DNA from: Thioclava sp. GXIMD4216
GTDB lineage: Bacteria > Pseudomonadota > Alphaproteobacteria > Rhodobacterales > Rhodobacteraceae
DNA: 64,000 bases
Direction: 5' to 3'
Assembly (NCBI RefSeq): GCF_037949285.1
Contig: NZ_CP149928.1
Coordinates: forward strand, 62,001-126,000
The translations under genes were made by a program, and so were the position numbers. Each line of letters starts with the position of its first letter. Within the stretch, counting starts at the first letter, position 1. Below the pieces are notes generated by a model. It had not been told where the DNA came from. It saw nothing but the letters and a program-made list of their open reading frames with translations, and made no database searches. Shown one piece after another: positions 1 to 64,000 of this stretch.

Positions 1-1164
1 CCCGTCCGACAGATGCTCGACCGTAAAGCTGGCGTGCAAAGGGCTATCGCCCTCGACATCGCTATGGCCACCAAGAGACAGCGCAACCTCGGCCCCCTCG
101 CCCGCCTGATGCGCGAGCTCTACGGCCTTCGGGTCCCACAGCACCCCCACTGCCGCATCGGGCACATCCGCCGCCAGAAGCGCCTTGATCAGACCGGTCG
201 TATCCGAACTACCGCCTGCTCCGGGATTGTCCTGTGCATCGGCAATCACCACCGGCGCGCAGCCAACTGCGGTGCGCTCAAGCGCATGGGCCACGGCCCC
301 CTCCGGCGTGTAAAGCGTGCCTTGGAAAGCGCTTTCGGCGGCCTCGACCCGAGCCAGAAGCGCTGCCACAGCGGCCTCGGCCTCAGGGGGTGTCGCGCCA
401 TAGGCCCAGATCAGCTGGCCGCATTCGTCGAAATCCGCCGCCGGAAAGCCCATCGCATAGGACAGGCTGATCGCGCCCGTGTCCTCTTCGATCTGCGGCA
501 GAGCGGCATAAAGCCCGTCGGCGGGCGCATTCATCGTGGATTGCCAGCAGATGGGGATCATATAGTCCGGCGCCGCCATCGCCCGCGCGAAAGGCCGCCC
601 CAAGGCCACCCGCTTTTGCAAGAGATCAAAGGCCGCCGCCCCCGTATCGGCGCTATCCACATGCGGATAGGTCCGATAGGCCACCAAGGCATCGGTCATC
701 CCGACCATCCGGCGGGTCACATTGGCATGCAGGTCAAGGCTGACAACCAGCGGCAGATCCGGCCCGATGATCTGGCGGATACGTTCGATCAGCTCGCCCT
801 CGCCATCGGGGATATGTTCGGCACACATCGCGCCATGCAGGTCCAGATAGACCGCATCGGCGGGCAGGGCTGCGGTGATCAGATCACAAATCTCGCCCGC
901 GATGGCCTCGTAACAGCCGCGCGTCACCGGACCCGAGGGCACCGCCATCGCCCATAAAAGAGGGTCCACCTCGACCCCTGCCGCTTTGGCCGCGCGCAGG
1001 AAACCGGCGGCGGGCAGGTTGACGGTCTCGGTCATCACCTCAGTGATCCCCGCCCCTCGGCAGAGCGCGGGAAACCCCCCGCCATGTTCAAAGGCCGCCA
1101 TATCGGCGCGATCCTTGGCGAACGTATTGGTCTCATGCTGGAAACCGGCAAGCAGCACACGCAT
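1..1164 (-). CDS. M81 family metallopeptidase (MlrC-like), partial
   Basis: The reading frame is open from an ATG at 1164 to the left edge of the window, so the C-terminus is missing (388 codons seen). The N-terminus reads MRVLLAGFQHETNTF, and the QHETNTF motif at residues 9-15, followed later by YLDLHGAM and SLDLHANV, is typical of the microcystinase C (MlrC) family, zinc-dependent hydrolases of unusual peptides or amides. The gene follows the peptide ABC transporter genes on the same strand with an 11-bp gap and is probably in the same operon. The physiological substrate cannot be read from sequence; linearised or modified peptides imported by the adjacent transporter are the likely target (inference). 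Confidence 0.85.
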   Translation of the reverse strand, partial: MRVLLAGFQHETNTFAKDRADMAAFEHGGGFPALCRGAGITEVMTETVNLPAAGFLRAAKAAGVEVDPLLWAMAVPSGPVTRGCYEAIAGEICDLITAALPADAVYLDLHGAMCAEHIPDGEGELIERIRQIIGPDLPLVVSLDLHANVTRRMVGMTDALVAYRTYPHVDSADTGAAAFDLLQKRVALGRPFARAMAAPDYMIPICWQSTMNAPADGLYAALPQIEEDTGAISLSYAMGFPAADFDECGQLIWAYGATPPEAEAAVAALLARVEAAESAFQGTLYTPEGAVAHALERTAVGCAPVVIADAQDNPGAGGSSDTTGLIKALLAADVPDAAVGVLWDPKAVELAHQAGEGAEVALSLGGHSDVEGDSPLHASFTVEHLSDG

Positions 1165-1175
1165 GGCTTCTCCTC

Positions 1176-2792
1176 TCAAACGGCCCGCAACAGCGGGCGG
1201 AAGTTCTGGAAATCCCACGCGGGCGCAGGGGCGGCCTCGATCAGCGCGCGGGTATAGGGATGCGAGGGGGCCATCAGCACATCCCGCGTGGCACCCTGTT
1301 CGACGATCTGCCCCTTCTGCATCACCACAAGCGCGTTACAGATCTGCGCAGCTACCCGCAGATCATGGGTGATAAACAGCACCGACACGCCGGTGCGGTC
1401 GCGGATATCCTCCAGCAGATCCAGCACCTGCGCCTGCACCGACACATCCAGCGCCGAGACCGCCTCATCCGCGATCAACAGATCCGGCTCCATCACGATG
1501 GCCCGCGCAATGGCAATCCGTTGGCGCTGCCCGCCCGAGAACTGATGCGGATAGCGGTCCATCACCGAGGCCGGAAGATTGACCATCTCAAGCGTCGCCG
1601 CCGCCTTGGCCCGCGCCTGAGCCTCGGGCATACCGTAGTTCAAAAGCCCCTCCATCAGCGATTGCGCGATGGTCCGGCGCGGGTTGAGCGAACGGTAGGG
1701 GTCCTGAAAGATATATTGCACCTGACGGCGCATCTCGCGCAGATTGCGCATCGGCACAATGTCCTGCCCCTGCAGGCGTACGGCCCCGTCGCTGGGGTCG
1801 GTCAGCCGCATCACACAGCGCGCCACGGTGGATTTACCCGAGCCGCTTTCGCCGATAATCCCCGTAATCTCGCCCTTGCGGACGGTGAAATTGATGTTCT
1901 GCGCGGCCTTCACCTCGGTCCTGCCCTTGCCATAGGTCTTGGCAAGGCCGATCACATCCAGCACCTTGGGCTGATCCGGCAGCGGCGCGAAACGCGGCTG
2001 CATCGAGGGCACCGAGGAAATCAGCATCCGCGTATACTCCTGTTTCGGGCGCGCAAGGATTTCATCGCGCGTGCCGGTTTCCACCAGATCGCCACGGTTC
2101 ATCACCACGATCCGGTCGGCAATATCCGAGACCACACCGAAGTCATGGGTGACAAAAACAACCGCCGTGCCTTCCTCTTCCTGCAACTCCTTGATCAGCT
2201 TCAGGATCTGCTTCTGCGTGGTCACATCCAGCGCGGTGGTGGGCTCATCGGCCAGCAACACACGCGGCCGCAGGATCAGCGCCATGGCGATCACGATGCG
2301 CTGGCGCTGTCCGCCCGAAAGCTGATGCGGATAGCTGCCATAGATGCGCGCGACATCGGGCAGATGCACGCGCTCCATCATCTGCAGCACCGACTTGCGG
2401 CGCTCGGCTTTGGACAGTTTGGTATGCAGGCGCAGCACCTCGTCGATCTGGTCCCCCACCGTCTTCACCGGATTAAGCGCGGTCATCGGTTCCTGAAACA
2501 CCATCGACACTTTGGAGGCCCTGAGCGCCCGCATCCGCGCGGGCGTGGCCTGTAGCACATCCTCGCCATCCAAGAGGATACGCCCCGTGGTGACCTGCAG
2601 CGCGTCTTTCGGCAAAAGCCCCATCACCGCCATAGAGGTGATCGACTTGCCCGAGCCGCTTTCGCCCACCACACAAACCGTCTCTCCGGCCTTCACGGTA
2701 AAGCTGATATTGCGGGTGATCGGGCGGGCGCCTTTGGGACGGGTGTCGATGCTGACATCCTCGACCGAGAGCACAACATTTTCATCCTTCAT
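1176..2792 (-). CDS. Peptide ABC transporter, fused dual ATP-binding protein
   Basis: This 538-residue protein joins two complete ABC ATPase domains, equivalent to DppD fused to DppF, as in GsiA and YejF. The first Walker A (GESGSGKS) is at residues 43-50 and the second near residue 314. Each half has an SGGQRQR signature, and Walker B regions read [11 protein letters not shown] and LIADEAVSALD; in the second half an Ala replaces the usual Pro. The C-terminus of each half has the oligopeptide-type extension (HPYTRALI in the second). It sits directly downstream of two permeases and energises uptake of peptides or related solutes across the inner membrane. Confidence 0.93.
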   Translation of the reverse strand: MKDENVVLSVEDVSIDTRPKGARPITRNISFTVKAGETVCVVGESGSGKSITSMAVMGLLPKDALQVTTGRILLDGEDVLQATPARMRALRASKVSMVFQEPMTALNPVKTVGDQIDEVLRLHTKLSKAERRKSVLQMMERVHLPDVARIYGSYPHQLSGGQRQRIVIAMALILRPRVLLADEPTTALDVTTQKQILKLIKELQEEEGTAVVFVTHDFGVVSDIADRIVVMNRGDLVETGTRDEILARPKQEYTRMLISSVPSMQPRFAPLPDQPKVLDVIGLAKTYGKGRTEVKAAQNINFTVRKGEITGIIGESGSGKSTVARCVMRLTDPSDGAVRLQGQDIVPMRNLREMRRQVQYIFQDPYRSLNPRRTIAQSLMEGLLNYGMPEAQARAKAAATLEMVNLPASVMDRYPHQFSGGQRQRIAIARAIVMEPDLLIADEAVSALDVSVQAQVLDLLEDIRDRTGVSVLFITHDLRVAAQICNALVVMQKGQIVEQGATRDVLMAPSHPYTRALIEAAPAPAWDFQNFRPLLRAV

Positions 2793-2803
2793 AACACGTC
2801 CTT

Positions 2804-3715
2804 TCAGAGGCGTTTCGCCATGCGCGGGTCCAGCTGGTCGCGCAGCACATCACCCAGCATGTTCACGCTCAGCACGGTCAGCGACACCATCACACCGGGG
2901 AAGAAGATCAGTTCGGGCTTGAGCAGGAAGAACTTGCGCCCGTCGGCCATCATATTGCCCCAAGACGGAATTTCGGGCGGCACGCCTGCGCCCAGAAAGG
3001 ACAGGATGGATTCCGTCATGATAGCGGCGGCAAAGATATAGGTGCCCTGCACCAGCAAAGGCGCCACCGTATTGGGCAGCATATGCCGCCAGACCATCTT
3101 GCCCATCGAGGTGCCCAGAACCGAGGCGGCCTCGACATAGGGTTCATTGCGCACCCCCATGATGACGCCGCGCACCATCCGCGCCACGCGGGGGATCTCG
3201 GGGATGGAGATCGCAATCAGCACCGTGGTCAGCGTGCCGCCCGAAATCGCCACCAGCGCCACCGCCAGAAGCACCCCCGGAATGGCCATCAGCCCGTCCA
3301 TCACACGGCTGAGCACCGCATCGATCCATTTGAAATAGCCGGTCAGCACGCCGATCACCATCCCGAAGAGGATCGAGATCACCACCGTCCCCGCCCCCAC
3401 CGCGAGCGAAATCCGTGACCCGTAGATGATGCGCGAGAACATGTCGCGGCCATAGCTGTCGGTGCCAAGAAGGTGCTCGGGCGATGGCGGCTTGAGCCGC
3501 ACCGAAGGGTCAAGCTGGATCGGGTCATGGGCGGTGATCAGCGGCGCAAAGACCGACATCAGCACGATGACCAGCAGCACCGCGCCGGAAATCTTGGCAG
3601 GCCAGCTGGAGAAGACGCCGCCAAGGGCTGCCATCAGACCGGATTTCCGGCCATTGCCCTCCATCTCCGGCAGGCTGAGGGGCGCATCATCAAGGGCGGA
3701 AGTATCGGATTTCAT
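2804..3715 (-). CDS. Peptide ABC transporter permease, DppC type
   Basis: The 303-residue inner-membrane protein has a cytoplasmic N-terminus of about 35 residues, a first membrane segment (KISGAVLLVIVLMSVFAPLI), the LLGTDSYGRDMFSRI motif typical of DppC/OppC permeases, and the EAA loop region near EAASVLGTSMGKMVWRHMLP. It ends with the usual GDVLRDQLDPR. It lies between the DppB-type permease (20-bp gap) and the fused ATPase gene (11-bp gap), so the three are co-transcribed. It forms the membrane pore together with its partner permease. Confidence 0.93.
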   Translation of the reverse strand: MKSDTSALDDAPLSLPEMEGNGRKSGLMAALGGVFSSWPAKISGAVLLVIVLMSVFAPLITAHDPIQLDPSVRLKPPSPEHLLGTDSYGRDMFSRIIYGSRISLAVGAGTVVISILFGMVIGVLTGYFKWIDAVLSRVMDGLMAIPGVLLAVALVAISGGTLTTVLIAISIPEIPRVARMVRGVIMGVRNEPYVEAASVLGTSMGKMVWRHMLPNTVAPLLVQGTYIFAAAIMTESILSFLGAGVPPEIPSWGNMMADGRKFFLLKPELIFFPGVMVSLTVLSVNMLGDVLRDQLDPRMAKRL

Positions 3716-3735
3716 GAAAGTCCTCCTGAGCTTGG

Positions 3736-4677
3736 TCAGTGACGGATGCGCGGATCGAAGACGCCATACAGGAGGTCAACACAGAGGTTGATCACCACAT
3801 AGATGGCGGAAAACAAAAGGATCACGGCCTGAATGACGGTGTAATCCCGCGCCAGAACGGAATCGAGCACCAGCCGCCCGAGGCCCGGAATATTGAAGAC
3901 CGACTCTGTCACCACCACACCGCCGATCAGCATGGCAATCGACACGCCGATGATGGTGATGATCGGCACGGCGGCATTTCCCAGCGCGTGGCTCATCAGC
4001 ACGGAGCGTTCGCGCAAGCCTTTGGCGCGGGCGGTGCGGATGTAATCCTCGCCCATCACCTCGATGACATTGGTGCGCACGATGCGGGCAATCAACGCGA
4101 TATAGGGAAAGCTCAGTGCGACGGAGGGCAGCACCAGCCGTTCGATAAAGCCGCCAAAACCATTGGCCAGCGGCTGGTAGCCCTGCACCGGAAACCAGCC
4201 CAAGATACGCGAGAAGACCAGTATCAGCACATAGCCGATAATGAACACCGGCACCGAGAACCCCACAACCGAGCCCGCCATTACCAGACGGTCCAGCCAT
4301 TTGCCCTGTTGCCACGCCGCAATTACGCCCAGCGGGATCGAGACGGCAATCGCCAGCACCACGGTGCAGAGGCTCAGCGCCAGCGTCGGGCCGAAACGGT
4401 CCATGATCAGTTCAGTCGCGGGTTTGCCGGAAATCAACGAGGTGCCCATATCGCCATGGGCCATATTGCCCAGCCAGATCACCAGCTGTTCAAGCAGGGG
4501 CTTTGTCAGCCCCATGCTCTCGCGCAGTTGGTCAAGCTGCTCGGGAGTCGCATTGGGCCCCGCAATCATCACCGCCGGATCCCCCGGCGACAGGCGCAAC
4601 ACGAGAAACACGATGATCGCGACCATCAACAGCACCGGAATGGCCGAGAGGATACGTTTGGTGATGAACAGCAGCAT
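3736..4677 (-). CDS. Peptide ABC transporter permease, DppB type
   Basis: The protein has 313 residues with about six membrane segments. It starts MLLFITKRILSAIPVLLM and carries the family signatures FLVLRLSPGDPA near residue 30, the EAA motif (DYIRTARAKGLRERSVLMSH) near residue 205, and a C-terminal DLLYGVFDPRIRH. These are hallmarks of DppB/OppB permeases in peptide, nickel and glutathione uptake systems. The gene follows the binding-protein gene with a 7-bp gap and precedes the DppC-type gene. Confidence 0.93.
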   Translation of the reverse strand: MLLFITKRILSAIPVLLMVAIIVFLVLRLSPGDPAVMIAGPNATPEQLDQLRESMGLTKPLLEQLVIWLGNMAHGDMGTSLISGKPATELIMDRFGPTLALSLCTVVLAIAVSIPLGVIAAWQQGKWLDRLVMAGSVVGFSVPVFIIGYVLILVFSRILGWFPVQGYQPLANGFGGFIERLVLPSVALSFPYIALIARIVRTNVIEVMGEDYIRTARAKGLRERSVLMSHALGNAAVPIITIIGVSIAMLIGGVVVTESVFNIPGLGRLVLDSVLARDYTVIQAVILLFSAIYVVINLCVDLLYGVFDPRIRH

Positions 4678-4684
4678 GTCAGGA

Positions 4685-6274
4685 TCACTCCGACTTGGTC
4701 ACATTCCAGAAGACGGGGGCTTCCGCTTCGGGCATGCCCTGCAGCTTGGCCGAGACCACGTTGATATTGGCGAATTCCCCCATCGGGATCATCACGACGT
4801 TATCAATGGCCAGCTGGTCGATCTCCTTGGCGATCTGCACCTGAGACGCGGTGTCGGGCGCTTCGGCAAAGGAGGCGCGCAGCTCTTCGATCTTCGGCAC
4901 ATCCGGCCAGCCGAACCACGCGCTATCCCCGCCTGCCGCAGTGCCGATAAAGCCTACCGGATCACCCACATCGGGTAGCACATTGGTCGTCGAGAAGATG
5001 TTCCAGCCACCCTCGGCCACCGGCGCCTTGGACGCGCGACGCGCCACGACACTGGCCCAATCCATCGCGACCACATCCACCTTGAAGCCGCCATCGCGCA
5101 GCTGCTGGGCAATCACCGGACCCTGCGGCGCCAGAGACGCCAGATCGGTGGCCTGCATCAGCATGATGGGCTTGCCGTCATAGCCCGCCTCTTGCAGCAG
5201 TTCCTTGGATTTCTCGGGATTGGCCTTGATGATCTCCTCGGCCTTATAGTCGGTGGCATAGGGACCCGAACAGCCGAAGACGGCGGCACAGGTGCTGGAG
5301 CTGTCTTCAGCCGTGCCCACCTGCGCGTTCAGCATGGGTTTCTGGCCAAGGGCGGCCATCGCGGCCTCGCGGTATTTGAGGTTGTCAAAGGGCGGTTGCG
5401 TCCAGTTCAGCCGCACGAGGTTCTGGCTGCCCTGTTTGGCAAAGGCCTGCGTGTAGAAATCGGGGTTGCCATCGACCAGCGGCAGAAGATCCTGCTGCAC
5501 CTGTTCCACAAAATCGACCTCGCCCGACATCATGGCGGTCAGGGCGGTCATCGGGTCGGGCATGGCGGTCCAGATGACCTTATCCACCTTCACGACCTTG
5601 CCGCCCGCCATCCCGCTGGAGGGTTCGTCACGCGGCACATAGTCCTCGTTTTTCAGGAAGACCGCCTGCACCCCCGGCTGATAGGACGCGCTGTCGAATT
5701 TGAACGGGCCGGAGCCGATGGTCGAGGTGATCGGCGTGGAAATCGGCGTCTCGGCCACGGCCTTGGGCATCATGAAAGGCGCAATCCCCGAGGGCTTCGA
5801 TAGCGCCAGAAGCGCGATCCCCGTCGGTTCGGCAAAGGTCATGGTGAAGGATTTATCGTCCACGACCTCCATTGCGCTCATCAGCTTGGCCATCACCTGA
5901 CCGGTCTTGTCGACCTGATCCCAACGCGCGATCGAGGCCACACAATCCGCCGCCGTCACCGGCGTGCCATCATGCCATTTCAGCCCGTCGCGCAGGGTGA
6001 ACGTATAGGTCAGCCCGTCCTCCGAAACCGCCCAGCTGGCCATCTGCGGCTGGACCTTGCCCGCCTCGTCGCGCGCCAGCAGCGTGTCATAGACCATATA
6101 GCCGTAATTGCGCAGGATATAGGCCGTGCTGATCGCCGGATCGAGCGCGCGCAGGGGCGCATTCATCACGGCGGTAATGGTGGTTTCGGCATGGGCGGCG
6201 ACAGAGCTGGCTCCCAAAAGCACTGATACCAGCGCACCCTTGAGCAGCCCCGAAGAAGACTTCGGAAGAAACAT
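4685..6274 (-). CDS. Peptide ABC transporter substrate-binding protein (SBP_bac_5)
   Basis: The 529-residue periplasmic binding protein has a signal peptide (MFLPKSSSGLLKGALVSVLL, cleavage expected after AHA) and family 5 motifs such as GLTYTFTLRDGLKWHDGTPV. I chose the ATG at 6274, 17 codons inside the longest frame, because an AGGAG ribosome site lies 7 bases upstream and the signal peptide begins there. It is the first gene of the minus-strand operon and is transcribed from the shared control region with the amidase genes. The ligand is unknown; neighbouring hydrolases point to peptides or amides. Confidence 0.92.
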   Translation of the reverse strand: MFLPKSSSGLLKGALVSVLLGASSVAAHAETTITAVMNAPLRALDPAISTAYILRNYGYMVYDTLLARDEAGKVQPQMASWAVSEDGLTYTFTLRDGLKWHDGTPVTAADCVASIARWDQVDKTGQVMAKLMSAMEVVDDKSFTMTFAEPTGIALLALSKPSGIAPFMMPKAVAETPISTPITSTIGSGPFKFDSASYQPGVQAVFLKNEDYVPRDEPSSGMAGGKVVKVDKVIWTAMPDPMTALTAMMSGEVDFVEQVQQDLLPLVDGNPDFYTQAFAKQGSQNLVRLNWTQPPFDNLKYREAAMAALGQKPMLNAQVGTAEDSSSTCAAVFGCSGPYATDYKAEEIIKANPEKSKELLQEAGYDGKPIMLMQATDLASLAPQGPVIAQQLRDGGFKVDVVAMDWASVVARRASKAPVAEGGWNIFSTTNVLPDVGDPVGFIGTAAGGDSAWFGWPDVPKIEELRASFAEAPDTASQVQIAKEIDQLAIDNVVMIPMGEFANINVVSAKLQGMPEAEAPVFWNVTKSE

Positions 6275-6312
6275 GATGATCTCCTGTTGGACGTCGTGCT
6301 TTGGATTGTTGG

Positions 6313-6328
6313 TGATTGTCGACAATCA
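6313..6328. promoter_or_regulatory. Perfect 16-bp palindromic operator
   Basis: TGATTGTCGACAATCA is a perfect inverted repeat 38 bases upstream of the binding-protein start. Its core ATTGTCGACAAT recurs in front of the amidase gene at 6650-6661. The TTGTNNNNACAA shape fits operators of GntR/FadR-type regulators. No regulator gene is adjacent within the window, so the controlling protein may lie elsewhere, perhaps left of the window. Confidence 0.6.
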
Positions 6329-6443
6329 CTCGTTCAGGGTAAGGGCAGATCTTTTCTCCAAGCAAGCCCCAGTTCTCAAAAGCTCAAATTTTATGTGATC
6401 GGTCAAAGGGATGCCCGAGGATCGCGGCGTAAAAATCAAACCA

Positions 6444-6461
6444 TATCATACATATATGATA
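6444..6461. promoter_or_regulatory. AT-rich inverted repeat in divergent promoter region
   Basis: TATCATA and TATGATA face each other across a 4-base spacer in the middle of the 525-bp divergent region (6275-6799). The whole region is AT-rich compared with its surroundings and holds no convincing gene. The repeat could be a second regulator site or part of a promoter; nothing in the sequence decides between these. Confidence 0.35.
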
Positions 6462-6649
6462 ATCAAGATTATTATTTAGGCAGATTTATTCAGGGAATAT
6501 TTTGCCATAGGCCTCCATAATACACCTTATAAATTCAATCTATTCGGCAATCTTTTCAGCACCTTAACAAAAAATCTCTCACTGATGCCAAATCTGCAGG
6601 CCGTGGCAGAACCGTTCTGTAAAACAGGCCAAAATTTTTGACATTGATT

Positions 6650-6661
6650 ATTGTCGACAAT
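6650..6661. promoter_or_regulatory. 12-bp palindromic operator, second copy
   Basis: ATTGTCGACAAT repeats the core of the operator at 6313-6328 and lies 138 bases before the amidase start. The pair of sites, one near each divergent gene, suggests that one regulator controls the transporter operon and the amidase operon together (inference). Confidence 0.55.
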
Positions 6662-6799
6662 TTTGTAGCGTCGATAGAGAGACAGGATCGGGGGCAGAAC
6701 AATCGCTCCCTCTCCGCATATCCCCCATGCCACTGGCACCTGTACCTCCCCGCTCAGGGGCTGGCAGGGCCTGCTTGCCACCAAGCGCCGGAGACCCGC

Positions 6800-8296
6800 A
6801 TGACCGACACAATAGACGCCTCCCTTACAATGAGTTGGGACGAATGGTACGCCCATGACGGGCTGGGGCTGGCCCAGCTTATCCGTGCGGGCGATGTCAC
6901 CGCCGAAGAGGTCGCCGCTCAGGCGGCCCACGCGATCCGTGCGGTCAATCCCGAAATCTGTGGCGTTGTCGAGGTCTTTGACGATGCCGTGGCCGATAGC
7001 GCGGGACATGGCACCAATCCCCAAGGCCCCTTCGCGGGGCTGCCCTTCCTGATGAAAGATCTGGGGCCGACAGTCGCGGGGCGGCTGCAGGAACAGGGCT
7101 CGCTTTACCTGAAAGGCAACCGGCCCGAGAAAGACGCCTTTCTGACCACGAAGATCAAACAGGCGGGGCTGAATATCATCGGGCGCAGCACAACGCCGGA
7201 ATTCGGCTGCTGTAGCTCGGCCGAGAACCCTGCCGTCTATGTCACCCGCAACCCTTGGGACACGGGGTTCACCAGTTGCGGATCTTCTGCGGGGTCTTCG
7301 GTGATGGTGGGCGCGGGCGTTTTGCCGCTTGCGCATGGCACCGATGGGGGTGGCTCGATCCGGATTCCCGCCGGCTGCTGCGGGGCGATCGGGCTGAAAT
7401 CGTCGCGCGGGACCTTCTCGATTGCGCCCGCCAATTCCGATTTCTCCTCGGTGGTCTCGACGCAGGGCTGCATCTCGCGCACGGTGCGCGACACCGCTGC
7501 CTTTGTATACCACTGCCGTGGCGGAGCGCCGGGAGAATTCATGCCCTTCTGGCACCCCGAGACGCCCTTCCTGGAACAGATCCAGAATGACCCGCGGCGG
7601 CTGAAGATTGCTGTCTCGCATGAATGGGGACCCTATGCGGCCACGCCCCATATTGCAGCCGAACTCATCCGCGTGGCGGAGTTCTTCGAGAGCCTCGGCC
7701 ATTATGTGGAGTTCGTCACCCCCAAGGTGGATTTCGCCAAAGCCTATGCCGCCCAGACCACCTGCTATATCTCGAATTTCGCGCAGGTGGTGAATAACCT
7801 CTTGCGGATGAAGGGGTTGGAGAAGCCCCCCGAAGACCTTTTCGAGCCGATGAACATCCGCATCTGGGAACAGGGCAAGGATATCAGCTATACGACCCGC
7901 GCCGATATGCAGCTGGATTTCAACGAGACCGCCCGAGCCTTCGGCGCAGCCTTTCAGGAATGGGACATCCTGCTGACCCCCACCACCGCGCGCGAGACCC
8001 CCACCATCGGCACCACCGAATATCTGACCACCACCGATAACCCTTCGGCGCTAGACTGGTTCGAGAACCTCTGGGGGTTCTTCGCCTATACGCCGCTCAA
8101 CAATCTTTGTGGCACCCCTGGTATGTCGCTGCCGCTGGCCGTTCATGCCAATGGGTTGCCCTTGGGGATGCAGATCCATGCCGCCCAAGGCAATGACGGG
8201 TTGCTTTTGCAACTGGCCGCTCAGGTCGAGCGCGCGATCGAAGGCAAGTGGAATCAGGGCCGCCTGCCGCAGGTCCATGTGACCAAGCTCGGCTAA
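6800..8296 (+). CDS. Amidase signature family hydrolase
   Basis: The 498-residue protein hydrolyses an amide bond through a Ser-cisSer-Lys triad. Lys86 (FLMKDLG), Ser162 (in CGSSAGSS) and Ser186 (in GGGSIRIPA) have the spacing of the family. I chose the ATG at 6800 because GGAG lies about 6-9 bases upstream and the preceding 54 codons of the open frame cross the operator region and show no family similarity. It is the first gene of a plus-strand operon with the C69 peptidase and a kinase, and is divergent from the peptide transporter. The exact substrate is unknown. Confidence 0.92.
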   Translation: MTDTIDASLTMSWDEWYAHDGLGLAQLIRAGDVTAEEVAAQAAHAIRAVNPEICGVVEVFDDAVADSAGHGTNPQGPFAGLPFLMKDLGPTVAGRLQEQGSLYLKGNRPEKDAFLTTKIKQAGLNIIGRSTTPEFGCCSSAENPAVYVTRNPWDTGFTSCGSSAGSSVMVGAGVLPLAHGTDGGGSIRIPAGCCGAIGLKSSRGTFSIAPANSDFSSVVSTQGCISRTVRDTAAFVYHCRGGAPGEFMPFWHPETPFLEQIQNDPRRLKIAVSHEWGPYAATPHIAAELIRVAEFFESLGHYVEFVTPKVDFAKAYAAQTTCYISNFAQVVNNLLRMKGLEKPPEDLFEPMNIRIWEQGKDISYTTRADMQLDFNETARAFGAAFQEWDILLTPTTARETPTIGTTEYLTTTDNPSALDWFENLWGFFAYTPLNNLCGTPGMSLPLAVHANGLPLGMQIHAAQGNDGLLLQLAAQVERAIEGKWNQGRLPQVHVTKLG

Positions 8297-8305
8297 GGAG
8301 GCCCC

Positions 8306-9661
8306 ATGTGCGACACAATACTGGTTCTGGGCAGCCTGACCCAAGACGGGCGCAGCTATTTTGCCAAGAACTCGGACCGCGCGCCGAATGAGGCGCAATA
8401 TCTGACGAAGGTGGAGGCCGCGCGCCATGCCCCTGATGCCCGCGTGCAGGCCACCTATATCGACCTGCCGCAGGTCGGGCAGACCTATGCCTGCATCGGC
8501 TCGCGCCCGTGGTGGATCTGGGGGTTCGAGCATGGGGTCAACGAACATGGGCTGACCATCGGCAATGAGGCCGTCTGGTCGCGGCTGGCGGCCGATGGGG
8601 GGCCGAACCTTCTGGGCATGGACCTCCTGCGCCTCACGCTGGAACGCGCCCGTGATGCCGATGAGGGACTGAAGGTGCTGACCGGATTGATCGAGACCTA
8701 TGGTCAGGGGGGCCATGCCGCTTTGACCCGCGAGATGGTCTATCACAACGCCTTCCTGCTGGCCGATGGCCGCTCAGGCTGGGTGGTGGAAAGCGCGGGC
8801 CGCCATTGGGTGGCCCGCAAGGTCACGCAATGGGCCGCCATTTCCAATGTCTATTCGATCGGGCGCGATTATGACCTGATCTCGGATCAGGCCGAGGCTT
8901 TTGCCACTGAACAGGGCTGGCATCCGGCAGGCACGCCCTTTGACTGGGCGCGCGCCTATACCGATAGCACCCGCGCCAATCTGCCCGCCTGCCATGCGCG
9001 GCTTGCCATGTCGCGCGCCAAAGTGGCGGGCCTGCCCAAGGGCGGGATCGGGCTGACCGAGATGATCGACGTGCTACGCGATCATGGCGGCGATCCGGAC
9101 CGGCATCCGGCGGCGGGCGGCCAGGCCTGTGTCTGCATGCATGGGGTCAGCGCCAGTTCCGGTTCGGAAACCGCCGCTTCGATGATCGTGGCCCTGCCAG
9201 CCACGCCGCAGACCCCGCGCGAGATCTGGGTCAGCCTTGCCTCGCCCTGCCTGTCGGGCTTCATTCCGGTCTGGCTCGATACCGATCTGCCCAAAGGCTG
9301 GAGCCAGCCCGCCCACCATACCGACCCCGATCAATGGTGGGATATCGAGCGCCTGCAACGGCTTATCGACCCCGATTATACCAGCCTCGCCCGAGGCTTG
9401 CGAGCGCAGTTCAACGGCATGCCCCATAAGGCGAGGGCCGAGCTTTCCCTTGCCAGCAAAGCCGATGCCGCCACCCGTAACGCCATTTCCCAACGCGCGG
9501 CCCGCAGCTATCGCGAGATCGTCGATGCGGGATTGCAGGACCGCGCCGACCGCCCGCGAAGCCCCGACCCGCGCGGAGACTATCTGGCGGACATCAATCG
9601 CGCCATCCCCCGCACCAGCCGCGATGCACGCGAAGACCTTGCCTTGCACGCCAGCCCCTAG
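8306..9661 (+). CDS. C69 family dipeptidase
   Basis: The 451-residue protein begins MCDTILVLGSLTQDGRSYFA, with Cys2 in the position of the N-terminal nucleophile of peptidase family C69 (secernin and PepD-like dipeptidases, Ntn hydrolases). The following KNSDRAPNEAQ and the internal GNEAVWS are also family features. The gene is 9 bases after the amidase stop, preceded by AAGGAGG, so the two are translated from one message. It probably trims dipeptides delivered by the divergent transporter (inference). Confidence 0.9.
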   Translation: MCDTILVLGSLTQDGRSYFAKNSDRAPNEAQYLTKVEAARHAPDARVQATYIDLPQVGQTYACIGSRPWWIWGFEHGVNEHGLTIGNEAVWSRLAADGGPNLLGMDLLRLTLERARDADEGLKVLTGLIETYGQGGHAALTREMVYHNAFLLADGRSGWVVESAGRHWVARKVTQWAAISNVYSIGRDYDLISDQAEAFATEQGWHPAGTPFDWARAYTDSTRANLPACHARLAMSRAKVAGLPKGGIGLTEMIDVLRDHGGDPDRHPAAGGQACVCMHGVSASSGSETAASMIVALPATPQTPREIWVSLASPCLSGFIPVWLDTDLPKGWSQPAHHTDPDQWWDIERLQRLIDPDYTSLARGLRAQFNGMPHKARAELSLASKADAATRNAISQRAARSYREIVDAGLQDRADRPRSPDPRGDYLADINRAIPRTSRDAREDLALHASP

Positions 9662-9681
9662 ACCTCAGGACGGAGCCCGCC

Positions 9682-10788
9682 TTGTCCAACCCCGATCCCT
9701 GCCTCCCCCCTGTTTCCGGCCCGCTTGCCGCTTTGCCTGCGACAGGCGCGCCGGAAAGGATCGACCTCGGGTCGCTCTCGACCCGCTGTCAGACGGTCGG
9801 GCCGGAACACGCCGCCCGTCTGGCGCGGGAGCTCTGGGGCCTATCCGGCGATATCACGCGGCTGGACACCGAAAAGGACGATACATTCGCGCTCCGCCAA
9901 CAGGATCGCAGGCTGATCTTCAAGATCGCCAATCCGGCAGAGCCACCCGCCGAACTCGACCTTCAGATCCAGACGCTCGCCCATCTGAACCGCCACGCCC
10001 CCGATCTGCCTGTGCCGCAGATTGTGCCCGCGCTGAATGGTGCCGCGCTTGTGGCTTTGCCGCTGGCCGACGGGGTAAGGCATGCGCGGATGATGACCTA
10101 TCTTGAGGGCGATCTGCTCGACACTCTGCCCCCGCTTGGCCCCGAACAATACCGGATTGGCGAAATGAACGCCAAGCTACGGCTGGCCATGAGCGATTTC
10201 CGCCACCCCTTTGCCGCCCGCCAGCTGGCATGGGATATCCGGCACCTGCCGAGGCTGGCAGAGCTTCTGGACCACGTGCCTGACCAAAGTCAGCGAAGTG
10301 CCCTGACCCGTGCCTTTCGCCAGATCCTGTCCCTGCGCGACGACATCGAGGCCCTGCCGCGGCAAATCCTGCATAATGATTTCAGCCGCTCGAACCTGCT
10401 GGTTGACCGCCGCAAGGCGCAACCAATCACCGGCATCATCGATTTCGGCGATGTGGTCGAAACGGCTGTGGCCATCGACCTGTCGACCGCCATGCTCAAC
10501 CAGCTGCCTCGCGATGCCGCCGAACAGGGACAGGACGGGATGTTTGCCGGACCGACCCGCCTTTTCGAGGGCCATATTGCCCATGCCCCGCTTTCCAAGG
10601 CCGAGCGCCGCCTGTTGCCGCATCTGGTCTTCGCCCGCGTCGTGACCCGCGCGCTGCTCACGCTCTGGCGGGCCGGTCAGTTCCCCGAAAACCGTGCCTA
10701 TATCCTGCGCAATACCGCGCAGGGCTGGGCGCAGCTTGACTGGTATCTCAGCCAGAATCCGGCGGCGCTCTCTGCCCGTCTGCTGTAA
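9682..10788 (+). CDS. APH-family phosphotransferase (hydroxylysine kinase-like)
   Basis: The 368-residue protein belongs to the aminoglycoside phosphotransferase/choline kinase fold. The catalytic loop is ILHNDFSRSNLLV (HND replaces the common HGD, and the final Asn is kept) and the metal-binding motif is IIDFGD. The family includes hydroxylysine kinases and the N-terminal domains of some aminotransferase fusions, which fits an amino acid or amine catabolic operon better than drug resistance. The frame starts with TTG at 9682, behind AGGACGGAG; no ATG lies close by. It is the third gene of the amidase operon. Confidence 0.8.
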   Translation: MSNPDPCLPPVSGPLAALPATGAPERIDLGSLSTRCQTVGPEHAARLARELWGLSGDITRLDTEKDDTFALRQQDRRLIFKIANPAEPPAELDLQIQTLAHLNRHAPDLPVPQIVPALNGAALVALPLADGVRHARMMTYLEGDLLDTLPPLGPEQYRIGEMNAKLRLAMSDFRHPFAARQLAWDIRHLPRLAELLDHVPDQSQRSALTRAFRQILSLRDDIEALPRQILHNDFSRSNLLVDRRKAQPITGIIDFGDVVETAVAIDLSTAMLNQLPRDAAEQGQDGMFAGPTRLFEGHIAHAPLSKAERRLLPHLVFARVVTRALLTLWRAGQFPENRAYILRNTAQGWAQLDWYLSQNPAALSARLL

Positions 10789-10931
10789 GATCGCCCCGCC
10801 CTGCCCGCTGCGGGCGGCGGCTGGAAAAAACGGGGAAATATCGTGAACATTTTTCCCCTGATCGGGCTTATCCACTTGAAAGCCCCGCCGCCTATGCCAC
10901 ATCTATGGGCGTCCCCGATAGGTAGAGGTTC

Positions 10932-13118
<2,187 letters not shown>

Positions 13119-13313
13119 CCCCCCTATCTCCGACACGAACACCGCGCAGGGCAATCTTGCGCGGAGGGCTCCCCTTTGCCGCGAGAAGGCGCGCAACGGA
13201 CGGCAATATTGTGCGCATGCTCACAAAATAGCGGGTTACAGAGACTCTTTTATTCCGATAACCCGCCAAGGTTAGCAATTTTGCAAACAATACACACTGG
13301 AATAAGAAATAAA

Positions 13314-14612
13314 ATGTCGGACATATCCTCAGCCAATGGCTTCGCCGACGCAAAAGCCCCCGCCAGAAACTCGGCGGGCAAGGTTTTGCTGGCCAGCCTG
13401 ATCGGGACCACGATCGAATTCTTCGATTTCTACGTCTATGCAACCGCCGCCGTGCTGGTCTTCCCCACGCTGTTCTTCCCCAATGAAGACGGCATGACCG
13501 CTCTGCTGGCCTCTTTCGCGACCTTCTCCATCGCGTTCTTCGCACGGCCTATGGGCGCGGTCGTGTTCGGCCATTTCGGCGACCGGATCGGACGCAAGGC
13601 CACGCTGGTGGCGGCGTTGCTGACGATGGGCGTCTCGACCGTCGTCATCGGGCTTTTGCCGACCTATGCGCAGATCGGGGTCGCCGCGCCGCTTCTGCTG
13701 GCGCTGTGCCGCTTTGGCCAGGGCTTCGGTCTGGGCGGCGAATGGGGCGGGGCGGTGCTGATGGCCACCGAAAACGCCCCCGAGGGCAAGAAGAACTGGT
13801 ATGGTATGTTCCCGCAGCTGGGCGCGCCGGTGGGTCTGTTCCTGTCGTCGGGCCTGTTCTGGCTGCTTTTGCAATTCATGCCGAAAGAACAGTTGCTTGG
13901 CTGGGGTTGGCGCATTCCCTTCGTCGCCTCCATCGCGCTGGTGGTGATCGGGATGTGGGTGCGCCTGTCGATCACCGAGACCCCCGCATTCCAGGAGGCG
14001 ATCGAGAAGGACGAACGTGTGGCGGTGCCGGTGTTCGAACTCTTTGCCAATCACAAACTGTCGATCTTCCTTGGCACATTCGTGGCGATGGTGACCTTCG
14101 TGCTGTTCTATATCGGCACGGCCTATCTGCTGTCCTATAACGTGAAAGTGCTGGAAATCCCCTTCACGGACGCCTTGGTGATGCAGCTCTGGGGCGCCAT
14201 CATCTTCGGGTTGGCGATCCCTGTTGCAGGGCTTGCGGCCGAGCGTTTCGGGCGCCGCGAGGTGCTGATTGTCACCACCATCCTGATCGCCGCCTTCTCC
14301 TTCCTCGTGCCGGTTCTGATGGTGGCCAATGAAGGCGCGATCCTCTTGTTCGTCACGCTGTCGATGATGCTGATGGGCCTGACCTACGGCCTGATCGGCA
14401 CCGCATTGGCCGCCCCGTTCCCGACCCGCGTGCGCTATAGCGGCTCGTCGATCACCTTCAACTTTGCCGGCATCGTAGGCGCCTCGCTTGCCCCCTATGC
14501 CGCAACATGGCTGCAGGCCAATTACGGGCTGGCCTATGTGGGCTACTATATGGGGGCTGCGGCGCTGATCACGCTGGCCTGTATCTTCGCGATTGGCCGC
14601 GAGAAGATCTAG
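13314..14612 (+). CDS. MFS transporter, metabolite:proton symporter (MHS) family
   Basis: The 432-residue protein has about twelve membrane segments. Its N-terminus has the MHS hallmark SLIGTTIEFFDFYVYATAA, and the loop after segment 2 reads GHFGDRIGRKATL, the MFS motif. Relatives carry dicarboxylates, shikimate, proline/betaine or similar solutes; the substrate here is unknown. I placed the start at the ATG at 13314 because the longer open frame upstream shows no family similarity. A strong terminator follows the gene. The 195-bp gap upstream is AT-rich and probably holds its promoter. Confidence 0.9.
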   Translation: MSDISSANGFADAKAPARNSAGKVLLASLIGTTIEFFDFYVYATAAVLVFPTLFFPNEDGMTALLASFATFSIAFFARPMGAVVFGHFGDRIGRKATLVAALLTMGVSTVVIGLLPTYAQIGVAAPLLLALCRFGQGFGLGGEWGGAVLMATENAPEGKKNWYGMFPQLGAPVGLFLSSGLFWLLLQFMPKEQLLGWGWRIPFVASIALVVIGMWVRLSITETPAFQEAIEKDERVAVPVFELFANHKLSIFLGTFVAMVTFVLFYIGTAYLLSYNVKVLEIPFTDALVMQLWGAIIFGLAIPVAGLAAERFGRREVLIVTTILIAAFSFLVPVLMVANEGAILLFVTLSMMLMGLTYGLIGTALAAPFPTRVRYSGSSITFNFAGIVGASLAPYAATWLQANYGLAYVGYYMGAAALITLACIFAIGREKI

Positions 14613-14639
14613 GACCAACCGCCCTATCTGTCCGAACTG

Positions 14640-14663
14640 CCCCGGCCAATGGCCGGGGTTTTT
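14640..14663 (+). terminator. Rho-independent terminator after MFS gene
   Basis: CCCCGGCC, a 3-base loop AAT and GGCCGGGG form a perfect 8-bp stem directly followed by TTTTT. It lies 27 bases past the stop of the transporter gene. Confidence 0.9.
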
Positions 14664-14793
14664 CGTTGAACTGCTCCCGAATTGGGCAGGCTCGGCCCGG
14701 ACTCCGGCACAGCCATGCGAAACCGCCGATCCGGCTCGACATTGGCGAAGACCCTGCCCAATCTGCACCGGAACACAGCCGAAAGCCTGCCCC

Positions 14794-16050
14794 ATGCCGA
14801 TGTCATCGCTCTGGTCCGCCACCGCCCCCGCAGGGCCAGTCCTGCCCGCCCTGCAAGAGAGCCTGCACAGCGATGTGCTGGTGATCGGCGGCGGCTTGCA
14901 GGGCCTGTCCACCGCCCTGCATCTGGCCGAAGCGGGCACGGCGGTAACCCTTCTCGAAGCGGCAGATCCCGGTGAGGGCGGCTCGGGGCGCAATGGCGGG
15001 CAGGTCATTCCCGGCCTGAAGGACGACCCCGACACGCTGGACCGCCTCTTCGGGCCGGAAGCGACAGAGTTTGCCGGATCGACCGCGACCATGCTCTTCG
15101 ATCTGGTCGCGCGGCTCGGGCTGGACTGCGATGCCGAGCGCACCGGCTGGATTCAGGCGGCAGACAAACAGGTGCTTCTTCCGGCACTGGAACGGCGCAT
15201 GTCCGAATGGCAGGCCCGCGGGGCCGATGTCGGTTGGCTCGACGCCAAGGCGATGGCCGCGCATACCGGCAGCCACCGGTTCAAGGGCGGCTGGATCGAC
15301 CGGCGCGCCGGCCAGCTGCACCCGCTGAAACTGGTGCGCGCCCTGACCGCTGCGGCCTTGGCCGCAGGCGTGCAGATCTATGCCCGTTCGCCGGTGTGCA
15401 GCATAGCACGGCAGGGCCGCCACTGGGTCGCCACCCTGCCCGAGGGCGCGCAGGTCACAGCCGAGCGCGTGCTGCTGGCCACCAACCGCTACACCCCGCC
15501 GGATCTGCATCGCGGGCTGAGCCGCGCGACACTGCCCGCGCATAGTTTCCAGATCGCGACACGACCGCTCAGCACGTCAGAGCGCGCCCGTATCCTGCCC
15601 CGCCGCACCCCCGTCTCTGAAGCGCGGCGGGTCGGCACCTATTTCCGGCTGGGGCCGGAAAACCGGCTGCTGCTGGGCGGACGCGGCGATTTCACCGCCC
15701 CCGAGGGCCCGCGGCGCTTCCGCATGATCGAAGCCGAGATCCGCCGCCTCTATGGTGCGGGCCTGACGATGGAGCATTACTGGTACGGGCGTATCGCGAT
15801 GACCCCCGACCACCGGATACGGCTTGTGACCCCTGCCCCCGGTCTTTTTGCGGCCACGGGTTTCAACGGGCGGGGGGTGGCGCTGGCCACGGCGCTAGGC
15901 CAACGCATTGCCGAACATTTCCTGACCGGACGCCCGATGCCGCTGCCGGTCCAGACCAAAATGACCCAGATGCCCCTCTACGGGCTGCATCCCCTCTATG
16001 GCACCCTCGCCCTCCATTATTACCGCCTGCGCGATGCACTGGACCGCTAG
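14794..16050 (+). CDS. FAD-dependent oxidoreductase, PuuB-like (DAO family)
   Basis: The 418-residue protein has the dinucleotide-binding motif VIGGGLQGLSTALHLAEAG near residue 30, the GSGRNGGQVIPG motif of the gamma-glutamylputrescine oxidase group, and a C-terminal FAATGFNGRGVALATALG. Such enzymes oxidise secondary amines with flavin and release hydrogen peroxide. A second, more canonical PuuB copy lies at 20757-22058. I chose the ATG at 14794, just before the conserved region; its ribosome site is weak, and the ATG at 14800 is an alternative. The longer frame upstream runs through the terminator and is unlikely to be translated. Confidence 0.82.
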   Translation: MPMSSLWSATAPAGPVLPALQESLHSDVLVIGGGLQGLSTALHLAEAGTAVTLLEAADPGEGGSGRNGGQVIPGLKDDPDTLDRLFGPEATEFAGSTATMLFDLVARLGLDCDAERTGWIQAADKQVLLPALERRMSEWQARGADVGWLDAKAMAAHTGSHRFKGGWIDRRAGQLHPLKLVRALTAAALAAGVQIYARSPVCSIARQGRHWVATLPEGAQVTAERVLLATNRYTPPDLHRGLSRATLPAHSFQIATRPLSTSERARILPRRTPVSEARRVGTYFRLGPENRLLLGGRGDFTAPEGPRRFRMIEAEIRRLYGAGLTMEHYWYGRIAMTPDHRIRLVTPAPGLFAATGFNGRGVALATALGQRIAEHFLTGRPMPLPVQTKMTQMPLYGLHPLYGTLALHYYRLRDALDR

Positions 16051-16259
16051 GCAAACCGAATCGCTCGCGCGACGCAAAATGCAAAGATCCGCGTCGTCGT
16101 TGCCTCTGCGTGAACAATAGCAAAATTACACCGCATATATTTCGGCCAACCCGACATAATCTTGCCCGATTGTGATCTTAGGAGCTTTGTTAACGACGAT
16201 AAGCTAGTTGTAAGACGAGCCGACCGTCGCAGAGCGTCACAACCAGGGGTGGGAGGGAA

Positions 16260-16913
16260 ATGCTCGAGTTTGAAAATGTCAGCAAGTCCTTCTGGACGGG
16301 CAAGCAGCGCAAAGTCATCCTTGATCGCGCCAGCTTCCGTGTGGAGCTGGGCAATTCGCTTGGCATCCTTGCCCCCAACGGCACCGGCAAGACCACCATT
16401 ATCAACATGATGGCCGGTCTGGAAAAGCCCGACGAAGGCACGATTCGCAAAACCTGCCGCGTGTCCTTTCCGCTGGGATTCATGGGCGGCGTGGTCACCA
16501 AACACACCGCCCGCGAAAACGCGCGGTTCATCGCGCAGCTCTACGGTCTCGACCCCGATTACGTCGAGGCCTTCTGCCGCTGGCTTTGCGGCATTGCCGA
16601 ATATTTCGATATGCCGGTCGGCACCTATAGTCAGGGCATGAAAGCGCGGTTCACCTTCTCGCTGCTGCTGGCTCTGGAATTCGATATTTACCTGATTGAC
16701 GAGGGAATGCCCTCGACCACCGATGTGGTGTTCAACCGCAAGGCAGGGTCCATCCTGCGCGAAAGGTTGCAACGCTCGACGGTGATCGTCGTCTCGCACC
16801 AAGCCGAGACATTAGAGAAATTCTGTCGGACGGCTGCCGTGCTCCGCGATGGCCAACTTTATATGTTCGACACTCTGGAAGAAGCGAAGCGGATGTATGA
16901 CTACACAGCCTAG
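16260..16913 (+). CDS. Polysaccharide export ABC transporter ATP-binding protein (KpsT-like)
   Basis: The 217-residue ATPase resembles KpsT/CtrD, which powers export of capsular polysaccharide. The Walker A region reads APNGTGKT at residues 38-45, where the usual GxNGAGKS is altered. The signature is YSQGMKARF and Walker B reads [15 protein letters not shown] ribosome site precedes the ATG. No KpsM-type permease lies next to it; the only export partner here is the KpsE-like gene, whose start overlaps this gene by 17 bases. Confidence 0.85.
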   Translation: MLEFENVSKSFWTGKQRKVILDRASFRVELGNSLGILAPNGTGKTTIINMMAGLEKPDEGTIRKTCRVSFPLGFMGGVVTKHTARENARFIAQLYGLDPDYVEAFCRWLCGIAEYFDMPVGTYSQGMKARFTFSLLLALEFDIYLIDEGMPSTTDVVFNRKAGSILRERLQRSTVIVVSHQAETLEKFCRTAAVLRDGQLYMFDTLEEAKRMYDYTA

Positions 16914-18684
16914 GACCACCAAATATCGCATCCGCCGTCACGCGCTTCAGGCCAAAGCCACGCCGGTCGCAGCCCCCGCAGGAACGCCCGACGCCGCCCT
17001 AACCAGTGCGCCCCAAACCGACGCGACCCTGTCGCGGGATGCCGCGCAACCGGCCAAACCGCAGCCGGAGCGGCCCCGCAATGCCGCTTTGGGCGCGATG
17101 GAGGAAAAGGACGCAGCCAAGGATCCGGCCGCCATTTTCGAACAGCATGATGACGGGTTCGGCGATATGAAATTTGCCGATGCCCAGCGGATGCAGCAGG
17201 AAGCCGAGGCCGAGCAGGTTCTCGGCAAGGACGAGCTGACGCTGGAGGAAGAGATCGAGGCCATCCGCAAGGAAGGCCTGACCGGTCGTCAGCTACGCCT
17301 TGCCCGCCGTATGGCGCAAAAGCACAATATCGCGGCGACCTCGGATTTCGAGGCGGTGCTGCTGCTGCGTCGCAAGGGCATCGACCCGCTGGACCGCTCC
17401 AATATCCTGTCGCTGGTCAAACCGGGCAAAACCGAAAACCTGCCCGCCGTGCCGCCCAAACGCAGCCTGACCAAAACGAATGCGATGGCCGTCGCCACCG
17501 CGACACCCTCGCCCGCCGATATGATGACCGAGGAACATCGCGCCAGCGAGATCCTCGCCATCCAGCGCGATATCACCCGCAGGCGGCGGCGCAAGCTGAT
17601 ATTGCTGGCCACACGGCTGGCGTTTTTCGTCCTGCTGCCAACGGTGGTTGCGGCCTATTACTATTTCGTCATGGCCACGCCCACCTATGCCACCAAGACC
17701 GAATTCGTGATCCAGAAAGCCGATGGCGTCGCCTCCAGCGGGATCAGCAGCCTGTTCTCGGGCACGCAGCTGGCCACAAATCAGGATAGCGTCACGGTCC
17801 AGAGCTTCCTGCAATCGCTGGAAGCCATGAAGCGCCTCGACGCGGAACAGGGGTTCAAAAAGCACTTCCAGCAGGCATTCATCGACCCGCTGCAACGTCT
17901 TCCCACCCCCGCCAGCGATAACGAGGCCTATGCGCTTTACAAGAAGGTCGTCAAAATCGGCTATGATCCTTCGGAGGGGGTGATCAAGATGGAGGTCATC
18001 GCCGCCGATCCGGAAACCTCGGCCCGCTTTGCCAAGGCGCTGATCTCCTATGCCGAAGAACAGGTGGACCAGTTGACCTCCCGCCTGCGCGGCGACCAGA
18101 TGCAGGGCGCGCGCGACAGCTATGACGATGCCGAGGCCAAGGTTCTGGCAGCACAACAGAAAGTGCTGGAACTACAGGAGAAACAGGGGGTGCTTGACCC
18201 CGTCTCCGAAAGCAGTCTGGTGATGGGGCAGGTGTCGGCCTTCGAAACGCAGCTCCAGCAGAAGCGGCTCGAACTGGGCCAGTTGCAAGACAACCCCAGC
18301 CCCAATGCCGCGCGCGTGGCCGGTGTCCAAGGCGATATCAGCCGCCTCGAAGCCCTGATCGCCAATCTGCGCAAGCAACTGACGCAGAAGACCTCCTCCA
18401 CCGCCTCGCTCGCCGCCGTGACCGGTGATCTGCGTATCGCAGAGGCGGATCTGGCCACCCGTCAGGGCCTTCTGGCACAGGCGGCCCAGCAGATGGAAAC
18501 CGCAAGACTCGAAGCCAATAAACAGGTGCGCTATCTGGAAATGGGCGTGCGCCCCATCGCTCCGGATGCCCCGACATATCCCCGCGCGTTCGAGGATACG
18601 GTGGTGGCCTTCCTGATCTTTGCGGGGATCTATATGATGCTCTCTCTCACAGCCTCGGTGCTGCGCGAGCAAGTCTCAAGCTGA
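16897..18684 (+). CDS. Capsule polysaccharide export inner-membrane protein (KpsE/CtrB-like)
   Basis: The 595-residue protein has a membrane segment at about 234-258 (LAFFVLLPTVVAAYYYFVM), a large periplasmic part with a coiled coil at about 390-540 rich in Gln, Ala and Leu, and a second membrane segment near 565-590. This is the polysaccharide co-polymerase architecture of KpsE/BexC/CtrB. The oddity is the roughly 230-residue cytoplasmic N-terminal extension, first Ala/Pro-rich and then charged and helical; ordinary KpsE proteins have about 380 residues. I chose the ATG at 16897, which lies within the end of the kpsT-like gene, because the longer frame only adds a shadow of that gene. Confidence 0.82.
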   Translation: MTTQPRTTKYRIRRHALQAKATPVAAPAGTPDAALTSAPQTDATLSRDAAQPAKPQPERPRNAALGAMEEKDAAKDPAAIFEQHDDGFGDMKFADAQRMQQEAEAEQVLGKDELTLEEEIEAIRKEGLTGRQLRLARRMAQKHNIAATSDFEAVLLLRRKGIDPLDRSNILSLVKPGKTENLPAVPPKRSLTKTNAMAVATATPSPADMMTEEHRASEILAIQRDITRRRRRKLILLATRLAFFVLLPTVVAAYYYFVMATPTYATKTEFVIQKADGVASSGISSLFSGTQLATNQDSVTVQSFLQSLEAMKRLDAEQGFKKHFQQAFIDPLQRLPTPASDNEAYALYKKVVKIGYDPSEGVIKMEVIAADPETSARFAKALISYAEEQVDQLTSRLRGDQMQGARDSYDDAEAKVLAAQQKVLELQEKQGVLDPVSESSLVMGQVSAFETQLQQKRLELGQLQDNPSPNAARVAGVQGDISRLEALIANLRKQLTQKTSSTASLAAVTGDLRIAEADLATRQGLLAQAAQQMETARLEANKQVRYLEMGVRPIAPDAPTYPRAFEDTVVAFLIFAGIYMMLSLTASVLREQVSS

Positions 18685-18718
18685 CCCTCCCCGCCCGCGC
18701 AAAATGCCAAAATGCCAC

Positions 18719-18749
18719 AAGCCCGCAGGTCCACAAGACCTTCGGGCTT
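18719..18749. terminator. Hairpin after kpsE-like gene, possible terminator
   Basis: AAGCCCG and CGGGCTT pair, then after one mismatch AGGTC pairs with GACCT around a 5-base loop. There is no T-run, so termination strength is doubtful. Confidence 0.4.
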
Positions 18750-18830
18750 GCCATACTCCAACGCGCGCAATAGGGCTTTGGGCCGAAGCCGCCCGCCTTG
18801 CCTGCGGCCCGCCTCTCGGAAGGATTCCAG

Positions 18831-19637
18831 ATGACCCCCTATGACCGCGCCCATGCCGCTATGACCGCCGAACCGGAAAACGATGCCCTGCGTCTGGCCG
18901 TTTACGACCGCCTTGCCGATGCCGAACTCTTCCTGCTGCTGGAAGACGAGGTCGAGGGGCAGGACATCCGCCCGCAGGTCTTCGAAGCCGAGGACGGGGC
19001 CTTCGTGCTTGCCTTCGATACCGAAGAACGCATGGCCGACTTCTGCGACGGCCCGATGCCCTATGCCGCCCTGCCCGGCCGGATCATCGCGCAGAATCTC
19101 GTGGGAGAAAATATCGGCCTCGGCATCAATCTGGGCGTGGCCCCCTCGGCCATGCTCCTGCCGCCCGAAGCCCTCGACTGGCTCAGCGAAACGCTGACCC
19201 ATAGCCCGTCCCATATAACAGGCCGCCCCGTCAGCTTCGAGGCCCCCGCCCTTCCGCCCGCCATCCTCGGGCTACTGCTTCCGGCCTTCGAAGCCAAATT
19301 CGACCAACTGATCGGCGCGGCCACCCACGCGCTTCTGGGCGGCGTCACCTATGAAGACGGTCATAAAGGCCATGTTCTGGCCCTGCTGGGCACCCCTGAA
19401 AGCGCGCGTCCGGCCATCGCCAAAGCGATGGGCGAGGCGCTGACATTCTCCGGCCTTGATGCGGGCGAGCTGGATGTCACCTTCCTCGACGAAGACAGCG
19501 AGGCCGCCCAACGCCTGCTGGCCAAGGCGCTCGTGCTGCACCTCCCCGAGCATGAGCATGAGGAAGCTCCCGCCGCGCCGCAGGAAAAACCCAAAGGCCC
19601 CGGCATGGACCCGTCCAAACCGCCCATTCTGCGATAG
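18831..19637 (+). CDS. SseB family protein
   Basis: The 268-residue soluble protein shows the N-terminal SseB-like region (DAELFLLLEDEVEG, VLAFDTEERMADFC, MLLPPEALDWL) and a C-terminal part resembling the SseB C-terminal domain. No enzymatic motif is visible, and the biochemical role of this family is not established. The ATG at 18831 follows GGAAGG at a good distance; the longer frame adds only 11 residues without support. The C-terminal tail is rich in Glu, His and Pro. Confidence 0.75.
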   Translation: MTPYDRAHAAMTAEPENDALRLAVYDRLADAELFLLLEDEVEGQDIRPQVFEAEDGAFVLAFDTEERMADFCDGPMPYAALPGRIIAQNLVGENIGLGINLGVAPSAMLLPPEALDWLSETLTHSPSHITGRPVSFEAPALPPAILGLLLPAFEAKFDQLIGAATHALLGGVTYEDGHKGHVLALLGTPESARPAIAKAMGEALTFSGLDAGELDVTFLDEDSEAAQRLLAKALVLHLPEHEHEEAPAAPQEKPKGPGMDPSKPPILR

Positions 19638-19688
19638 GACGGCCTGCGCCCACCCGTTCCAGCTGCTCTAAATATCCCGGGGTGAATT

Positions 19689-19723
19689 GGGGCCGTCAGG
19701 CCCCAAGAGGGGCAGCGCCCCTC
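19689..19723. terminator. Tandem hairpins between convergent genes
   Basis: GGGGCC/GGCCCC with loop GTCA is followed three bases later by GAGGGGC/GCCCCTC with loop AGC. The pair lies between the convergent sseB-like and MYG1-like genes and touches the stop codon of the latter. It probably ends transcription from both sides. Confidence 0.6.
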
Positions 19724-20657
19724 ACACGACCCCGCGCGCCAAAGCGTCCTCCACCGCCAGCCGCGCCATCTCCATGACCGCCTCGCGCGAATTGGCGGCG
19801 GCGATGAACCGCCCGTTATGGCAGAATTTCGCGCCCTTGACGCCCGAGGCCTCCTCCAGCGCCACACCGTTCAGCCCCGCCCAAGCGGCAGGCAGATCGG
19901 CTCGGTTCTCGAACCCCTCGTCAAATTTGCGGATCGTGCCCAAGGTCCAGTCTTCCGGACCGCGCGGCGTCACGACAAACCAAAGCTGGTCAGCCCCTGC
20001 CTTCACCACTGCCGGACGGAACGGCATGCCCGTCGGCAGTTCCAGAATACGCCCCTCACCGGCGGCGACAATGGCCTTTGCCACCATGCCCGCCGCCCGC
20101 AGCTTCGCCGCAGAACGCGCCACCCGCGCTTCCAGAAAGGCGCGCGCAATGCCTACAGCCTGCCAGAATGTGCGGATTTCCCCCTCGGGGTCCTTATCGT
20201 CAAAGACCGGACGCAGGGTCTCGATCAGCCCCGGCAGGGTCATCGCCTGAAGCGCCCCCGCCTCGCCAGGGGACAGTTTGCCATTATCGACCAGATCAAC
20301 CGGCTGCACGAAGCTGCGGTCCACGCCGTCATGCACCTCGTCCAGATGGGCCTCCGGCACGCCGGAGCTGCGCAGATAATCGCGCCCGAATTGTGCCCAG
20401 ACCAGCCCGAAAGAACTCAGCGGCGCACCGTCCTCGCGCACAGGGGCCTCGCGCTGATGGTGATCGTAGATATTGCGGGCCGGATCGAAATCGCCGCCCA
20501 CATCGTAAATCACACGGTCCTCTGCCGGCACCAGCCATTGCGGATCACGCGTACGCACCAGTTCGGCCTGAGGGAAAAGCCGTGTCAGAACGACTGTCGA
20601 AAACACTTCATCGGCATGGAAACCGCCCGAATGGGTCACAAGATGGGTGATGGTCAT
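19722..20657 (-). CDS. MYG1 family protein (UPF0160)
   Basis: The 311-residue protein matches the MYG1/UPF0160 family: the N-terminal HSGGFHADEVFSTVVL, the IYDVGGDFDP segment, and NIYDHHQRE, which together form a DHH-like metal site. Eukaryotic MYG1 is a 3'-5' RNA exonuclease; the bacterial members are less studied, so nuclease activity is an inference. The ATG at 20657 follows GGAGG 8-9 bases upstream; the longer frame lacks support. It stands alone, downstream of but separate from the puuB gene. Confidence 0.85.
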   Translation of the reverse strand: MTITHLVTHSGGFHADEVFSTVVLTRLFPQAELVRTRDPQWLVPAEDRVIYDVGGDFDPARNIYDHHQREAPVREDGAPLSSFGLVWAQFGRDYLRSSGVPEAHLDEVHDGVDRSFVQPVDLVDNGKLSPGEAGALQAMTLPGLIETLRPVFDDKDPEGEIRTFWQAVGIARAFLEARVARSAAKLRAAGMVAKAIVAAGEGRILELPTGMPFRPAVVKAGADQLWFVVTPRGPEDWTLGTIRKFDEGFENRADLPAAWAGLNGVALEEASGVKGAKFCHNGRFIAAANSREAVMEMARLAVEDALARGVV

Positions 20658-20756
20658 GGCGCGCGACCTCCAATAAACAACAATGGCCGCAAATAGGCAG
20701 GGCTTGCGTCGAAACACAAGCCCTGCCCGCAGCCGATCTCAAAGCCGGTCGTCCGG

Positions 20757-22058
20757 TCAAAGCCCCAGACGGTCGCGCAATTCGTAATACCACGAACCGA
20801 TCACCGAATAGGGCACGCGGAAGGTCCGCCCGCCGGGGAAGGGGATCCAGCGCAGCTTGGCGAAGACGTCAAAGCGCGAGGCATCCCCGTCGATCGCTTC
20901 CGACAGAATCCGCCCGAACGTATGCGATCCCGTCACGCCGTGGCCCGAATAGCCATGCGCGTAATAGGTCGCATTCCCCAGCCGTCCCATCTGCGGCACG
21001 CGCGAGAAGGACAGCGCGAAATTGCCCGACCACGCATAGTCGATCTTCACATCGGAAAGCTGCGGGAAGACCTTCATCATATTGCCCCAAAGCTTGGCCT
21101 TGATGTCCTTCGGATCGGTCCCGCCATAAACGGTGCCACCCCCGAACAACAGCCGCTTGTCGGCAGACATACGATAGTAATCAAGGATATAGCGCACATC
21201 CTCGATACAGGTATCGGCGGGCATCAGCTCGGCCGCGCGGGCCTCGCCCAAGGGCTCGGTCGCCATCACCTGCGTCGAGACCGGCATCACGCGGTTTTCC
21301 AGATCGGGCACCACATGGCCCAGATAGGCATTGCCGCACAACACCAGAATGCGGCAGGTGATCTGCCCCTTTTCGGTCTTGATCACCGGACGTGCCGCCT
21401 GCGTGTCCACCGACACCACCGGCGACATCTCGTAGAGCGTGCCGCCATTGGCCTCGATGGCCGCCGCCTCACCCAGGCACAGGTTCAGCGGATGCATATG
21501 TCCGCCCGTGGGGTCGATCATGCCGCCCACATAAAGATCGGTCGCGGCATGCTCGCGGATTTCCGCCTTGGTCAGCATCCGCTGGTCGCACAGACCATAG
21601 CTCTCCCAAAGCTGCTTTTTCTCCTCAAGCTCGCGCATATGCATATCATTGAAGGCGGCAAACACATTGCCATCCTTCAGATCGCATTGAATGCCATAGG
21701 TCGAGACGCGCTCGCGGATGATCTTGCCACCCTCGGTCACCAGCCCCGCCACAAAGCGCGCAGTGTCCTGACCATAGGATTTACCGATCTTCTGCAGGCT
21801 GGCGTTCAGCCCGTTGACGATCTGCCCGCCATTGCGCCCCGACGCGCCCCAGCCGATGCGCGCGCCCTCGACGACCGTCACCTGATAGCCCTTCTCGGCC
21901 AGATGCAGCGCGGTCGAAAGCCCCGAAAAGCCTGCGCCGACGACGCAGACATCGGCCTCCTGCGCCCCTTCCAGCTGCGGGCGCAGCGGTGCGGGGTTGG
22001 CGGAAGCCGCATAATAGCTGCCCGTATGGGCACCCGTTCCGGCGTAAGAAACAGACAT
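20757..22058 (-). CDS. puuB: Gamma-glutamylputrescine oxidoreductase
   Basis: The 433-residue flavoprotein has VVGAGFSGLSTALHLAEKG at about residue 35 and GWGASGRNGGQIVNGLN, both typical of PuuB. It oxidises gamma-glutamylputrescine to the aldehyde in the Puu polyamine pathway. Its ATG (22058) overlaps the TGA of the glutamine synthetase-like gene by one base, so the two are translationally coupled. The conserved C-terminus HGYSGHGVTGSHTFGRIL binds FAD. No puuC or puuD follows in the window. Confidence 0.85.
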   Translation of the reverse strand: MSVSYAGTGAHTGSYYAASANPAPLRPQLEGAQEADVCVVGAGFSGLSTALHLAEKGYQVTVVEGARIGWGASGRNGGQIVNGLNASLQKIGKSYGQDTARFVAGLVTEGGKIIRERVSTYGIQCDLKDGNVFAAFNDMHMRELEEKKQLWESYGLCDQRMLTKAEIREHAATDLYVGGMIDPTGGHMHPLNLCLGEAAAIEANGGTLYEMSPVVSVDTQAARPVIKTEKGQITCRILVLCGNAYLGHVVPDLENRVMPVSTQVMATEPLGEARAAELMPADTCIEDVRYILDYYRMSADKRLLFGGGTVYGGTDPKDIKAKLWGNMMKVFPQLSDVKIDYAWSGNFALSFSRVPQMGRLGNATYYAHGYSGHGVTGSHTFGRILSEAIDGDASRFDVFAKLRWIPFPGGRTFRVPYSVIGSWYYELRDRLGL

Positions 22059-23404
22059 CAGACTGCCTCCAGATAGCTGTGGAATTCGAAATCGGTCACA
22101 TGGCGGGTGAATCGGCGCAGCTCCTGCTGCTTGCATTGCACGAACATCCGCTTGAGACGTTTGGAGTAGATCTGCTCGATATGCGGCCCGCGGGCAAAGG
22201 CGTCAATAGCCGAGGCCCAATCCAGCGACAGATGGTCCAGATCCAGCGAATAGGCATCGCCTTCAATCGGTTCCGGCGGCTGCCATTCGCCCTCGATCCC
22301 CAGAAGCGCGCCCCCCAGAATAGAGGCCAGCACCAGATAGGGGTTGGCATCCGCCCCTGCCACACGATGCTCGATCCGGCGGGCCTTATGGTGACCGCCC
22401 GGAATACGGATCGCGGCGGTGCGGTTCTCATAGCCCCAAGCCACAGACGACGGCGCATGGCTGCCCGGCAGCAGACGGCGGAAGGAGTTCTCATGCGGTG
22501 CGAAGACCAGAGCATTCTCCTGCATGGTGCGCAACAGCCCCGCGACCGCATGGCGCAAAAGGGGCGTGCCCTCTTCGCCGCCATTGTCAAAGGCGTTATT
22601 GCCGTCCTTATCCTGCAACGAGAAATGCACATGCATCCCCGAACCGGCGCGGTCGCCGTAGGGTTTTGCCATGAAGGTCGCGGCAAAGCCGTGCTTGCGG
22701 GTGATCCCGCGCACCAGCCGTTTGAACAGCACCGCATCATCGGCAGCCCGAAGCGGGTCATCGACATGCATCATGTTGATTTCAAACTGCCCTGCCCCGT
22801 TTTCCGAAATCGCGGTATCGGCGGGGATATTCTGCGCGCGGCAGGCGTCATAGATCTCGTTCAACAGCTCGTCAAAGTGCTGGAGTTCGTCCAGCGACAG
22901 CGCGCCATCGCTATCCAGCCGCTTGCCGGTCACCGGCGAACAGGGCGGCTGCGGCGTGGCCTCCGAAGGGTCCACAATGTAGAATTCCAGCTCGGTCGCC
23001 ACCACCGGCGTCAGCCCCAGCGCCTTGAAACGGTCGCAGACGCTTGCCAGCGCGCGGCGCGGATCGCCCATGAAAGGCGTGCCATCCTCATTGGCCATCC
23101 ATAGCTGCGCGAAGGCCGCCGGACGCGAGGTCCAGCTGATCAGGCTCAACGGCCGCCCCGTAAAATCACCGATCCCGTCGGCATCGCCCGTATCGAAGAC
23201 CAGCTCCGACCCTTCGATATCCTCCCCCCAGATATCCATCCCCAGCAAGGACAAGGGCATCCGCAAAGAGCCGTTCTTGACCTTGTCGACATGTTCAATC
23301 GGCAGGCGTTTCCCCCGCATGACCCCGTTCAGGTCGCAGATACAGGCAAAGACGGTCTCGACATCCGTCTCGTTTTCCAGGTCGTGTTTGACGCGGCTTG
23401 TCAT
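22058..23404 (-). CDS. puuA: Gamma-glutamylputrescine synthetase (glutamine synthetase family)
   Basis: The 448-residue protein belongs to the glutamine synthetase fold, with the catalytic stretches GAGQFEINMMH, HVHFSLQDKDG and NRTAAIRIPGG. The GS relative next to a PuuB gene is expected to ligate glutamate to putrescine or a similar amine. I set the start at the ATG at 23404 (MTSRVKHD) behind GGGAGC; the longer frame reads through the operator repeats. Direct repeats between its promoter and the divergent GntR gene suggest amine-responsive control. Confidence 0.85.
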   Translation of the reverse strand: MTSRVKHDLENETDVETVFACICDLNGVMRGKRLPIEHVDKVKNGSLRMPLSLLGMDIWGEDIEGSELVFDTGDADGIGDFTGRPLSLISWTSRPAAFAQLWMANEDGTPFMGDPRRALASVCDRFKALGLTPVVATELEFYIVDPSEATPQPPCSPVTGKRLDSDGALSLDELQHFDELLNEIYDACRAQNIPADTAISENGAGQFEINMMHVDDPLRAADDAVLFKRLVRGITRKHGFAATFMAKPYGDRAGSGMHVHFSLQDKDGNNAFDNGGEEGTPLLRHAVAGLLRTMQENALVFAPHENSFRRLLPGSHAPSSVAWGYENRTAAIRIPGGHHKARRIEHRVAGADANPYLVLASILGGALLGIEGEWQPPEPIEGDAYSLDLDHLSLDWASAIDAFARGPHIEQIYSKRLKRMFVQCKQQELRRFTRHVTDFEFHSYLEAV

Positions 23405-23421
23405 GATTGCTCCCGCAAAAA

Positions 23422-23453
23422 TGTGATAGCATTTTTTCCATTGTGATAGCATT
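23422..23453. promoter_or_regulatory. Two direct repeats TGTGATAGCATT, putative GntR operator
   Basis: TGTGATAGCATT occurs at 23422-23433 and again at 23442-23453, a 20-bp period that puts both copies on roughly the same face of the helix. The pair lies between puuA and the GntR-family gene, where a local autoregulator would bind. Confidence 0.55.
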
Positions 23454-23483
23454 ATGAGAGTCTGTCAACTCGTCGTGGTGACC

Positions 23484-24182
23484 ATGAGCAAAGAAACATG
23501 TATTCCAGATCTGCCTCCCTATGCCGGTGATACGGTGCAGGACCATTGTTACCGAAGGCTCCGCCATGCGGTGATGCTGGGGCTGATCGCCCCCGGCACG
23601 CAGCTGACCCTGCGCGGGCTAGCCGAGCAGATGAAACTCAGCCCGACCCCGATCCGCGAGGCCGTGCGCCGTCTCAGTTCCGAACGCGGCATCGAAGTGC
23701 TGGGCAACCGCCGCCTGCAAATCCCGCAGATGACGGCGGGGCGTTTCGAAGAGCTGATCGCGCTGCGGGTCATGCTTGAAACCCATGCCGCCCTGCGGGC
23801 GCTGCCGCATATCACGGACCGGCAGATCGACCAGATGGAGGCGCTTGACCGCGAGATGGATCTGGCCATCCAGCGTCAGGATCTGGACGAGCTGACACGG
23901 CTCAATCAGGTGTTCCACCGGATGCTTTATTGCGCCAACCCCGATCATGCGGCCCAACCGATGATCGAAAGCCTGTGGCTACAGCTCGGGCCGTTCCAGC
24001 GCCATGTGCTTGGCGGCATCACCGACCACTACAAGATCGACCGCCATAAAGAGATGCTGGCCGCCCTGCGCGCCCGCGCAAGCGAGGCCCTCAGCACCGC
24101 GCTGCGTGCCGATATCACAGATGGCTCGATTCGCGTCGGGCGCAGGGCCTTGGGCCTGCCCGAAACAGGTCCAACCTCATGA
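23484..24182 (+). CDS. GntR family transcriptional regulator (FCD type)
   Basis: The 232-residue protein has an N-terminal winged helix (LTLRGLAEQMKLSPTPIREA at about residues 52-71, with the SPTPIREAVRRL recognition helix) and a helical C-terminal FCD effector domain. It is divergent from puuA with about 80 bases between the two starts and probably regulates puuAB in response to a polyamine or its product (inference). I chose the ATG at 23484; the ATG at 23454 lies on the second operator repeat. The ribosome site is weak. Confidence 0.85.
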   Translation: MSKETCIPDLPPYAGDTVQDHCYRRLRHAVMLGLIAPGTQLTLRGLAEQMKLSPTPIREAVRRLSSERGIEVLGNRRLQIPQMTAGRFEELIALRVMLETHAALRALPHITDRQIDQMEALDREMDLAIQRQDLDELTRLNQVFHRMLYCANPDHAAQPMIESLWLQLGPFQRHVLGGITDHYKIDRHKEMLAALRARASEALSTALRADITDGSIRVGRRALGLPETGPTS

Positions 24183-24183
24183 A

Positions 24184-24207
24184 AAAGGCCGCGGATTCGC
24201 GGCCTTT
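24184..24207. terminator. Bidirectional terminator
   Basis: AAAGGCCGCG and CGCGGCCTTT form a perfect 10-bp stem around GATT, between the convergent regulator and chemoreceptor genes. A-rich and T-rich flanks on both sides allow it to work in both directions. Confidence 0.85.
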
Positions 24208-24222
24208 CCTCGGTTTTCCATC

Positions 24223-26145
24223 TTAGGCCACGCGCTGTTCGCTTTCCTCTTCCGGCTCGATACGGAAGACCGAAACCTCTTCTTTCAGCGAACGGGTCTC
24301 GGCAGAAAGCGCCCTGACCGCCGCCGAATTTTCCTCGAACATGGCCGCGTTCTGCTGGGTCACCTGATCAAGCTGGTTGATCGCATTGGTGATCTCGGAC
24401 ACGCCCGCGGCCTGCTCGGAGGCCCCGGCCTCGATCGAACGCACCATACCATCCACCTCGCGGATAAGCGCCTCGATCTGGGTCAACGCCTCGGAAGAGC
24501 GGTTGGTCTGTTCGACCCCGCTGCGCACCTGCACTTCCGAGGTGGACAGCAACTGCGAGATATCGCGCGCGGCCTCCGACGACCGCTGCGCCAGCGCCCG
24601 CACCTCGGAGGCCACCACCGCAAAGCCGCGCCCCGCCTCGCCCGCACGGGCCGCTTCCACCCCCGCATTCAGCGCCAGAAGATTGGTCTGGAACGCGATA
24701 TCGTCGATCACCGAGGTGATCCGGTTGATCTGCTCGGAGCTTCTCTCGATCTCGGCCATCGCCTCCACGGTGCCCTGCACGATATGGTGGCCATCGGTCG
24801 CGGTCTGCAAGGTGCGCGACACGGCCGAGGTCGCATTGCGGGCATTTTCCAGCGCGTTCGAGACCGAAGACGACATTTCGTTCATCGCCGCTGCCGTTTC
24901 CTCCAGCGATGCCGCCTGAGTCTCGGTGCGCCGCCCCAGTTCGGACGAAGCACGGTCGATCTGCACCGTCTCGGCCTCAAGCCGGATCGCGCTTTCGCGA
25001 ATCGCTCCGGCCATGCGGGCCATATTCTTGATGGCCGCGTTGAAATCGCGCCGCAGCCCCTCGTAGGACTCGGGGAACGCCTGATGGATCGCAACCGTCA
25101 GATCCCCATCCGACATCCCTGCCAGAGCCTGCCCGAGCTGGCCCACCACCCGTTCCTGCTCTTCCATCTGGCGGCGACGTTCGGCATCGGCGGCGCGGCG
25201 CTGCGCCTCGTTTTCCTCGCGCAACCGGTCCTCTTTCTCGCGCGCTTCGCGTTCGGCGACCGCCTGCATCTCGCGCAGCTCCGTCTGCTTGCGCATCGCC
25301 TCTTCCTCGGCGCGATGACGCTCGGCCTCGGCCTGCGCCTGCAATCTGTCCAGATCGGCCTTCTCGATCAGCGCAATCCGGAATCCCTCGATCGCCCGCG
25401 CCATCGCGCCAATCTCGGTCTGGGAGGTGATATAGGGCACCGGCGTTTCGGTATCGCCCGCGCCCATCGCTTCCATCCGGCCCTTGATCCGGGTGATCTG
25501 GCGCACCGTATCCCGCGCCAGCAGCCCCGAGATCACCGCAAGTATTGCCAGACTGATCCCCATCGTGACCAGGCTCATTGTGCGCAGATGGGACAGGGAC
25601 GCCGCAATATCGGAGACATAGGATCCGGTCCCGACGATCCAGTTCCAATCGGGGAACAGCGTGACATAGCCCAATTTGCTTTCCACCGCCCCCGTATCGG
25701 GATTGTTGAAATAATAGACCAGCGGACCACCGCCCTGTGTCTGGGCAATCTTGCCCATCTCCACAAAGATCTTCTGCCCTTTGACATCCTCATAGGCAGA
25801 CTGGTCCTTGCCGATCCATTCCGGCTTATGCGGATGGACCTGATAGACCATATCGGTATCGAAAACGAAAAAATATCCGCTGCCTTCAAAATGTAGGGCC
25901 GTCAGTTCCTCGCGACCGGTCTCGCGCGCCTGATCGGGGGTCATTTTCCCCTGTTCGACCTGTTTCTGCAGATGCTCCAGAATACTGACCGCCGTCTGGG
26001 TCACATCGCGCAGGTGCTGCTCGCGCATATGATAGGCATTATCGACAGAAAACTTCAGCAAAAGTTCAGACGTCCCGAACAGGGCTAAAGCGGCAAGCAG
26101 AACGATCCCGTAAAGGCGCGCCCGCAGTGATTTGAACCAAGCCAA
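24223..26145 (-). CDS. Methyl-accepting chemotaxis protein with single Cache domain
   Basis: The 640-residue receptor has a membrane segment at about 10-30, a periplasmic sCache_2 domain ([20 protein letters not shown], then [15 protein letters not shown]), a second membrane segment near 190-212, a HAMP region, a long charged coiled coil at 270-340 rich in Glu, Arg and Ala, and the MA signalling domain whose hairpin tip includes [20 protein letters not shown]. sCache_2 receptors often sense short organic acids. It starts with TTG, as no ATG lies in frame nearby. No CheB/CheR tether pentapeptide is visible at the C-terminus. No che genes are adjacent. Confidence 0.9.
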
Positions 26146-26367
26146 TTTGTTACATCCCGTGTGTAATCCGATTGGAAAGGTTATCGCCTGATAAACTTAA
26201 TATAAGCCGAACACCGGAATGGTCACAAAATAACACATTGGAATATTTGTATTTATTGAATCCGCCCACCACTATGCCGCGAAAACAGGCAGCGCCAGAA
26301 GGCCCCGTTTCCCCACGGAGTTGCAGAATCACCATGCGTCAACACAGCGGCAGATCTTGAGGCGAAG

Positions 26368-26450
26368 GGAGAAAAGGAAACGGCGGCTTCCAGGGAGGAG
26401 GAGAGGAAGCCGCCGCGTAGTCCCGAGGCTCAGGGAGGAGGAGGAGCCTC
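26368..26450 (-). ncRNA. CcsR/cuckoo-like small RNA with two CCUCCUCCC loops
   Basis: Read on the minus strand, two hairpins follow each other. The first has the stem GAGGCTC/GAGCCTC and a 12-base loop CTCCTCCTCCCT. The second has the 11-bp stem CGGCGGCTTCC/GGAAGCCGCCG, a 13-base loop TCTCCTCCTCCCT, and then a pyrimidine-rich tail TTTCCTTTTCTCCC that makes it a terminator. Two loops exposing CCUCCUCCC, an anti-Shine-Dalgarno sequence, are the defining feature of the CcsR RNAs of Rhodobacter sphaeroides and the related cuckoo family, which act in stress responses. Those are usually linked to a DUF1127 gene; none is visible here. The 5' end is not determined. Confidence 0.72.
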
Positions 26451-26746
26451 AAGAATTCCTTGAGACCTTTCTAGCCTGTCCTGACGCGAATGAATACTTC
26501 GGAATGAGCATGGCAGCACTTCGCCACGCGCATGGCCCAAGCCGATGCGCGCTGCGATACACCTCTCGAAGAGGCAGGCAATCTATGGCTAACTCACACC
26601 GACACGGATCTGCCCGACGGGAAGACCCCAAACACCTTGCCATGTTCCACCCCCGCTATACTGCCCTTGCAAAGACACTGCGGGACCGGACCATGTTCAC
26701 CGAGCGCATACTTGAAGGCCGAAGAACAAAAGGCAAGCATTATTTA
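26451..26746. other. No gene recognised; probable small RNA promoter region
   Basis: This stretch, between the small RNA and the DUF6455 gene, has short open frames on both strands but none with a good ribosome site or recognisable domain. It presumably contains the promoter of the minus-strand small RNA. AT-rich sequence at 26730-26765 is the most promoter-like part. Confidence 0.35.
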
Positions 26747-27001
26747 TCAGTTTCGCAATATTGTTAGATTACGCGCGTTCTTGCAGAAATTCGGAGGGGC
26801 TTCGGGATGTGCCGGATAATAGGACAGCTCCGACAGGCAGTCGCAGGCATGCGAACAGGTTCTGCACAGATCGACCATCCGGTCGAACTCGTGGCGCGGC
26901 AGCGCCTGACGGTGCAGCAAGTCGGTGACATCCATCCCCGCCCGCCGCGCCATCCCGCGCAGCAACCAAAAATGCAGACTGTTCTCTTGATCAATGATCA
27001 T
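26747..27001 (-). CDS. DUF6455 family small protein
   Basis: The 84-residue protein contains LLRGMARRAGMDVTDLLHRQ followed by a cysteine motif CRTCSHACDC at about residues 43-52, as in DUF6455 proteins of Rhodobacterales. The cysteine pattern could bind metal, but this is inference and the function is unknown. I chose the ATG at 27001 because the longer frame runs through the terminator of the upstream gene. A second DUF6455 gene precedes it on the same strand. Confidence 0.65.
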   Translation of the reverse strand: MIIDQENSLHFWLLRGMARRAGMDVTDLLHRQALPRHEFDRMVDLCRTCSHACDCLSELSYYPAHPEAPPNFCKNARNLTILRN

Positions 27002-27015
27002 CAAATTCTTTCTGG

Positions 27016-27041
27016 AAATAAAAAGGCCCCGAGGCGGGGCC
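27016..27041 (-). terminator. Rho-independent terminator
   Basis: On the minus strand GGCCCCG, loop CCT and CGGGGCC form a 7-bp stem followed by TTTTTATTT. It closes the upstream DUF6455 gene, so the second DUF6455 gene needs its own promoter or read-through. Confidence 0.85.
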
Positions 27042-27059
27042 AAGGCAGGTGTCTTGCCG

Positions 27060-27368
27060 CTATTCCGCCGCGATCGGTCGGTCATCGGTGTCGATAAGGC
27101 GCCGCAAACGCGACATCAGCAGGCGGTTATTGCAATAATCGGGGGCCTGCGCCACGACGCCCTCGCGGTCTTCCGGCGCCTCCTGTGCGGCCAGAAACCC
27201 CTGACACGCCTGCGGATTCGCGCATTTCGTGCAGCGCGTGACCGTCTCGCTCCATCCCGTATCCGACATCAGGCCCTTGGCTTTGGCCTGCGTGAAATCC
27301 ACCCCCACGACATCGCCCATACGGGAGACAAGCGCGGCATGTTTGTTCAGCGTTCTAGGATCGGTCAT
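27060..27368 (-). CDS. DUF6455 family small protein
   Basis: The 102-residue protein shares the DUF6455 layout: a helical N-terminal part (HAALVSRMGDVVGVDFTQA) and a cysteine motif CTKCANPQAC near residues 46-55. Its C-terminal part (APDYCNNRLLMSRLRRL) is also found in the family. It starts at an ATG behind GGGGGCG. It is a diverged paralogue of the neighbour at 26747-27001. No function is established. Confidence 0.7.
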   Translation of the reverse strand: MTDPRTLNKHAALVSRMGDVVGVDFTQAKAKGLMSDTGWSETVTRCTKCANPQACQGFLAAQEAPEDREGVVAQAPDYCNNRLLMSRLRRLIDTDDRPIAAE

Positions 27369-27470
27369 CAGCGCCCCCATACATAAAGGGCCGCTTTGGC
27401 CCCATGCCGCCAAAGGTGCACCACCGGCATCGGTTAAACTTTGATATGGATCAACCGGCGCTTCGCAACC

Positions 27471-28730
27471 CTACGTTACATTTCCCAACGCCGCCGCGCG
27501 GGCGCGAATGGACGCCGCATCTTCGGGCAGGGCCATCTGCTGTTCCGACAGCGCCGCCGCCCGTTGCGCCATCGCACGGGCCGGCACCACAAAACGGCGG
27601 TCGGTCATGCAAAGCCCCGCCAGCACATCCTGCAAACGCGTTGCCACCTCGATCTGGGCCGCCCCGTCGCGCCCGATCGCATCGAACGCATTACGGATCA
27701 GCCCCTCGGGATCCAGTTCGCGGGCCATGACCCGCAGGCAGCGCACCTCCTGCGGCGCGGGGCGATGGCGGGCCCAATCCACCAGCACCACCATCAACCG
27801 CCCCAGAATATCAATCGCCGTGCCCGGATCATTGACCGCAGGCGACAGCGCCCGCGACGCGATCTCGGACATGGCGCGCAGCCCGAATTCGGGGTCCTGC
27901 TCATAGGAACGCGCATGGCCGATGCTGAACCCCGCGCGCATCTTGTCCTCCGCCGCGCGCCGCGCCTGCGCATCCTCCAGCAGCGCATCGCACCGCAAAA
28001 GCACCGTTCCCGGATGCGCGAAGGTGCCCGGTTGCGCCAGTATCCAGATCCGGCAATCCATCATCTGGGCGATCTGCTGCAGATAATCGGGGTCCACATG
28101 CTGCACATGCCCTGCCCCTTCGGCCATCACCGGCCAGCTTCCCACGGGCGGCTCCTGCCAGTCGGCGCAGCCCAGCACCGGATCCTCGGCACGCCGCATC
28201 AACGCCTGTCGCGTGGCCTCCTCCACCCGCGAGGCGGTGTCCTCGAGGCGCCCGAACTCGCTCAGGTGCTGGATCCAGCGCAGCAGCATGATGACAATCA
28301 CCGCCACCACCGCAATGGTCACCGCAAACAGCACCAGCCGACCGGAATCGCCATAAATGCCGGTTTCCAGAGTGATGATCCCCACCAGCGCATAGACAAA
28401 GGCCCCGATGAAAGAGGCCAGCACATGCTGGGTCAGCCGGTCCGATTGCAGCAGCGTGATCGCCCGAGGCGTCGCCGATCCCTGCGCGGCACTGAAGGCC
28501 GAGACCATGATCGACAGCGAGAAGGTCGACACCGTCAGCATCGACGAGGCGATGATCTCCAGCAGGCTCTCGATGGCATTGGCACTGACGCTGAACCCCA
28601 GATCCTCGGGCACCAGCCGCCCGATGGCCGCAGCCCCCAAGGCGGTCAGAACCCCCAGCACCCCGAAGGCGCTGACCCGCACCCAGATCCGCTCGAACAC
28701 CCGTTTGATATGCCAGCGCCAACGCGACAT
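27471..28730 (-). CDS. DUF2254 family membrane protein
   Basis: The 419-residue protein has several membrane segments in its first 150 residues (VSAFGVLGVLTALGAAAIG, LASFIGAFVYALVGIITLE, LVLFAVTIAVVAVIVIMLL) and a long cytoplasmic C-terminal region. The FSLSIMVSAFSAAQGSATPR segment and the late SEIASRALSPAVNDPGTAID are characteristic of DUF2254. The role is unknown. I chose the ATG at 28730 because AAGGAGG lies just upstream; the first ATG of the frame (28751) has no such site. Confidence 0.82.
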   Translation of the reverse strand: MSRWRWHIKRVFERIWVRVSAFGVLGVLTALGAAAIGRLVPEDLGFSVSANAIESLLEIIASSMLTVSTFSLSIMVSAFSAAQGSATPRAITLLQSDRLTQHVLASFIGAFVYALVGIITLETGIYGDSGRLVLFAVTIAVVAVIVIMLLRWIQHLSEFGRLEDTASRVEEATRQALMRRAEDPVLGCADWQEPPVGSWPVMAEGAGHVQHVDPDYLQQIAQMMDCRIWILAQPGTFAHPGTVLLRCDALLEDAQARRAAEDKMRAGFSIGHARSYEQDPEFGLRAMSEIASRALSPAVNDPGTAIDILGRLMVVLVDWARHRPAPQEVRCLRVMARELDPEGLIRNAFDAIGRDGAAQIEVATRLQDVLAGLCMTDRRFVVPARAMAQRAAALSEQQMALPEDAASIRARAAALGNVT

Positions 28731-28805
28731 GCCGCCTCCTTCATCGCGCATGTCCCCATGCCATGCAGTGCGGATCTAGCGCATCAGCCCCGTCTGCCAA
28801 GCCTG

Positions 28806-29579
28806 TCAGACCTTGGACGCCACACGCTTTTTCTCGATTGCCCGCATCGTGGCGCGCACATTGGCCATGCGCGCGCGGTTCGAGGGATGGCTGCTGAAGA
28901 TATCCTGCTCGGGGTCCGAGATGCGCTTGAAGAACTGCGCCCCGCGGATCGGGCTGTAGCCCGCGCGATAGGCCAGAACCGTGCCCAGACTATCGGCCTT
29001 CATCTCGTAATCCTTGGCCCGCGTCAGCGCGCCCATCTCTGCCCCCAGATGCTGCGCCTGCCGCACCTGACGGTTCGAGGCCCCCTGCGAGGCGATGATC
29101 GTGCCCATCAGCACGGCCCCCGTCTCGGAATCATCGGCCTTGAGCGCCAGATGCCCCAGAATATGATGCGCCGCCTCATGGCCCATCACAAAGGCCAGCT
29201 CGTCCTGATTGATCGCCTGCGAGATCAGCGTCAGGTTGAAGGCCAGAACGGGGCGGCCCTGCTCGTCAAGGGTCTGGAACGCATTCGGCTCGGGATCGGG
29301 GCGGTCATCCACCATGATCCGGAAATCGCAGCTATGGGTCTGGGCCAGCTGGTGATGGCGGCAGTAGTCCTCGATCACCGGCTCCATCCGATGCGCGGCG
29401 GCCATGAAGTTCTTTGCCGCGGCCTCGGGTGACAGAAGCTGGGTGCTCTGGGTGAAGTTCATCGCTTCCCCGTCGCGCCCCGCAGCCCCGCTGGTTGCCA
29501 TCGGATCGGTCGCACAGCCCGCCAGTGCCAGAAACGCAGGCACCACAAGAGCCGAAACACACAAGACCGAAATTCGCAT
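28806..29579 (-). CDS. M48 family metalloprotease lipoprotein
   Basis: The 257-residue protein starts with a lipoprotein signal (MRISVLCVSALVVPAFLALA followed by GC), so it is likely anchored to a periplasm-facing membrane. The zinc motif HEAAHH is at about residues 153-158 within MGHEAAHHILGH, and the third ligand probably lies in KADSLG. Relatives such as LoiP and BepA act in outer-membrane quality control. The ATG at 29579 follows AAAGGA. It is separate from the DUF2254 gene by about 75 bases. Confidence 0.88.
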   Translation of the reverse strand: MRISVLCVSALVVPAFLALAGCATDPMATSGAAGRDGEAMNFTQSTQLLSPEAAAKNFMAAAHRMEPVIEDYCRHHQLAQTHSCDFRIMVDDRPDPEPNAFQTLDEQGRPVLAFNLTLISQAINQDELAFVMGHEAAHHILGHLALKADDSETGAVLMGTIIASQGASNRQVRQAQHLGAEMGALTRAKDYEMKADSLGTVLAYRAGYSPIRGAQFFKRISDPEQDIFSSHPSNRARMANVRATMRAIEKKRVASKV

Positions 29580-29728
29580 AATGGGCAGGTCCTTTCCAAA
29601 GGGGCATTCGTTCAGCCTAGCCCCCTTCCCCATAGGTGGGAAGAGCCTGTGCGATCAATTTTCAAGGCAGTGTAAACAAGGCACGATTTGCTCTGGCGGG
29701 CGGCAGGAATATCTGCCAGACTTTCCTT

Positions 29729-30004
29729 ATGTTCACCATCGAGCACGAATTTGACGCCACCGTGATCACCCTCGTTGACGAGGGCGATGACCCACGGGAT
29801 TACCTGCAAGAAGACATCAAGATTGAATCCTTCGAGGATTGTGTTGTTGTCGAGCAGCTAGACGAACAAACGGACACGGTCCAACGGGTCGTGTTCTCTC
29901 ATGCACAGCTTCGCGAACTGGCGGCCTCCCTCAACCTGCCGGAGGGCGTCTATCGCATGAAGCAGATCGATACCACCGAAGGCGACACCGCCTCCGAAGA
30001 CTGA
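29729..30004 (+). CDS. Small acidic hypothetical protein
   Basis: The 91-residue protein (MFTIEHEFDATVITLVDEGD at the start) is strongly acidic and lacks membrane segments or recognised motifs. The frame shows the coding bias of its neighbours, and the C-terminus is Thr/Glu/Asp-rich. The ATG at 29729 begins the region without a clear ribosome site, so the start is uncertain. I do not recognise a family. It is divergent from the M48 gene and precedes the second ABC operon by about 95 bases. Confidence 0.6.
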   Translation: MFTIEHEFDATVITLVDEGDDPRDYLQEDIKIESFEDCVVVEQLDEQTDTVQRVVFSHAQLRELAASLNLPEGVYRMKQIDTTEGDTASED

Positions 30005-30098
30005 CCCCTGCGCGCCGCGCGCTTTCTGTTTTCTATGGTTTCTTGCCCTGAAAAAGGGCATTCAGAAACCAGCCGGACCGGTTAGAACAGGAACGCCC

Positions 30099-31592
30099 AT
30101 GTTTTCAACGCTCAAACGCGCCCTCGCTGTCTCGCTTTGCCTTGCAAGCCTGACCTCGCCCGCCTTGGCCCGATCCGGCACGGATGTCACCTTCGTGCAG
30201 GCAGTCGAGCCGCAGGGCCTCGACCCCACCTCTGGCTCGCCCGTCGCAGCGGGACAGGTCACATGGGAAAACGTCTTCGAGGGGCTCGTCGCGATCGACC
30301 GGAACGGCCAGATCCAGCCGCAACTGGCCAGAAGCTGGCAGATTTCGGAAGACGGGCTGACCTACCGTTTCGCGCTCCAGCCCGATGTGCAGTTCCACAA
30401 CGGCACCCCCTTCAGCAGTGCCAGTGCGAAATTCACACTCGACCGGCTGCTTTCGGATCAGTCCACCAACGGGCAGAAGGCACTATTTTCGGCCATCGAG
30501 ACGGTCGAGGCCCCCGATCCGCAGACCCTTGTGCTGCATCTGTCCCACCCCGATTCAGACCTGCTCTACTGGCTGGGCTTTCCCGCAGCCGTCATGGTCG
30601 ACCCCGCCTCTGCCGCCAGCAATGCCACGCAGCCTGTGGGCACCGGCCCGTTCAAGGTCGATGAATGGCGCAAGGGCGACCGCGTCCTGATGTCGGCATG
30701 GGACGGCTATTGGGGCACCAAGCCCGCCCTGTCGCATGTCACCGCACGGTTCATCGCGGACCCGCAGGCGCAATCCGCGGCGCTGCAATCGGGACAGGTC
30801 GATATCATCTCCGAATTTGCCGCGCCCGAGCTTTTCGACCGTTTCACCAAGGATGCCCGCTTTACCACCCATGTCGGCAGCGGCGAGATGGAGGTGGTGG
30901 CCGGCATGAACAATGCCCGCAAACCCTTCGATGACCTGCGCGTGCGTCAGGCGCTACAGATGTCGATTGACCGCTCCATGCTGATCGAGGCGGTGAAGTC
31001 GGGCTATGGCACGCCCATCGGCACGCATTTCTCGCCCGCCAGCCCCTATTACGAGGATCTGACCGGCGAATATCCCTATGATCCGGCCCGCGCCCGACAG
31101 CTTCTGGCCGAGGCAGGCTATCCCGATGGTTTTGCCTTCACCTTCAAGGTGCCCACCCGCAGCTATGCTCAGCGATCTGCCGAAATTCTTCAGGCCTTTT
31201 TCCAGCAGATCGGTGTGACCGCAACGATCGAGCCCTCGACCTTCCCTGCCACATGGATTCAGGATGTCTTCAAGGACAGCAATTACGACATGACCATTAT
31301 CGGCCATGCCGAGCCGATGGATATCGGCATCTATGCGCGCTCGCCCTATTACTTCAACTATCACAGCGAGGCCTTCAGCGCCGCGCTTTCCGCAATCTCG
31401 CAAGCGCGGGACGAGGCCGCACGTGCCGCCGGTTACCACAAGGCGCAAGAGATCCTCGCCCATGACCTGCCCGCGCTTTTCCTCTATTCCGACCCCAAGC
31501 TGGGGGTGTGGAAGGCCGGACTGACGGGGGTCTGGGAAAATGGTCCCGTGCCCGCCAATGACATGACGGATGTGCGCTGGACCAGCGACTAA
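30099..31592 (+). CDS. Peptide/nickel-type ABC transporter substrate-binding protein
   Basis: The 497-residue periplasmic protein has a signal peptide (MFSTLKRALAVSLCLASLTS, cleavage expected after ALA) and family 5 features: VEPQGLDPTSG, GLTYRFALQPDVQFHNGTPF and YPYDPARARQLLAEAGYPDG. AGGAA precedes the ATG. It opens a five-gene plus-strand operon with two permeases and two ATPases. The ligand cannot be deduced; the sequence differs from the binding protein at 4685-6274. Confidence 0.92.
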   Translation: MFSTLKRALAVSLCLASLTSPALARSGTDVTFVQAVEPQGLDPTSGSPVAAGQVTWENVFEGLVAIDRNGQIQPQLARSWQISEDGLTYRFALQPDVQFHNGTPFSSASAKFTLDRLLSDQSTNGQKALFSAIETVEAPDPQTLVLHLSHPDSDLLYWLGFPAAVMVDPASAASNATQPVGTGPFKVDEWRKGDRVLMSAWDGYWGTKPALSHVTARFIADPQAQSAALQSGQVDIISEFAAPELFDRFTKDARFTTHVGSGEMEVVAGMNNARKPFDDLRVRQALQMSIDRSMLIEAVKSGYGTPIGTHFSPASPYYEDLTGEYPYDPARARQLLAEAGYPDGFAFTFKVPTRSYAQRSAEILQAFFQQIGVTATIEPSTFPATWIQDVFKDSNYDMTIIGHAEPMDIGIYARSPYYFNYHSEAFSAALSAISQARDEAARAAGYHKAQEILAHDLPALFLYSDPKLGVWKAGLTGVWENGPVPANDMTDVRWTSD

Positions 31593-31623
31593 CAGATTTT
31601 TCCGTAATTTCAGGAAAATGCGA

Positions 31624-32574
31624 ATGCCTTGGGTTAAAACGGTTTTCAAACGTCTTGCGGGGCTGGCCCTGACGGTTCTGGCGGCCTCGGTGGTGATTTT
31701 TCTGGCGGTTTCGCTGGCGCCCGGAGACCCCGCACAGATCATGCTGGGCACCTCGGCTCAGCCCGATACCCTTGCCGCCTTGCGCCGCCAGCTTGGCCTC
31801 GACCAGCCGCTCGTCTGGCAATATCTGCACTGGCTGGGGGGCATTGTGACGGGCGATCTGGGGCGCTCCTATACCTATGGCACGCCAGTGGCCACGCTGA
31901 TCGGCCAGAAACTTCTGGTGACGCTGCCGCTGACGGCGCTGGCCACCGCCCTCGCCCTTGCCATCGCCCTGCCCCTTGGGGTCTGGTCGGCGGATCGCCC
32001 GAATGGCCCTGTCGATATTCTGGGCCAGATCCTCAGCCAGTTCGGCATCGCCATCCCAAATTTCTGGATCGGCCTGCTGCTGATCCTCGGGCTGGCGCTT
32101 GGCACGGGCTGGTTTCCGTCCGGTGGCTTCGAGGGATGGGACACGGGGCCCTCGGCGCTGCTGTCCCTGATCCTGCCCGCCATCGCACTGGCCCTGCCGC
32201 AGGCCGCCGTTCTTACCCGCGTCACCCGTACCGCCGTGCTCGATATCACAGGTCAGGACTTCATCCGCACCGCCCGCGCCAAGGGCCTGTCGCGCCAGCG
32301 CGCCCTGTGGCAGCACGTGCTGCCCAATGCGCTGGTGCCGGTGGTGACCATGCTGGGGCTGCAAATTCCTTTTCTCATCTCGGGCGCGGTGCTGGTGGAA
32401 AATGTCTTCAACCTGCCCGGTATCGGCAGTCTGGCCTATCAGGCACTGGCGCAGCGGGATCTGATCGTGGTGCAGAATACCGTGCTGCTCTTTGCCACCC
32501 TCACCCTTGTGTCGAACGCGCTTGTCGATCTGGCCTATCTCGCGCTTGATCCGCGCCTGCGGAGCCGGTCATGA
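31624..32574 (+). CDS. ABC transporter permease, DppB type
   Basis: The 316-residue permease begins MPWVKTVFKRLAGLALTVLA, has FLAVSLAPGDPAQIML, and an EAA loop DFIRTARAKGLSRQRALWQH. I chose the ATG at 31624 because AGGAA lies 7-8 bases before it; the ATG at 31618 is too close to that site. The gene begins 31 bases after the binding-protein stop, and its stop overlaps the next start by four bases. Confidence 0.92.
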   Translation: MPWVKTVFKRLAGLALTVLAASVVIFLAVSLAPGDPAQIMLGTSAQPDTLAALRRQLGLDQPLVWQYLHWLGGIVTGDLGRSYTYGTPVATLIGQKLLVTLPLTALATALALAIALPLGVWSADRPNGPVDILGQILSQFGIAIPNFWIGLLLILGLALGTGWFPSGGFEGWDTGPSALLSLILPAIALALPQAAVLTRVTRTAVLDITGQDFIRTARAKGLSRQRALWQHVLPNALVPVVTMLGLQIPFLISGAVLVENVFNLPGIGSLAYQALAQRDLIVVQNTVLLFATLTLVSNALVDLAYLALDPRLRSRS

Positions 32575-33368
32575 GCCGCCTCTCCCTTGCCCTTGGCGGC
32601 ACGCTGACCGCAGGCTTTGCCGCCACCGCCCTCCTGTCGCGCCTCTGGACCCCGCAGGACCCGACCGCGATGAACCTCCTCGCCCGCCTGAAAGCGCCCC
32701 TGGAACACGGGCTTCTGGGCACGGACCAGATCGGGCGCGATGTCGCCTCGATCCTGATGGCGGGCGCGTGGACCTCGCTGGGCACAGCCTGCCTTGCCAC
32801 CCTCGCGGGGGGGCTGGTGGGCACCGCCCTTGGCACACTGGCCGAGGGCCGCATCGCGCGCGCGGTCATGGCCGCCAACGCCATCCTCTTCGCCTTTCCG
32901 CCGGTACTGTCGGCGATCCTTCTGGGCGCGGTCCTCGGCCCCGGAGGCCCCACCGCCATTCTGGCCATCGCGCTCTTCATGATCCCCGTTTTTGCCCGCA
33001 TCACCCGCGCCGAGGCCCTGCGCGTCTGGACACAGGACTATATCCTTGCCGCGCGCATGGCCGGAAAATCGCGCGCCCGTATCACCCTCGACCATGTGCT
33101 GCCCAATATCTCGGGCCAGATCATCGCGGAACTCTCGATCCAGACTGGGCTGGCCATTCTGGCCGAGGCGGGGCTGAGCTTTCTGGGCATGGGCAGCCCG
33201 CCCCCGACCCCAAGCTGGGGCCGGATGCTGTCCGACGCCCAGACCTATCTCACGCAGGCCCCGCATCTGGTACTGGCACCGGGGCTTGCCATCGCGCTTG
33301 CGGTGCTGGGGCTCAACCTGCTGGGCGACGGCATCCGCCACCGGCTTGATGCAAAAGGGCGGGCGTGA
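32571..33368 (+). CDS. ABC transporter permease, DppC type
   Basis: The 265-residue permease carries LLGTDQIGRDVASILM, an EAA-like loop DYILAARMAGKSRARITLDH and the C-terminal LGLNLLGDGIRHRLD. It is shorter than most DppC proteins because the cytoplasmic N-terminal segment is missing and the first membrane segment begins within a few residues. ATGA overlaps link it to both neighbours, indicating translational coupling. Confidence 0.92.
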   Translation: MSRLSLALGGTLTAGFAATALLSRLWTPQDPTAMNLLARLKAPLEHGLLGTDQIGRDVASILMAGAWTSLGTACLATLAGGLVGTALGTLAEGRIARAVMAANAILFAFPPVLSAILLGAVLGPGGPTAILAIALFMIPVFARITRAEALRVWTQDYILAARMAGKSRARITLDHVLPNISGQIIAELSIQTGLAILAEAGLSFLGMGSPPPTPSWGRMLSDAQTYLTQAPHLVLAPGLAIALAVLGLNLLGDGIRHRLDAKGRA

Positions 33369-34177
33369 TGCTCCATATCGACAACCTGTCCATCCGCTTT
33401 GGCGATGTCTGCGCCACACACCGGATCTCGCTCTCGGTCGCCAAAGGCGAAACCCTTGGCATTGTCGGGGAATCCGGCTCGGGAAAATCCATGCTGGCTC
33501 TGGCAACCATCGGCCTGTTGCCCGCCAAAGCCCGCGCGACGGGGCGCATCCTGTTTGACGGCACCGACCTTCTGGGCCTGCCCGACAAGGCCCTTGATGC
33601 CTATCGCGGCGCACGTATCGGCATGATCTTTCAGGAACCGATGAGCGCGCTCAATCCCGCCATGACCATCGGGCGGCAGATCACCGAAGGCATGCGCCTG
33701 AGCGGCCTGTCCCGCGCCGCCGCCCGCAGCCATGCGCTCGGGCTGCTCGACCGCGTGCAGATCCCGCAAAGCCGCGCCCGCAGCTACCCGCATGAACTGT
33801 CCGGCGGGCAGCGCCAGCGCGTCTGCATCGCCATCGCCCTTGCCCGCCAGCCGGACCTGCTGATCGCGGACGAACCGACCACCGCGCTGGACACCACCGT
33901 GCAGGCCGACATCCTCGACCTGCTGGACAGCCTGCGCCGCGAATTCGGCCTGACCATGCTCTTCATCTCGCATGATCTGGGCGTTATCAACCGCATAGCC
34001 GACCGCGTGATGGTGATGTATCGCGGCACCCATGTCGAAACCGGCCCCACCGCGCAGGTGCTGCACGCCCCCGCACAAGACTATACAAAACGCCTGATCG
34101 CCGCCCTGCCCCGCCGCCAGCCCCCCCGCCAGCCCCAGCCCCGCCGCACCGCGGCCCCGCAAAGCCCCGCCTCATGA
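33368..34177 (+). CDS. ABC transporter ATP-binding protein, DppD type
   Basis: The 269-residue ATPase has Walker A GESGSGKS near residue 35, the signature [12 protein letters not shown] and Walker [13 protein letters not shown]. The C-terminal 20 residues are a Pro/Arg-rich tail. The ATG at 33368 overlaps the previous TGA by one base; a GTG one codon earlier is an alternative start. It pairs with the DppF-type ATPase that follows. Confidence 0.92.
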
Positions 34178-34926
34178 CCCTGCTGCGCCTGCATCGCCTG
34201 ACCCGCCATTACGGCGAGACGCCCGCGCTCAGCGCGGTAGACCTGCAGCTTGCGCAGGGCGAGATCCTCGGGCTGGTGGGGGCGTCCGGCTCGGGCAAAT
34301 CGACGCTGGCGCGGATCGTCATGGCGCTCGATTCCCCCAGCTCGGGCGAGGTGCATCTGGCGGGTCGCAATCTCTTCGCCCTGCCGCCCAAGGCCCTCAG
34401 GGCCGCGCGCGCCGATATGCAGATGGTCTTCCAGGACCCCTATAGCTCGCTCGATCCGCGCCGCAAGATCGGCACCAGCGTGGCCGAACCGCTGCATCTG
34501 CGCCCCCTGCCCCGCGCCGAACGCAATGCCCGCATCGCGCAGGCCCTGACCGAGGTCGGGCTGGCCCCCGAAGATGCCGAGAAATACCCCCACCAGTTTT
34601 CCGGTGGCCAGCGGCAGCGCATCGCCATTGCCCGCGCCCTGATCCTGCGCCCGAAACTGCTGGTCGCGGACGAACCCACCTCGGCCCTCGATCTGGCCGT
34701 GCAGGCCCAGATCCTCGACCTGCTGCGCCACCTGCGCGACAGCCACGGCCTTGCCATCCTGCTGGTCACCCATAACCTTGCTGTGGTGGAGGCGCTCTGC
34801 GACCGCGTGGCGGTGATGCAGGCGGGGCGCATCGTGGAAACCGGCCCGACCGCGCAGGTGCTGGAGGCCCCGACCCACCCCTATACGCAACGGCTCATGG
34901 CCGCAGAACTGCCCCTAACGCCCTGA
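34174..34926 (+). CDS. ABC transporter ATP-binding protein, DppF type
   Basis: The 250-residue ATPase has Walker A GASGSGKS near residue 36, FQDPYSSLDPRRKIG, the signature FSGGQRQRIAIA and Walker B LLVADEPTSALD. It overlaps the DppD-type gene by four bases and ends the operon. Together the five genes make a complete importer, independent of the one at 1176-6274, where the two ATPases are fused. Confidence 0.92.
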   Translation: MTLLRLHRLTRHYGETPALSAVDLQLAQGEILGLVGASGSGKSTLARIVMALDSPSSGEVHLAGRNLFALPPKALRAARADMQMVFQDPYSSLDPRRKIGTSVAEPLHLRPLPRAERNARIAQALTEVGLAPEDAEKYPHQFSGGQRQRIAIARALILRPKLLVADEPTSALDLAVQAQILDLLRHLRDSHGLAILLVTHNLAVVEALCDRVAVMQAGRIVETGPTAQVLEAPTHPYTQRLMAAELPLTP

Positions 34927-34930
34927 TCCT

Positions 34931-34967
34931 GTGCCGAATCGGAGCCGTTTTCGGGCCGGTTCGGCAC
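34931..34967. terminator. Long hairpin after ABC operon
   Basis: GTGCCGAA and TTCGGCAC form an 8-bp stem that extends inward through CGG/CCG pairs to a GTTTTC-type loop. There is no T-run after it. It lies 5 bases after the last ABC gene and probably ends the operon. Confidence 0.5.
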
Positions 34968-34983
34968 CCCAAAGCCCTCAAAA

Positions 34984-35114
34984 GCACCCGTTTACAGGAG
35001 TACCGTAAACAGGTGCCAAATGGCCAGCCCCACGCCATAGGTGCCCATATGCAGGAGCCAGAAAGCAAAAGGGCCGCCCCTCCGGCAGCCCCCTGAAGCA
35101 CCCGTTTACAGGAC
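34984..35114. repeat. Iteron-like repeats downstream of parB
   Basis: GCACCCGTTTACAGGAG (34984-35000), its inverted relative CCGTAAACAGGTGCC (35003-35017), GGTGCCCATATGCAGGAG (35040-35057) and GCACCCGTTTACAGGAC (35098-35114) share a consensus near GGTGCCCGTTTACAGGAG. The same motif recurs in the origin region upstream of rep. They may bind the Rep protein and act in copy control or incompatibility. Confidence 0.6.
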
Positions 35115-35118
35115 GGAT

Positions 35119-36219
35119 CTATTGCGGGCTTTCCAACCAGTAGGCCAGCTTCGCCAGCAGCGCATCGACCATTTCCCCATCCACTGGCCCACCCTCGATC
35201 CGGATCGACCAGCCCGATTGCTCCGGCACAGAGCGCAGCGTGACCCCGCTTGTCAGCTTGCGCACCTCCCGCGCCTTCTCGGCCCGTGGCGCAGGCTTTT
35301 TCGGGCGGCCTCCGCGCGCAGGGTCGGCCTCGACCGGCTCAAGCTGGGCCAGCGCCTCCTGCACCATCTCCGCCTCGTCCGCGGCGCTCTCCGGCTCTCT
35401 CTGCGCCAGCAGATCGCGCAGCCGCGCCTCCGCCCCGCCGCGCAATGCCGCGGCCAGTTTCAGCCCGTCACGCTCCTTCATCATCTCGGGGAAGCGCAGC
35501 ATATCGCCCAGCTCTTCGAAGATCAGCGCGAAAGACCGGATTTTCGACCGCTTGCCTTTCGATGCCATCGGAAACAGCGCATCCACCGCCGCCTCCACAT
35601 TGATAAACGCGCCCTGCTGGCTGGCAATCACGGCAATCCGGCCCCGTTCGAAATGGCTAAGATTTGCGCGGATCTCGTTTTCCTCGATCATCGCGGCAAA
35701 GGTGCCGCCCATCGCCTCGGGGTCGCGCAAGACGGCACGGATCGTTGCGTATTGCGGCTTGTCGGTCAGCTCCTGCAACGCCTGCACAGCGCGCAAACGT
35801 CGATACCCCGACAACAGCCCATAACGGAAACCACGCCCGTCCTCGGCCAGCGGATAGACCTCGACCGGCAGGCGCAACCCGTTGGCGGCAATCGACATCT
35901 GCAATTCCTGCATGTCTTCCGCATCCAGCACGACACGGTCGCGCACCAGCGCATCCGCATCAATCTCGGCCAGCGGAATCTCCAGCATCACCAGTCCGGC
36001 TTCGGTCTTCTGGCGGAAGCTTTCCGCATCGTTACGGTCGCGCGCGGCCCGTTCACGATCCTCTGCCGGACGCGGGTCATAGGAACTGGCCGTCTCCGCC
36101 GCGACCTGCGCGATCGGGGCCGCCGTAAAGGCCCGCGAGGAGGTTTCGCGGCGAAACTCGTCTTCCAGACGGCTCAGATCATCAGCACTCGGCGCGATCA
36201 GTTTTCTCCGTTTAGCCAT
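35119..36219 (-). CDS. parB: ParB-type partition protein
   Basis: The 366-residue protein has a basic N-terminus (MAKRRKLIAPSADDLSRLED), a ParB/sulfiredoxin-type domain at about 75-165 (IPLAEIDADALVRDRV and LLSGYRRLRAVQAL), and a helix-turn-helix region after residue 190. It binds a centromere and loads with ParA to segregate the replicon. The gene follows parA with a 2-base gap. A parS-like palindrome lies within its 5' coding region at 36143-36157. Confidence 0.85.
   Translation of the reverse strand: MAKRRKLIAPSADDLSRLEDEFRRETSSRAFTAAPIAQVAAETASSYDPRPAEDRERAARDRNDAESFRQKTEAGLVMLEIPLAEIDADALVRDRVVLDAEDMQELQMSIAANGLRLPVEVYPLAEDGRGFRYGLLSGYRRLRAVQALQELTDKPQYATIRAVLRDPEAMGGTFAAMIEENEIRANLSHFERGRIAVIASQQGAFINVEAAVDALFPMASKGKRSKIRSFALIFEELGDMLRFPEMMKERDGLKLAAALRGGAEARLRDLLAQREPESAADEAEMVQEALAQLEPVEADPARGGRPKKPAPRAEKAREVRKLTSGVTLRSVPEQSGWSIRIEGGPVDGEMVDALLAKLAYWLESPQ
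36143..36157. promoter_or_regulatory. parS-like palindrome inside parB
   Basis: GTTTCGCGGCGAAAC is a 7+1+7 perfect palindrome inside the N-terminal coding part of parB. It resembles the bacterial parS consensus TGTTTCACGTGAAACA in its outer arms and matches the copies in parA and rep. Confidence 0.65.
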
Positions 36220-36221
36220 GC

Positions 36222-37637
36222 TCAGCCCTCCTCACTCTGGCCCGCCAGTTCGGCCTCATTCAGCTTCATATCACGCCACCAAGTGCCAAGGATCACCTCC
36301 TTCACCTCGGCCCAGGTGCGGTCGAATGTTTCCCGTCCGCGAATATAGGTATCGCGGTTGAAGTCGCGGTAATCGATCTCGTAGATCCCCGAAACCTGCT
36401 CGCCCGCCTGCCCGACCATAGCCGTCACTTCTTGACGGTAGGTCGTCATGAAATCCCCGAAATAGGCCTGCACCACATTGGCCAGATCGGTCTGCTGCGC
36501 CGCATCGAAACGGGTCACAATCGCCCGCACAGCATCCCATTCGAAGCCGATCTCCGGCAAACCATCCGCCCGCCGCTGACGGTTTTCACCATCCTCGATA
36601 GAGGCAAAGGTCGAATAGATCATATCGAAAAACCGGCCCGTAGAGTCGAATTCAAGGAAAGACGCTCCAAGCGGCACCAGCAGAATATCCGCCGCCGCAA
36701 GCGCATTGATCGTAAGGTACCCAAGTGCGGGAGGCGTATCGAGAAAGACCAGATCGTAGTCATCCAGAATGCCGCCGTCGCTCAGGGCATTTGACAGGGC
36801 ATCCCACAGGGGCCAGCTCCGCAGCTGCATCCGCCAGACGGGGACCTGAAATTCGGCCCAATACAGATTGAGCTGCGCCCCGATCAGATCGATATTGGGC
36901 CAATGCGTCTTCTGGATAAGGTTTCGCGGCGAAACCTCCAGCGCCTCTTTCAGGGTTTCGTCCAAGGCGTAGGTCGGTTGGCCACCGGCTTCACGGATAC
37001 GATTTTCGGCTTGTAATGCAGTGGCATAGTCGCGGGCCAGCAGCGGGAAGGCGGTCTGCCATTCATCGGCCACCTGACCGCCCATCACCGAAGTCATCGA
37101 GCCTTGGCTATCAAGGTCGATGACCAGCACCTTATAGCCGTCCAGCGCGGCGGACATCGCCAGATGCGCGGCAGTCGTGGTTTTGCCGACGCCGCCCTTG
37201 AAATTGGCAACCGCCACGACCTTCGCCGGCAAACCTTCCGGTCGCCACGGTTTATACTGCCGGTTCTGCGCGCCTTCTTCCGCGAAATGCTCGCGCAGGA
37301 TCAGGATATCTTCCAGCGTGAACCATTTGGAACCGCTGTCCCCGTCGCCCTGTGGCAATTCGGGATTGGCCTTCAGCACACGGCGCAGATGGGCGGGCGC
37401 GACAGGAATAAGATATTTACAGATTTCCCAGATCGAAAACTTCCGCAGGCGCTTTTTGCCATCGGGGGCATAGCCGCGCCGCGCCAGATCATCGCGCCCG
37501 CGCGAGGCGAAGGCCGCGGCACGGGCGAAACGGGCGGTGTCGATGCTCGCCGAGAGCTTCTCGGCGGCTTCTTCGGGGTCTATATTGAAATACGGGGGCA
37601 GATCGGTACGGCTGCCATTTCCAGATTTGCTTGCCAT
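36222..37637 (-). CDS. parA: ParA-type partition ATPase
   Basis: The 471-residue protein has an N-terminal region of about 135 residues with a likely winged helix (FSIWEICKYLIPVAPAHLRR), a deviant Walker A KGGVGKTT at residues 147-154, and the later ParA motifs VLVIDLDSQGS and LVFLDTPPALGYL. The long N-terminal DNA-binding part is typical of type Ia/RepA partition ATPases that also repress their own operon. It is divergent from rep across the origin and is followed by parB. It contains a 17-bp parS-like palindrome. Confidence 0.9.
   Translation of the reverse strand: MASKSGNGSRTDLPPYFNIDPEEAAEKLSASIDTARFARAAAFASRGRDDLARRGYAPDGKKRLRKFSIWEICKYLIPVAPAHLRRVLKANPELPQGDGDSGSKWFTLEDILILREHFAEEGAQNRQYKPWRPEGLPAKVVAVANFKGGVGKTTTAAHLAMSAALDGYKVLVIDLDSQGSMTSVMGGQVADEWQTAFPLLARDYATALQAENRIREAGGQPTYALDETLKEALEVSPRNLIQKTHWPNIDLIGAQLNLYWAEFQVPVWRMQLRSWPLWDALSNALSDGGILDDYDLVFLDTPPALGYLTINALAAADILLVPLGASFLEFDSTGRFFDMIYSTFASIEDGENRQRRADGLPEIGFEWDAVRAIVTRFDAAQQTDLANVVQAYFGDFMTTYRQEVTAMVGQAGEQVSGIYEIDYRDFNRDTYIRGRETFDRTWAEVKEVILGTWWRDMKLNEAELAGQSEEG
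36920..36936. promoter_or_regulatory. parS-like palindrome inside parA
   Basis: GGTTTCGCGGCGAAACC is a perfect 8+1+8 palindrome in the parA coding sequence. The bases GGATAA precede it, as they also do at the rep copy (39168-39184). Confidence 0.68.
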
Positions 37638-38214
37638 GAAACCTCAGCATGTTCGCTGTTTCTCGCGATATCACGGCAACTATCGCACATGCAGCGCGCA
37701 ATGGGAATCATCTTGGCCGGAATATTCCTGAAATCGAGGATTTAGAGAACATACGAACGGGTGTTTTGAATCTTTATTGTAATATTTAGAATCTTTACGG
37801 CAGAGATTCAGAAATAAAAACATACTGTTAGATGATGTCTGGCACCTATCTACGGGAGGAACGGATACCGGATACGGGGGGCAGGGTACCCGATTCCGGT
37901 GGGAAAGGGTCCGATTCTCGGGGATGTGCGCGGTTTTGGCAGATTCCGGTTGCAAATCGGGACTCCGGCTGTGGATAACTGCCCGATTTTGAAAGGTACC
38001 GATTCACGGGAGCGGGCCTTCGGGCCGGATTTCTCCTGTAAGCGGGTACCTCAAACCGGCGGGTTTCGCCTTGGGTGCCCGTTTACGGGAGACGAAAGAG
38101 GTGCCAGGAAATCTGTTGTCATGGGGTACCTTTTCGGCAAATAATCGGCTAGATCGCAAAGCTTGCGGGCGAATCTCTGCCCGCTTTCACAAGGCATAAA
38201 AAAGGCCGGGCAGG
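37638..38214. other. Replication origin region with iterons and DnaA box
   Basis: This 577-bp gap between the divergent parA and rep genes has the features of an origin. An AT-rich part (37740-37840) contains a direct repeat GAATCTTTA at about 37764 and 37788. A perfect DnaA box TGTGGATAA lies at 37970-37978. Iteron-like repeats include GGCACCTATCTACGGGAGG (37841), GGGTACCCGATTCCGG (37884), GGGTCCGATTCTCGGGG (37907), GGTACCGATTCACGGGAG (37995) and GGTGCCCGTTTACGGGAG (38074). Promoters of parA and rep must also lie here. Confidence 0.72.
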
Positions 38215-39414
38215 ATGAACGAGCTGGATGATATCCCTAAGGACCATTTGAGTGGGTCCTTGCGCCGCGGCGCAGTCAAGAAACATGTGGCGGCGATCCA
38301 TGTGTCGGGCAAGCTGACGCTCTTGCAGCGCAAACTGTCCAATGTATTGCTGCTCAACGCCTATGACACGCTGATCAGCCAGCAGGTGCACCGCATTGAC
38401 GCGCGCACCCTGTGCCTGATGATCGGCTATAATTCCAACGACATGGACACGCTGAAGCAGTCGTTGCGCGGGCTGGCCGAGACGGTGGCCGAGTGGGATA
38501 TGCTCGATAGCGAGGGCAAGCAGGAATGGGGTATCAGCTCGCTTCTGTCCTATGCCAAGCTGAAGGGCGGTGTCTGCGAATATGCCTATTCGCCTGCCTT
38601 GGCCGAAAAACTGAATGATCCCAAGGTCTTCGCGCTGATCAACCTGAATATCCAGCGCCGGTTCACCTCTGGCCATGCCTTGGCGCTTTACGAGAATTGC
38701 TATCGTTTCGTGCGCACGGGATCGACCGGTTGGTGGAGCCTTGATCTGTTCCGGCGGCTGATGGGCGTGGCCGATAGCGATTATTACGAGGTGTTCAAAC
38801 ATCTGAACGCCAAGATCATCAAGCCTGCCGTAGCCGAGGTGAACAAGTCCTCCAACATCATGGTGACGCCGGAATTCAAGAAGATGGGCCGGTCGGTGAC
38901 CGAGATCCGTTTCCGCATCGGGGAGAACCCGCAGCTGGCGATCCTTGATCTGGATGACGGGGAGGGGCTGCGCAAAAGTCCGGTTTATGCGCGTCTGTTG
39001 GCTTTGGGCGTGTCGGACCGGCTGGCGCGGCAATGGATCACCGAACATGGCGAGGACTATGTGCGCCAGAAGGTGGATTACGTGGCGGGGCAGGGGGCTG
39101 TGAAGAATGCCATCGGCTATCTGAGTGCCGCGTTGAAGGATGATTACCGGCCCGAACGCTCGGATAAGGTTTCGCCGCGAAACCCCGCCCCCGATCCGGC
39201 GCTGGCCGAGCGGGTGAAGCAGTTGACGGTGATCCGCGATCTGGCCGCAAGCCGCACGCCCACCCAGCGCGATGCCGATAAGCGGCTGTTTTTGTCGCGT
39301 CTTGAAGGCAGCGAGCGCGATGATTTCGAGCGTCACGGCTGGATGTCGGCGCTGAATGCGGCCGCTATTGCGGCCTTCTGGCGGGAATTGTCGCCCGATG
39401 CATTCGAGGTGTGA
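38215..39414 (+). CDS. Replication initiator, Rep_3 (RepB) type
   Basis: The 399-residue protein resembles plasmid initiators with two winged-helix domains: KLTLLQRKLSNVLLLNAYD and the segment around RRFTSGHALALYENCYRF, which is typical of Rep_3/RepB proteins, followed by WWSLDLFRRLMGV. It should bind the iterons upstream. The C-terminal third is a helical extension common in Rhodobacterales plasmid replicases. A parS-like palindrome lies in its coding region. The sugar isomerase gene begins one base after its stop. Confidence 0.87.
   Translation: MNELDDIPKDHLSGSLRRGAVKKHVAAIHVSGKLTLLQRKLSNVLLLNAYDTLISQQVHRIDARTLCLMIGYNSNDMDTLKQSLRGLAETVAEWDMLDSEGKQEWGISSLLSYAKLKGGVCEYAYSPALAEKLNDPKVFALINLNIQRRFTSGHALALYENCYRFVRTGSTGWWSLDLFRRLMGVADSDYYEVFKHLNAKIIKPAVAEVNKSSNIMVTPEFKKMGRSVTEIRFRIGENPQLAILDLDDGEGLRKSPVYARLLALGVSDRLARQWITEHGEDYVRQKVDYVAGQGAVKNAIGYLSAALKDDYRPERSDKVSPRNPAPDPALAERVKQLTVIRDLAASRTPTQRDADKRLFLSRLEGSERDDFERHGWMSALNAAAIAAFWRELSPDAFEV
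39168..39184. promoter_or_regulatory. parS-like palindrome inside rep
   Basis: GGTTTCGCCGCGAAACC is a perfect 8+1+8 palindrome in the 3' part of the rep gene, identical to the parA copy except for the central base and preceded by the same GGATAA. Confidence 0.68.
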
Positions 39415-39415
39415 G

Positions 39416-40651
39416 ATGGACCCTGTTGCCCCGCGCGAGATGCTGGAGGTTGACGATACGTGGCTTGAAAACCCGCATCATCACGCATGGTTACGCGAGG
39501 ATGCCGAGCGGCAGCTGCGGTTTTTTCTGGCCTCGTTGAAGGGGCGCGGGCGGTTTGCGGTGCTGGACCATGCGGGGCAGCCGATCCCCGGCCCGCAAGA
39601 GCTGCACACCACCACGCGGCTGATCCATTCCTATAGTCTGGGCCTGTCGCTGGGCTTTGCCGAGGGCGCCGATATGGTGGATGCCGGTATGGGGTTTGTG
39701 TGGCGCGCGCACCGTGACGCCAAGCGCGGCGGGTTTTTCCATGCGGTGCGCTCGGGCGTGGCGGATGGCACGAAGAAGGCCTATGGCCATATGTTCGTGC
39801 TGCTGGCGGCGGCTTCGGCCAAGCGGGCAGGGCATCCCGAGGCGGACCGGCTTCTGGCCGATGTGGCCGAGGTGCTGGAGCAGCGTTTCTGGGATGAGGG
39901 CGCGGGGCTGTTTGTCGAGGACTGGTCGGAAGACTGGGCGCATCTGGACAAATATCGCGGTATGAATGCCAATATGCATGCCACCGAGGCGCATCTGGCG
40001 GCCTATGAGGCCACGGGCGAGGCGCTGTTTCTGGTGCGGGCGGGGCGGCTGATCGATGTGTTTATCCGCCGCATTGCTCCCCGGTATAACTGGCGGATTC
40101 CAGAGCATTATTCCGAGCGTTGGGAGGTGGATCGCGGCTATGAGGGCGATCCGGTGTTCCGGCCTGCAGGCACGACGCCCGGACATTCGGTGGAATGGGC
40201 GCGGCTGGTCTTGCAATATTGGGATCTGCGCGGGCGGGTCGATGAGGATTTGCCCGAGGCGGCGCGGTGTCTGGTGGAAGAGGCGCTCCGGCTGGCATGG
40301 GGGCGCAGGGGCGGTTTTGTCTATACGCTGGATTTCGACGGGCAGGTGGACCGTAACGCCCGCTATTGGTGGCCAGTATGTGAAGGGATCGGGGCGATAT
40401 CGGCGCTCCTGAAAACGGGTACCTTTGCGGGCGAGGAGTGGTATCGCAGGCTATGGGCCTTTGGGGAGGCGCATCTGGTGGATCAGGCGCGTGGCGGTTG
40501 GTATCCGGAACTCGGGGCGGATGATCGGCCCGTGGAGGGGCAGTTCAAGGGCAAGCCCGATATCTATCACGCGCTACAGGCCGATCTGCTCCCCTTGGCC
40601 AAGGGGGTCTCGCGGTTGCAGGACGGGCTGGAGGCCCGCCTGAAGGGCTAG
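39416..40651 (+). CDS. AGE family sugar epimerase/isomerase
   Basis: The 411-residue protein fits the N-acylglucosamine 2-epimerase superfamily, (alpha/alpha)6-barrel enzymes that include mannose isomerase and YihS. The conserved stretches are TTRLIHSYSLG, FHAVRSGVADGTKKAYGHMF, NANMHATEAHLAAYEATG and TTPGHSVEWARLVLQYWDL, with His residues of the active site. The start at 39416 is one base behind the rep stop, with GAGGTG as ribosome site, so it is translated from the rep message or reinitiates after it. Linkage to a replication gene is unusual. Confidence 0.85.
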   Translation: MDPVAPREMLEVDDTWLENPHHHAWLREDAERQLRFFLASLKGRGRFAVLDHAGQPIPGPQELHTTTRLIHSYSLGLSLGFAEGADMVDAGMGFVWRAHRDAKRGGFFHAVRSGVADGTKKAYGHMFVLLAAASAKRAGHPEADRLLADVAEVLEQRFWDEGAGLFVEDWSEDWAHLDKYRGMNANMHATEAHLAAYEATGEALFLVRAGRLIDVFIRRIAPRYNWRIPEHYSERWEVDRGYEGDPVFRPAGTTPGHSVEWARLVLQYWDLRGRVDEDLPEAARCLVEEALRLAWGRRGGFVYTLDFDGQVDRNARYWWPVCEGIGAISALLKTGTFAGEEWYRRLWAFGEAHLVDQARGGWYPELGADDRPVEGQFKGKPDIYHALQADLLPLAKGVSRLQDGLEARLKG

Positions 40652-40849
40652 GTCTCTTGGATTACAAAGTATATTCAATGTGTTATCTTTAACCTCTGGG
40701 GCTTTGTCGCCGTTTTGGGGCATTGTTGCGGTGGGGTGTTTCCCAAGGAGGGGTGCCGGCAGGGGCTTTGCGCCCTATCATGATGTGCAAGCCGCCTTGG
40801 GCCGGGCGGCGCAGGCCTCGGGCCGCAGCAATGGAAGGGGAAGACACGC

Positions 40850-41812
40850 ATGAACGACACAAGGGTGATGGTGCTGCGGCCTTTGCGTCCGCAGGCAATG
40901 GCACGGCTTGAGGCGGGATATCGGGTGCTGCGTGCCGATCTGGCCACGGATCGCGCGGCGTTTCTGGCGCGCGAGGGCGCGGGCTGTGCGGCCTTGGTGA
41001 CCGACGGGCATTGCAAGGTCACGCCCGATATTCTGGCGGCGCTGCCGGATCTGCGGATTGTGGCCTGTTCTTCGGCGGGGTTTGACGGGTTCGATCTGGA
41101 GGGCTTGGCACGGCGCGGGATTGCGCTGACCAATTCCAGCCCTGCGCTTTGCGATGATGTGGCCGATTGCGCGATCATGCTGATGCTCGGGGCCGCGCGT
41201 GGTCTGGTGGCGGGCGAGGCTTGGGTGCGCGAGGGGATCTGGGCGCGTCAGGGTCCGATGCCGCTGGGGCGCAGTCTGAAAGGCAAGGTGCTGGGGCTTG
41301 TCGGGCTTGGCACGATCGGTCTGGCGATCGCGGAGCGGGCGCAGGCGATGAAGATGGACCTGCGCTACTGGAACCGGCGCAAGAAGGCGGTGCCCTATAC
41401 CTATGTGCCCGTGCTGACCGATCTGGCCGCACAGGCCGATGTGCTGGTGGTGATTGTCGCCGGTGGTGCGGGCACGCGGCATCTGGTCGACGATGCGGTG
41501 ATCGAGGCGCTGGGGCCGGAGGGGCTGCTGATCAATGTGGCGCGCGGATCGGTGGTGGATGAGGCGGCGCTGGTTGCGGCATTGCGCGACGGGCGGTTGG
41601 GCCATGCGGGGCTTGATGTCTACGAGAATGAACCAGATCCTAACCCCGATCTGGTAGCGTTGCCCAATGTGACGCTCTATCCGCACCATGCCTCGGGCAC
41701 CGAAGAAACACGCGATGCGATGGCGGGGCTTGTGGTCGATAATCTGAATGCGCATTTCTCTGGCGCAGAACTGGTCAGTCCGGTCGATCTGGGCCGATAT
41801 GTGGAGACTTGA
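40850..41812 (+). CDS. D-2-hydroxyacid dehydrogenase
   Basis: The 320-residue protein has the Rossmann motif VGLGTIGLAIAERAQ near residue 150 and the catalytic Arg in NVARGSVVDE, Glu in YENEPD and His in YPHHASGT. Such enzymes reduce glyoxylate, hydroxypyruvate or other 2-oxoacids with NAD(P)H. It may act with the preceding sugar isomerase, but about 200 bases without a gene separate the two. The ATG follows GGAAGGGGAAG. Confidence 0.88.
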   Translation: MNDTRVMVLRPLRPQAMARLEAGYRVLRADLATDRAAFLAREGAGCAALVTDGHCKVTPDILAALPDLRIVACSSAGFDGFDLEGLARRGIALTNSSPALCDDVADCAIMLMLGAARGLVAGEAWVREGIWARQGPMPLGRSLKGKVLGLVGLGTIGLAIAERAQAMKMDLRYWNRRKKAVPYTYVPVLTDLAAQADVLVVIVAGGAGTRHLVDDAVIEALGPEGLLINVARGSVVDEAALVAALRDGRLGHAGLDVYENEPDPNPDLVALPNVTLYPHHASGTEETRDAMAGLVVDNLNAHFSGAELVSPVDLGRYVET

Positions 41813-41813
41813 T

Positions 41814-42839
41814 GTGCTGAAATATTTTTACTGGCCCTTCGCGATAACGGTGCTGGCGCTGGCAGGGGCCTTCGGCTTGGGGCTGCATTATAGCGCCACG
41901 CTGTCGGGGGCGTTCGGGTTCCTGCTGATCGGGGCGATTCTGGCCGTGCTGGAGATTTCGCTGTCTTTCGACAATGCGATCGTCAATGCCAACAAGCTGG
42001 AACAGATGTCCGAAAAATGGCGCAGGCGGTTTCTGACCTGGGGGATCGTGATTGCGGTCTTCGGGATGCGGGTGGTGTTTCCGCTGCTGATCGTCGTGGT
42101 GGCGGCGGGGATCGGCCCGCTTGAGGCGGTGCATCTGGCCGCCACGGAGCCTGCGCGCTATGCGGCGATCATCCACGGGGCGCATCTGCAGATTGCCGCT
42201 TTTGGCGGCGCGTTCCTGATGATGGTGGCGCTGAGCTATTTTGTCGATGCCGAGAAGGATGTTGACTGGATCACCGGAATCGAGCGCGGGTTGCGCCGGT
42301 TCGGGGCGGTGAAGGGCACGGAAATCGTGCTGGTCCTGCTGGTGATGATGGGCTTTTCCACCGCGTTGCCCGAAGCCTCGCAGGATGAGTTCCTGTTTGC
42401 GGCGGTGTTTGGCCTTGCGACCTTCCTCTGTGTCGAGCTGCTGGGGGCCTATCTGGACCGGCGCGAGGCGGCGGGCATGGTGGCCAAGGGCGGTTTGGGG
42501 GCGTTTCTCTATCTCGAGGTGCTGGATGCCAGCTTCAGTTTTGACGGGGTGATCGGGGCCTTCGCGCTGACCCAGAACCTGTTCCTGATCGCGATCGGGC
42601 TGGGGATCGGGGCGATGTATGTGCGCGCGATGACCCTGATGCTGGTCGAGCAGGGCACTCTGACCGAGTTCCGCTATCTTGAACACGGGGCGTTCTGGTC
42701 GATTCTCGTGCTGTCGGTGATCATGTTCGTGCAGACCCTGATGCCGATCCCCGAGCTGGTGACGGGGCTGCTGGGGGCAGGGTTTATCGGTTTGGCGCTG
42801 CTGTCTTCGGTGCGCTATAACCGGCGGGTGCGGGCCTGA
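41814..42839 (+). CDS. DUF475 family membrane protein (TerC-like)
   Basis: The 341-residue protein has eight to nine membrane segments and two SFDN/SFDG motifs (LSFDNAIVNANKL near residue 45 and ASFSFDGVIGAF near residue 240), as in DUF475 and TerC-type proteins, which have been linked to metal export or resistance. I chose the GTG at 41814, giving the family-like start LKYFYWPFAITV, behind GGAG at 8 bases; an ATG at 41799 is possible. It starts one base after the dehydrogenase stop. Confidence 0.82.
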   Translation: MLKYFYWPFAITVLALAGAFGLGLHYSATLSGAFGFLLIGAILAVLEISLSFDNAIVNANKLEQMSEKWRRRFLTWGIVIAVFGMRVVFPLLIVVVAAGIGPLEAVHLAATEPARYAAIIHGAHLQIAAFGGAFLMMVALSYFVDAEKDVDWITGIERGLRRFGAVKGTEIVLVLLVMMGFSTALPEASQDEFLFAAVFGLATFLCVELLGAYLDRREAAGMVAKGGLGAFLYLEVLDASFSFDGVIGAFALTQNLFLIAIGLGIGAMYVRAMTLMLVEQGTLTEFRYLEHGAFWSILVLSVIMFVQTLMPIPELVTGLLGAGFIGLALLSSVRYNRRVRA

Positions 42840-42856
42840 GCCCCCCCGAGGGGGGC
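42840..42856. terminator. Hairpin between convergent genes
   Basis: GCCCCCC, loop CGA and GGGGGGC form a 7-bp G/C stem in the 19-bp gap between the DUF475 and TRIC genes. Confidence 0.6.
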
Positions 42857-42858
42857 GC

Positions 42859-43473
42859 TTAGCCGCGATAGGAGGGCAGCGACAATCCGCGGGCAATGGC
42901 CAGTGCGCGCAGGATAAAGCCGAAGACGGCGGCCAGCGGCCCCGCGATGGCGAAGGGGCAACCGGCCAATGTCAGCACCACAAACCCCGCCGAGGCGGCG
43001 GCGGCGGCGGTGACATAGATTTCGGGGCGGATGATGATGGAGGGCTGGGCCGCCAGTACATCGCGGAAAATGCCGCCCGCACAGGCGGTAATCACCCCCA
43101 TGACCGCCGCTGTCAGCGGAGAGACCCCGAAGGCAAGCGCCTTTGCCGCACCATAGACCGAATAGGCCGCCAGCCCGACCGCATCGAACCAGTCGATCGC
43201 GCGTTCGTTCCAGAACCGTTTGGGCGTCTTCCAGACCGCGAAACTGACCACCAGACAGGTGGTCAGCACCCATGAATTATGCACCCAGAAGACCGGTGCG
43301 TTGATCAGAAGATCGCGCAATGTGCCGCCGCCGATTCCCGTGATGGACGCGAAAAAGGCAAAGGTTACAAGCGTTTGCTTGGCTTTTGCCGCAGCAAGTG
43401 CGCCCGAGGCGGCAAAAACGGCAATACCGGCAATATCCAGCCAGAACAGGGCGGAAGAGGCGAGCGGTGTCAT
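42859..43473 (-). CDS. Trimeric intracellular cation channel (TRIC) family protein
   Basis: The 204-residue membrane protein (formerly UPF0126, YadS-like) has about seven membrane segments in two similar halves, each with a Gly-rich kinked helix: GIGGGTLRDLL near residue 48 and CAGGIFRDVL near residue 134. These form a potassium-permeable channel in studied prokaryotic relatives. The ATG at 43473 follows GGAG by 6 bases; an ATG nine codons upstream is less supported. Confidence 0.88.
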   Translation of the reverse strand: MTPLASSALFWLDIAGIAVFAASGALAAAKAKQTLVTFAFFASITGIGGGTLRDLLINAPVFWVHNSWVLTTCLVVSFAVWKTPKRFWNERAIDWFDAVGLAAYSVYGAAKALAFGVSPLTAAVMGVITACAGGIFRDVLAAQPSIIIRPEIYVTAAAAASAGFVVLTLAGCPFAIAGPLAAVFGFILRALAIARGLSLPSYRG

Positions 43474-43729
43474 AACGGGCTCCGATAGGGTGGCGGGCAC
43501 TTCGGGCTGGCATGTAATCCGGAATCGGGTGTTTTTAAATAGCCTATTTGTTGCTCTTTTGCGGTTACTTTACGGGCAAAATTTCGTGCGTCTGGTCTGT
43601 GGCGTATTTCGGGGGCGCGTCGTGGTCTGCCTTCGCAGGTTGCGTGCCGCGCGGGCGGAGTGGAATCGCGCTTGCGTCGTCCGGCGGCCTCATCGACACT
43701 GCGGTATCTTTTCCGGTTTCAGGACACTT

Positions 43730-44092
43730 ATGATGATCGATTTTCAAAGCTTTCCCGATGCGCTGACCACGGATCTGGGCGCGTTCAGCCCGCTGGAAGG
43801 GGCGCTGACCGAGGGGATGAGCGAGGCCGCCAAAACGCTCTGGAGCAGTGCGGACGGACGGGTGGAGCTGGGCCTTTGGGCGTGCACTGCGGGCCAGTTC
43901 GAGCTGGAGATGGAGGGCGGGTCGGAATTCTGCCATTTTCTGCAGGGCCGCCTGAGGGTGGTCCAGCCCGATGGTCGCCATACCGAATATGGTCCGGGCG
44001 ATGCGCTGATGATGCCCTTGGGGTGGCGTGGCCGCTGGGAGGTTCTGGAGCCGATCCGCAAGATCTACATGTATGATTACAAGCAGGCCTGA
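43730..44092 (+). CDS. Cupin domain protein (Cupin_3/DUF861 type)
   Basis: The 120-residue protein has a single cupin barrel: ELGLWACTAGQFELEM, EFCHFLQGRLRVV and GDALMMPLGWRGRWEVLEP. The residues GLWACTAG and the missing His pair suggest the DUF861 subgroup, in which metal binding is often reduced. Two ATGs (43730 and 43733) share the AGGA site upstream. The role is unknown. It is convergent with the HI0933-type flavoprotein gene. Confidence 0.75.
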   Translation: MMIDFQSFPDALTTDLGAFSPLEGALTEGMSEAAKTLWSSADGRVELGLWACTAGQFELEMEGGSEFCHFLQGRLRVVQPDGRHTEYGPGDALMMPLGWRGRWEVLEPIRKIYMYDYKQA

Positions 44093-44190
44093 TGGTCGGG
44101 CGGGGTCGGCAGGCTGCGGTCTGGCGGACGGGAGACCGCAGCCTGCGGCCCGTCCCCCGTCCTTCGTTCCCCGTTCGCGTGGAAGCCGGT

Positions 44191-45378
44191 CTAGGCCTTG
44201 CCTGCGGCAAAGCCCGAGGCCCAGGCCCACTGGAAGTTGTAACCGCCCAGCCAGCCGGTGACATCGACCACTTCCCCGACAAAGAAGAGGCCGGGTTGGG
44301 ATTTGGCTTCCATGGTTTTGGCGTCGAGGTCTTTGGTGGAGACCCCGCCAAGCGTGACTTCCGCCGTGCGGTAGCCCTCGGAGCCCACCGGTTTGATCTG
44401 CCATTGATGGACATAGGTGGCGAGGTGCTCGAGTTTGGCGTTATTTTGGTCGGCCAGACGGCCCTGCAGGCCCGACTCGGCCACCGCCAGCGCCGCGATC
44501 TTCTCGGGGAGCCATCGGGCCAGCGCGTTATGCAGCGCCATGCGCCCTTTCTCCTGACGTTGATCCGCGAGCAGTCGGGCGATGTTCTGGCCCGGCAGGA
44601 GGTCGAGGGTGAGCGGGTCTCCGTCGCGCCAGTAGCTCGAGATCTGCAGGATGGCGGGGCCCGAGAGGCCGCGATGGGTGAAGAGCAGATCCTCGTCGAA
44701 GCGGGTCTTATTGTGCTGGATGGTGACGGGGATCGCGGTGCCGGCCAGCGGTTTGGTTTTCACCAGCTCTTGTTCCGCGAAGGTGAGCGGTACGAGGGCA
44801 GGGCGGGTTTCGGTGAGCGAGAGGCCGAATTGCGCGGCGATCTTGTAGCCGATGCCGGTGGCGCCCATTTTGGGGATGGATTTGCCGCCCGTGGCGATGA
44901 CGAGCTTGGGGGCTGTCAGGAGGCCTTGCGAGGTGGTGACGTGGAAGTCGGTGCCCTCGCGGGTGATGGTCTCGACGGTGGTGTCGAGGCTGAGCGTGCC
45001 ACCGGCCTCGCGCAGGTCGCGGGTGAGCATGTCGACGATCTGCGAGGCCTTGCCGTCACAGAAGAGCTGGCCTTTGTGTTTCTCGTGCCAAGCGATGCCC
45101 GCGCGGTCGAGGCGTGTGATGAAGTCCTGCGGGCTGTAGCGCGAGAGTGCCGAGAGGGCAAAGCGCGGGTTTTGCGACAGGAATCGGTCGCGCGCGGTCA
45201 GATGGTCGAGCTCGCGATTCGTGAAATTGCACCGGCCACCGCCGGAGATTCGGATTTTTTCCCCCGGTCTTGCGGTATGATCGATCAGGCAGACCGACCT
45301 TCCGCTACGTCCGGTTTCGATTGCGGCCATCAGGCCTGCGGCGCCAGCGCCAATGATTATTGCGTCAAATCTCATCAT
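44191..45378 (-). CDS. HI0933 family flavoprotein (YhiN/BaiN-like)
   Basis: The 395-residue FAD protein has the dinucleotide motif IIIGAGAAGLMAAIE at the N-terminus, the family hallmark ISGGGRCNFTN near residue 45 and GGKSIPKMGATGIGY. The C-terminal GGYNFQWAWASGFAAGKA is typical. Relatives include BaiN, proposed to reduce bile acids, but most members have no defined substrate. AGGGAAG precedes ATGs at 45378 and 45375; either could be used. Confidence 0.88.
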   Translation of the reverse strand: MMRFDAIIIGAGAAGLMAAIETGRSGRSVCLIDHTARPGEKIRISGGGRCNFTNRELDHLTARDRFLSQNPRFALSALSRYSPQDFITRLDRAGIAWHEKHKGQLFCDGKASQIVDMLTRDLREAGGTLSLDTTVETITREGTDFHVTTSQGLLTAPKLVIATGGKSIPKMGATGIGYKIAAQFGLSLTETRPALVPLTFAEQELVKTKPLAGTAIPVTIQHNKTRFDEDLLFTHRGLSGPAILQISSYWRDGDPLTLDLLPGQNIARLLADQRQEKGRMALHNALARWLPEKIAALAVAESGLQGRLADQNNAKLEHLATYVHQWQIKPVGSEGYRTAEVTLGGVSTKDLDAKTMEAKSQPGLFFVGEVVDVTGWLGGYNFQWAWASGFAAGKA

Positions 45379-45483
45379 GCGATCTTCCCTGCACGAAAGT
45401 TTGGGCGGCGACAAATCTTTTCTGATTTTTCCTCTTGCACCCTCCGAGCGGCTTGGCTAAAAGCCCCCTCACTGACAGAGAGT

Positions 45484-45558
45484 TGGGGCGTAGCCAAGTG
45501 GTAAGGCACCGGTTTTTGGTACCGCGCACCGTAGGTTCGAATCCTACCGCCCCAGCCA
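45484..45558 (+). tRNA. tRNA-Gln (anticodon TTG)
   Basis: The acceptor arms TGGGGCG and CGCCCCA pair perfectly, followed by G and an encoded CCA. The T arm reads GTAGGTTCGAATCCTAC. The anticodon loop TTTTGGT, flanked by CCGGT and ACCGC, gives TTG at 45516-45518; the outermost anticodon-stem pair is a C-C mismatch. Old and new transposon remnants begin just downstream. Confidence 0.95.
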
Positions 45559-45567
45559 ACTCCTTCC

Positions 45568-45648
45568 TGTTGTGTCCAGTCCGGTATGAATTTGGGTTTA
45601 TCCGGCCCAAGTTTGGGATTTGTCCGGGGAAGACTTGGGATTGAGCTT
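45568..45648. repeat. Probable end of an old Tn7/Tn5053-like element
   Basis: TGTTGTGTCC starts 10 bases after tRNA-Gln and resembles the TGTTGGACCC end of the younger transposon. Three related blocks follow with a period of about 21 bases: TTTGGGTTTATCCGG (45591), TTTGGGATTTGTCCGG (45612) and CTTGGGATTGAGC (45634). Such phased blocks are what a TnsB/TniA transposase binds. The matching far end is not in the window. Confidence 0.45.
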
Positions 45649-45754
45649 CTGGAGCCGACCGGAACATGCTCTCCCGACCCTATCAAGCTTCGAAACTGCG
45701 GGAAGAAAAACTGGCGCACTGATCGTGCGACGGAACCGCGCTCTCTGGCATAAG

Positions 45755-45783
45755 AAAAAGCCCCGTGCTGAGATCAGCACGGG
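45755..45783 (-). terminator. Terminator of the old tniQ remnant
   Basis: On the minus strand CCCGTGCTG, loop ATCT and CAGCACGGG form a 9-bp stem followed by GCTTTTTCTT. It is 29 bases past the stop of the tniQ remnant. Confidence 0.85.
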
Positions 45784-45811
45784 ACTTTGGTATTTCTGAA
45801 TTTCCGAAAAG

Positions 45812-46299
45812 TCAGTCTGAGGCTGCGGCCATCTCGTTGCGGGCCTCCGCGTTGATCTGCAGGAGCGCGTGGGTGGGGTAGAATGGCAGATCGCCCAACT
45901 CCGGCGCGAAGCCCAGGCCCCGCGACCGCGCCAGGTAGCGTATCTCGGTGCCGGTCAGCCCGGTTTGCCGCGCTGCGACCTTCACCGACATGTACTTGGC
46001 TTGGAAGACTTTCATGGCATCCCATGGGATCAGGATCCGTCGTGGAACCACGGAGTCGACCGCAAGAGAATAGCTCGGGAGGCATCCGGTATAGCGTAAT
46101 TTCCGGATCGAAGCCTCGTTGACGCCCAGTGCGAGTTGCGCCTCTCTCAGCGTCAGATCGCGCACGTTCGATTGCTCCAGAGCCTGGACCAGATCGGTCG
46201 GGTTCAGGCGCAGGCCGAGGACGCCGGATTCACGATACGTCAAAACGGCGGATGCCAGGCGACCCTCGCTCAGCAGCCGGGTGACATGGTGCAGAGTGC
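45812..46299 (-). pseudogene. C-terminal remnant of an old tniQ-like gene
   Basis: About 162 codons remain. The first part (HHVTRLLSEGRLASAVLTYR, then LRLNPTDLVQAL and LTLREAQLALGV) aligns with the C-terminal part of the intact TniQ at 46503-48041 (FLGHLKRGY, VFDPEEIQAL, LSEASYFL). The remnant continues with two helix-turn-helix-like blocks. An open frame runs on to 46408, but those 36 extra codons are the end of the younger transposon. A few codons of the same gene (QDQAIAAADCT) lie on the other side at 58701-58739. Confidence 0.75.
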
Positions 46300-46411
46300 T
46301 GTTGGACCCATTAGTAATTGTCCATTGAGACTTTTTGATGCGCCATAAGCTATTGAAATTATACATCCTAAAATGCCGGCTTCTGCACTGAGGCCACCAT
46401 TTGTCCATTTT
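46300..46411. repeat. Left transposon end with TniA-binding repeats
   Basis: The terminal TGTTGGACCC is followed by TTGTCCATT at 46318-46326 and TTGTCCATTTT at 46401-46411. The right end has the same 9-mer, inverted, twice. These are the expected binding sites of the transposase. Confidence 0.85.
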
Positions 46412-46440
46412 ACACAGAGAAAATGGCCATCGAAAGTTCA

Positions 46441-46467
46441 GAAAAAAATGCCGCCCGAAGGCGGCAT
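46441..46467 (-). terminator. Rho-independent terminator after tniQ
   Basis: On the minus strand ATGCCGCC, the tetraloop TTCG and GGCGGCAT form an 8-bp stem followed by seven Ts. It ends the tniABQ transcript just inside the left transposon end. Confidence 0.92.
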
Positions 46468-46502
46468 GATCTGGGTTTCAAAGGAACGTCGAGTTCTGTG
46501 GG

Positions 46503-48041
46503 TCAGCTAATCAGGAAATACGAGGCTTCGGAGAGACCGGGCGGAGGGGATTCGGCCAGCGCCTGGATTTCCTCCGGATCGAATACCAGCGCTGCAAACC
46601 CGTGTGCGCCGGACACCCGATAGCCCCGTTTCAGATGGCCGAGGAACATCACTTCGAGGATAAACTTCGCCTCGGCGCGGGATTTTTCGGCAGCCCTGGA
46701 GAGATAGGCGAAGCCTTTTGGCACCTCTTCAACCAACGGAAATCTCGCCTCCAGAAGCCGAAGGATCGGCTTCACCCTTTGGCCGTTGACGGCTTTGCCG
46801 ATTTTGCTGGCGAGCGCATATTGCCCCCGAACGAGCTGCAACTGGCCGATCTCGATAAGCAGCTCGACGAGCGCATGGGAAGCCCCAAGCATGGTCAGCA
46901 GGCAAGAGACGGGAACGGCATGTTTCACGATGTCGATCAAATCGCGCGCGACCGTGTAGTCGACCACCAGCCGATTGCTGCGCTGCGCGACGTCCTCAGC
47001 GTCCAACAGCCCCGCCATCTGCAGGACATCGCGCATCGTTCCCGCATCAACACCTTCCGCCCTTGCGATCGACGCGACGCTGCTCAGGTGGGGATCTGTG
47101 ACCGGCTTACCCAGAAGCATCTGCCCCTTGCTGAGCGGGGTGGTCTCGACGATCACATCGCGAAGAATATCCCGAATAGGCTCCGGATTCTGGGTTGGTC
47201 GGTGGCTGGACAACCACGTATGGAGCATGCCGAAGACCGCGCGAGGTGCTGCGCGCTTGCCTCTGGAGGACGTGACGCGCGCCATAAGATTCTGACGGAT
47301 CGCCGCGCCGCCACTCAAGACGATGGGCCAACCTGCACGCCCGGCTGCATCCCACATATCCTGGCTCATCTCCGAGGCTTTCATCTTCGGGCCGAAGAGA
47401 TCGAGCGCACCCAGCATTTCTGTCGCCCGTACAGCCTGGTCGATATCCTGACCATCCAACCATGCGGGCCCTGCGATATGCTCCAGACGCGCGGCAACGT
47501 AGGCCTGCAGCGGGGAGACCGTGCGCACCACATCGCGCACTTGCTGCCCGGCAACATCCAGGGCCGTCACGGCCTGAAGCGCGCCTGCGAGATTGTCCCA
47601 CGTCCCCGCGCAGAGGTCACGGAGCGCGATCCCGTGAACCGCGCAGGTCCTGACCGGCGCCAGTTTCCAGAGGAGGCGATGACGCAGTGCGGCATTGGAA
47701 TATCGCGCCTCGGCCATATCTTTGCTGAGACAGGCGGGACAGACGCGGGTGACTGGACCGCAGGTGAAGGCGGCAGCGAAGTCGAGCCCGCGCAACCGGT
47801 AGCGCCGAGGACCAACAGCGGAGATCGTATTGCGCAGGACCGCCGCAGGATCATGCCCCGCCTTCTCGCAAAGGCGCCGAACTGCCTGCTCGTCGCCGCG
47901 GGCAAGCGCTACAAGCGGAATGCCAAGGTCCTGCAGAAACGCCGGAACAGGGCCGCGCGTATGGAAGGCGGCCTGCCGCACCGCCCAAGACAAAGGCGTC
48001 TCATCATCAATGAAGGGCAGCATGGGGAAAAGCGTGGTCAT
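46503..48041 (-). CDS. tniQ: TniQ family target-selection protein
   Basis: The 512-residue protein has an N-terminal TniQ region (MLPFIDDETPLSWAVRQAAF) and a zinc-binding block with CPACL at about residue 100 and a C..H pair in RTCAVHGIALRDLC, as in TniQ/TnsD proteins that choose the insertion site. It ends at LSEASYFLIS, where the older paralogue at 45812-46299 continues for more than 90 residues; so the C-terminal DNA-binding part may be shortened. I chose the ATG at 48041 (GAGGGCAG upstream), 10 bases behind tniB. Confidence 0.85.
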   Translation of the reverse strand: MTTLFPMLPFIDDETPLSWAVRQAAFHTRGPVPAFLQDLGIPLVALARGDEQAVRRLCEKAGHDPAAVLRNTISAVGPRRYRLRGLDFAAAFTCGPVTRVCPACLSKDMAEARYSNAALRHRLLWKLAPVRTCAVHGIALRDLCAGTWDNLAGALQAVTALDVAGQQVRDVVRTVSPLQAYVAARLEHIAGPAWLDGQDIDQAVRATEMLGALDLFGPKMKASEMSQDMWDAAGRAGWPIVLSGGAAIRQNLMARVTSSRGKRAAPRAVFGMLHTWLSSHRPTQNPEPIRDILRDVIVETTPLSKGQMLLGKPVTDPHLSSVASIARAEGVDAGTMRDVLQMAGLLDAEDVAQRSNRLVVDYTVARDLIDIVKHAVPVSCLLTMLGASHALVELLIEIGQLQLVRGQYALASKIGKAVNGQRVKPILRLLEARFPLVEEVPKGFAYLSRAAEKSRAEAKFILEVMFLGHLKRGYRVSGAHGFAALVFDPEEIQALAESPPPGLSEASYFLIS

Positions 48042-48051
48042 GAAACTGCCC

Positions 48052-49005
48052 TCACCGTTTGCGCCGGCGAGGGGGATCTTCCTCTTCGATCTCATCGGGC
48101 TTCAAGAGCCAGTAGTGCTCGGCGTAGAACACATTGTCGGCAGCTGTGCAGGCTTCGTTCATTGCATAGGCCGCCGCGAAATGCCCGATGTCCAGATCTT
48201 CGTCACCGCGCCCGATGGCGATTTCTATGGCCTGCAGCAGGTGCTCGAGCGCCCGGCCGAAGCGATAGCGTGCCCCGTGGAAGAGGCGTCCGATCAGATC
48301 CGCCTCAATCGGCGCCCCGAGGCCCACCCGCGCGCAGTATTGCGTGATGATCTCGCGGAAACTAGCGCTATCGACCTGCTCCACGAGATCGGGCAGTACC
48401 ATCGCGGTGAACCTGCGCTTTACCTGCGGATCCGTCCGAATGACCCCGGCGAGGTCTTCCGTGCCGGACAGGACCACGATGACGGCATCGTCGCCCTGCA
48501 TCAGGGATTTCAGCGCTCGCAGGATCAGTTTGCGGTCCGCGCAGAACAGATCCTGCGCTTCGTCGATCCAGAGCACCGAGATCCCGAGAAGCTGCAAGCG
48601 GTGACGCAGGTCCTGCAAGAGAGACCACGCCTCCCTGCGCGGATTGGCGTCGGGGTAGCCACTTTCTTCCAGCAGAGCGAGGATCATACTCTTGAACGTT
48701 GCAGGGCTGGGCACCGAACAGCCAAGATAACGCGGCCGCCCGTATTCACCCTCCTGCAGCACCGCAAGCCTCGACAACGTGCGCTCCAACAGATGGGACT
48801 TGCCGCTTCCCGGCCCGCCGATCAGCATGACCCCGCGGGTTTCCCCGGTTCGGGTGAAGCGCTTGGCGACAGGGGTCAGGTCCCCCTGTTCGTCCGTGGC
48901 AAGAAGGCGCGTCAGATGCAGTGCCGCCTCGGCGTCACGCGCGGAACCGATATGGAGGCCGCGGACCCGCTCCAAGGCGCTCTTTGCGGTATCAGCTTTT
49001 GCCAT
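48052..49005 (-). CDS. tniB: TniB/TnsC-like AAA+ regulator of transposition
   Basis: The 317-residue ATPase has Walker A GGPGSGKS near residue 63 and Walker B SVLWIDEAQDLF near residue 140, followed by VVLSGTEDLAGVIRTDPQ (sensor region). TniB/TnsC proteins polymerise on DNA and link TniQ-marked targets with the transposase. Its ATG lies 2 bases after the tniA stop, and tniQ follows, giving the order tniA-tniB-tniQ. Confidence 0.88.
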   Translation of the reverse strand: MAKADTAKSALERVRGLHIGSARDAEAALHLTRLLATDEQGDLTPVAKRFTRTGETRGVMLIGGPGSGKSHLLERTLSRLAVLQEGEYGRPRYLGCSVPSPATFKSMILALLEESGYPDANPRREAWSLLQDLRHRLQLLGISVLWIDEAQDLFCADRKLILRALKSLMQGDDAVIVVLSGTEDLAGVIRTDPQVKRRFTAMVLPDLVEQVDSASFREIITQYCARVGLGAPIEADLIGRLFHGARYRFGRALEHLLQAIEIAIGRGDEDLDIGHFAAAYAMNEACTAADNVFYAEHYWLLKPDEIEEEDPPRRRKR

Positions 49006-49007
49006 GA

Positions 49008-50072
49008 TCAGTTCTCCTCGATGGTCATGTTGGATTTGGACGAGGTGGGCGTGACGCTGCGCGTTTTGGTGGTCCGCTTCGCAGGTTTGGCGGGCGTCTC
49101 CGCCGTGCAGGGTTTCTCAGCCGCCACGGTCAGCTCGGAGGAGGCGGGGATTTCCATGCCCAGACCCTCTTTTGCGTTGCGCAGCTCTTTGCGCTCAACG
49201 AACTCGATACCGGCCAGAAGCTTCTTCTCCTCCTTCGCGCAGCGTTTCTCGGACCAGTCCTCGAGGTTGAGGCCGGCCGCGGCCATCGCGGCATCGTTGC
49301 GCTCTTTGATCGCCCTGATGGCGTCACGGACAGCAACATTGTCGAGCCGGTTCGATTTCGGGTTCGCGTCGCGGACGTGACGGACAGCCGTCAACCAGGT
49401 CTGTGCTGCGACCCCCTGCAGCGACGGGTCAAGCGCAGGCACCTCGTACCAGGTATTGCCCCCTTTGACCGAGATGGCGCCGATGTCCTTGGGGTGCCAC
49501 CGCACGGACACCTTCTCGGGCGCCTCGCGACGGAAGAGCGCTTGGGTCGCTTCAGATTGATAGCGCACGCCCAGAATGGTAATGCCCGTCTTGTCGAGGC
49601 GATACTCGCGCTCGTGGCCGAAGCACAGCCGCATCATCTCCGCATCCGGCGGCGGCGTCACGCCATGCAGCTTCGACAGGCGACGCCAGGCCTTCACAGG
49701 AGTTTCGCCGCCCAGCCCGTGATGGGGCGTGTTGTGGTAGATGTCGATCACCCAACGCAGCAGCGCGAAGGTGAAGTCGTCCAGGCTCAGCGCTGCGCGC
49801 TTCTCGGGATCCGCATCGCCCTTCTCCATGATGCTGGAGAACGTGTGCCCCGACAGACGCGGCGCGAAGTCGCTCCGGAAGCTGCCGAATGCGCGCTCGA
49901 TCGTTCCGCGGTTTTCCGGCACACCATTCATCGCCATCTCCCACATTACACCGAGATCCTCGGCCGCCATGCGAAAGCGCATCGACTTGAAGGCAGAGCC
50001 ACCATCAAAGACGATCAGCTCGGGCGTGCCATGCATGTCCCAAGGAGTCAGAGCCCCGACAGCGTCCGCCCA
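49008..50072 (-). pseudogene. tniA: tniA transposase, 5' part missing
   Basis: About 355 codons remain of a Mu/TnsB-type DDE transposase: WADAVGALTPWDMHGTPELI, the second catalytic Asp in IVFDGGSAF and the Glu in GTIERAFGSF, then the Mu-C-terminal-like domain (VRWHPKDIGAISV) and a basic Thr/Lys-rich tail that probably contacts TniB. The N-terminal DNA-binding domains and the first catalytic Asp are absent. Sequence before about 50072 belongs to an IS110-family fragment on the other strand, so an IS event removed the 5' part. The exact junction is uncertain by about 10 bases. Confidence 0.85.
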
Positions 50073-50074
50073 CG

Positions 50075-50572
50075 CCCCCTTACGGCGACTGGCTCTGGCT
50101 GGATGACCGGATCGACGCGGTCTCAAAAGAGATCGAGCAGATCAGCCGCACCGAGGCGAACTGCGTCAACGTCATGACCATTCCTGGTATCGGACCGATG
50201 ATTTCGACGGCGATGGTTGCCGCGATTGGCACGGGAGAGGCATTCGGGCGTGGACGGGATTTTGCGGCATGGGTCGGCTTGGTTCCCAGACAATACAGCA
50301 CGGGTGGCCGAACGGTGCTTGGCCGCATTTCCAAACGTGGCAGTCGATACCTGAGGATGCTCTTCGTTCAGGCCGCCAAGGTCATTCTAATGCGGGCCAA
50401 TCGATAGCCTGACTTCAGCTTTGGCGATTGGTTGATCCGCGCATCGGAGAGGATGAACAGAAACAAGCTGGCCGTGGCGCTGGCCAACAAACTGGCGCGC
50501 ATGGCCTGGAGTATCCTCAGACACAGAACCGCGTTTGACGCACCGAGAGACGAGGTCACTGCCGGTATTTGA
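50075..50572 (+). pseudogene. IS110 family transposase, C-terminal fragment
   Basis: The frame reads DWLWLDDRIDAVSKEI, then TIPGIGPMISTAMVAAIG and DFAAWVGLVPRQYSTGGRT, the typical C-terminal (transposase_20) half of IS110/IS116 enzymes. An in-frame TAG at 50405-50407 interrupts it, after which the same frame continues (FGDWLIRASERMNRNKLAVA) to a TGA at 50570-50572. The N-terminal DEDD half is missing. It abuts the broken tniA. Confidence 0.85.
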
Positions 50573-50900
50573 GCCGGGGCGACCTAAAGGAGTTCGCGAC
50601 AGATCGAAAGCATGGAACGGAACAATTACGTCCCCAGAATCTGACGGCCCAAACGGTCCTTGATGACCATTCCGCTAATTAGATCACGGCGCGTGCGTAA
50701 CCCCAACAAGGCCACGACCCGCGTGTCGATCAACAGGCCGGATACATATGAGCGACTTCCGAGATCATGCCAGAAATCATTTGCGAACAGCAGCCGGTAC
50801 ATACATTTGGGCCGTGAGCGTCATGGTGGTGTACCTGGGAAGCCATGCCGCCAGCCGCAGCGCCGCATGACCGCTTTGAGCCCAAACCGGACCGTCGAGA
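50573..50900. other. No gene; degenerate repeat sequence
   Basis: This 328-bp stretch has no convincing coding frame. It contains, at 50863-50884, a copy of a 22-bp motif (CCGCATGACCGC, then TTTGAGCCCA) that recurs with one change at 53546-53567. The rest probably is IS110 flank and decayed intergenic DNA. Confidence 0.4.
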
Positions 50901-51290
50901 TCAGCACCAGATCGCAGGGAGAACGATGTCACGCGTAAGGGGAGCTAGATCAAGTTGGTCCTGCGACCCCGGTTGCACCCAGCGAACCTCTTCGATCTCC
51001 GCTTGCGCTTCGACGTCATCGTCTAGCTGAACGCGAAACATCTCGGCCGTTACGAGACAGCCGGGTTCGTTGGCAGCGGGGGCAGAAAACCGACCGAGAT
51101 ATTCCGCGTTTTCGGGTTGGAGAACCAGCGAAAGCTCCTCGAAAAGCTCACGACGGAGAGCGTTCAAAGGCGTCTCATCGCCATCGATTTTTCCGCCGGG
51201 CTACATAAAGGCAGACGTGCCGCGCTTCCGGACAAGCAGGGTTGCTCCATCTCCCCGAAGGATGGCAGCGGCGGCTATGCGGATTTCCAT
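50901..51290 (-). pseudogene. Nudix hydrolase with internal stop codon
   Basis: The frame starts at an ATG at 51290 behind GAGGAAAG and reads MEIRIAAAAILRGDGATLLV, then after FM a TAG (51201-51203) where a Gln is expected, then PGGKIDGDETP and the Nudix box residues G..E and RELFEEL. A MutT-like pyrophosphohydrolase of about 129 residues would result if the stop were read through. The remaining frame downstream lacks the beta-sheet needed for folding. So it is most likely a single-nonsense pseudogene. Confidence 0.75.
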
Positions 51291-51773
51291 GAGTCTTTCC
51301 TCGTGATTGTTACTTCGGCTCTCCATAGCGCAAGGTCCATATTTTCCCAATGGCAGGAATGTCCGCACCGCGGACCTTGGGGCCCTAGACTATGCTGCAC
51401 CGTGTCACTGATGGCCGGTTTGGAGAAGCTGCGCTGCGGCGTTGGTGGTCCAGGCGAACTGCAGGTAAGGGCCGAGCACGTCGGCGCAGCCTCGCTGCAT
51501 CTGCGCGACGGTGCGCCGGCGAGGTTCAGCACAAGCGCTTGGAGCGGACAAAAGCTGCTTGAGCCGCTCGCGGCCTTTTGCCGAGTTAGGCATTTTCCGA
51601 AGCTATCTCATGTTTTTAAGCACGTGTTCTTGGCCGACCGCTTCACCCGTGCTTTTTAGGGGCAGGATGCTGCACTGCATTCGTTGTGTCCCGTCGGCAG
51701 CGCCAGTAGGGTGCCACCGTTATTGCCAGAATCTTGTGCTCCGAGCTGGCCGACCGCACATATGGAGGCTAGT
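51291..51773. other. No gene; contains a dispersed repeat
   Basis: Short open frames exist on both strands, but none is convincing. Positions 51456-51483 match 53480-53507 in 23 of 28 bases (core GGCCGARCACGTCG). The promoter of the DUF6882-like gene must lie near the 3' end of this stretch. Confidence 0.4.
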
Positions 51774-53270
51774 ATGCCTTACCCGTTGAATGATTGGCAG
51801 TTGCCGCCGGTTTGGCGAGTGCTGTTTCGTGGATTGGATGGGCTTGATCAGGCCAAGCCGCTTTACGGCAGATTGTGTGCGCTTGCTGAGGGCGGGCCGA
51901 AGGTGCTCGACGGTGAGCTGGTGAAAAGCTGGAACGTCGAACAGGACGGCGGGCGTTTTACTGCAACGCTGAACACCGGCGATACGCTGGAGGCGCGGGT
52001 GGCCTTTCTTGGTACGCATGATGGGCAAAGCTTTTTGTGGGCCGATGCCAACCCGTCGTTGCGTGCCGAGCTTACCTCGCCCGCGACAGTGTTACGAGGG
52101 CTGCTGCCGCAGGAATTGGCTGTGATCCGACAGCGGGACGCTACCGAAATTACTTACCGCGATGCCATCGCCTTGCTTGGCCTTGCCGCTGAGCATCTGC
52201 CCTGCGACTTGGTTTATCCGGCGCACTCGAACGGACGGCTGGTGCTGATGGTGCTAAGCGAGGCCCAGCTTAACACGGCGCGCGAGCCCTCGTTCCTTAA
52301 GCGGCTGCTGACGCGGCCAAGGGCGCCAACTGTGGCCGAGCAGCTGGCGGCGCTGCGTCGCACCGTTGATCAGGCGTTGAACCAGTGGCAGCAAAACCTG
52401 TTGCCCTTTGACAAGCTCTGTGCGCTCGATCCGCTCGCGGCCCGGGCGCATGCGGCGCTGATTGCAGGCAATGCAGGGCAAGCACTTGCCGCACTCGAGC
52501 AAATCAAGGCCGCGCTTGGCCGCTACGCGGTGGATCAGGAGCCGACCGGCTGGGTTTATTTTGCCGAGGGAATAGCGCGGCTAGCGGTCGGGAATTTGCC
52601 GCGCGCCCGTGCGGCGTTTGCTATTGCCGAAAGAGCGATCCTGCCCGAGCCAAAGTGTCTTATTTTGCTGGCGCAGGCGCGGGCAGCGGAGCTGGACCAG
52701 GGCGATCATTTTCTGAAATCGGCCTACCTGAGCGCGCCCGCTATCTTTGAGGCGCAGGCCAACGCGCACGAACAGACGCAGGTGCGGGCCGCACTTGCTG
52801 CACTTGCCGCCACGCGGGCGGACCTTGCGCCTGAAAGCCTGGTGAAAAACGCTATTGCCGCCTTTTGTGATTTTGAACGTGCCGCCTTTGCGCGCAGTCA
52901 GGCTGCGGCACGGTTCCGGCAGGAAAGACATGTTCTGTGCGAGGCAGACGAGGCGGCGACACTGCTCAGCAACAAGGCATGGGTCGACCTTCTACTGACG
53001 TGGGCCACGCCGGAGCGCGCCACCGCGCCTTCGTCGCTTTCCTCCGACCCCGATCTCGCGCCCGAGCGCATAGAATGGTTTGGCGAGGTAAAGACTACAG
53101 GGGCCGAGGCGACGGTTACGGTGGGGTTCAAGGGCCGCTTCGCAGGAGCCACAGGACGACAAGTTTGCTATACGCTGCGCCAAACCGCGATCCCGATGCT
53201 TGAGGGGACAATGTGGCGTCTAGAGAGCGTGCGAGACGTTACCGACGCAGTCTCCTACGACCTGATCTGA
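51774..53270 (+). CDS. Large hypothetical protein with DUF6882-like N-terminal domain
   Basis: The 498-residue protein starts MPYPLNDWQLPPVWRVLFRG behind GGAGG. Residues 50-180 resemble DUF6882 (GDTLEARVAFLGTHDGQSFL, then WADANPSL, and later AIALLGLAAEHLPCDLVYPA). The middle, about 220-380, is Ala/Leu-rich and helical and may form TPR-like repeats. The C-terminal 60 residues (EVKTTGAEATVTVGFKGRF) look beta-rich. No catalytic motif is apparent and no transmembrane segment is present. It lies in the cargo part of the transposon. I do not know its function. Confidence 0.7.
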   Translation: MPYPLNDWQLPPVWRVLFRGLDGLDQAKPLYGRLCALAEGGPKVLDGELVKSWNVEQDGGRFTATLNTGDTLEARVAFLGTHDGQSFLWADANPSLRAELTSPATVLRGLLPQELAVIRQRDATEITYRDAIALLGLAAEHLPCDLVYPAHSNGRLVLMVLSEAQLNTAREPSFLKRLLTRPRAPTVAEQLAALRRTVDQALNQWQQNLLPFDKLCALDPLAARAHAALIAGNAGQALAALEQIKAALGRYAVDQEPTGWVYFAEGIARLAVGNLPRARAAFAIAERAILPEPKCLILLAQARAAELDQGDHFLKSAYLSAPAIFEAQANAHEQTQVRAALAALAATRADLAPESLVKNAIAAFCDFERAAFARSQAAARFRQERHVLCEADEAATLLSNKAWVDLLLTWATPERATAPSSLSSDPDLAPERIEWFGEVKTTGAEATVTVGFKGRFAGATGRQVCYTLRQTAIPMLEGTMWRLESVRDVTDAVSYDLI

Positions 53271-53636
53271 CGCCGCTGCAAAATCTAACGAGACGTCCTG
53301 CTCTCTTGGCGGATTTACCGGTGAGTTTTCGTAAGTCAGAACGTTAACAGGATCTAACCAGTTGTTCGCCATGCCACGCGGCGAGGCACCTGTCCGCGAC
53401 ATTCTGCCTTGAGTTTTGCTGCACGATGCCATGGATTTCCTGTTTGGGGAAGCTGCACGGCAGCGATAGGCCGCCCCATGAACGGCAGAAATGGGCCGAA
53501 CACGTCGACAGGGTAGCGCTGCCCTCGTATCGGGCTGCTGCAACGCCGCATGACCGCTTCGAGCCCATATTGACGAATGCTGCAGTATCGGCGAGGGTCG
53601 GATAATAAGCAGGGTGATTACTTGGCTGGGATTTCA
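53271..53636. other. No gene; dispersed repeats upstream of the GIY-YIG gene
   Basis: The stretch holds the second copies of the two repeats noted at 51456 and 50863: positions 53480-53507 and 53546-53567. No coding frame is convincing. The start of the following gene lacks a strong ribosome site, so a longer N-terminus (ATG at 53577) cannot be excluded. Confidence 0.4.
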
Positions 53637-54524
53637 ATGTTTGCTTTTGAGGGCGACCGCGTTTTGGCAGATCAGTTCGTGAAGAACCTCCCGCCTAGTT
53701 CATTCTATACCTACGTGCTTTTGACCCCTGAATTTGTTCCATTCTACGTTGGGAAAGGAAAGGGCTCGCGGCTTCTTCAGCATGAAACAGAAGCACTACG
53801 CCAAACAAAAATTTATAAGAGCAACCCCTTTAAGTGTAACAAAATACGCAAGATAATCAGCAATGGTAAGCAGGTTTTCTATCGAGTTGACCGAGTTTTT
53901 GGCGGTGACGAGGCGGCTTGCTTGCGCCGTGAAGAGGAGCTCATCTCTCTATACAAGAGACGTTGTGACGGCGGCATACTTACTAATCTCGCTGCTGGAC
54001 TAGGTAGCCTTTCGTCACGTGACCCACTGACGTCGAGTCGCCATGCCGCCACGCTCTCTGGCGTGGTCCATGGCAATCCTGAGCGGACAACAATGAACTT
54101 ATACCTTGAGTCGTTAGGAGAAGTTCGAAGTGTCCCGATCAAGCCTCTGACTGAGTATAGAACTAAGCTTGTAAACGCTTATCCAAGCCCCAAGTCTCTA
54201 AAAAACTTGACGATGAGGAATGGACTGACAATCGTTGCGAGCGTGCTAGCCACGGGACTCAAACTTGAGCCGGGAGTGATAGTTCCTCGAAAGTTCTCTA
54301 TAGCTCCGGAATTGGAAAACTGGCCATTAAAAGAACAGCCCCCCAAAGAGGTGGAGGGAGTTATCGAGAATGGCGCCGCGAGCGATATTCTAAAGCTCGG
54401 TCTTGTCGAGCTAGTTCCGGCCGTGCTGCCGGAAGACGAAGCATTCAGATTGGACCATGCGCAGATGCAGAGATTGGTCAACCTAGTCGGAGAAAAGTTC
54501 CTGTCAGATTTCGATCTAATCTAG
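53637..54524 (+). CDS. GIY-YIG domain nuclease
   Basis: The 295-residue protein has a GIY-YIG nuclease domain at about 20-110: SFYTYVLLTPEFVPFYVGKG (the two strand motifs with YVL and FYVGKG), KGSRLLQH with the catalytic Arg, and later EEELISLYKRR with the metal-binding Glu. A Thr/Ser-rich linker leads to an unknown C-terminal domain of about 180 residues. The codon use is much more AT-rich than that of the neighbours, a sign of recent transfer. GIY-YIG enzymes act in repair, homing or phage defence. Confidence 0.8.
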   Translation: MFAFEGDRVLADQFVKNLPPSSFYTYVLLTPEFVPFYVGKGKGSRLLQHETEALRQTKIYKSNPFKCNKIRKIISNGKQVFYRVDRVFGGDEAACLRREEELISLYKRRCDGGILTNLAAGLGSLSSRDPLTSSRHAATLSGVVHGNPERTTMNLYLESLGEVRSVPIKPLTEYRTKLVNAYPSPKSLKNLTMRNGLTIVASVLATGLKLEPGVIVPRKFSIAPELENWPLKEQPPKEVEGVIENGAASDILKLGLVELVPAVLPEDEAFRLDHAQMQRLVNLVGEKFLSDFDLI

Positions 54525-54621
54525 ATATCTAAGTGAAGCCGCAGGGCTGCCGCGTCGCAATTTCAGACATTGTAATCTAATGCGCCAAGGTTCGCATTGT
54601 CCGCATTGCTGATGTTTGCAG

Positions 54622-54656
54622 CGGATGTGTCGCGCAGGTTCGGCGCGACACATCCG
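54622..54656. repeat. Perfect 14-bp stem hairpin
   Basis: CGGATGTGTCGCGC and GCGCGACACATCCG pair perfectly around the loop AGGTTCG. No T-run follows on either strand. It lies between the GIY-YIG and ABC-F genes and could be an attenuator, a small inverted repeat element or a folded recombination site. Confidence 0.6.
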
Positions 54657-54765
54657 TTGAAGGCCAAGGGCCGCTTCGAGCCCAAAAGTTCCGTTGGTTC
54701 TGGCTTGTAAAATCGCCGGGCGCCCCCTACGTTTGAGACATCCTGAAACTGGAGATGCTATCAAC

Positions 54766-54870
54766 ATGGACCTGAACCTCGCCGCATTCGCCCCTTCGAT
54801 TTCGCTGCGAGAAGTTCTGCCCCATGCCTGCATCCGTTTCCCTCTCCGGCCTGTCCTGGTCCACGCCTGA
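54766..54870 (+). other. Possible upstream ORF overlapping the ABC-F start
   Basis: An ATG at 54766, 11 bases behind GGAG, opens a 34-codon frame (MDLNLAAFAPSISLREVLPH at the start) that overlaps the first 15 codons of the ABC-F gene in another frame. Resistance ABC-F genes are often controlled by such leaders, but here this is speculative. Confidence 0.25.
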
Positions 54871-56407
54871 CGACGCGCCCCTTCTTACCGACCTCAACCT
54901 GACTTTCGGCCCGGAACGCACCGGCATCGTCGGGCGCAACGGCATCGGCAAGAGCACCCTCCTTCGCCTGATTTCCGGTGATCAGCTTCCCGCTGCGGGA
55001 CAGGTCCGCGTGACCGGCTCCATTGCAATGATGCGGCAGGAAGCGTTGGAGCGGCCCGATGACGTCATCGCCGATCTTTTTGGCGCACGACCCGCGCTCG
55101 ACCTTCTTGATCGCGCAGAGGCGGGCCTTGCGGATGTCGATGAACTGGCCGACGCGGATTGGACCCTTCCCGCGCGGATGGAAGCGGAGCTTTTGCGCTG
55201 TGGCTTGCCGGTCGGGCCGCAGACCCTTCTGGCGACGCTTTCGGGTGGTCAGCGCAGCCGTGCCGCCCTTGCCGCCCTGATCTTTGCCGCACCGGATTTC
55301 CTGTTGCTGGACGAACCAACGAACAATCTCGACCGGGACGGACGCATGGCGGTGATCGACCTCATCCGGGGTTGGACAGGTGGTGCGATCATCGTCAGCC
55401 ATGACCGTGAACTTCTGGAAGAAATGGACTCCATCGTCGAACTCACCTCGCTTGGCGCGGCTCGGTATGGCGGAAGTTACAGTGATTTCCGGCAGCGGAA
55501 GGCCACCGAGTTGGACGCGGCTGTACGTGACCTCGCCCATGCCGAGAAAACCCGCGCCGACGTGGCCCGTCGCGCGCAAGAGGCAAGCGAACGTAAGGCT
55601 CGCAAGGACAGTGCCGGACAGCGGGCGCGCGCGAAGGGTAATCAGCCGAAAATCCTGATGGACGCCGCCAGGGAACGGGCTGAGGCGTCGGGCGGCGCAG
55701 GTGTCCGTCTGCGCGAGGCCCGGCGCGAGGCCGCAGATAAAGCGCTGACCGCCGCCCGAGAGAAGATCGAAATCCTTCAGCCCTTGCGCATGGACGTCCC
55801 CCCAACGGGCCTTGCGACCAGCAGAACGGTGCTGCGACTGGAAAGGGTGACCGGCGGCCATGACCCCGATCATCCCTTGATCCGTGACCTGTCGCTGACC
55901 GTGACCGGCCCCGAGCGCGTTGTCATTAGAGGGCCGAATGGCAGCGGAAAGACGACGCTTCTGAAGATCATCACCGGACAGATCGTGCCGCAAATGGGCC
56001 TCGTGGCACTTTCGGTACCATTTGCCGTGCTGGATCAGCATGTCCAGCTGATCGACCCAGCCCTGTCCCTTCGCGACAATTTCCGTCACCTCAACCCCTT
56101 GGCTGATCCCCATACCGCGCACGCGGCACTGGCCAGGTTCGGTTTCCGCGCCGGGGATGCCTTGCGTTACGCGGGGGAGTTGAGCGGCGGCGAGCGTCTG
56201 CGCGCCGGTCTGGCCTGTGCCCTAGGCGCCACCCCGCCGCCGCCGTTGCTGATCTTGGACGAGCCGACCAATCACCTTGATCTGGATGGTATCATGGCCC
56301 TTGAGGCTGCGCTGGCTACTTATGATGGGGCCGTTCTAGCGATCAGCCATGACACGGCATTCATTGAATCCCTCGCACCGGAGAGGACCTTGGATCTTGG
56401 GATATGA
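54824..56407 (+). CDS. ABC-F family ATPase
   Basis: The 527-residue protein has two ABC domains without membrane segments: Walker A GRNGIGKST and GPNGSGKTT, signatures LSGGQRSRAAL and LSGGERLRAGL, and Walker B LLLDEPTNNLD and LILDEPTNHLD. A linker of about 80 residues, charged and helical, separates the domains. ABC-F proteins bind the ribosome; some protect it from antibiotics, others are translation factors. Location in transposon cargo favours a resistance or stress role, but this is inference. The ATG at 54824 has a GAGAAG site. Confidence 0.88.
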   Translation: MPASVSLSGLSWSTPDDAPLLTDLNLTFGPERTGIVGRNGIGKSTLLRLISGDQLPAAGQVRVTGSIAMMRQEALERPDDVIADLFGARPALDLLDRAEAGLADVDELADADWTLPARMEAELLRCGLPVGPQTLLATLSGGQRSRAALAALIFAAPDFLLLDEPTNNLDRDGRMAVIDLIRGWTGGAIIVSHDRELLEEMDSIVELTSLGAARYGGSYSDFRQRKATELDAAVRDLAHAEKTRADVARRAQEASERKARKDSAGQRARAKGNQPKILMDAARERAEASGGAGVRLREARREAADKALTAAREKIEILQPLRMDVPPTGLATSRTVLRLERVTGGHDPDHPLIRDLSLTVTGPERVVIRGPNGSGKTTLLKIITGQIVPQMGLVALSVPFAVLDQHVQLIDPALSLRDNFRHLNPLADPHTAHAALARFGFRAGDALRYAGELSGGERLRAGLACALGATPPPPLLILDEPTNHLDLDGIMALEAALATYDGAVLAISHDTAFIESLAPERTLDLGI

Positions 56408-56571
56408 CCGCTTCGTCCGCATCAACGACATTCGACCTAGGATTTGCAGCACCAAATTATAAATGTCCGCTTCGGGCCATGCGACGTGGTCCAGATTTGC
56501 GTGTCGGGAGTTACCAGAAAAATGTTATATACGAAGTGGCCTGCAAACATGCGCAGAACATCAGCACTCAT

Positions 56572-56880
56572 TTAAAAGCCAGCTCTTGTCTGTAGTTTTT
56601 CATCGGCAAGCCCTTCGCGCCGCCAGATCCGTTCGACCCGCTTGTGATTCACACTCCATCCCCCCGCGATCAGTAAGCCGGTAATTTGACGATAGCCGTA
56701 GCTTTCATATTGGCGCGCCATCTGGACGATATGAACAGTCAGCAGAGCTTCATCTTGACGCGCCGCAGGAACCTTACGTTGGGTCGAGCGATGCTGCCCT
56801 AGGACTTGGCAAGCGCGGCGTTCGGAAACGCCGACTTCTTGCCTGACATGGTTTATGCATTGGCGACGGCGCGAGGGGCT
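56572..56880 (-). pseudogene. IS3 family orfB, N-terminal fragment
   Basis: The frame reads RRRQCINHVRQEVGVSERRA and YESYGYRQITGLLIAGGWSV, then NHKRVERIWRREGL, the start of an IS3-type OrfB. It ends shortly after, before the DDE core. It is paralogous to the OrfB at 59072-59632. Confidence 0.8.
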
Positions 56881-57170
56881 TAGAAGTTTCCCTGAGCTGC
56901 CTCTGTCAGGATCCGCTTGTCGAGCGTCAGCTCTGATACCGATCGTCTGAGCCGTGAATTCTCTTGCTCCAGATCTTTCAGCCGCTTGATCTGATTGCAG
57001 CTCATGCCGCCAAACTCCCGTCGCCACCGATAATAGGTTTGCGGCGTCACATCAAACTGGCGCACGGCATCCGCTATTGGCACGCATTGCCCCCGCAGAA
57101 TTTCTACTTTTTGAAGCTTACGGAAGATATCTTCCGGTGCCTCTCGTTTTCTTGTCATTATCATACCCAT
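56880..57170 (-). CDS. IS3 family OrfA
   Basis: The 96-residue protein has an N-terminal helix-turn-helix (AVRQFDVTPQTYYRWRREFG) and a leucine-zipper-like helix (LKDLEQENSRLRRSVSELTL), as in IS3-family OrfA. Without a complete OrfB the insertion sequence is inactive. The element is inside the larger transposon, between the ABC-F gene and the AAA+ ATPase. Confidence 0.85.
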   Translation of the reverse strand: MGMIMTRKREAPEDIFRKLQKVEILRGQCVPIADAVRQFDVTPQTYYRWRREFGGMSCNQIKRLKDLEQENSRLRRSVSELTLDKRILTEAAQGNF

Positions 57171-57309
57171 CGGCGATGCGAGGTGCTACTTCGCAAAAAT
57201 GTTGATTACTTAGGCAGAACAAAGTGGCTGCCAAAGGCCGGTCGCTCCCAGCCTTTTGGGCTCAGCGTGAGGAGCCGGCCTCCACCACGACTACGGTGCT
57301 TCCTGCCGC

Positions 57310-58407
57310 TTAATGCAGCAGCGGGCTGCTTGCCTCTGCCTCCGCCCTCGCCAGCATCCTGGATACATGACGCAGGTTAAGCTGATGCGTATCGGAGAAT
57401 TGCTCAATTACTTGATAGATTCCGCCCAGAGCAGCCTCGGACAATATTCGTTTTGCACCCTCCCGTTCCGCGAATGCGATGAGATCGCCCTTGCTCAGTC
57501 CAGTAAGGCGCAGGACTTCCAAACGGCTCAGAAACGGTGCCGAAAGAGGATAGAGGCTGTTTGAAGTCAGGACCCAGCTGATCCAGGACATGTCGAAGCC
57601 GATCTGATAATAGGGGCATTTCCACGCCGCAGCGGAAGACGGCTCCAGAAGGGGCAGCAAGCCATCGGTTAGCCCGTAGGCCTGCCCCTTGGTCGAGGTC
57701 GGGGTCCCGGCCTTCTCGATCTCATCAATCACGACAATCGGATTCGCACAGAGGCTCTGCACGATGGTTTGCAAAGGGCGTCCCGGGAAGGCAGTGCCCC
57801 AGCCGCGTTGCGAGCCGTTGACCACGAAGGAGGCTTGCTCGGCCGTACCTTCGATCCCGCAACGCGGAACGCGGAGGTGACGGCTCAACTCTCGGGACCA
57901 CGCGCTTTTGCCTATCCCGGGTGGGCCATCAAGAAGGACAGGCGGCAGCCGGAAACCAGGCTCACCCGCCCGCACCGAGCGGCGCATCGCTTTCCACAGA
58001 AAGTCGGTGGCGGCCGCCATCCAGGGCATCTCGGCATGGATCGCCGCAGCAATCTCATCGGCGCGATGTTCGCTGCCGATGCCGACCAGATCCGCGCCAT
58101 TCCTGAAGACCTCGAGCGCGCGCCGATCATCCGAACTGAGATGGCTGAGACCCGAAGCCTTGGCGCGCGCGCCCATAACCCGGCGGGCACGACGCAGCAC
58201 CTTGTTGCGGTCCTTTTCCGAGAGCGGCACGGCGATGAGGTCCTCGTTCCAGCGCAGCTCATCCTCGAAGTCTCCGGGAGCCTTTGGAGACACCCCGTCC
58301 TGAAGAGCACGGATCTTGCGCAGATGCCACTCGAAGCGGCGCTTAAGGGAGAACTCGGTTTCGTCGGGATCGGCGAAGCGGGCATCGATGAACTTGATCT
58401 TCGTCAT
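57310..58407 (-). CDS. AAA+ ATPase near the right transposon end
   Basis: The 365-residue protein has a helical N-terminal part of about 130 residues and one AAA+ domain with Walker A GPPGIGKS near residue 160, Walker B IVVIDEIEKAG near residue 225 and sensor ISWVLTSNSL near 285. The core resembles that of Lon-type ATPases, without a protease domain. It begins about 290 bases from the right end and points inward, as transposition genes do, so it may be a fourth core gene of the element rather than cargo (inference). AAAGGAC precedes the ATG. Confidence 0.75.
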   Translation of the reverse strand: MTKIKFIDARFADPDETEFSLKRRFEWHLRKIRALQDGVSPKAPGDFEDELRWNEDLIAVPLSEKDRNKVLRRARRVMGARAKASGLSHLSSDDRRALEVFRNGADLVGIGSEHRADEIAAAIHAEMPWMAAATDFLWKAMRRSVRAGEPGFRLPPVLLDGPPGIGKSAWSRELSRHLRVPRCGIEGTAEQASFVVNGSQRGWGTAFPGRPLQTIVQSLCANPIVVIDEIEKAGTPTSTKGQAYGLTDGLLPLLEPSSAAAWKCPYYQIGFDMSWISWVLTSNSLYPLSAPFLSRLEVLRLTGLSKGDLIAFAEREGAKRILSEAALGGIYQVIEQFSDTHQLNLRHVSRMLARAEAEASSPLLH

Positions 58408-58700
58408 GGAAGTCCTTTCTGGGCATTGCGCCATGCCCTCGAGCAGAGACCTGCAAGAGGGAAATATTGGAAAGAACCCGGCCGGATTTGCCCTAGGGGA
58501 TGCCGAAAGTGCTTTTGGCCGTCAACGCCGCCGACCGAAGCAGAGCGATGCTAAGGCGCATAAAAGGCTGCAAATCCGAAAGAATGTTAAGCCATTGCTA
58601 AAAAAAGACTTTGCGGATTGATGTGCGACTGGTGGTCATTTGGTCTGTGCCGAAATGGACAAATTACCCCAGAAATGGACAATATTTAGTGGGTCAAACA
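58408..58700. repeat. Right transposon end with inverted TniA-binding repeats
   Basis: AATGGACAA occurs at 58654-58662 and 58674-58682, the inverse of the TTGTCCATT blocks at the left end. The terminus GGGTCAAACA ends at 58700 and is followed by AGTGC, the target duplicate. The part before the repeats holds no gene and probably the promoter of the AAA+ gene. Confidence 0.85.
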
Positions 58701-58739
58701 AGTGCAGTCCGCCGCGGCGATCGCCTGGTCTTGCCCCCC
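58701..58739 (-). pseudogene. Short right-hand fragment of the old tniQ-like gene
   Basis: If the transposon and one copy of AGTGC are removed, the minus-strand frame reads QDQAIAAADCTLHHVTRLLS without interruption into the remnant at 45812-46299. Only about 12 codons remain before the IS3-type end at 58740. Confidence 0.65.
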
Positions 58740-58793
58740 TGAAGTGGTCCACCTTTAGGGATAGTTTATCCCGCATGATGGAGGACTACTTAG

Positions 58794-59072
58794 ATGGCAG
58801 GCAAACGCGAGAAGCCGGAAGATATCGTCATGAAGCTGCGTCAGGTTGAGGTCTTGCAGGGTCAAGGCGCGAAACTGGCGGATGCTGTGCGCCAGATTGG
58901 CGTGACATAACAAACCTACTACCGTTGGCGGCGTGAGTTTGGCGGGATGAACCGCGATCAGCTCAAGCGACTGAAGGAACTCGAGAAAGAGAATACGCGG
59001 CTCAGGCGCGCCGTGTCGGATCTGACGCTCGACAAGCTGATCCTGACGGAAGCCGCAAAGGGAAACTTCTAA
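58794..59072 (+). pseudogene. IS3 OrfA with internal stop
   Basis: The frame starts MAGKREKPEDIVMKLRQVEV and ends LTEAAKGNF. A TAA at 58908-58910 stands where relatives have a Glu or Gln codon before QTYYRWRREFGG. The 38-codon product would lack half the helix-turn-helix. Confidence 0.8.
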
Positions 59073-59632
59073 GCCCTTCGCGTCGCCGCCAGTGCATTGA
59101 CCACGTCCGGCAGGAACTCGGCATCTCTGAACGCCGCGCCTGTCGGGCGCTTGGACAGTACAGATCGACCCAACGCAAGGTTCCCGCAGGTCGTCATGAC
59201 GAAGCGCTTTTGACGGCCGACGTCATCGAACTGCCGCGCAAATACGGACGATATGGCTATCGCCAAATCACCGGTTTGTTGCATCAGGCGGGATGGTGCA
59301 TCAATCACAAGCGGGTCGAACGGATTTGGCGACGTGAAGGGCTTAAAGTGCCGCAAAAGCAGAAGAAACGTGGGCGGCTCTGGCTGGCGGATGGCTCCTG
59401 CGTCCGATTGTGGGCCGAGCGCCCGAACCATGTCTGGTCATACGATTTTGTCCAGGACCGGACGGTAGACGGGCGGGCCTATCGGATGCTCAATATCGTA
59501 GACGAATTCACCCGGGAGGTGCTGGTGATCCGTGTCAAACGCAAGCTCAACTCGGTCGACGTCATCGACGTGCTGACCGATCTGTTCATCCTTCGAGGTC
59601 CGCCCGAGTTTATACGGTCCGATAACGGCCCC
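59072..59632 (+). pseudogene. IS3 OrfB (rve transposase), truncated
   Basis: The frame reads SPSRRRQCIDHVRQELGISE, then YGRYGYRQITGLLHQAGW, with the first catalytic Asp in NHVWSYDFV and the second in FIRSDNGPG. It is cut by the IS6 element right after this, before the final Glu. Confidence 0.85.
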
Positions 59633-60443
59633 GGGCATTACCAACTTGTTCGGGAAGTCTGTGTCGGCTAGGCATCCGGCATGAAAGCGGCGTCCGATCT
59701 GCCACGCCTGAAAGGCTACCGCTTCCCCCGCGCGATCGTTGCCTACGCGGTCTGGGCATACCACCGGTTCGCGCTGAGCACGGCGGATGTCGAAGACCTG
59801 CTCGCGGAGCGCGGCGTGATCGTCAGCCGGGAAACGGTCCGCAAATGGGGCAACCGATTTGGCCGCCATTTTGCGTCCTGCATCAAGCGCGATAGGCCAG
59901 GCGGCCGCGACAAGTGGCACCTCGATGAGGTCGTTATCGCGATCCGCGGGAAGAAACACTGGCTCTGGCGGGTCGTCGACGCGGAAGGTCACGTGCTAGA
60001 CATTCTGGTTCAGTCCCGGCGGAACGCCAGGGCAGCAAGACGTTTCCTTAAAGGGCTGATCGGCCGGTTCGGCGCGCCACGTGTCATCGTCACCGACAGG
60101 CTGCGCAGCTATATCAAGCCAATTCGAGAACTCGCTCCGGGTGCTGATCACCGGGCGCACAAGGGCCTGAACAATCGCATCGAAGGGTCCCACCGGCCGA
60201 CCCGAAAGCGCGAGAAGCTCATGGGCAAGTTCAAGTCCGCAAGGCAGGCTCAGAGATTCCTCGCTGCGCATGATCAGATCAACACGATCTTCCGCCCGCG
60301 CCGCTATCGCCTGTCCGCCACATCCTACCGCCACGCCAGATCCGACGCCCATGCCCTCTGGGCTGAATACGCCCTTAAAATGACCGCCTGACAGACACCC
60401 TGTCGGCCCAACTCGCCGATCGCCAAATAAGTTGGCAATGCCC
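59633..60443 (+). mobile_element. IS6 family insertion sequence
   Basis: The 811-bp element has inverted repeats starting GGGCATTACCAACTTGTTCG (left) and GGGCATTGCCAACTTATTTG (right). The flanking 8 bases (ACGGCCCC and CTGGGCTA) differ, so no target duplication remains. This points to IS6-mediated deletion or recombination that joined IS3 to the sugar-acid genes. Confidence 0.9.
59681..60391 (+). CDS. IS6 family transposase
   Basis: The 236-residue enzyme has the DDE residues in KWHLDEVVIAIRGKKHWLWR, IVTDRLRSYI and NNRIEGSHRPTRKREK, and the N-terminal region LSTADVEDLLAERGVIVSRE with its helix-turn-helix. It appears complete and may be active. Elements of this kind move by replicative cointegrate formation. 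Confidence 0.92.
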   Translation: MKAASDLPRLKGYRFPRAIVAYAVWAYHRFALSTADVEDLLAERGVIVSRETVRKWGNRFGRHFASCIKRDRPGGRDKWHLDEVVIAIRGKKHWLWRVVDAEGHVLDILVQSRRNARAARRFLKGLIGRFGAPRVIVTDRLRSYIKPIRELAPGADHRAHKGLNNRIEGSHRPTRKREKLMGKFKSARQAQRFLAAHDQINTIFRPRRYRLSATSYRHARSDAHALWAEYALKMTA

Positions 60444-60445
60444 CT

Positions 60446-60583
60446 GGGCTACCCCCCGCACTGGTCAAACGCGCGCTTTACCTGCGAGACCCGTCGGTCG
60501 GCGCCTCGCGCCAACCCGCTCTGCTGCCCGATCCGCAGACCGATGCGGACATCGAGACCGTGCTACAGGCCTATGGGCTGTAA
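60446..60583 (+). pseudogene. C-terminal fragment of a DapA-family lyase
   Basis: The 45 codons after the IS6 element read GLPPALVKRALYLRDPSVGA and end DIETVLQAYGL. This resembles the C-terminus of dihydrodipicolinate synthase-like aldolases, where a PxxxKxxL..G stretch and an xxLxxxGL end are usual. A 2-keto-3-deoxy sugar-acid aldolase or dehydratase would fit the uxaA/kdgK neighbours. The assignment rests on a short piece and is tentative. Confidence 0.5.
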
Positions 60584-60638
60584 TTCGAGATGTCTCTCTC
60601 TGCCCCTTTGCGCCAAACGGCTGTCAGGAGGGCCAGAA

Positions 60639-60725
60639 GTGAGCGATCTGGTGGCGCTCATGCAGGCCAATCTTTTTTGTGGGCCCGCCTCGTCCGCCCG
60701 TTGTGCAGATAGGCCTCTACGCTAG
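60639..60725 (+). other. Short ORF with strong ribosome site, probable gene remnant
   Basis: AGGAGG at 60626-60631 precedes a GTG by 7 bases. The frame has 28 codons (SDLVALMQANLFCGPASSAR near the start) and overlaps the end of kdgK. It is probably the start of a gene whose remainder was lost. Confidence 0.3.
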
Positions 60726-61661
60726 GATCATCGCCTGATCTTGGCGAGGCTTGATCGCCCCGTGATATCCCAAGACGGAAGCAGAGAGGGCAATACCGGA
60801 CTGCACCGCTTCATTCGCGGACAGGCCGCATAGGCGCGCGGCAATATAGCCCGCGTTAAACCCGTCACCTGCACCTGTCGCATCCACCACCATCGTCACG
60901 GGAGGCACTGTAATCTCGACCGGTTTTACGTCTGGCAAGGCAAGATGCAGCGGCGCAGGCCCATCCTTTACGATGATCTCCGATCGGGGAGACAGGGCGC
61001 GGTATCTTGCACAGGTCGCCACTGGATCCGCATCACCGAAATGATGGGCTTCATCATCAAAACTCGGCAAGATGATATCGGCCAGCGCAGCCGCCGCCTC
61101 GACAGTGCGACACATGGTGGGCCCGTCCTGCCAGAGGCGCGGTCTGAGATTGGGGTCGAATGCGATCTGCGCTCCGTTCTGGCGTGCGGTCTCCAGAGCC
61201 TGCAGGAACGTCGCGCGCGCGTCCGCAGAGAGGATCGCCAGCGTTATGCCCGAGAAATAGATCCACTCCGGTTTAGCAAAAGCGGCGTGCAGCGCGTCGG
61301 CGTCATCTGCCATTTGCCGCGCTGCGGATGTTTCGCGCCAATAGGTGAAATCCCTGTCGCCATTGCGCTGCTCGATCATATAGAGCCCCGGTCGGCGCCC
61401 TGGAATGCGTTGAACAGTCTCGACCCCCAGCTGTGACTTTTGTAAAAATCCGATGATCCGGTCCGACAAACTGTCATCGCCAAGCGCGGTATGATAGGAG
61501 ATCGCCAGATCGGCACGGCCGCGCTGCGTCAGTGCCGATCTCAGATGCCACGCCGTATTGAGCGTATCGCCGGCAAAGCCCAGCCGATAGAGGTCATTCT
61601 CGCCTCCCGACATCTCGACCATGCATTCACCGACAGCCAGAAGCCCTTTGCGCTGCGTCAT
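60717..61661 (-). CDS. kdgK: 2-dehydro-3-deoxygluconokinase (PfkB family)
   Basis: The 314-residue sugar kinase has the PfkB signatures: the N-terminal GGENDLYRLGFAGDTLNTAW and the anion hole/catalytic base DATGAGDGFNAGY near residue 255. The YWRETSAAR segment is typical of KDG kinases, which phosphorylate 2-keto-3-deoxygluconate. Its ATG overlaps the uxaA TGA (ATGA), consistent with the hexuronate pathway. The longer frame (7 more residues) is less likely. Confidence 0.87.
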   Translation of the reverse strand: MTQRKGLLAVGECMVEMSGGENDLYRLGFAGDTLNTAWHLRSALTQRGRADLAISYHTALGDDSLSDRIIGFLQKSQLGVETVQRIPGRRPGLYMIEQRNGDRDFTYWRETSAARQMADDADALHAAFAKPEWIYFSGITLAILSADARATFLQALETARQNGAQIAFDPNLRPRLWQDGPTMCRTVEAAAALADIILPSFDDEAHHFGDADPVATCARYRALSPRSEIIVKDGPAPLHLALPDVKPVEITVPPVTMVVDATGAGDGFNAGYIAARLCGLSANEAVQSGIALSASVLGYHGAIKPRQDQAMILA

Positions 61662-63154
61662 AGAACCGCTCCGATTTTCCATGGGACGAATTCGTTGTCG
61701 CCATAGCCGAATTCTTCCGAAACAGTCTTTTTGCCCGACGCGATATCAAGCAGTAGATCATAAATCTTCTGGCCCATCTGTGTCAGCCCGACGCCCTCGC
61801 TGACCACGGTGCCGCAATCGAGATCGATATCCTCGGGCATGGCGCGCGCCAGCTCGCTGTTGGAGGCCAGCTTGATCGAGGGGGTGGGTTTTGACCCGAA
61901 GCAGGACCCCCGCCCCGTCGTGAAGGCCACAAGATTGGCGCCCGCAGCCACCTGCCCTGTGGCTGCCACAGGATCATAGCCGGGGCTATCCATATAGACA
62001 AACCCGTGCTGGTCGATCCGCTCGGCATAAGCATAGGCGCCGGAGAGTGGCGAAAGCCCGCCCTTGGCCACGGCCCCGAGCGATTTTTCGAGAATGGTCG
62101 TAAGCCCGCCCTTCTTGTTACCGGGGCTCGGGTTGTTATCGAGCGAGGCGCCGTTCTTGCCGACATAGTCGCGCCACCAGGTGATCATGTCGCGGATTTT
62201 CTGGCCATTGGCAGCATCCGCACGCGCGATCAGAAGATGCTCTGCGCCGAAGATCTCGGGTGTTTCGGAGAGAATTGACGTGCCGCCCGCCGCCACCAGA
62301 AGATCGGACGCGACCCCCAGCGCCGGATTGGCCGTAATGCCCGAAAACCCGTCCGAGCCGCCGCATTGCATCCCGAGGGTGAGTTTTGAAACGGGCTGGG
62401 TGGAACGGCGGTCCATATTGGCCGCCGCTGCGATCGGCTCCAAGAGTTCGACGGCGCGCCGCACGGCCGAACGCGAGCCTCCGACGTCCTGAATATTGAA
62501 GGTCTTGATACGCTCACGGGTCCAGTCGCTTGGCTTGTAAAGCGTCAGCTGGTTGACTTCACATCCCAGCCCCACGATCAGAACGCCCCCGAAGTTGGGG
62601 TGGTCCCGATAGCCCTTGAGCGTGCGCACGAGGGTGTCAAAGCCCTCGCCCTGATTGGTCATGCCGCAGCCCTGATCGTGGACGATGGGCGCGAATCCGT
62701 CGATCTGCGGATATTTCGGTTTGAGAATGCGGTTAGCTTCGGCGGCAATCGCGTCGCAGACTGTCGAGGAGCAGTTCACCGAGGCCATGATGCCGATATA
62801 GTTGCGCGTGCCCACACGGCCATCGGGGCGCGCATAGCCCTCGAATGTTTGTCGTGCCGGAGGAACGGGCAGGCTGCCCTTGACCGATGACTGGTCGGAA
62901 TGCTGATCGGGCAGGGCGCAGTTATGAGAATGCACATGCGCCCCTGCCGCGATATCCGCGGAGGCGACTGCCATAACCTGCCCGTATTTGACCACAGCGT
63001 CCCCCCTGCGCAGATCATGGCGGGCGATCTTATGCCCTCGCGGGATCGGGTCGGCTGCGACGATCCCTTCGACCGTCTCGCCTGCCATGATGTCGCGCAG
63101 CGCCACGGCGACCGTATCCTGTGGATCCAGAATGATCAGTTCGGGTAGGTTCAT
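61658..63154 (-). CDS. uxaA: Altronate dehydratase
   Basis: The 498-residue protein has an N-terminal SAF domain (residues 1-95) and the UxaA/GarD catalytic part with GRVGTRNYIGIMASVNCSST, HDQGCGMT, LGMQCGGSDGFSG and TTGRGSCFGSKPTPSIKL. It dehydrates D-altronate to 2-keto-3-deoxygluconate. A longer open frame reaching 63709 is only the uxaB gene read in another frame; the ATG at 63154 overlaps the uxaB stop (ATGA). Confidence 0.92.
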   Translation of the reverse strand: MNLPELIILDPQDTVAVALRDIMAGETVEGIVAADPIPRGHKIARHDLRRGDAVVKYGQVMAVASADIAAGAHVHSHNCALPDQHSDQSSVKGSLPVPPARQTFEGYARPDGRVGTRNYIGIMASVNCSSTVCDAIAAEANRILKPKYPQIDGFAPIVHDQGCGMTNQGEGFDTLVRTLKGYRDHPNFGGVLIVGLGCEVNQLTLYKPSDWTRERIKTFNIQDVGGSRSAVRRAVELLEPIAAAANMDRRSTQPVSKLTLGMQCGGSDGFSGITANPALGVASDLLVAAGGTSILSETPEIFGAEHLLIARADAANGQKIRDMITWWRDYVGKNGASLDNNPSPGNKKGGLTTILEKSLGAVAKGGLSPLSGAYAYAERIDQHGFVYMDSPGYDPVAATGQVAAGANLVAFTTGRGSCFGSKPTPSIKLASNSELARAMPEDIDLDCGTVVSEGVGLTQMGQKIYDLLLDIASGKKTVSEEFGYGDNEFVPWKIGAVL

Positions 63155-64000
63155 TGGTCTATTCTTTCGACAGCCTGCAGGAATAGGTCGAGCTGCGGCG
63201 CGCAAAATGCGGGGTCGGCGGCACGGACCCACTGCAGGAAGGCTCCGATCCGGCGCTCGAGTTTCTGGATGTGGTTCTGGGCAATATCGGCAATCCGGTG
63301 GTCCAGAAACGGATTGGCAAACCTTTCGAGGGTCTGCGCCAGATAGGCACGGGCCTGCGCTTCCATTCCATGACAGGCAAAACCGGGAAGCACCTCCGCC
63401 TCGATTATGGCCCTCACCCGCGCACCGGTCTCGCCTGCCAGAAGATCGCGCACGATCGCATCTGGCTGGCGCTCCGGCCCGTCCTGTGCCAGCCAGATCG
63501 CCGCCATCGCGGTATGTGCGAGGTTGAGAATATGCAGCTTGAGCCGCTCGATTTCCTCGAGCCGCGCGACCAGCTGAACGGCTGGATGCGAGGTGGGCGC
63601 CTCCAGTCCGGGTTGGCTCTCGATGGCCCAGAGCGCATAGGGTTCGGCGACGGCCCCGACCGGCTCGATCGGCTCGGACACGATCCGATCCACGAGGCTG
63701 TTGGCCCATAAGCAGCGCTCGAGCCAGTCGGTCAGGTCCGCGCCTGCGTCCTGTTGCGCGGCAATCTGTATCACGCGCGCTTTCAGGACGGTTCCGTTAT
63801 TGGGGATAAGCTCCATGGGGAAAATAGTGAGTGGAGCGCCGCCTGCGGCATGGCGTGCGGCCAGAAGATGGTAGAGTTTGGCGGGATAGCTCTGTTCCTG
63901 CGATGGCAGGGGATCGCTATCGGCGGTGCGCGGTTCGTAGCCCGCATCGCCTGTATTCGACAGGATGACCTCGGCTTCCTCCACGATGATGCGCGTCAGC
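63151..64000 (-). CDS. uxaB: Mannitol dehydrogenase family, tagaturonate reductase-like, partial
   Basis: The frame is open to the right edge, so the N-terminus with the NAD-binding domain is missing. The visible part starts LTRIIVEEAEVILSNTGDAG and has FPMELIPNNGTVLK and LWANSLVDRIVSEPIEP, as in UxaB (altronate oxidoreductase) rather than MtlD. It reduces tagaturonate to altronate, supplying the substrate of UxaA. Gene order uxaB-uxaA-kdgK with ATGA overlaps gives a compact operon. Confidence 0.85.
   Translation of the reverse strand, partial: LTRIIVEEAEVILSNTGDAGYEPRTADSDPLPSQEQSYPAKLYHLLAARHAAGGAPLTIFPMELIPNNGTVLKARVIQIAAQQDAGADLTDWLERCLWANSLVDRIVSEPIEPVGAVAEPYALWAIESQPGLEAPTSHPAVQLVARLEEIERLKLHILNLAHTAMAAIWLAQDGPERQPDAIVRDLLAGETGARVRAIIEAEVLPGFACHGMEAQARAYLAQTLERFANPFLDHRIADIAQNHIQKLERRIGAFLQWVRAADPAFCAPQLDLFLQAVERIDQ

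What the first reader, a model, noticed from the sequence alone, without database searches (positions are those of the whole stretch)
46300..58700. Complete boundaries of a 12.4-kb TniABQ-type transposon
Ends TGTTGGACCC and TGTTTGACCC (inverted) agree in 22 of 27 bases, each end carries two TTGTCCATT blocks, and both flanks are AGTGC. Few such elements can be delimited by eye this exactly. The gene order AAA+ ATPase, cargo, tniA', tniB, tniQ is not one I recognise from Tn7, Tn5053 or Tn402.
Basis: partly seen in the sequence, partly recalled or inferred. Interest (0 to 1): 0.8.

Follow-up and report, generated by a model that had tools for sequence, protein, structure and literature searches.

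The report
Stray relic of nrdJ-homing Tn7-like transposon
The window holds a complete but disabled Tn7-like transposon whose intact relatives insert just behind a ribonucleotide-reductase gene (nrdJ); this host lacks that gene, and its copy sits inside a leftover piece of another transposon.

Summary
The boundaries are real to the base: 46300-58700, 22/27-bp inverted ends, two TTGTCCATT blocks per end, AGTGC duplication. A congener has a copy with near-identical ends and its own duplication (AGTGT); another congener has the target uninterrupted.

It is a defective Tn7-like transposon. The tnsA-like gene and the N-terminal half of tniA are gone, with an IS110 fragment at the break. Intact relatives read RE - Lon-type AAA+ gene - cargo - tnsA - tniA - tniB - tniQ - LE, so the odd gene order is conserved.

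The new result is the home site. In relatives the AAA+-side end lies 18-25 nt behind the stop codon of nrdJ (760-aa B12-dependent ribonucleotide reductase), in one orientation. The window's genome, and the congener with the other stray copy, have no such nrdJ. The window copy sits in the remnant of another element's tniQ.

The predicted TniQ has a TniQ core plus three weakly matched HTH-like repeats, as expected of a TnsD-type homing protein. The AAA+ gene also sits behind ychF, secA, a glutamine-synthetase-family gene and long-form nrdJ elsewhere, so it may be a core gene. Its function is unknown.

New variant of a known kind.

The parts
46295..46299 (+). target-site duplication AGTGC, left copy
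   Evidence: single copy (AATGC) at the uninterrupted site in G004:C41
46300..46326 (+). left end (LE) terminal inverted repeat, with block TTGTCCATT 46318-46326
46401..46409 (+). second LE block TTGTCCATT (putative transposase-binding site)
46503..48041 (-). tniQ, TnsD-like: TniQ core plus three HTH-like C-terminal repeats; 512 aa from the start shared with homologues (open frame to 48095)
   Evidence: PF06527 3.5e-17; homologues; model and fold comparison
48052..49005 (-). tniB (TnsC-like AAA+ regulator)
   Evidence: PF05621 7.2e-16; relatives
49008..50087 (-). tniA', C-terminal part of the TnsB-like transposase; N-terminal half and the tnsA-like gene missing
   Evidence: aligns to residues 372-702 of a 727-aa relative; PF09299
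50108..50404 (+). IS110-family transposase fragment at the tniA break
   Evidence: PF02371 3.6e-25
50901..51167 (-). NUDIX-domain fragment, cargo
   Evidence: PF00293 6.1e-6
51684..53270 (+). cargo ORF with DUF6882
53577..54524 (+). cargo ORF with GIY-YIG domain (weak PD-T4-3 match)
54824..56407 (+). cargo ABC-F ATPase
   Evidence: NF000355 310 bits, under its 380-bit cut-off
56572..57170 (-). IS3-family transposase remnant
57310..58407 (-). Lon-type AAA+ ATPase without protease domain, 365 aa; the conserved RE-proximal gene of the family (open frame to 58434)
   Evidence: position conserved
58674..58700 (-). right end (RE) terminal inverted repeat with block TTGTCCATT (58674-58682); second block 58654-58662
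58701..58705 (+). target-site duplication AGTGC, right copy
45812..46299 (-). target gene, C-terminal part: remnant of another element's tniQ; the reading frame continues across the joined flanks, with homology to G004 up to 58726
58741..60391 (+). IS3-like and IS6-family insertions that cut off the upstream part of the target gene
   Evidence: the start at the IS3 end (about 58741) is read by eye

Best explanation
The element is an immobile relic of a Tn7-like transposon of a family that homes to the 3' end of nrdJ (the 760-aa adenosylcobalamin-dependent ribonucleotide reductase). In intact relatives, a TnsD-like TniQ with a C-terminal HTH array would bind the conserved end of the nrdJ coding sequence (inferred). 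TniB would recruit TnsA+TniA, which cut the element out and insert it 18-25 nt behind the stop codon, AAA+-side end facing nrdJ, with a 5-bp duplication (positions, orientation and duplications shown; biochemistry inferred from Tn7).

The window's genome has no such nrdJ. Its copy, and a sister copy on a RepC-bearing (plasmid-type) contig of a congener that also lacks nrdJ, inserted elsewhere, presumably by a low-specificity or plasmid-directed pathway (inferred). The window copy landed in the remnant of another Tn7-like element's tniQ. The tnsA-like gene and the N-terminal half of tniA were lost, with an IS110 fragment now at the break, so the copy cannot move by itself (inferred from gene loss; when they were lost is not known).

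The Lon-type AAA+ gene next to the nrdJ-proximal end is a conserved component of the family.
For: Ends and TSD. Second copy G011:C6:106581-131100, TSD AGTGT, on a contig with RepC. Empty target 86% over 803 nt.

Home site: the gene next to the RE is NrdJ (TIGR02504 7.6e-178). RE starts 18-25 nt after its stop in 9 loci read base by base. Three complete nrdJ-homed elements: G317 (TSD TCGGG, 37.2 kb), G178 (ACTGC, 19.6 kb), G014 (ATAAA, 21.9 kb). G010 gives the empty nrdJ site for G014. 7 of 31 nrdJ 3' ends read carry the paired RE blocks at 38-40 and 57-60 nt.

TniB places with E<1e-39: 28 in 26 genomes (nrdJ). 10 have nrdJ upstream on the same strand and contig (9.6-36.7 kb), 5 are in genomes without nrdJ, 1 lies elsewhere (behind ychF), 12 have nrdJ on another contig of a draft and cannot be judged.

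Own genome: no nrdJ at E<=1e-100 or 1e-60, only distant RNRs. Within the genus 13 of 16 genomes have it; G000, G008 and G011 do not.

Against: The window copy is not at nrdJ, so its homing is inferred from relatives. A genome without nrdJ can only hold off-site copies, so that association is partly forced. Copies also lie away from nrdJ where nrdJ may exist: G004 has an nrdJ-homed copy and another (C89) with no nrdJ seen on its contig; in the named collection 5 of 14 loci with AAA+ at least 56% identical are not behind nrdJ (L192, L193, L195, L200, L254), and nrdJ content of four of those loci's genomes was not tested. 42 of 62 AAA+ places are outside the tabulated nrdJ-adjacent set (three of them are at nrdJ by flank sequence or coordinates). 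The left ends of G178 and G014 were chosen by a matching 5-bp flank and differ from their right ends at 7 of the first 14 bases, so those two duplications are less certain than G317's. No TniQ-nrdJ binding was tested. Support for TnsA is weak by Pfam: 4 of 14 members, best E 0.0034.
Confidence: 0.85

Rival explanations
1. The AAA+ gene is ordinary cargo (for example a defence or housekeeping passenger) that merely sits at the end; the family is a plain TnsABC+TniQ transposon.
For: Seven nrdJ-side TniB elements (G007, G024, G277, G286, G287, G102, G126) showed no AAA+ match beside them at E<=1e-40 or only distant ones; the searches scored a capped number of candidates per genome. No function is known, and PADLOC gives no match to the AAA+.
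Against: The start lies 267-347 nt behind nrdJ in 19 of the 20 adjacent cases (577 in the other), always on the same strand, and the gene recurs behind ychF, secA, a glutamine-synthetase-family gene and long-form nrdJ. Walker motifs are invariant in 44 homologues chosen from the 120 listed.
Confidence: 0.4
2. The off-site window copy was placed by a second, dedicated targeting pathway (as TnsE does for Tn7) aimed at plasmids or other mobile DNA, not by loss of specificity.
For: The G011 copy is on a contig with RepC. The Q. alkalisoli element is on a plasmid and that genome (G149, identified by matching contig length and coordinates) lacks nrdJ. The window target is itself mobile-element debris. 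The two stray TSDs are similar, AGTGC and AGTGT.
Against: Only two stray insertions are pinned to the base; G000:C3 has no RepC match and carries a tRNA gene, so it may not be a plasmid; no TnsE-like gene was seen among the ORFs scanned.
Confidence: 0.35
3. It is a Tn5053/Tn402-type transposon (tniABQ with a resolvase).
For: Shares tniA, tniB, tniQ, a 5-bp duplication and ~25-bp ends (Tn5053 features recalled).
Against: Intact relatives have a TnsA-like gene; no resolvase among the 10 ORFs scanned; homing behind one conserved gene in one orientation.
Confidence: 0.05
4. The apparent ends are chance and the region is an IS-made mosaic.
For: IS110, IS3 and IS6 pieces lie in and beside it.
Against: Ends, blocks and a TSD recur in a second copy at another site, and an empty target exists.
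Confidence: 0.01

Closest known systems
Tn7 (glmS-homing, TnsABC+D; passages of PMC11406308 and the listed start of the abstract of PMC2918618 seen)
   Same: TnsA-B-C plus a TniQ-domain protein with a C-terminal DNA-binding part; 5-bp duplication; subterminal repeats; insertion in one orientation just behind the 3' end of a conserved gene.
   Different: Home gene is nrdJ (for relatives of the AAA+ also ychF, secA, GS-family, long nrdJ). An extra Lon-type AAA+ gene is fixed at the home-gene-proximal end, far from tnsABC/tniQ. No TnsE among the ORFs scanned.
Tn6022 / comM-homing Tn7-like elements (passages of PMC10293859 seen)
   Same: TnsABC+TniQ with extra conserved factors.
   Different: No TnsF-type recombinase among the window ORFs scanned; different home gene; an AAA+ is the extra gene (role unproven).
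Tn5053/Tn402 (recalled)
   Same: tniA-tniB-tniQ order, 5-bp duplication.
   Different: TnsA-like gene in intact relatives, no resolvase among ORFs scanned, gene-specific homing.
Lon protease AAA+ module
   Same: Fold and sequence of the AAA+ module.
   Different: 365 aa, ends after the AAA+ module; no protease domain; gene is transposon-borne.

Membership tests
Tn7-like transposons | TnsB-like DDE transposase with Mu-C domain | tested here: met
   PF09299 22.4 bits (cut-off 21.7) in the window's C-terminal piece; full-length in relatives. The window copy is truncated and presumably inactive.
Tn7-like transposons | TnsC/TniB AAA+ regulator | tested here: met
   PF05621 7.2e-16
Tn7-like transposons | TniQ-family target selector | tested here: met
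Tn7-like transposons | TnsA endonuclease (one of TnsA and/or TniQ is required in the usage of PMC11406308) | tested here: inconclusive
   Absent from the window. In relatives the profile's best PDB hits are TnsA, E 0.002; Pfam PF08722 in 4 of 14, best 0.0034, below the gathering score in the two shown
Tn7-like transposons | 5-bp duplication, TGT..ACA ends with repeated subterminal sites | tested here: met
nrdJ-homing family (as described here) | end sequences and TniB clade of the nrdJ-homed elements | tested here: met
   right end 95% identical over 2.3 kb to the nrdJ-homed G004 copy; TniB grouped with nrdJ-homed G178 and with G143
nrdJ-homing family (as described here) | copy lies just behind nrdJ, one orientation (a property of homed copies, not of every copy) | tested here: not met
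   Met by relatives; the window copy itself is off-site in a genome without nrdJ.
Tn5053/Tn402 family | tniR resolvase and res site | tested here: not met
   no resolvase among the 10 ORFs scanned; res sites not searched
CRISPR-associated transposons | Cas effector or CRISPR array in the element | not tested
   no Cas domain among the ORFs scanned; arrays not searched
Lon protease | Ser-Lys protease domain | tested here: not met
   matches cover only the AAA+ module; protein ends at residue 365

The most novel reading that the evidence does not exclude
The Lon-type AAA+ without a protease is a sixth core transposition protein of a broad Tn7-like group. It would be a transposon-encoded unfoldase that remodels or disassembles the strand-transfer complex (or the home-gene-bound TniQ-TniB complex) at the home site, doing for these elements what host ClpX does for MuA (ClpX role recalled). 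Its place next to the end that faces the home gene, behind nrdJ, ychF, secA, glutamine-synthetase-family genes or long nrdJ, would reflect that role.
Probability: 0.2. Interest if true: 0.85.

Novelty: new variant of a known kind. Interest (0 to 1): 0.62.

Why it matters
If right, nrdJ (with ychF, secA and a glutamine-synthetase-family gene for relatives) joins glmS and the other home sites of Tn7-like transposons, and the TniQ C-terminal HTH arrays become a set of natural, gene-specific DNA readers. Genomes without nrdJ that hold stray copies are a natural experiment on what such elements do without their home site. The fixed Lon-type AAA+ gene points to a possible unrecognised component of transposition that a deletion can test.

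Tried and rejected

Print: no paper in the held library has both 'Tn7-like' and 'ribonucleotide reductase' (0) or 'YchF' (0); DUF6634 in none. Other listings showed none on this family: 11 of 11; 25 of 74; 20 of 23; 20 of 221; 15 of 36; 1 of 1; titles and abstract starts seen. PMC10293859, PMC8649781 and PMC11406308 were read as passages only. Paywalled papers and supplements were not searched.
Full report
What is there. The element runs from 46300 to 58700 (12,401 bp). Its ends, TGTTGGACCC and TGTTTGACCC (inverted), agree in 22 of 27 bases. Each end has two TTGTCCATT blocks, at positions 19/102 and 19/39, and the flanks carry AGTGC. A search for any pair of 27-mers 2-40 kb apart with the same properties found this pair and one other; three mononucleotide shuffles gave none. 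The other lies in two oppositely oriented genes that look like homologous transporter permeases.

Independent proof of the ends. G011, a genome of the same genus, has a 24,520-bp copy (C6:106581-131100) with near-identical ends and a different duplication, AGTGT. G004, also same genus, has a right end 95% identical over 2.3 kb in another context. G004 also has the window's target without the element: the joined flanks align at 86% over 803 nt straight across the junction.

The target. The joined flanks give one open reading frame. Its counterpart in G004 is an HTH protein of 243 aa. The reading frame just upstream of it carries a TniQ domain (PF06527, 1.8e-6), and the fragment weakly matches a 665-aa frame beside another tniB. 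So the element most likely sits in the remnant of a different element's tniQ, near a tRNA gene. IS3- and IS6-family copies cut off the rest.

What is inside. tniQ and tniB are open. tniA is cut: only the part matching residues 372-702 of 727 of a relative is left, beside an IS110 fragment. Intact relatives have a gene of about 240 aa (236-248 in three annotated cases) ahead of tniA. A profile of 14 of these has Tn7 TnsA as its best solved relative (E 0.002); Pfam's TnsA model is weak (4 of 14). It was not found in the window. Cargo is a DUF6882 ORF, a GIY-YIG ORF and an ABC-F ATPase. Next to the right end is a 365-aa Lon-type AAA+ without a protease domain.

The conserved plan. In G011, G014, G178, G205, G313 and G317 the order is right end side - AAA+ - cargo - tnsA - tniA - tniB - tniQ, all in one direction; G005 has the same order with AAA+ and tniB about 41 kb apart. 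Q. alkalisoli and G004:C89 differ: there AAA+ follows tniQ across abutting ends.

The home site. Reading outward from the right end of relatives shows the same gene again and again. It is NrdJ, the 760-aa adenosylcobalamin-dependent ribonucleotide reductase (TIGR02504, 7.6e-178, for the G294 copy). In nine loci read base by base (G004, G317, G178, G014, G294, G243, G270, G143, G015) the end starts 18-25 nt after the stop. Three complete elements there have matching duplications: TCGGG (G317), ACTGC (G178) and ATAAA (G014). G317's two ends agree in 12 of the first 14 bases. Those of G178 and G014 agree in only 7 of 14 and were picked as the best candidates with an identical 5-bp flank; for G014 the empty nrdJ site of G010 matches both flanks. 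Of 31 nrdJ 3' ends read, 7 carry the paired blocks at the expected distance. Of 62 AAA+ places tabulated, 20 start 267-577 nt behind nrdJ on the same strand; G307, G009 and G005 add three. In a named but overlapping collection 23 of 80 AAA+ loci do so, 52 do not, and five had too little upstream DNA.

Counts for the transposase side. TniB relatives with E<1e-39 in the two samples number 28 places in 26 genomes. Ten have nrdJ upstream, same contig and strand, 9.6-36.7 kb away (G007, G014, G024, G102, G126, G178, G277, G286, G287, G317). Five are in genomes without nrdJ (G000, G011, G149, G205, G347). One, G313, is elsewhere though nrdJ exists: behind ychF. Twelve have nrdJ on another contig of a draft and cannot be judged.

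The stray copies. Within the genus 13 of 16 genomes have this nrdJ; the window's genome G000, G008 and G011 do not, and only distant ribonucleotide reductases are found there. Among copies whose AAA+ is at least 55% identical to the window's in the G-handle samples, eight are at nrdJ (G004, G143, G243, G270, G293, G294, G307, G317). Five are not: G000, G011, G149 and G347, all without nrdJ, and a second locus in G004, which has nrdJ. A genome without nrdJ can only have stray copies, so the association is suggestive and not proof of cause. G011's copy is on a contig with RepC; the window's contig has none.

The AAA+ gene. It also stands about 290-360 nt behind other conserved genes: ychF (L260, and G313, which has its own tnsA-tniQ set), long-form nrdJ (L264), a glutamine-synthetase-family gene (L204, L259) and secA (L241). 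No tniABQ match was found within the fetched DNA of the five L2xx loci, so for them a transposon is inferred. This argues for a component of a transposon group rather than chance cargo. But seven nrdJ-side elements show no AAA+ beside them, so it is not universal, and its role is unknown.

Verdict. Observation exact; interpretation partly right. The window copy is a disabled, stray member of a Tn7-like family with an nrdJ home site that I did not find in print.

Noticed in passing
L002 about 17.9-18.0 kb; L078 about 2.73 kb; L142 7546; L195: A left end abuts a second right end with no spacer (tniQ-LE|RE-AAA), the right end lacking 1-2 terminal bases: Q. alkalisoli, G004:C89, G347:C97; in L195 tniQ also precedes AAA+. 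Possibly a second homing event into the first copy's end.
   Followed up: partly
L260, L114, L264, L204, L259, L241: AAA+ homologues sit behind ychF, long-form nrdJ, glutamine-synthetase-family and secA genes, suggesting further Tn7-like home sites.
   Followed up: partly
L091 7136-10910; L092 11130-14907; L094 14474-17829: Conserved cassette AAA+ - DUF6634 - metallophosphoesterase - small hypothetical in Paracoccus and Ketogulonicigenium elements.
   Followed up: no
window 45484-45558 and L083 9296-9325: The tniQ remnant hit by the element lies beside tRNA-Gln; in G004 the same remnant lies beside what looks like the 3' end of a tRNA gene that ARAGORN did not call: perhaps an older tRNA-homing element.
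   Followed up: partly
window 56656-57158 and 58794-59296: IS3-family copies inside and just outside the element are inverted to each other, 74% alike over 503 nt.
   Followed up: no
L004 15912-17750 and 18200-20023: Two convergent tniQ genes on a P. seriniphilus plasmid.
   Followed up: no
window 4015 and 32289: A 27-mer inverted pair with an identical 5-bp flank that is only homologous permease-like coding sequence; a false positive for end finders.
   Followed up: yes
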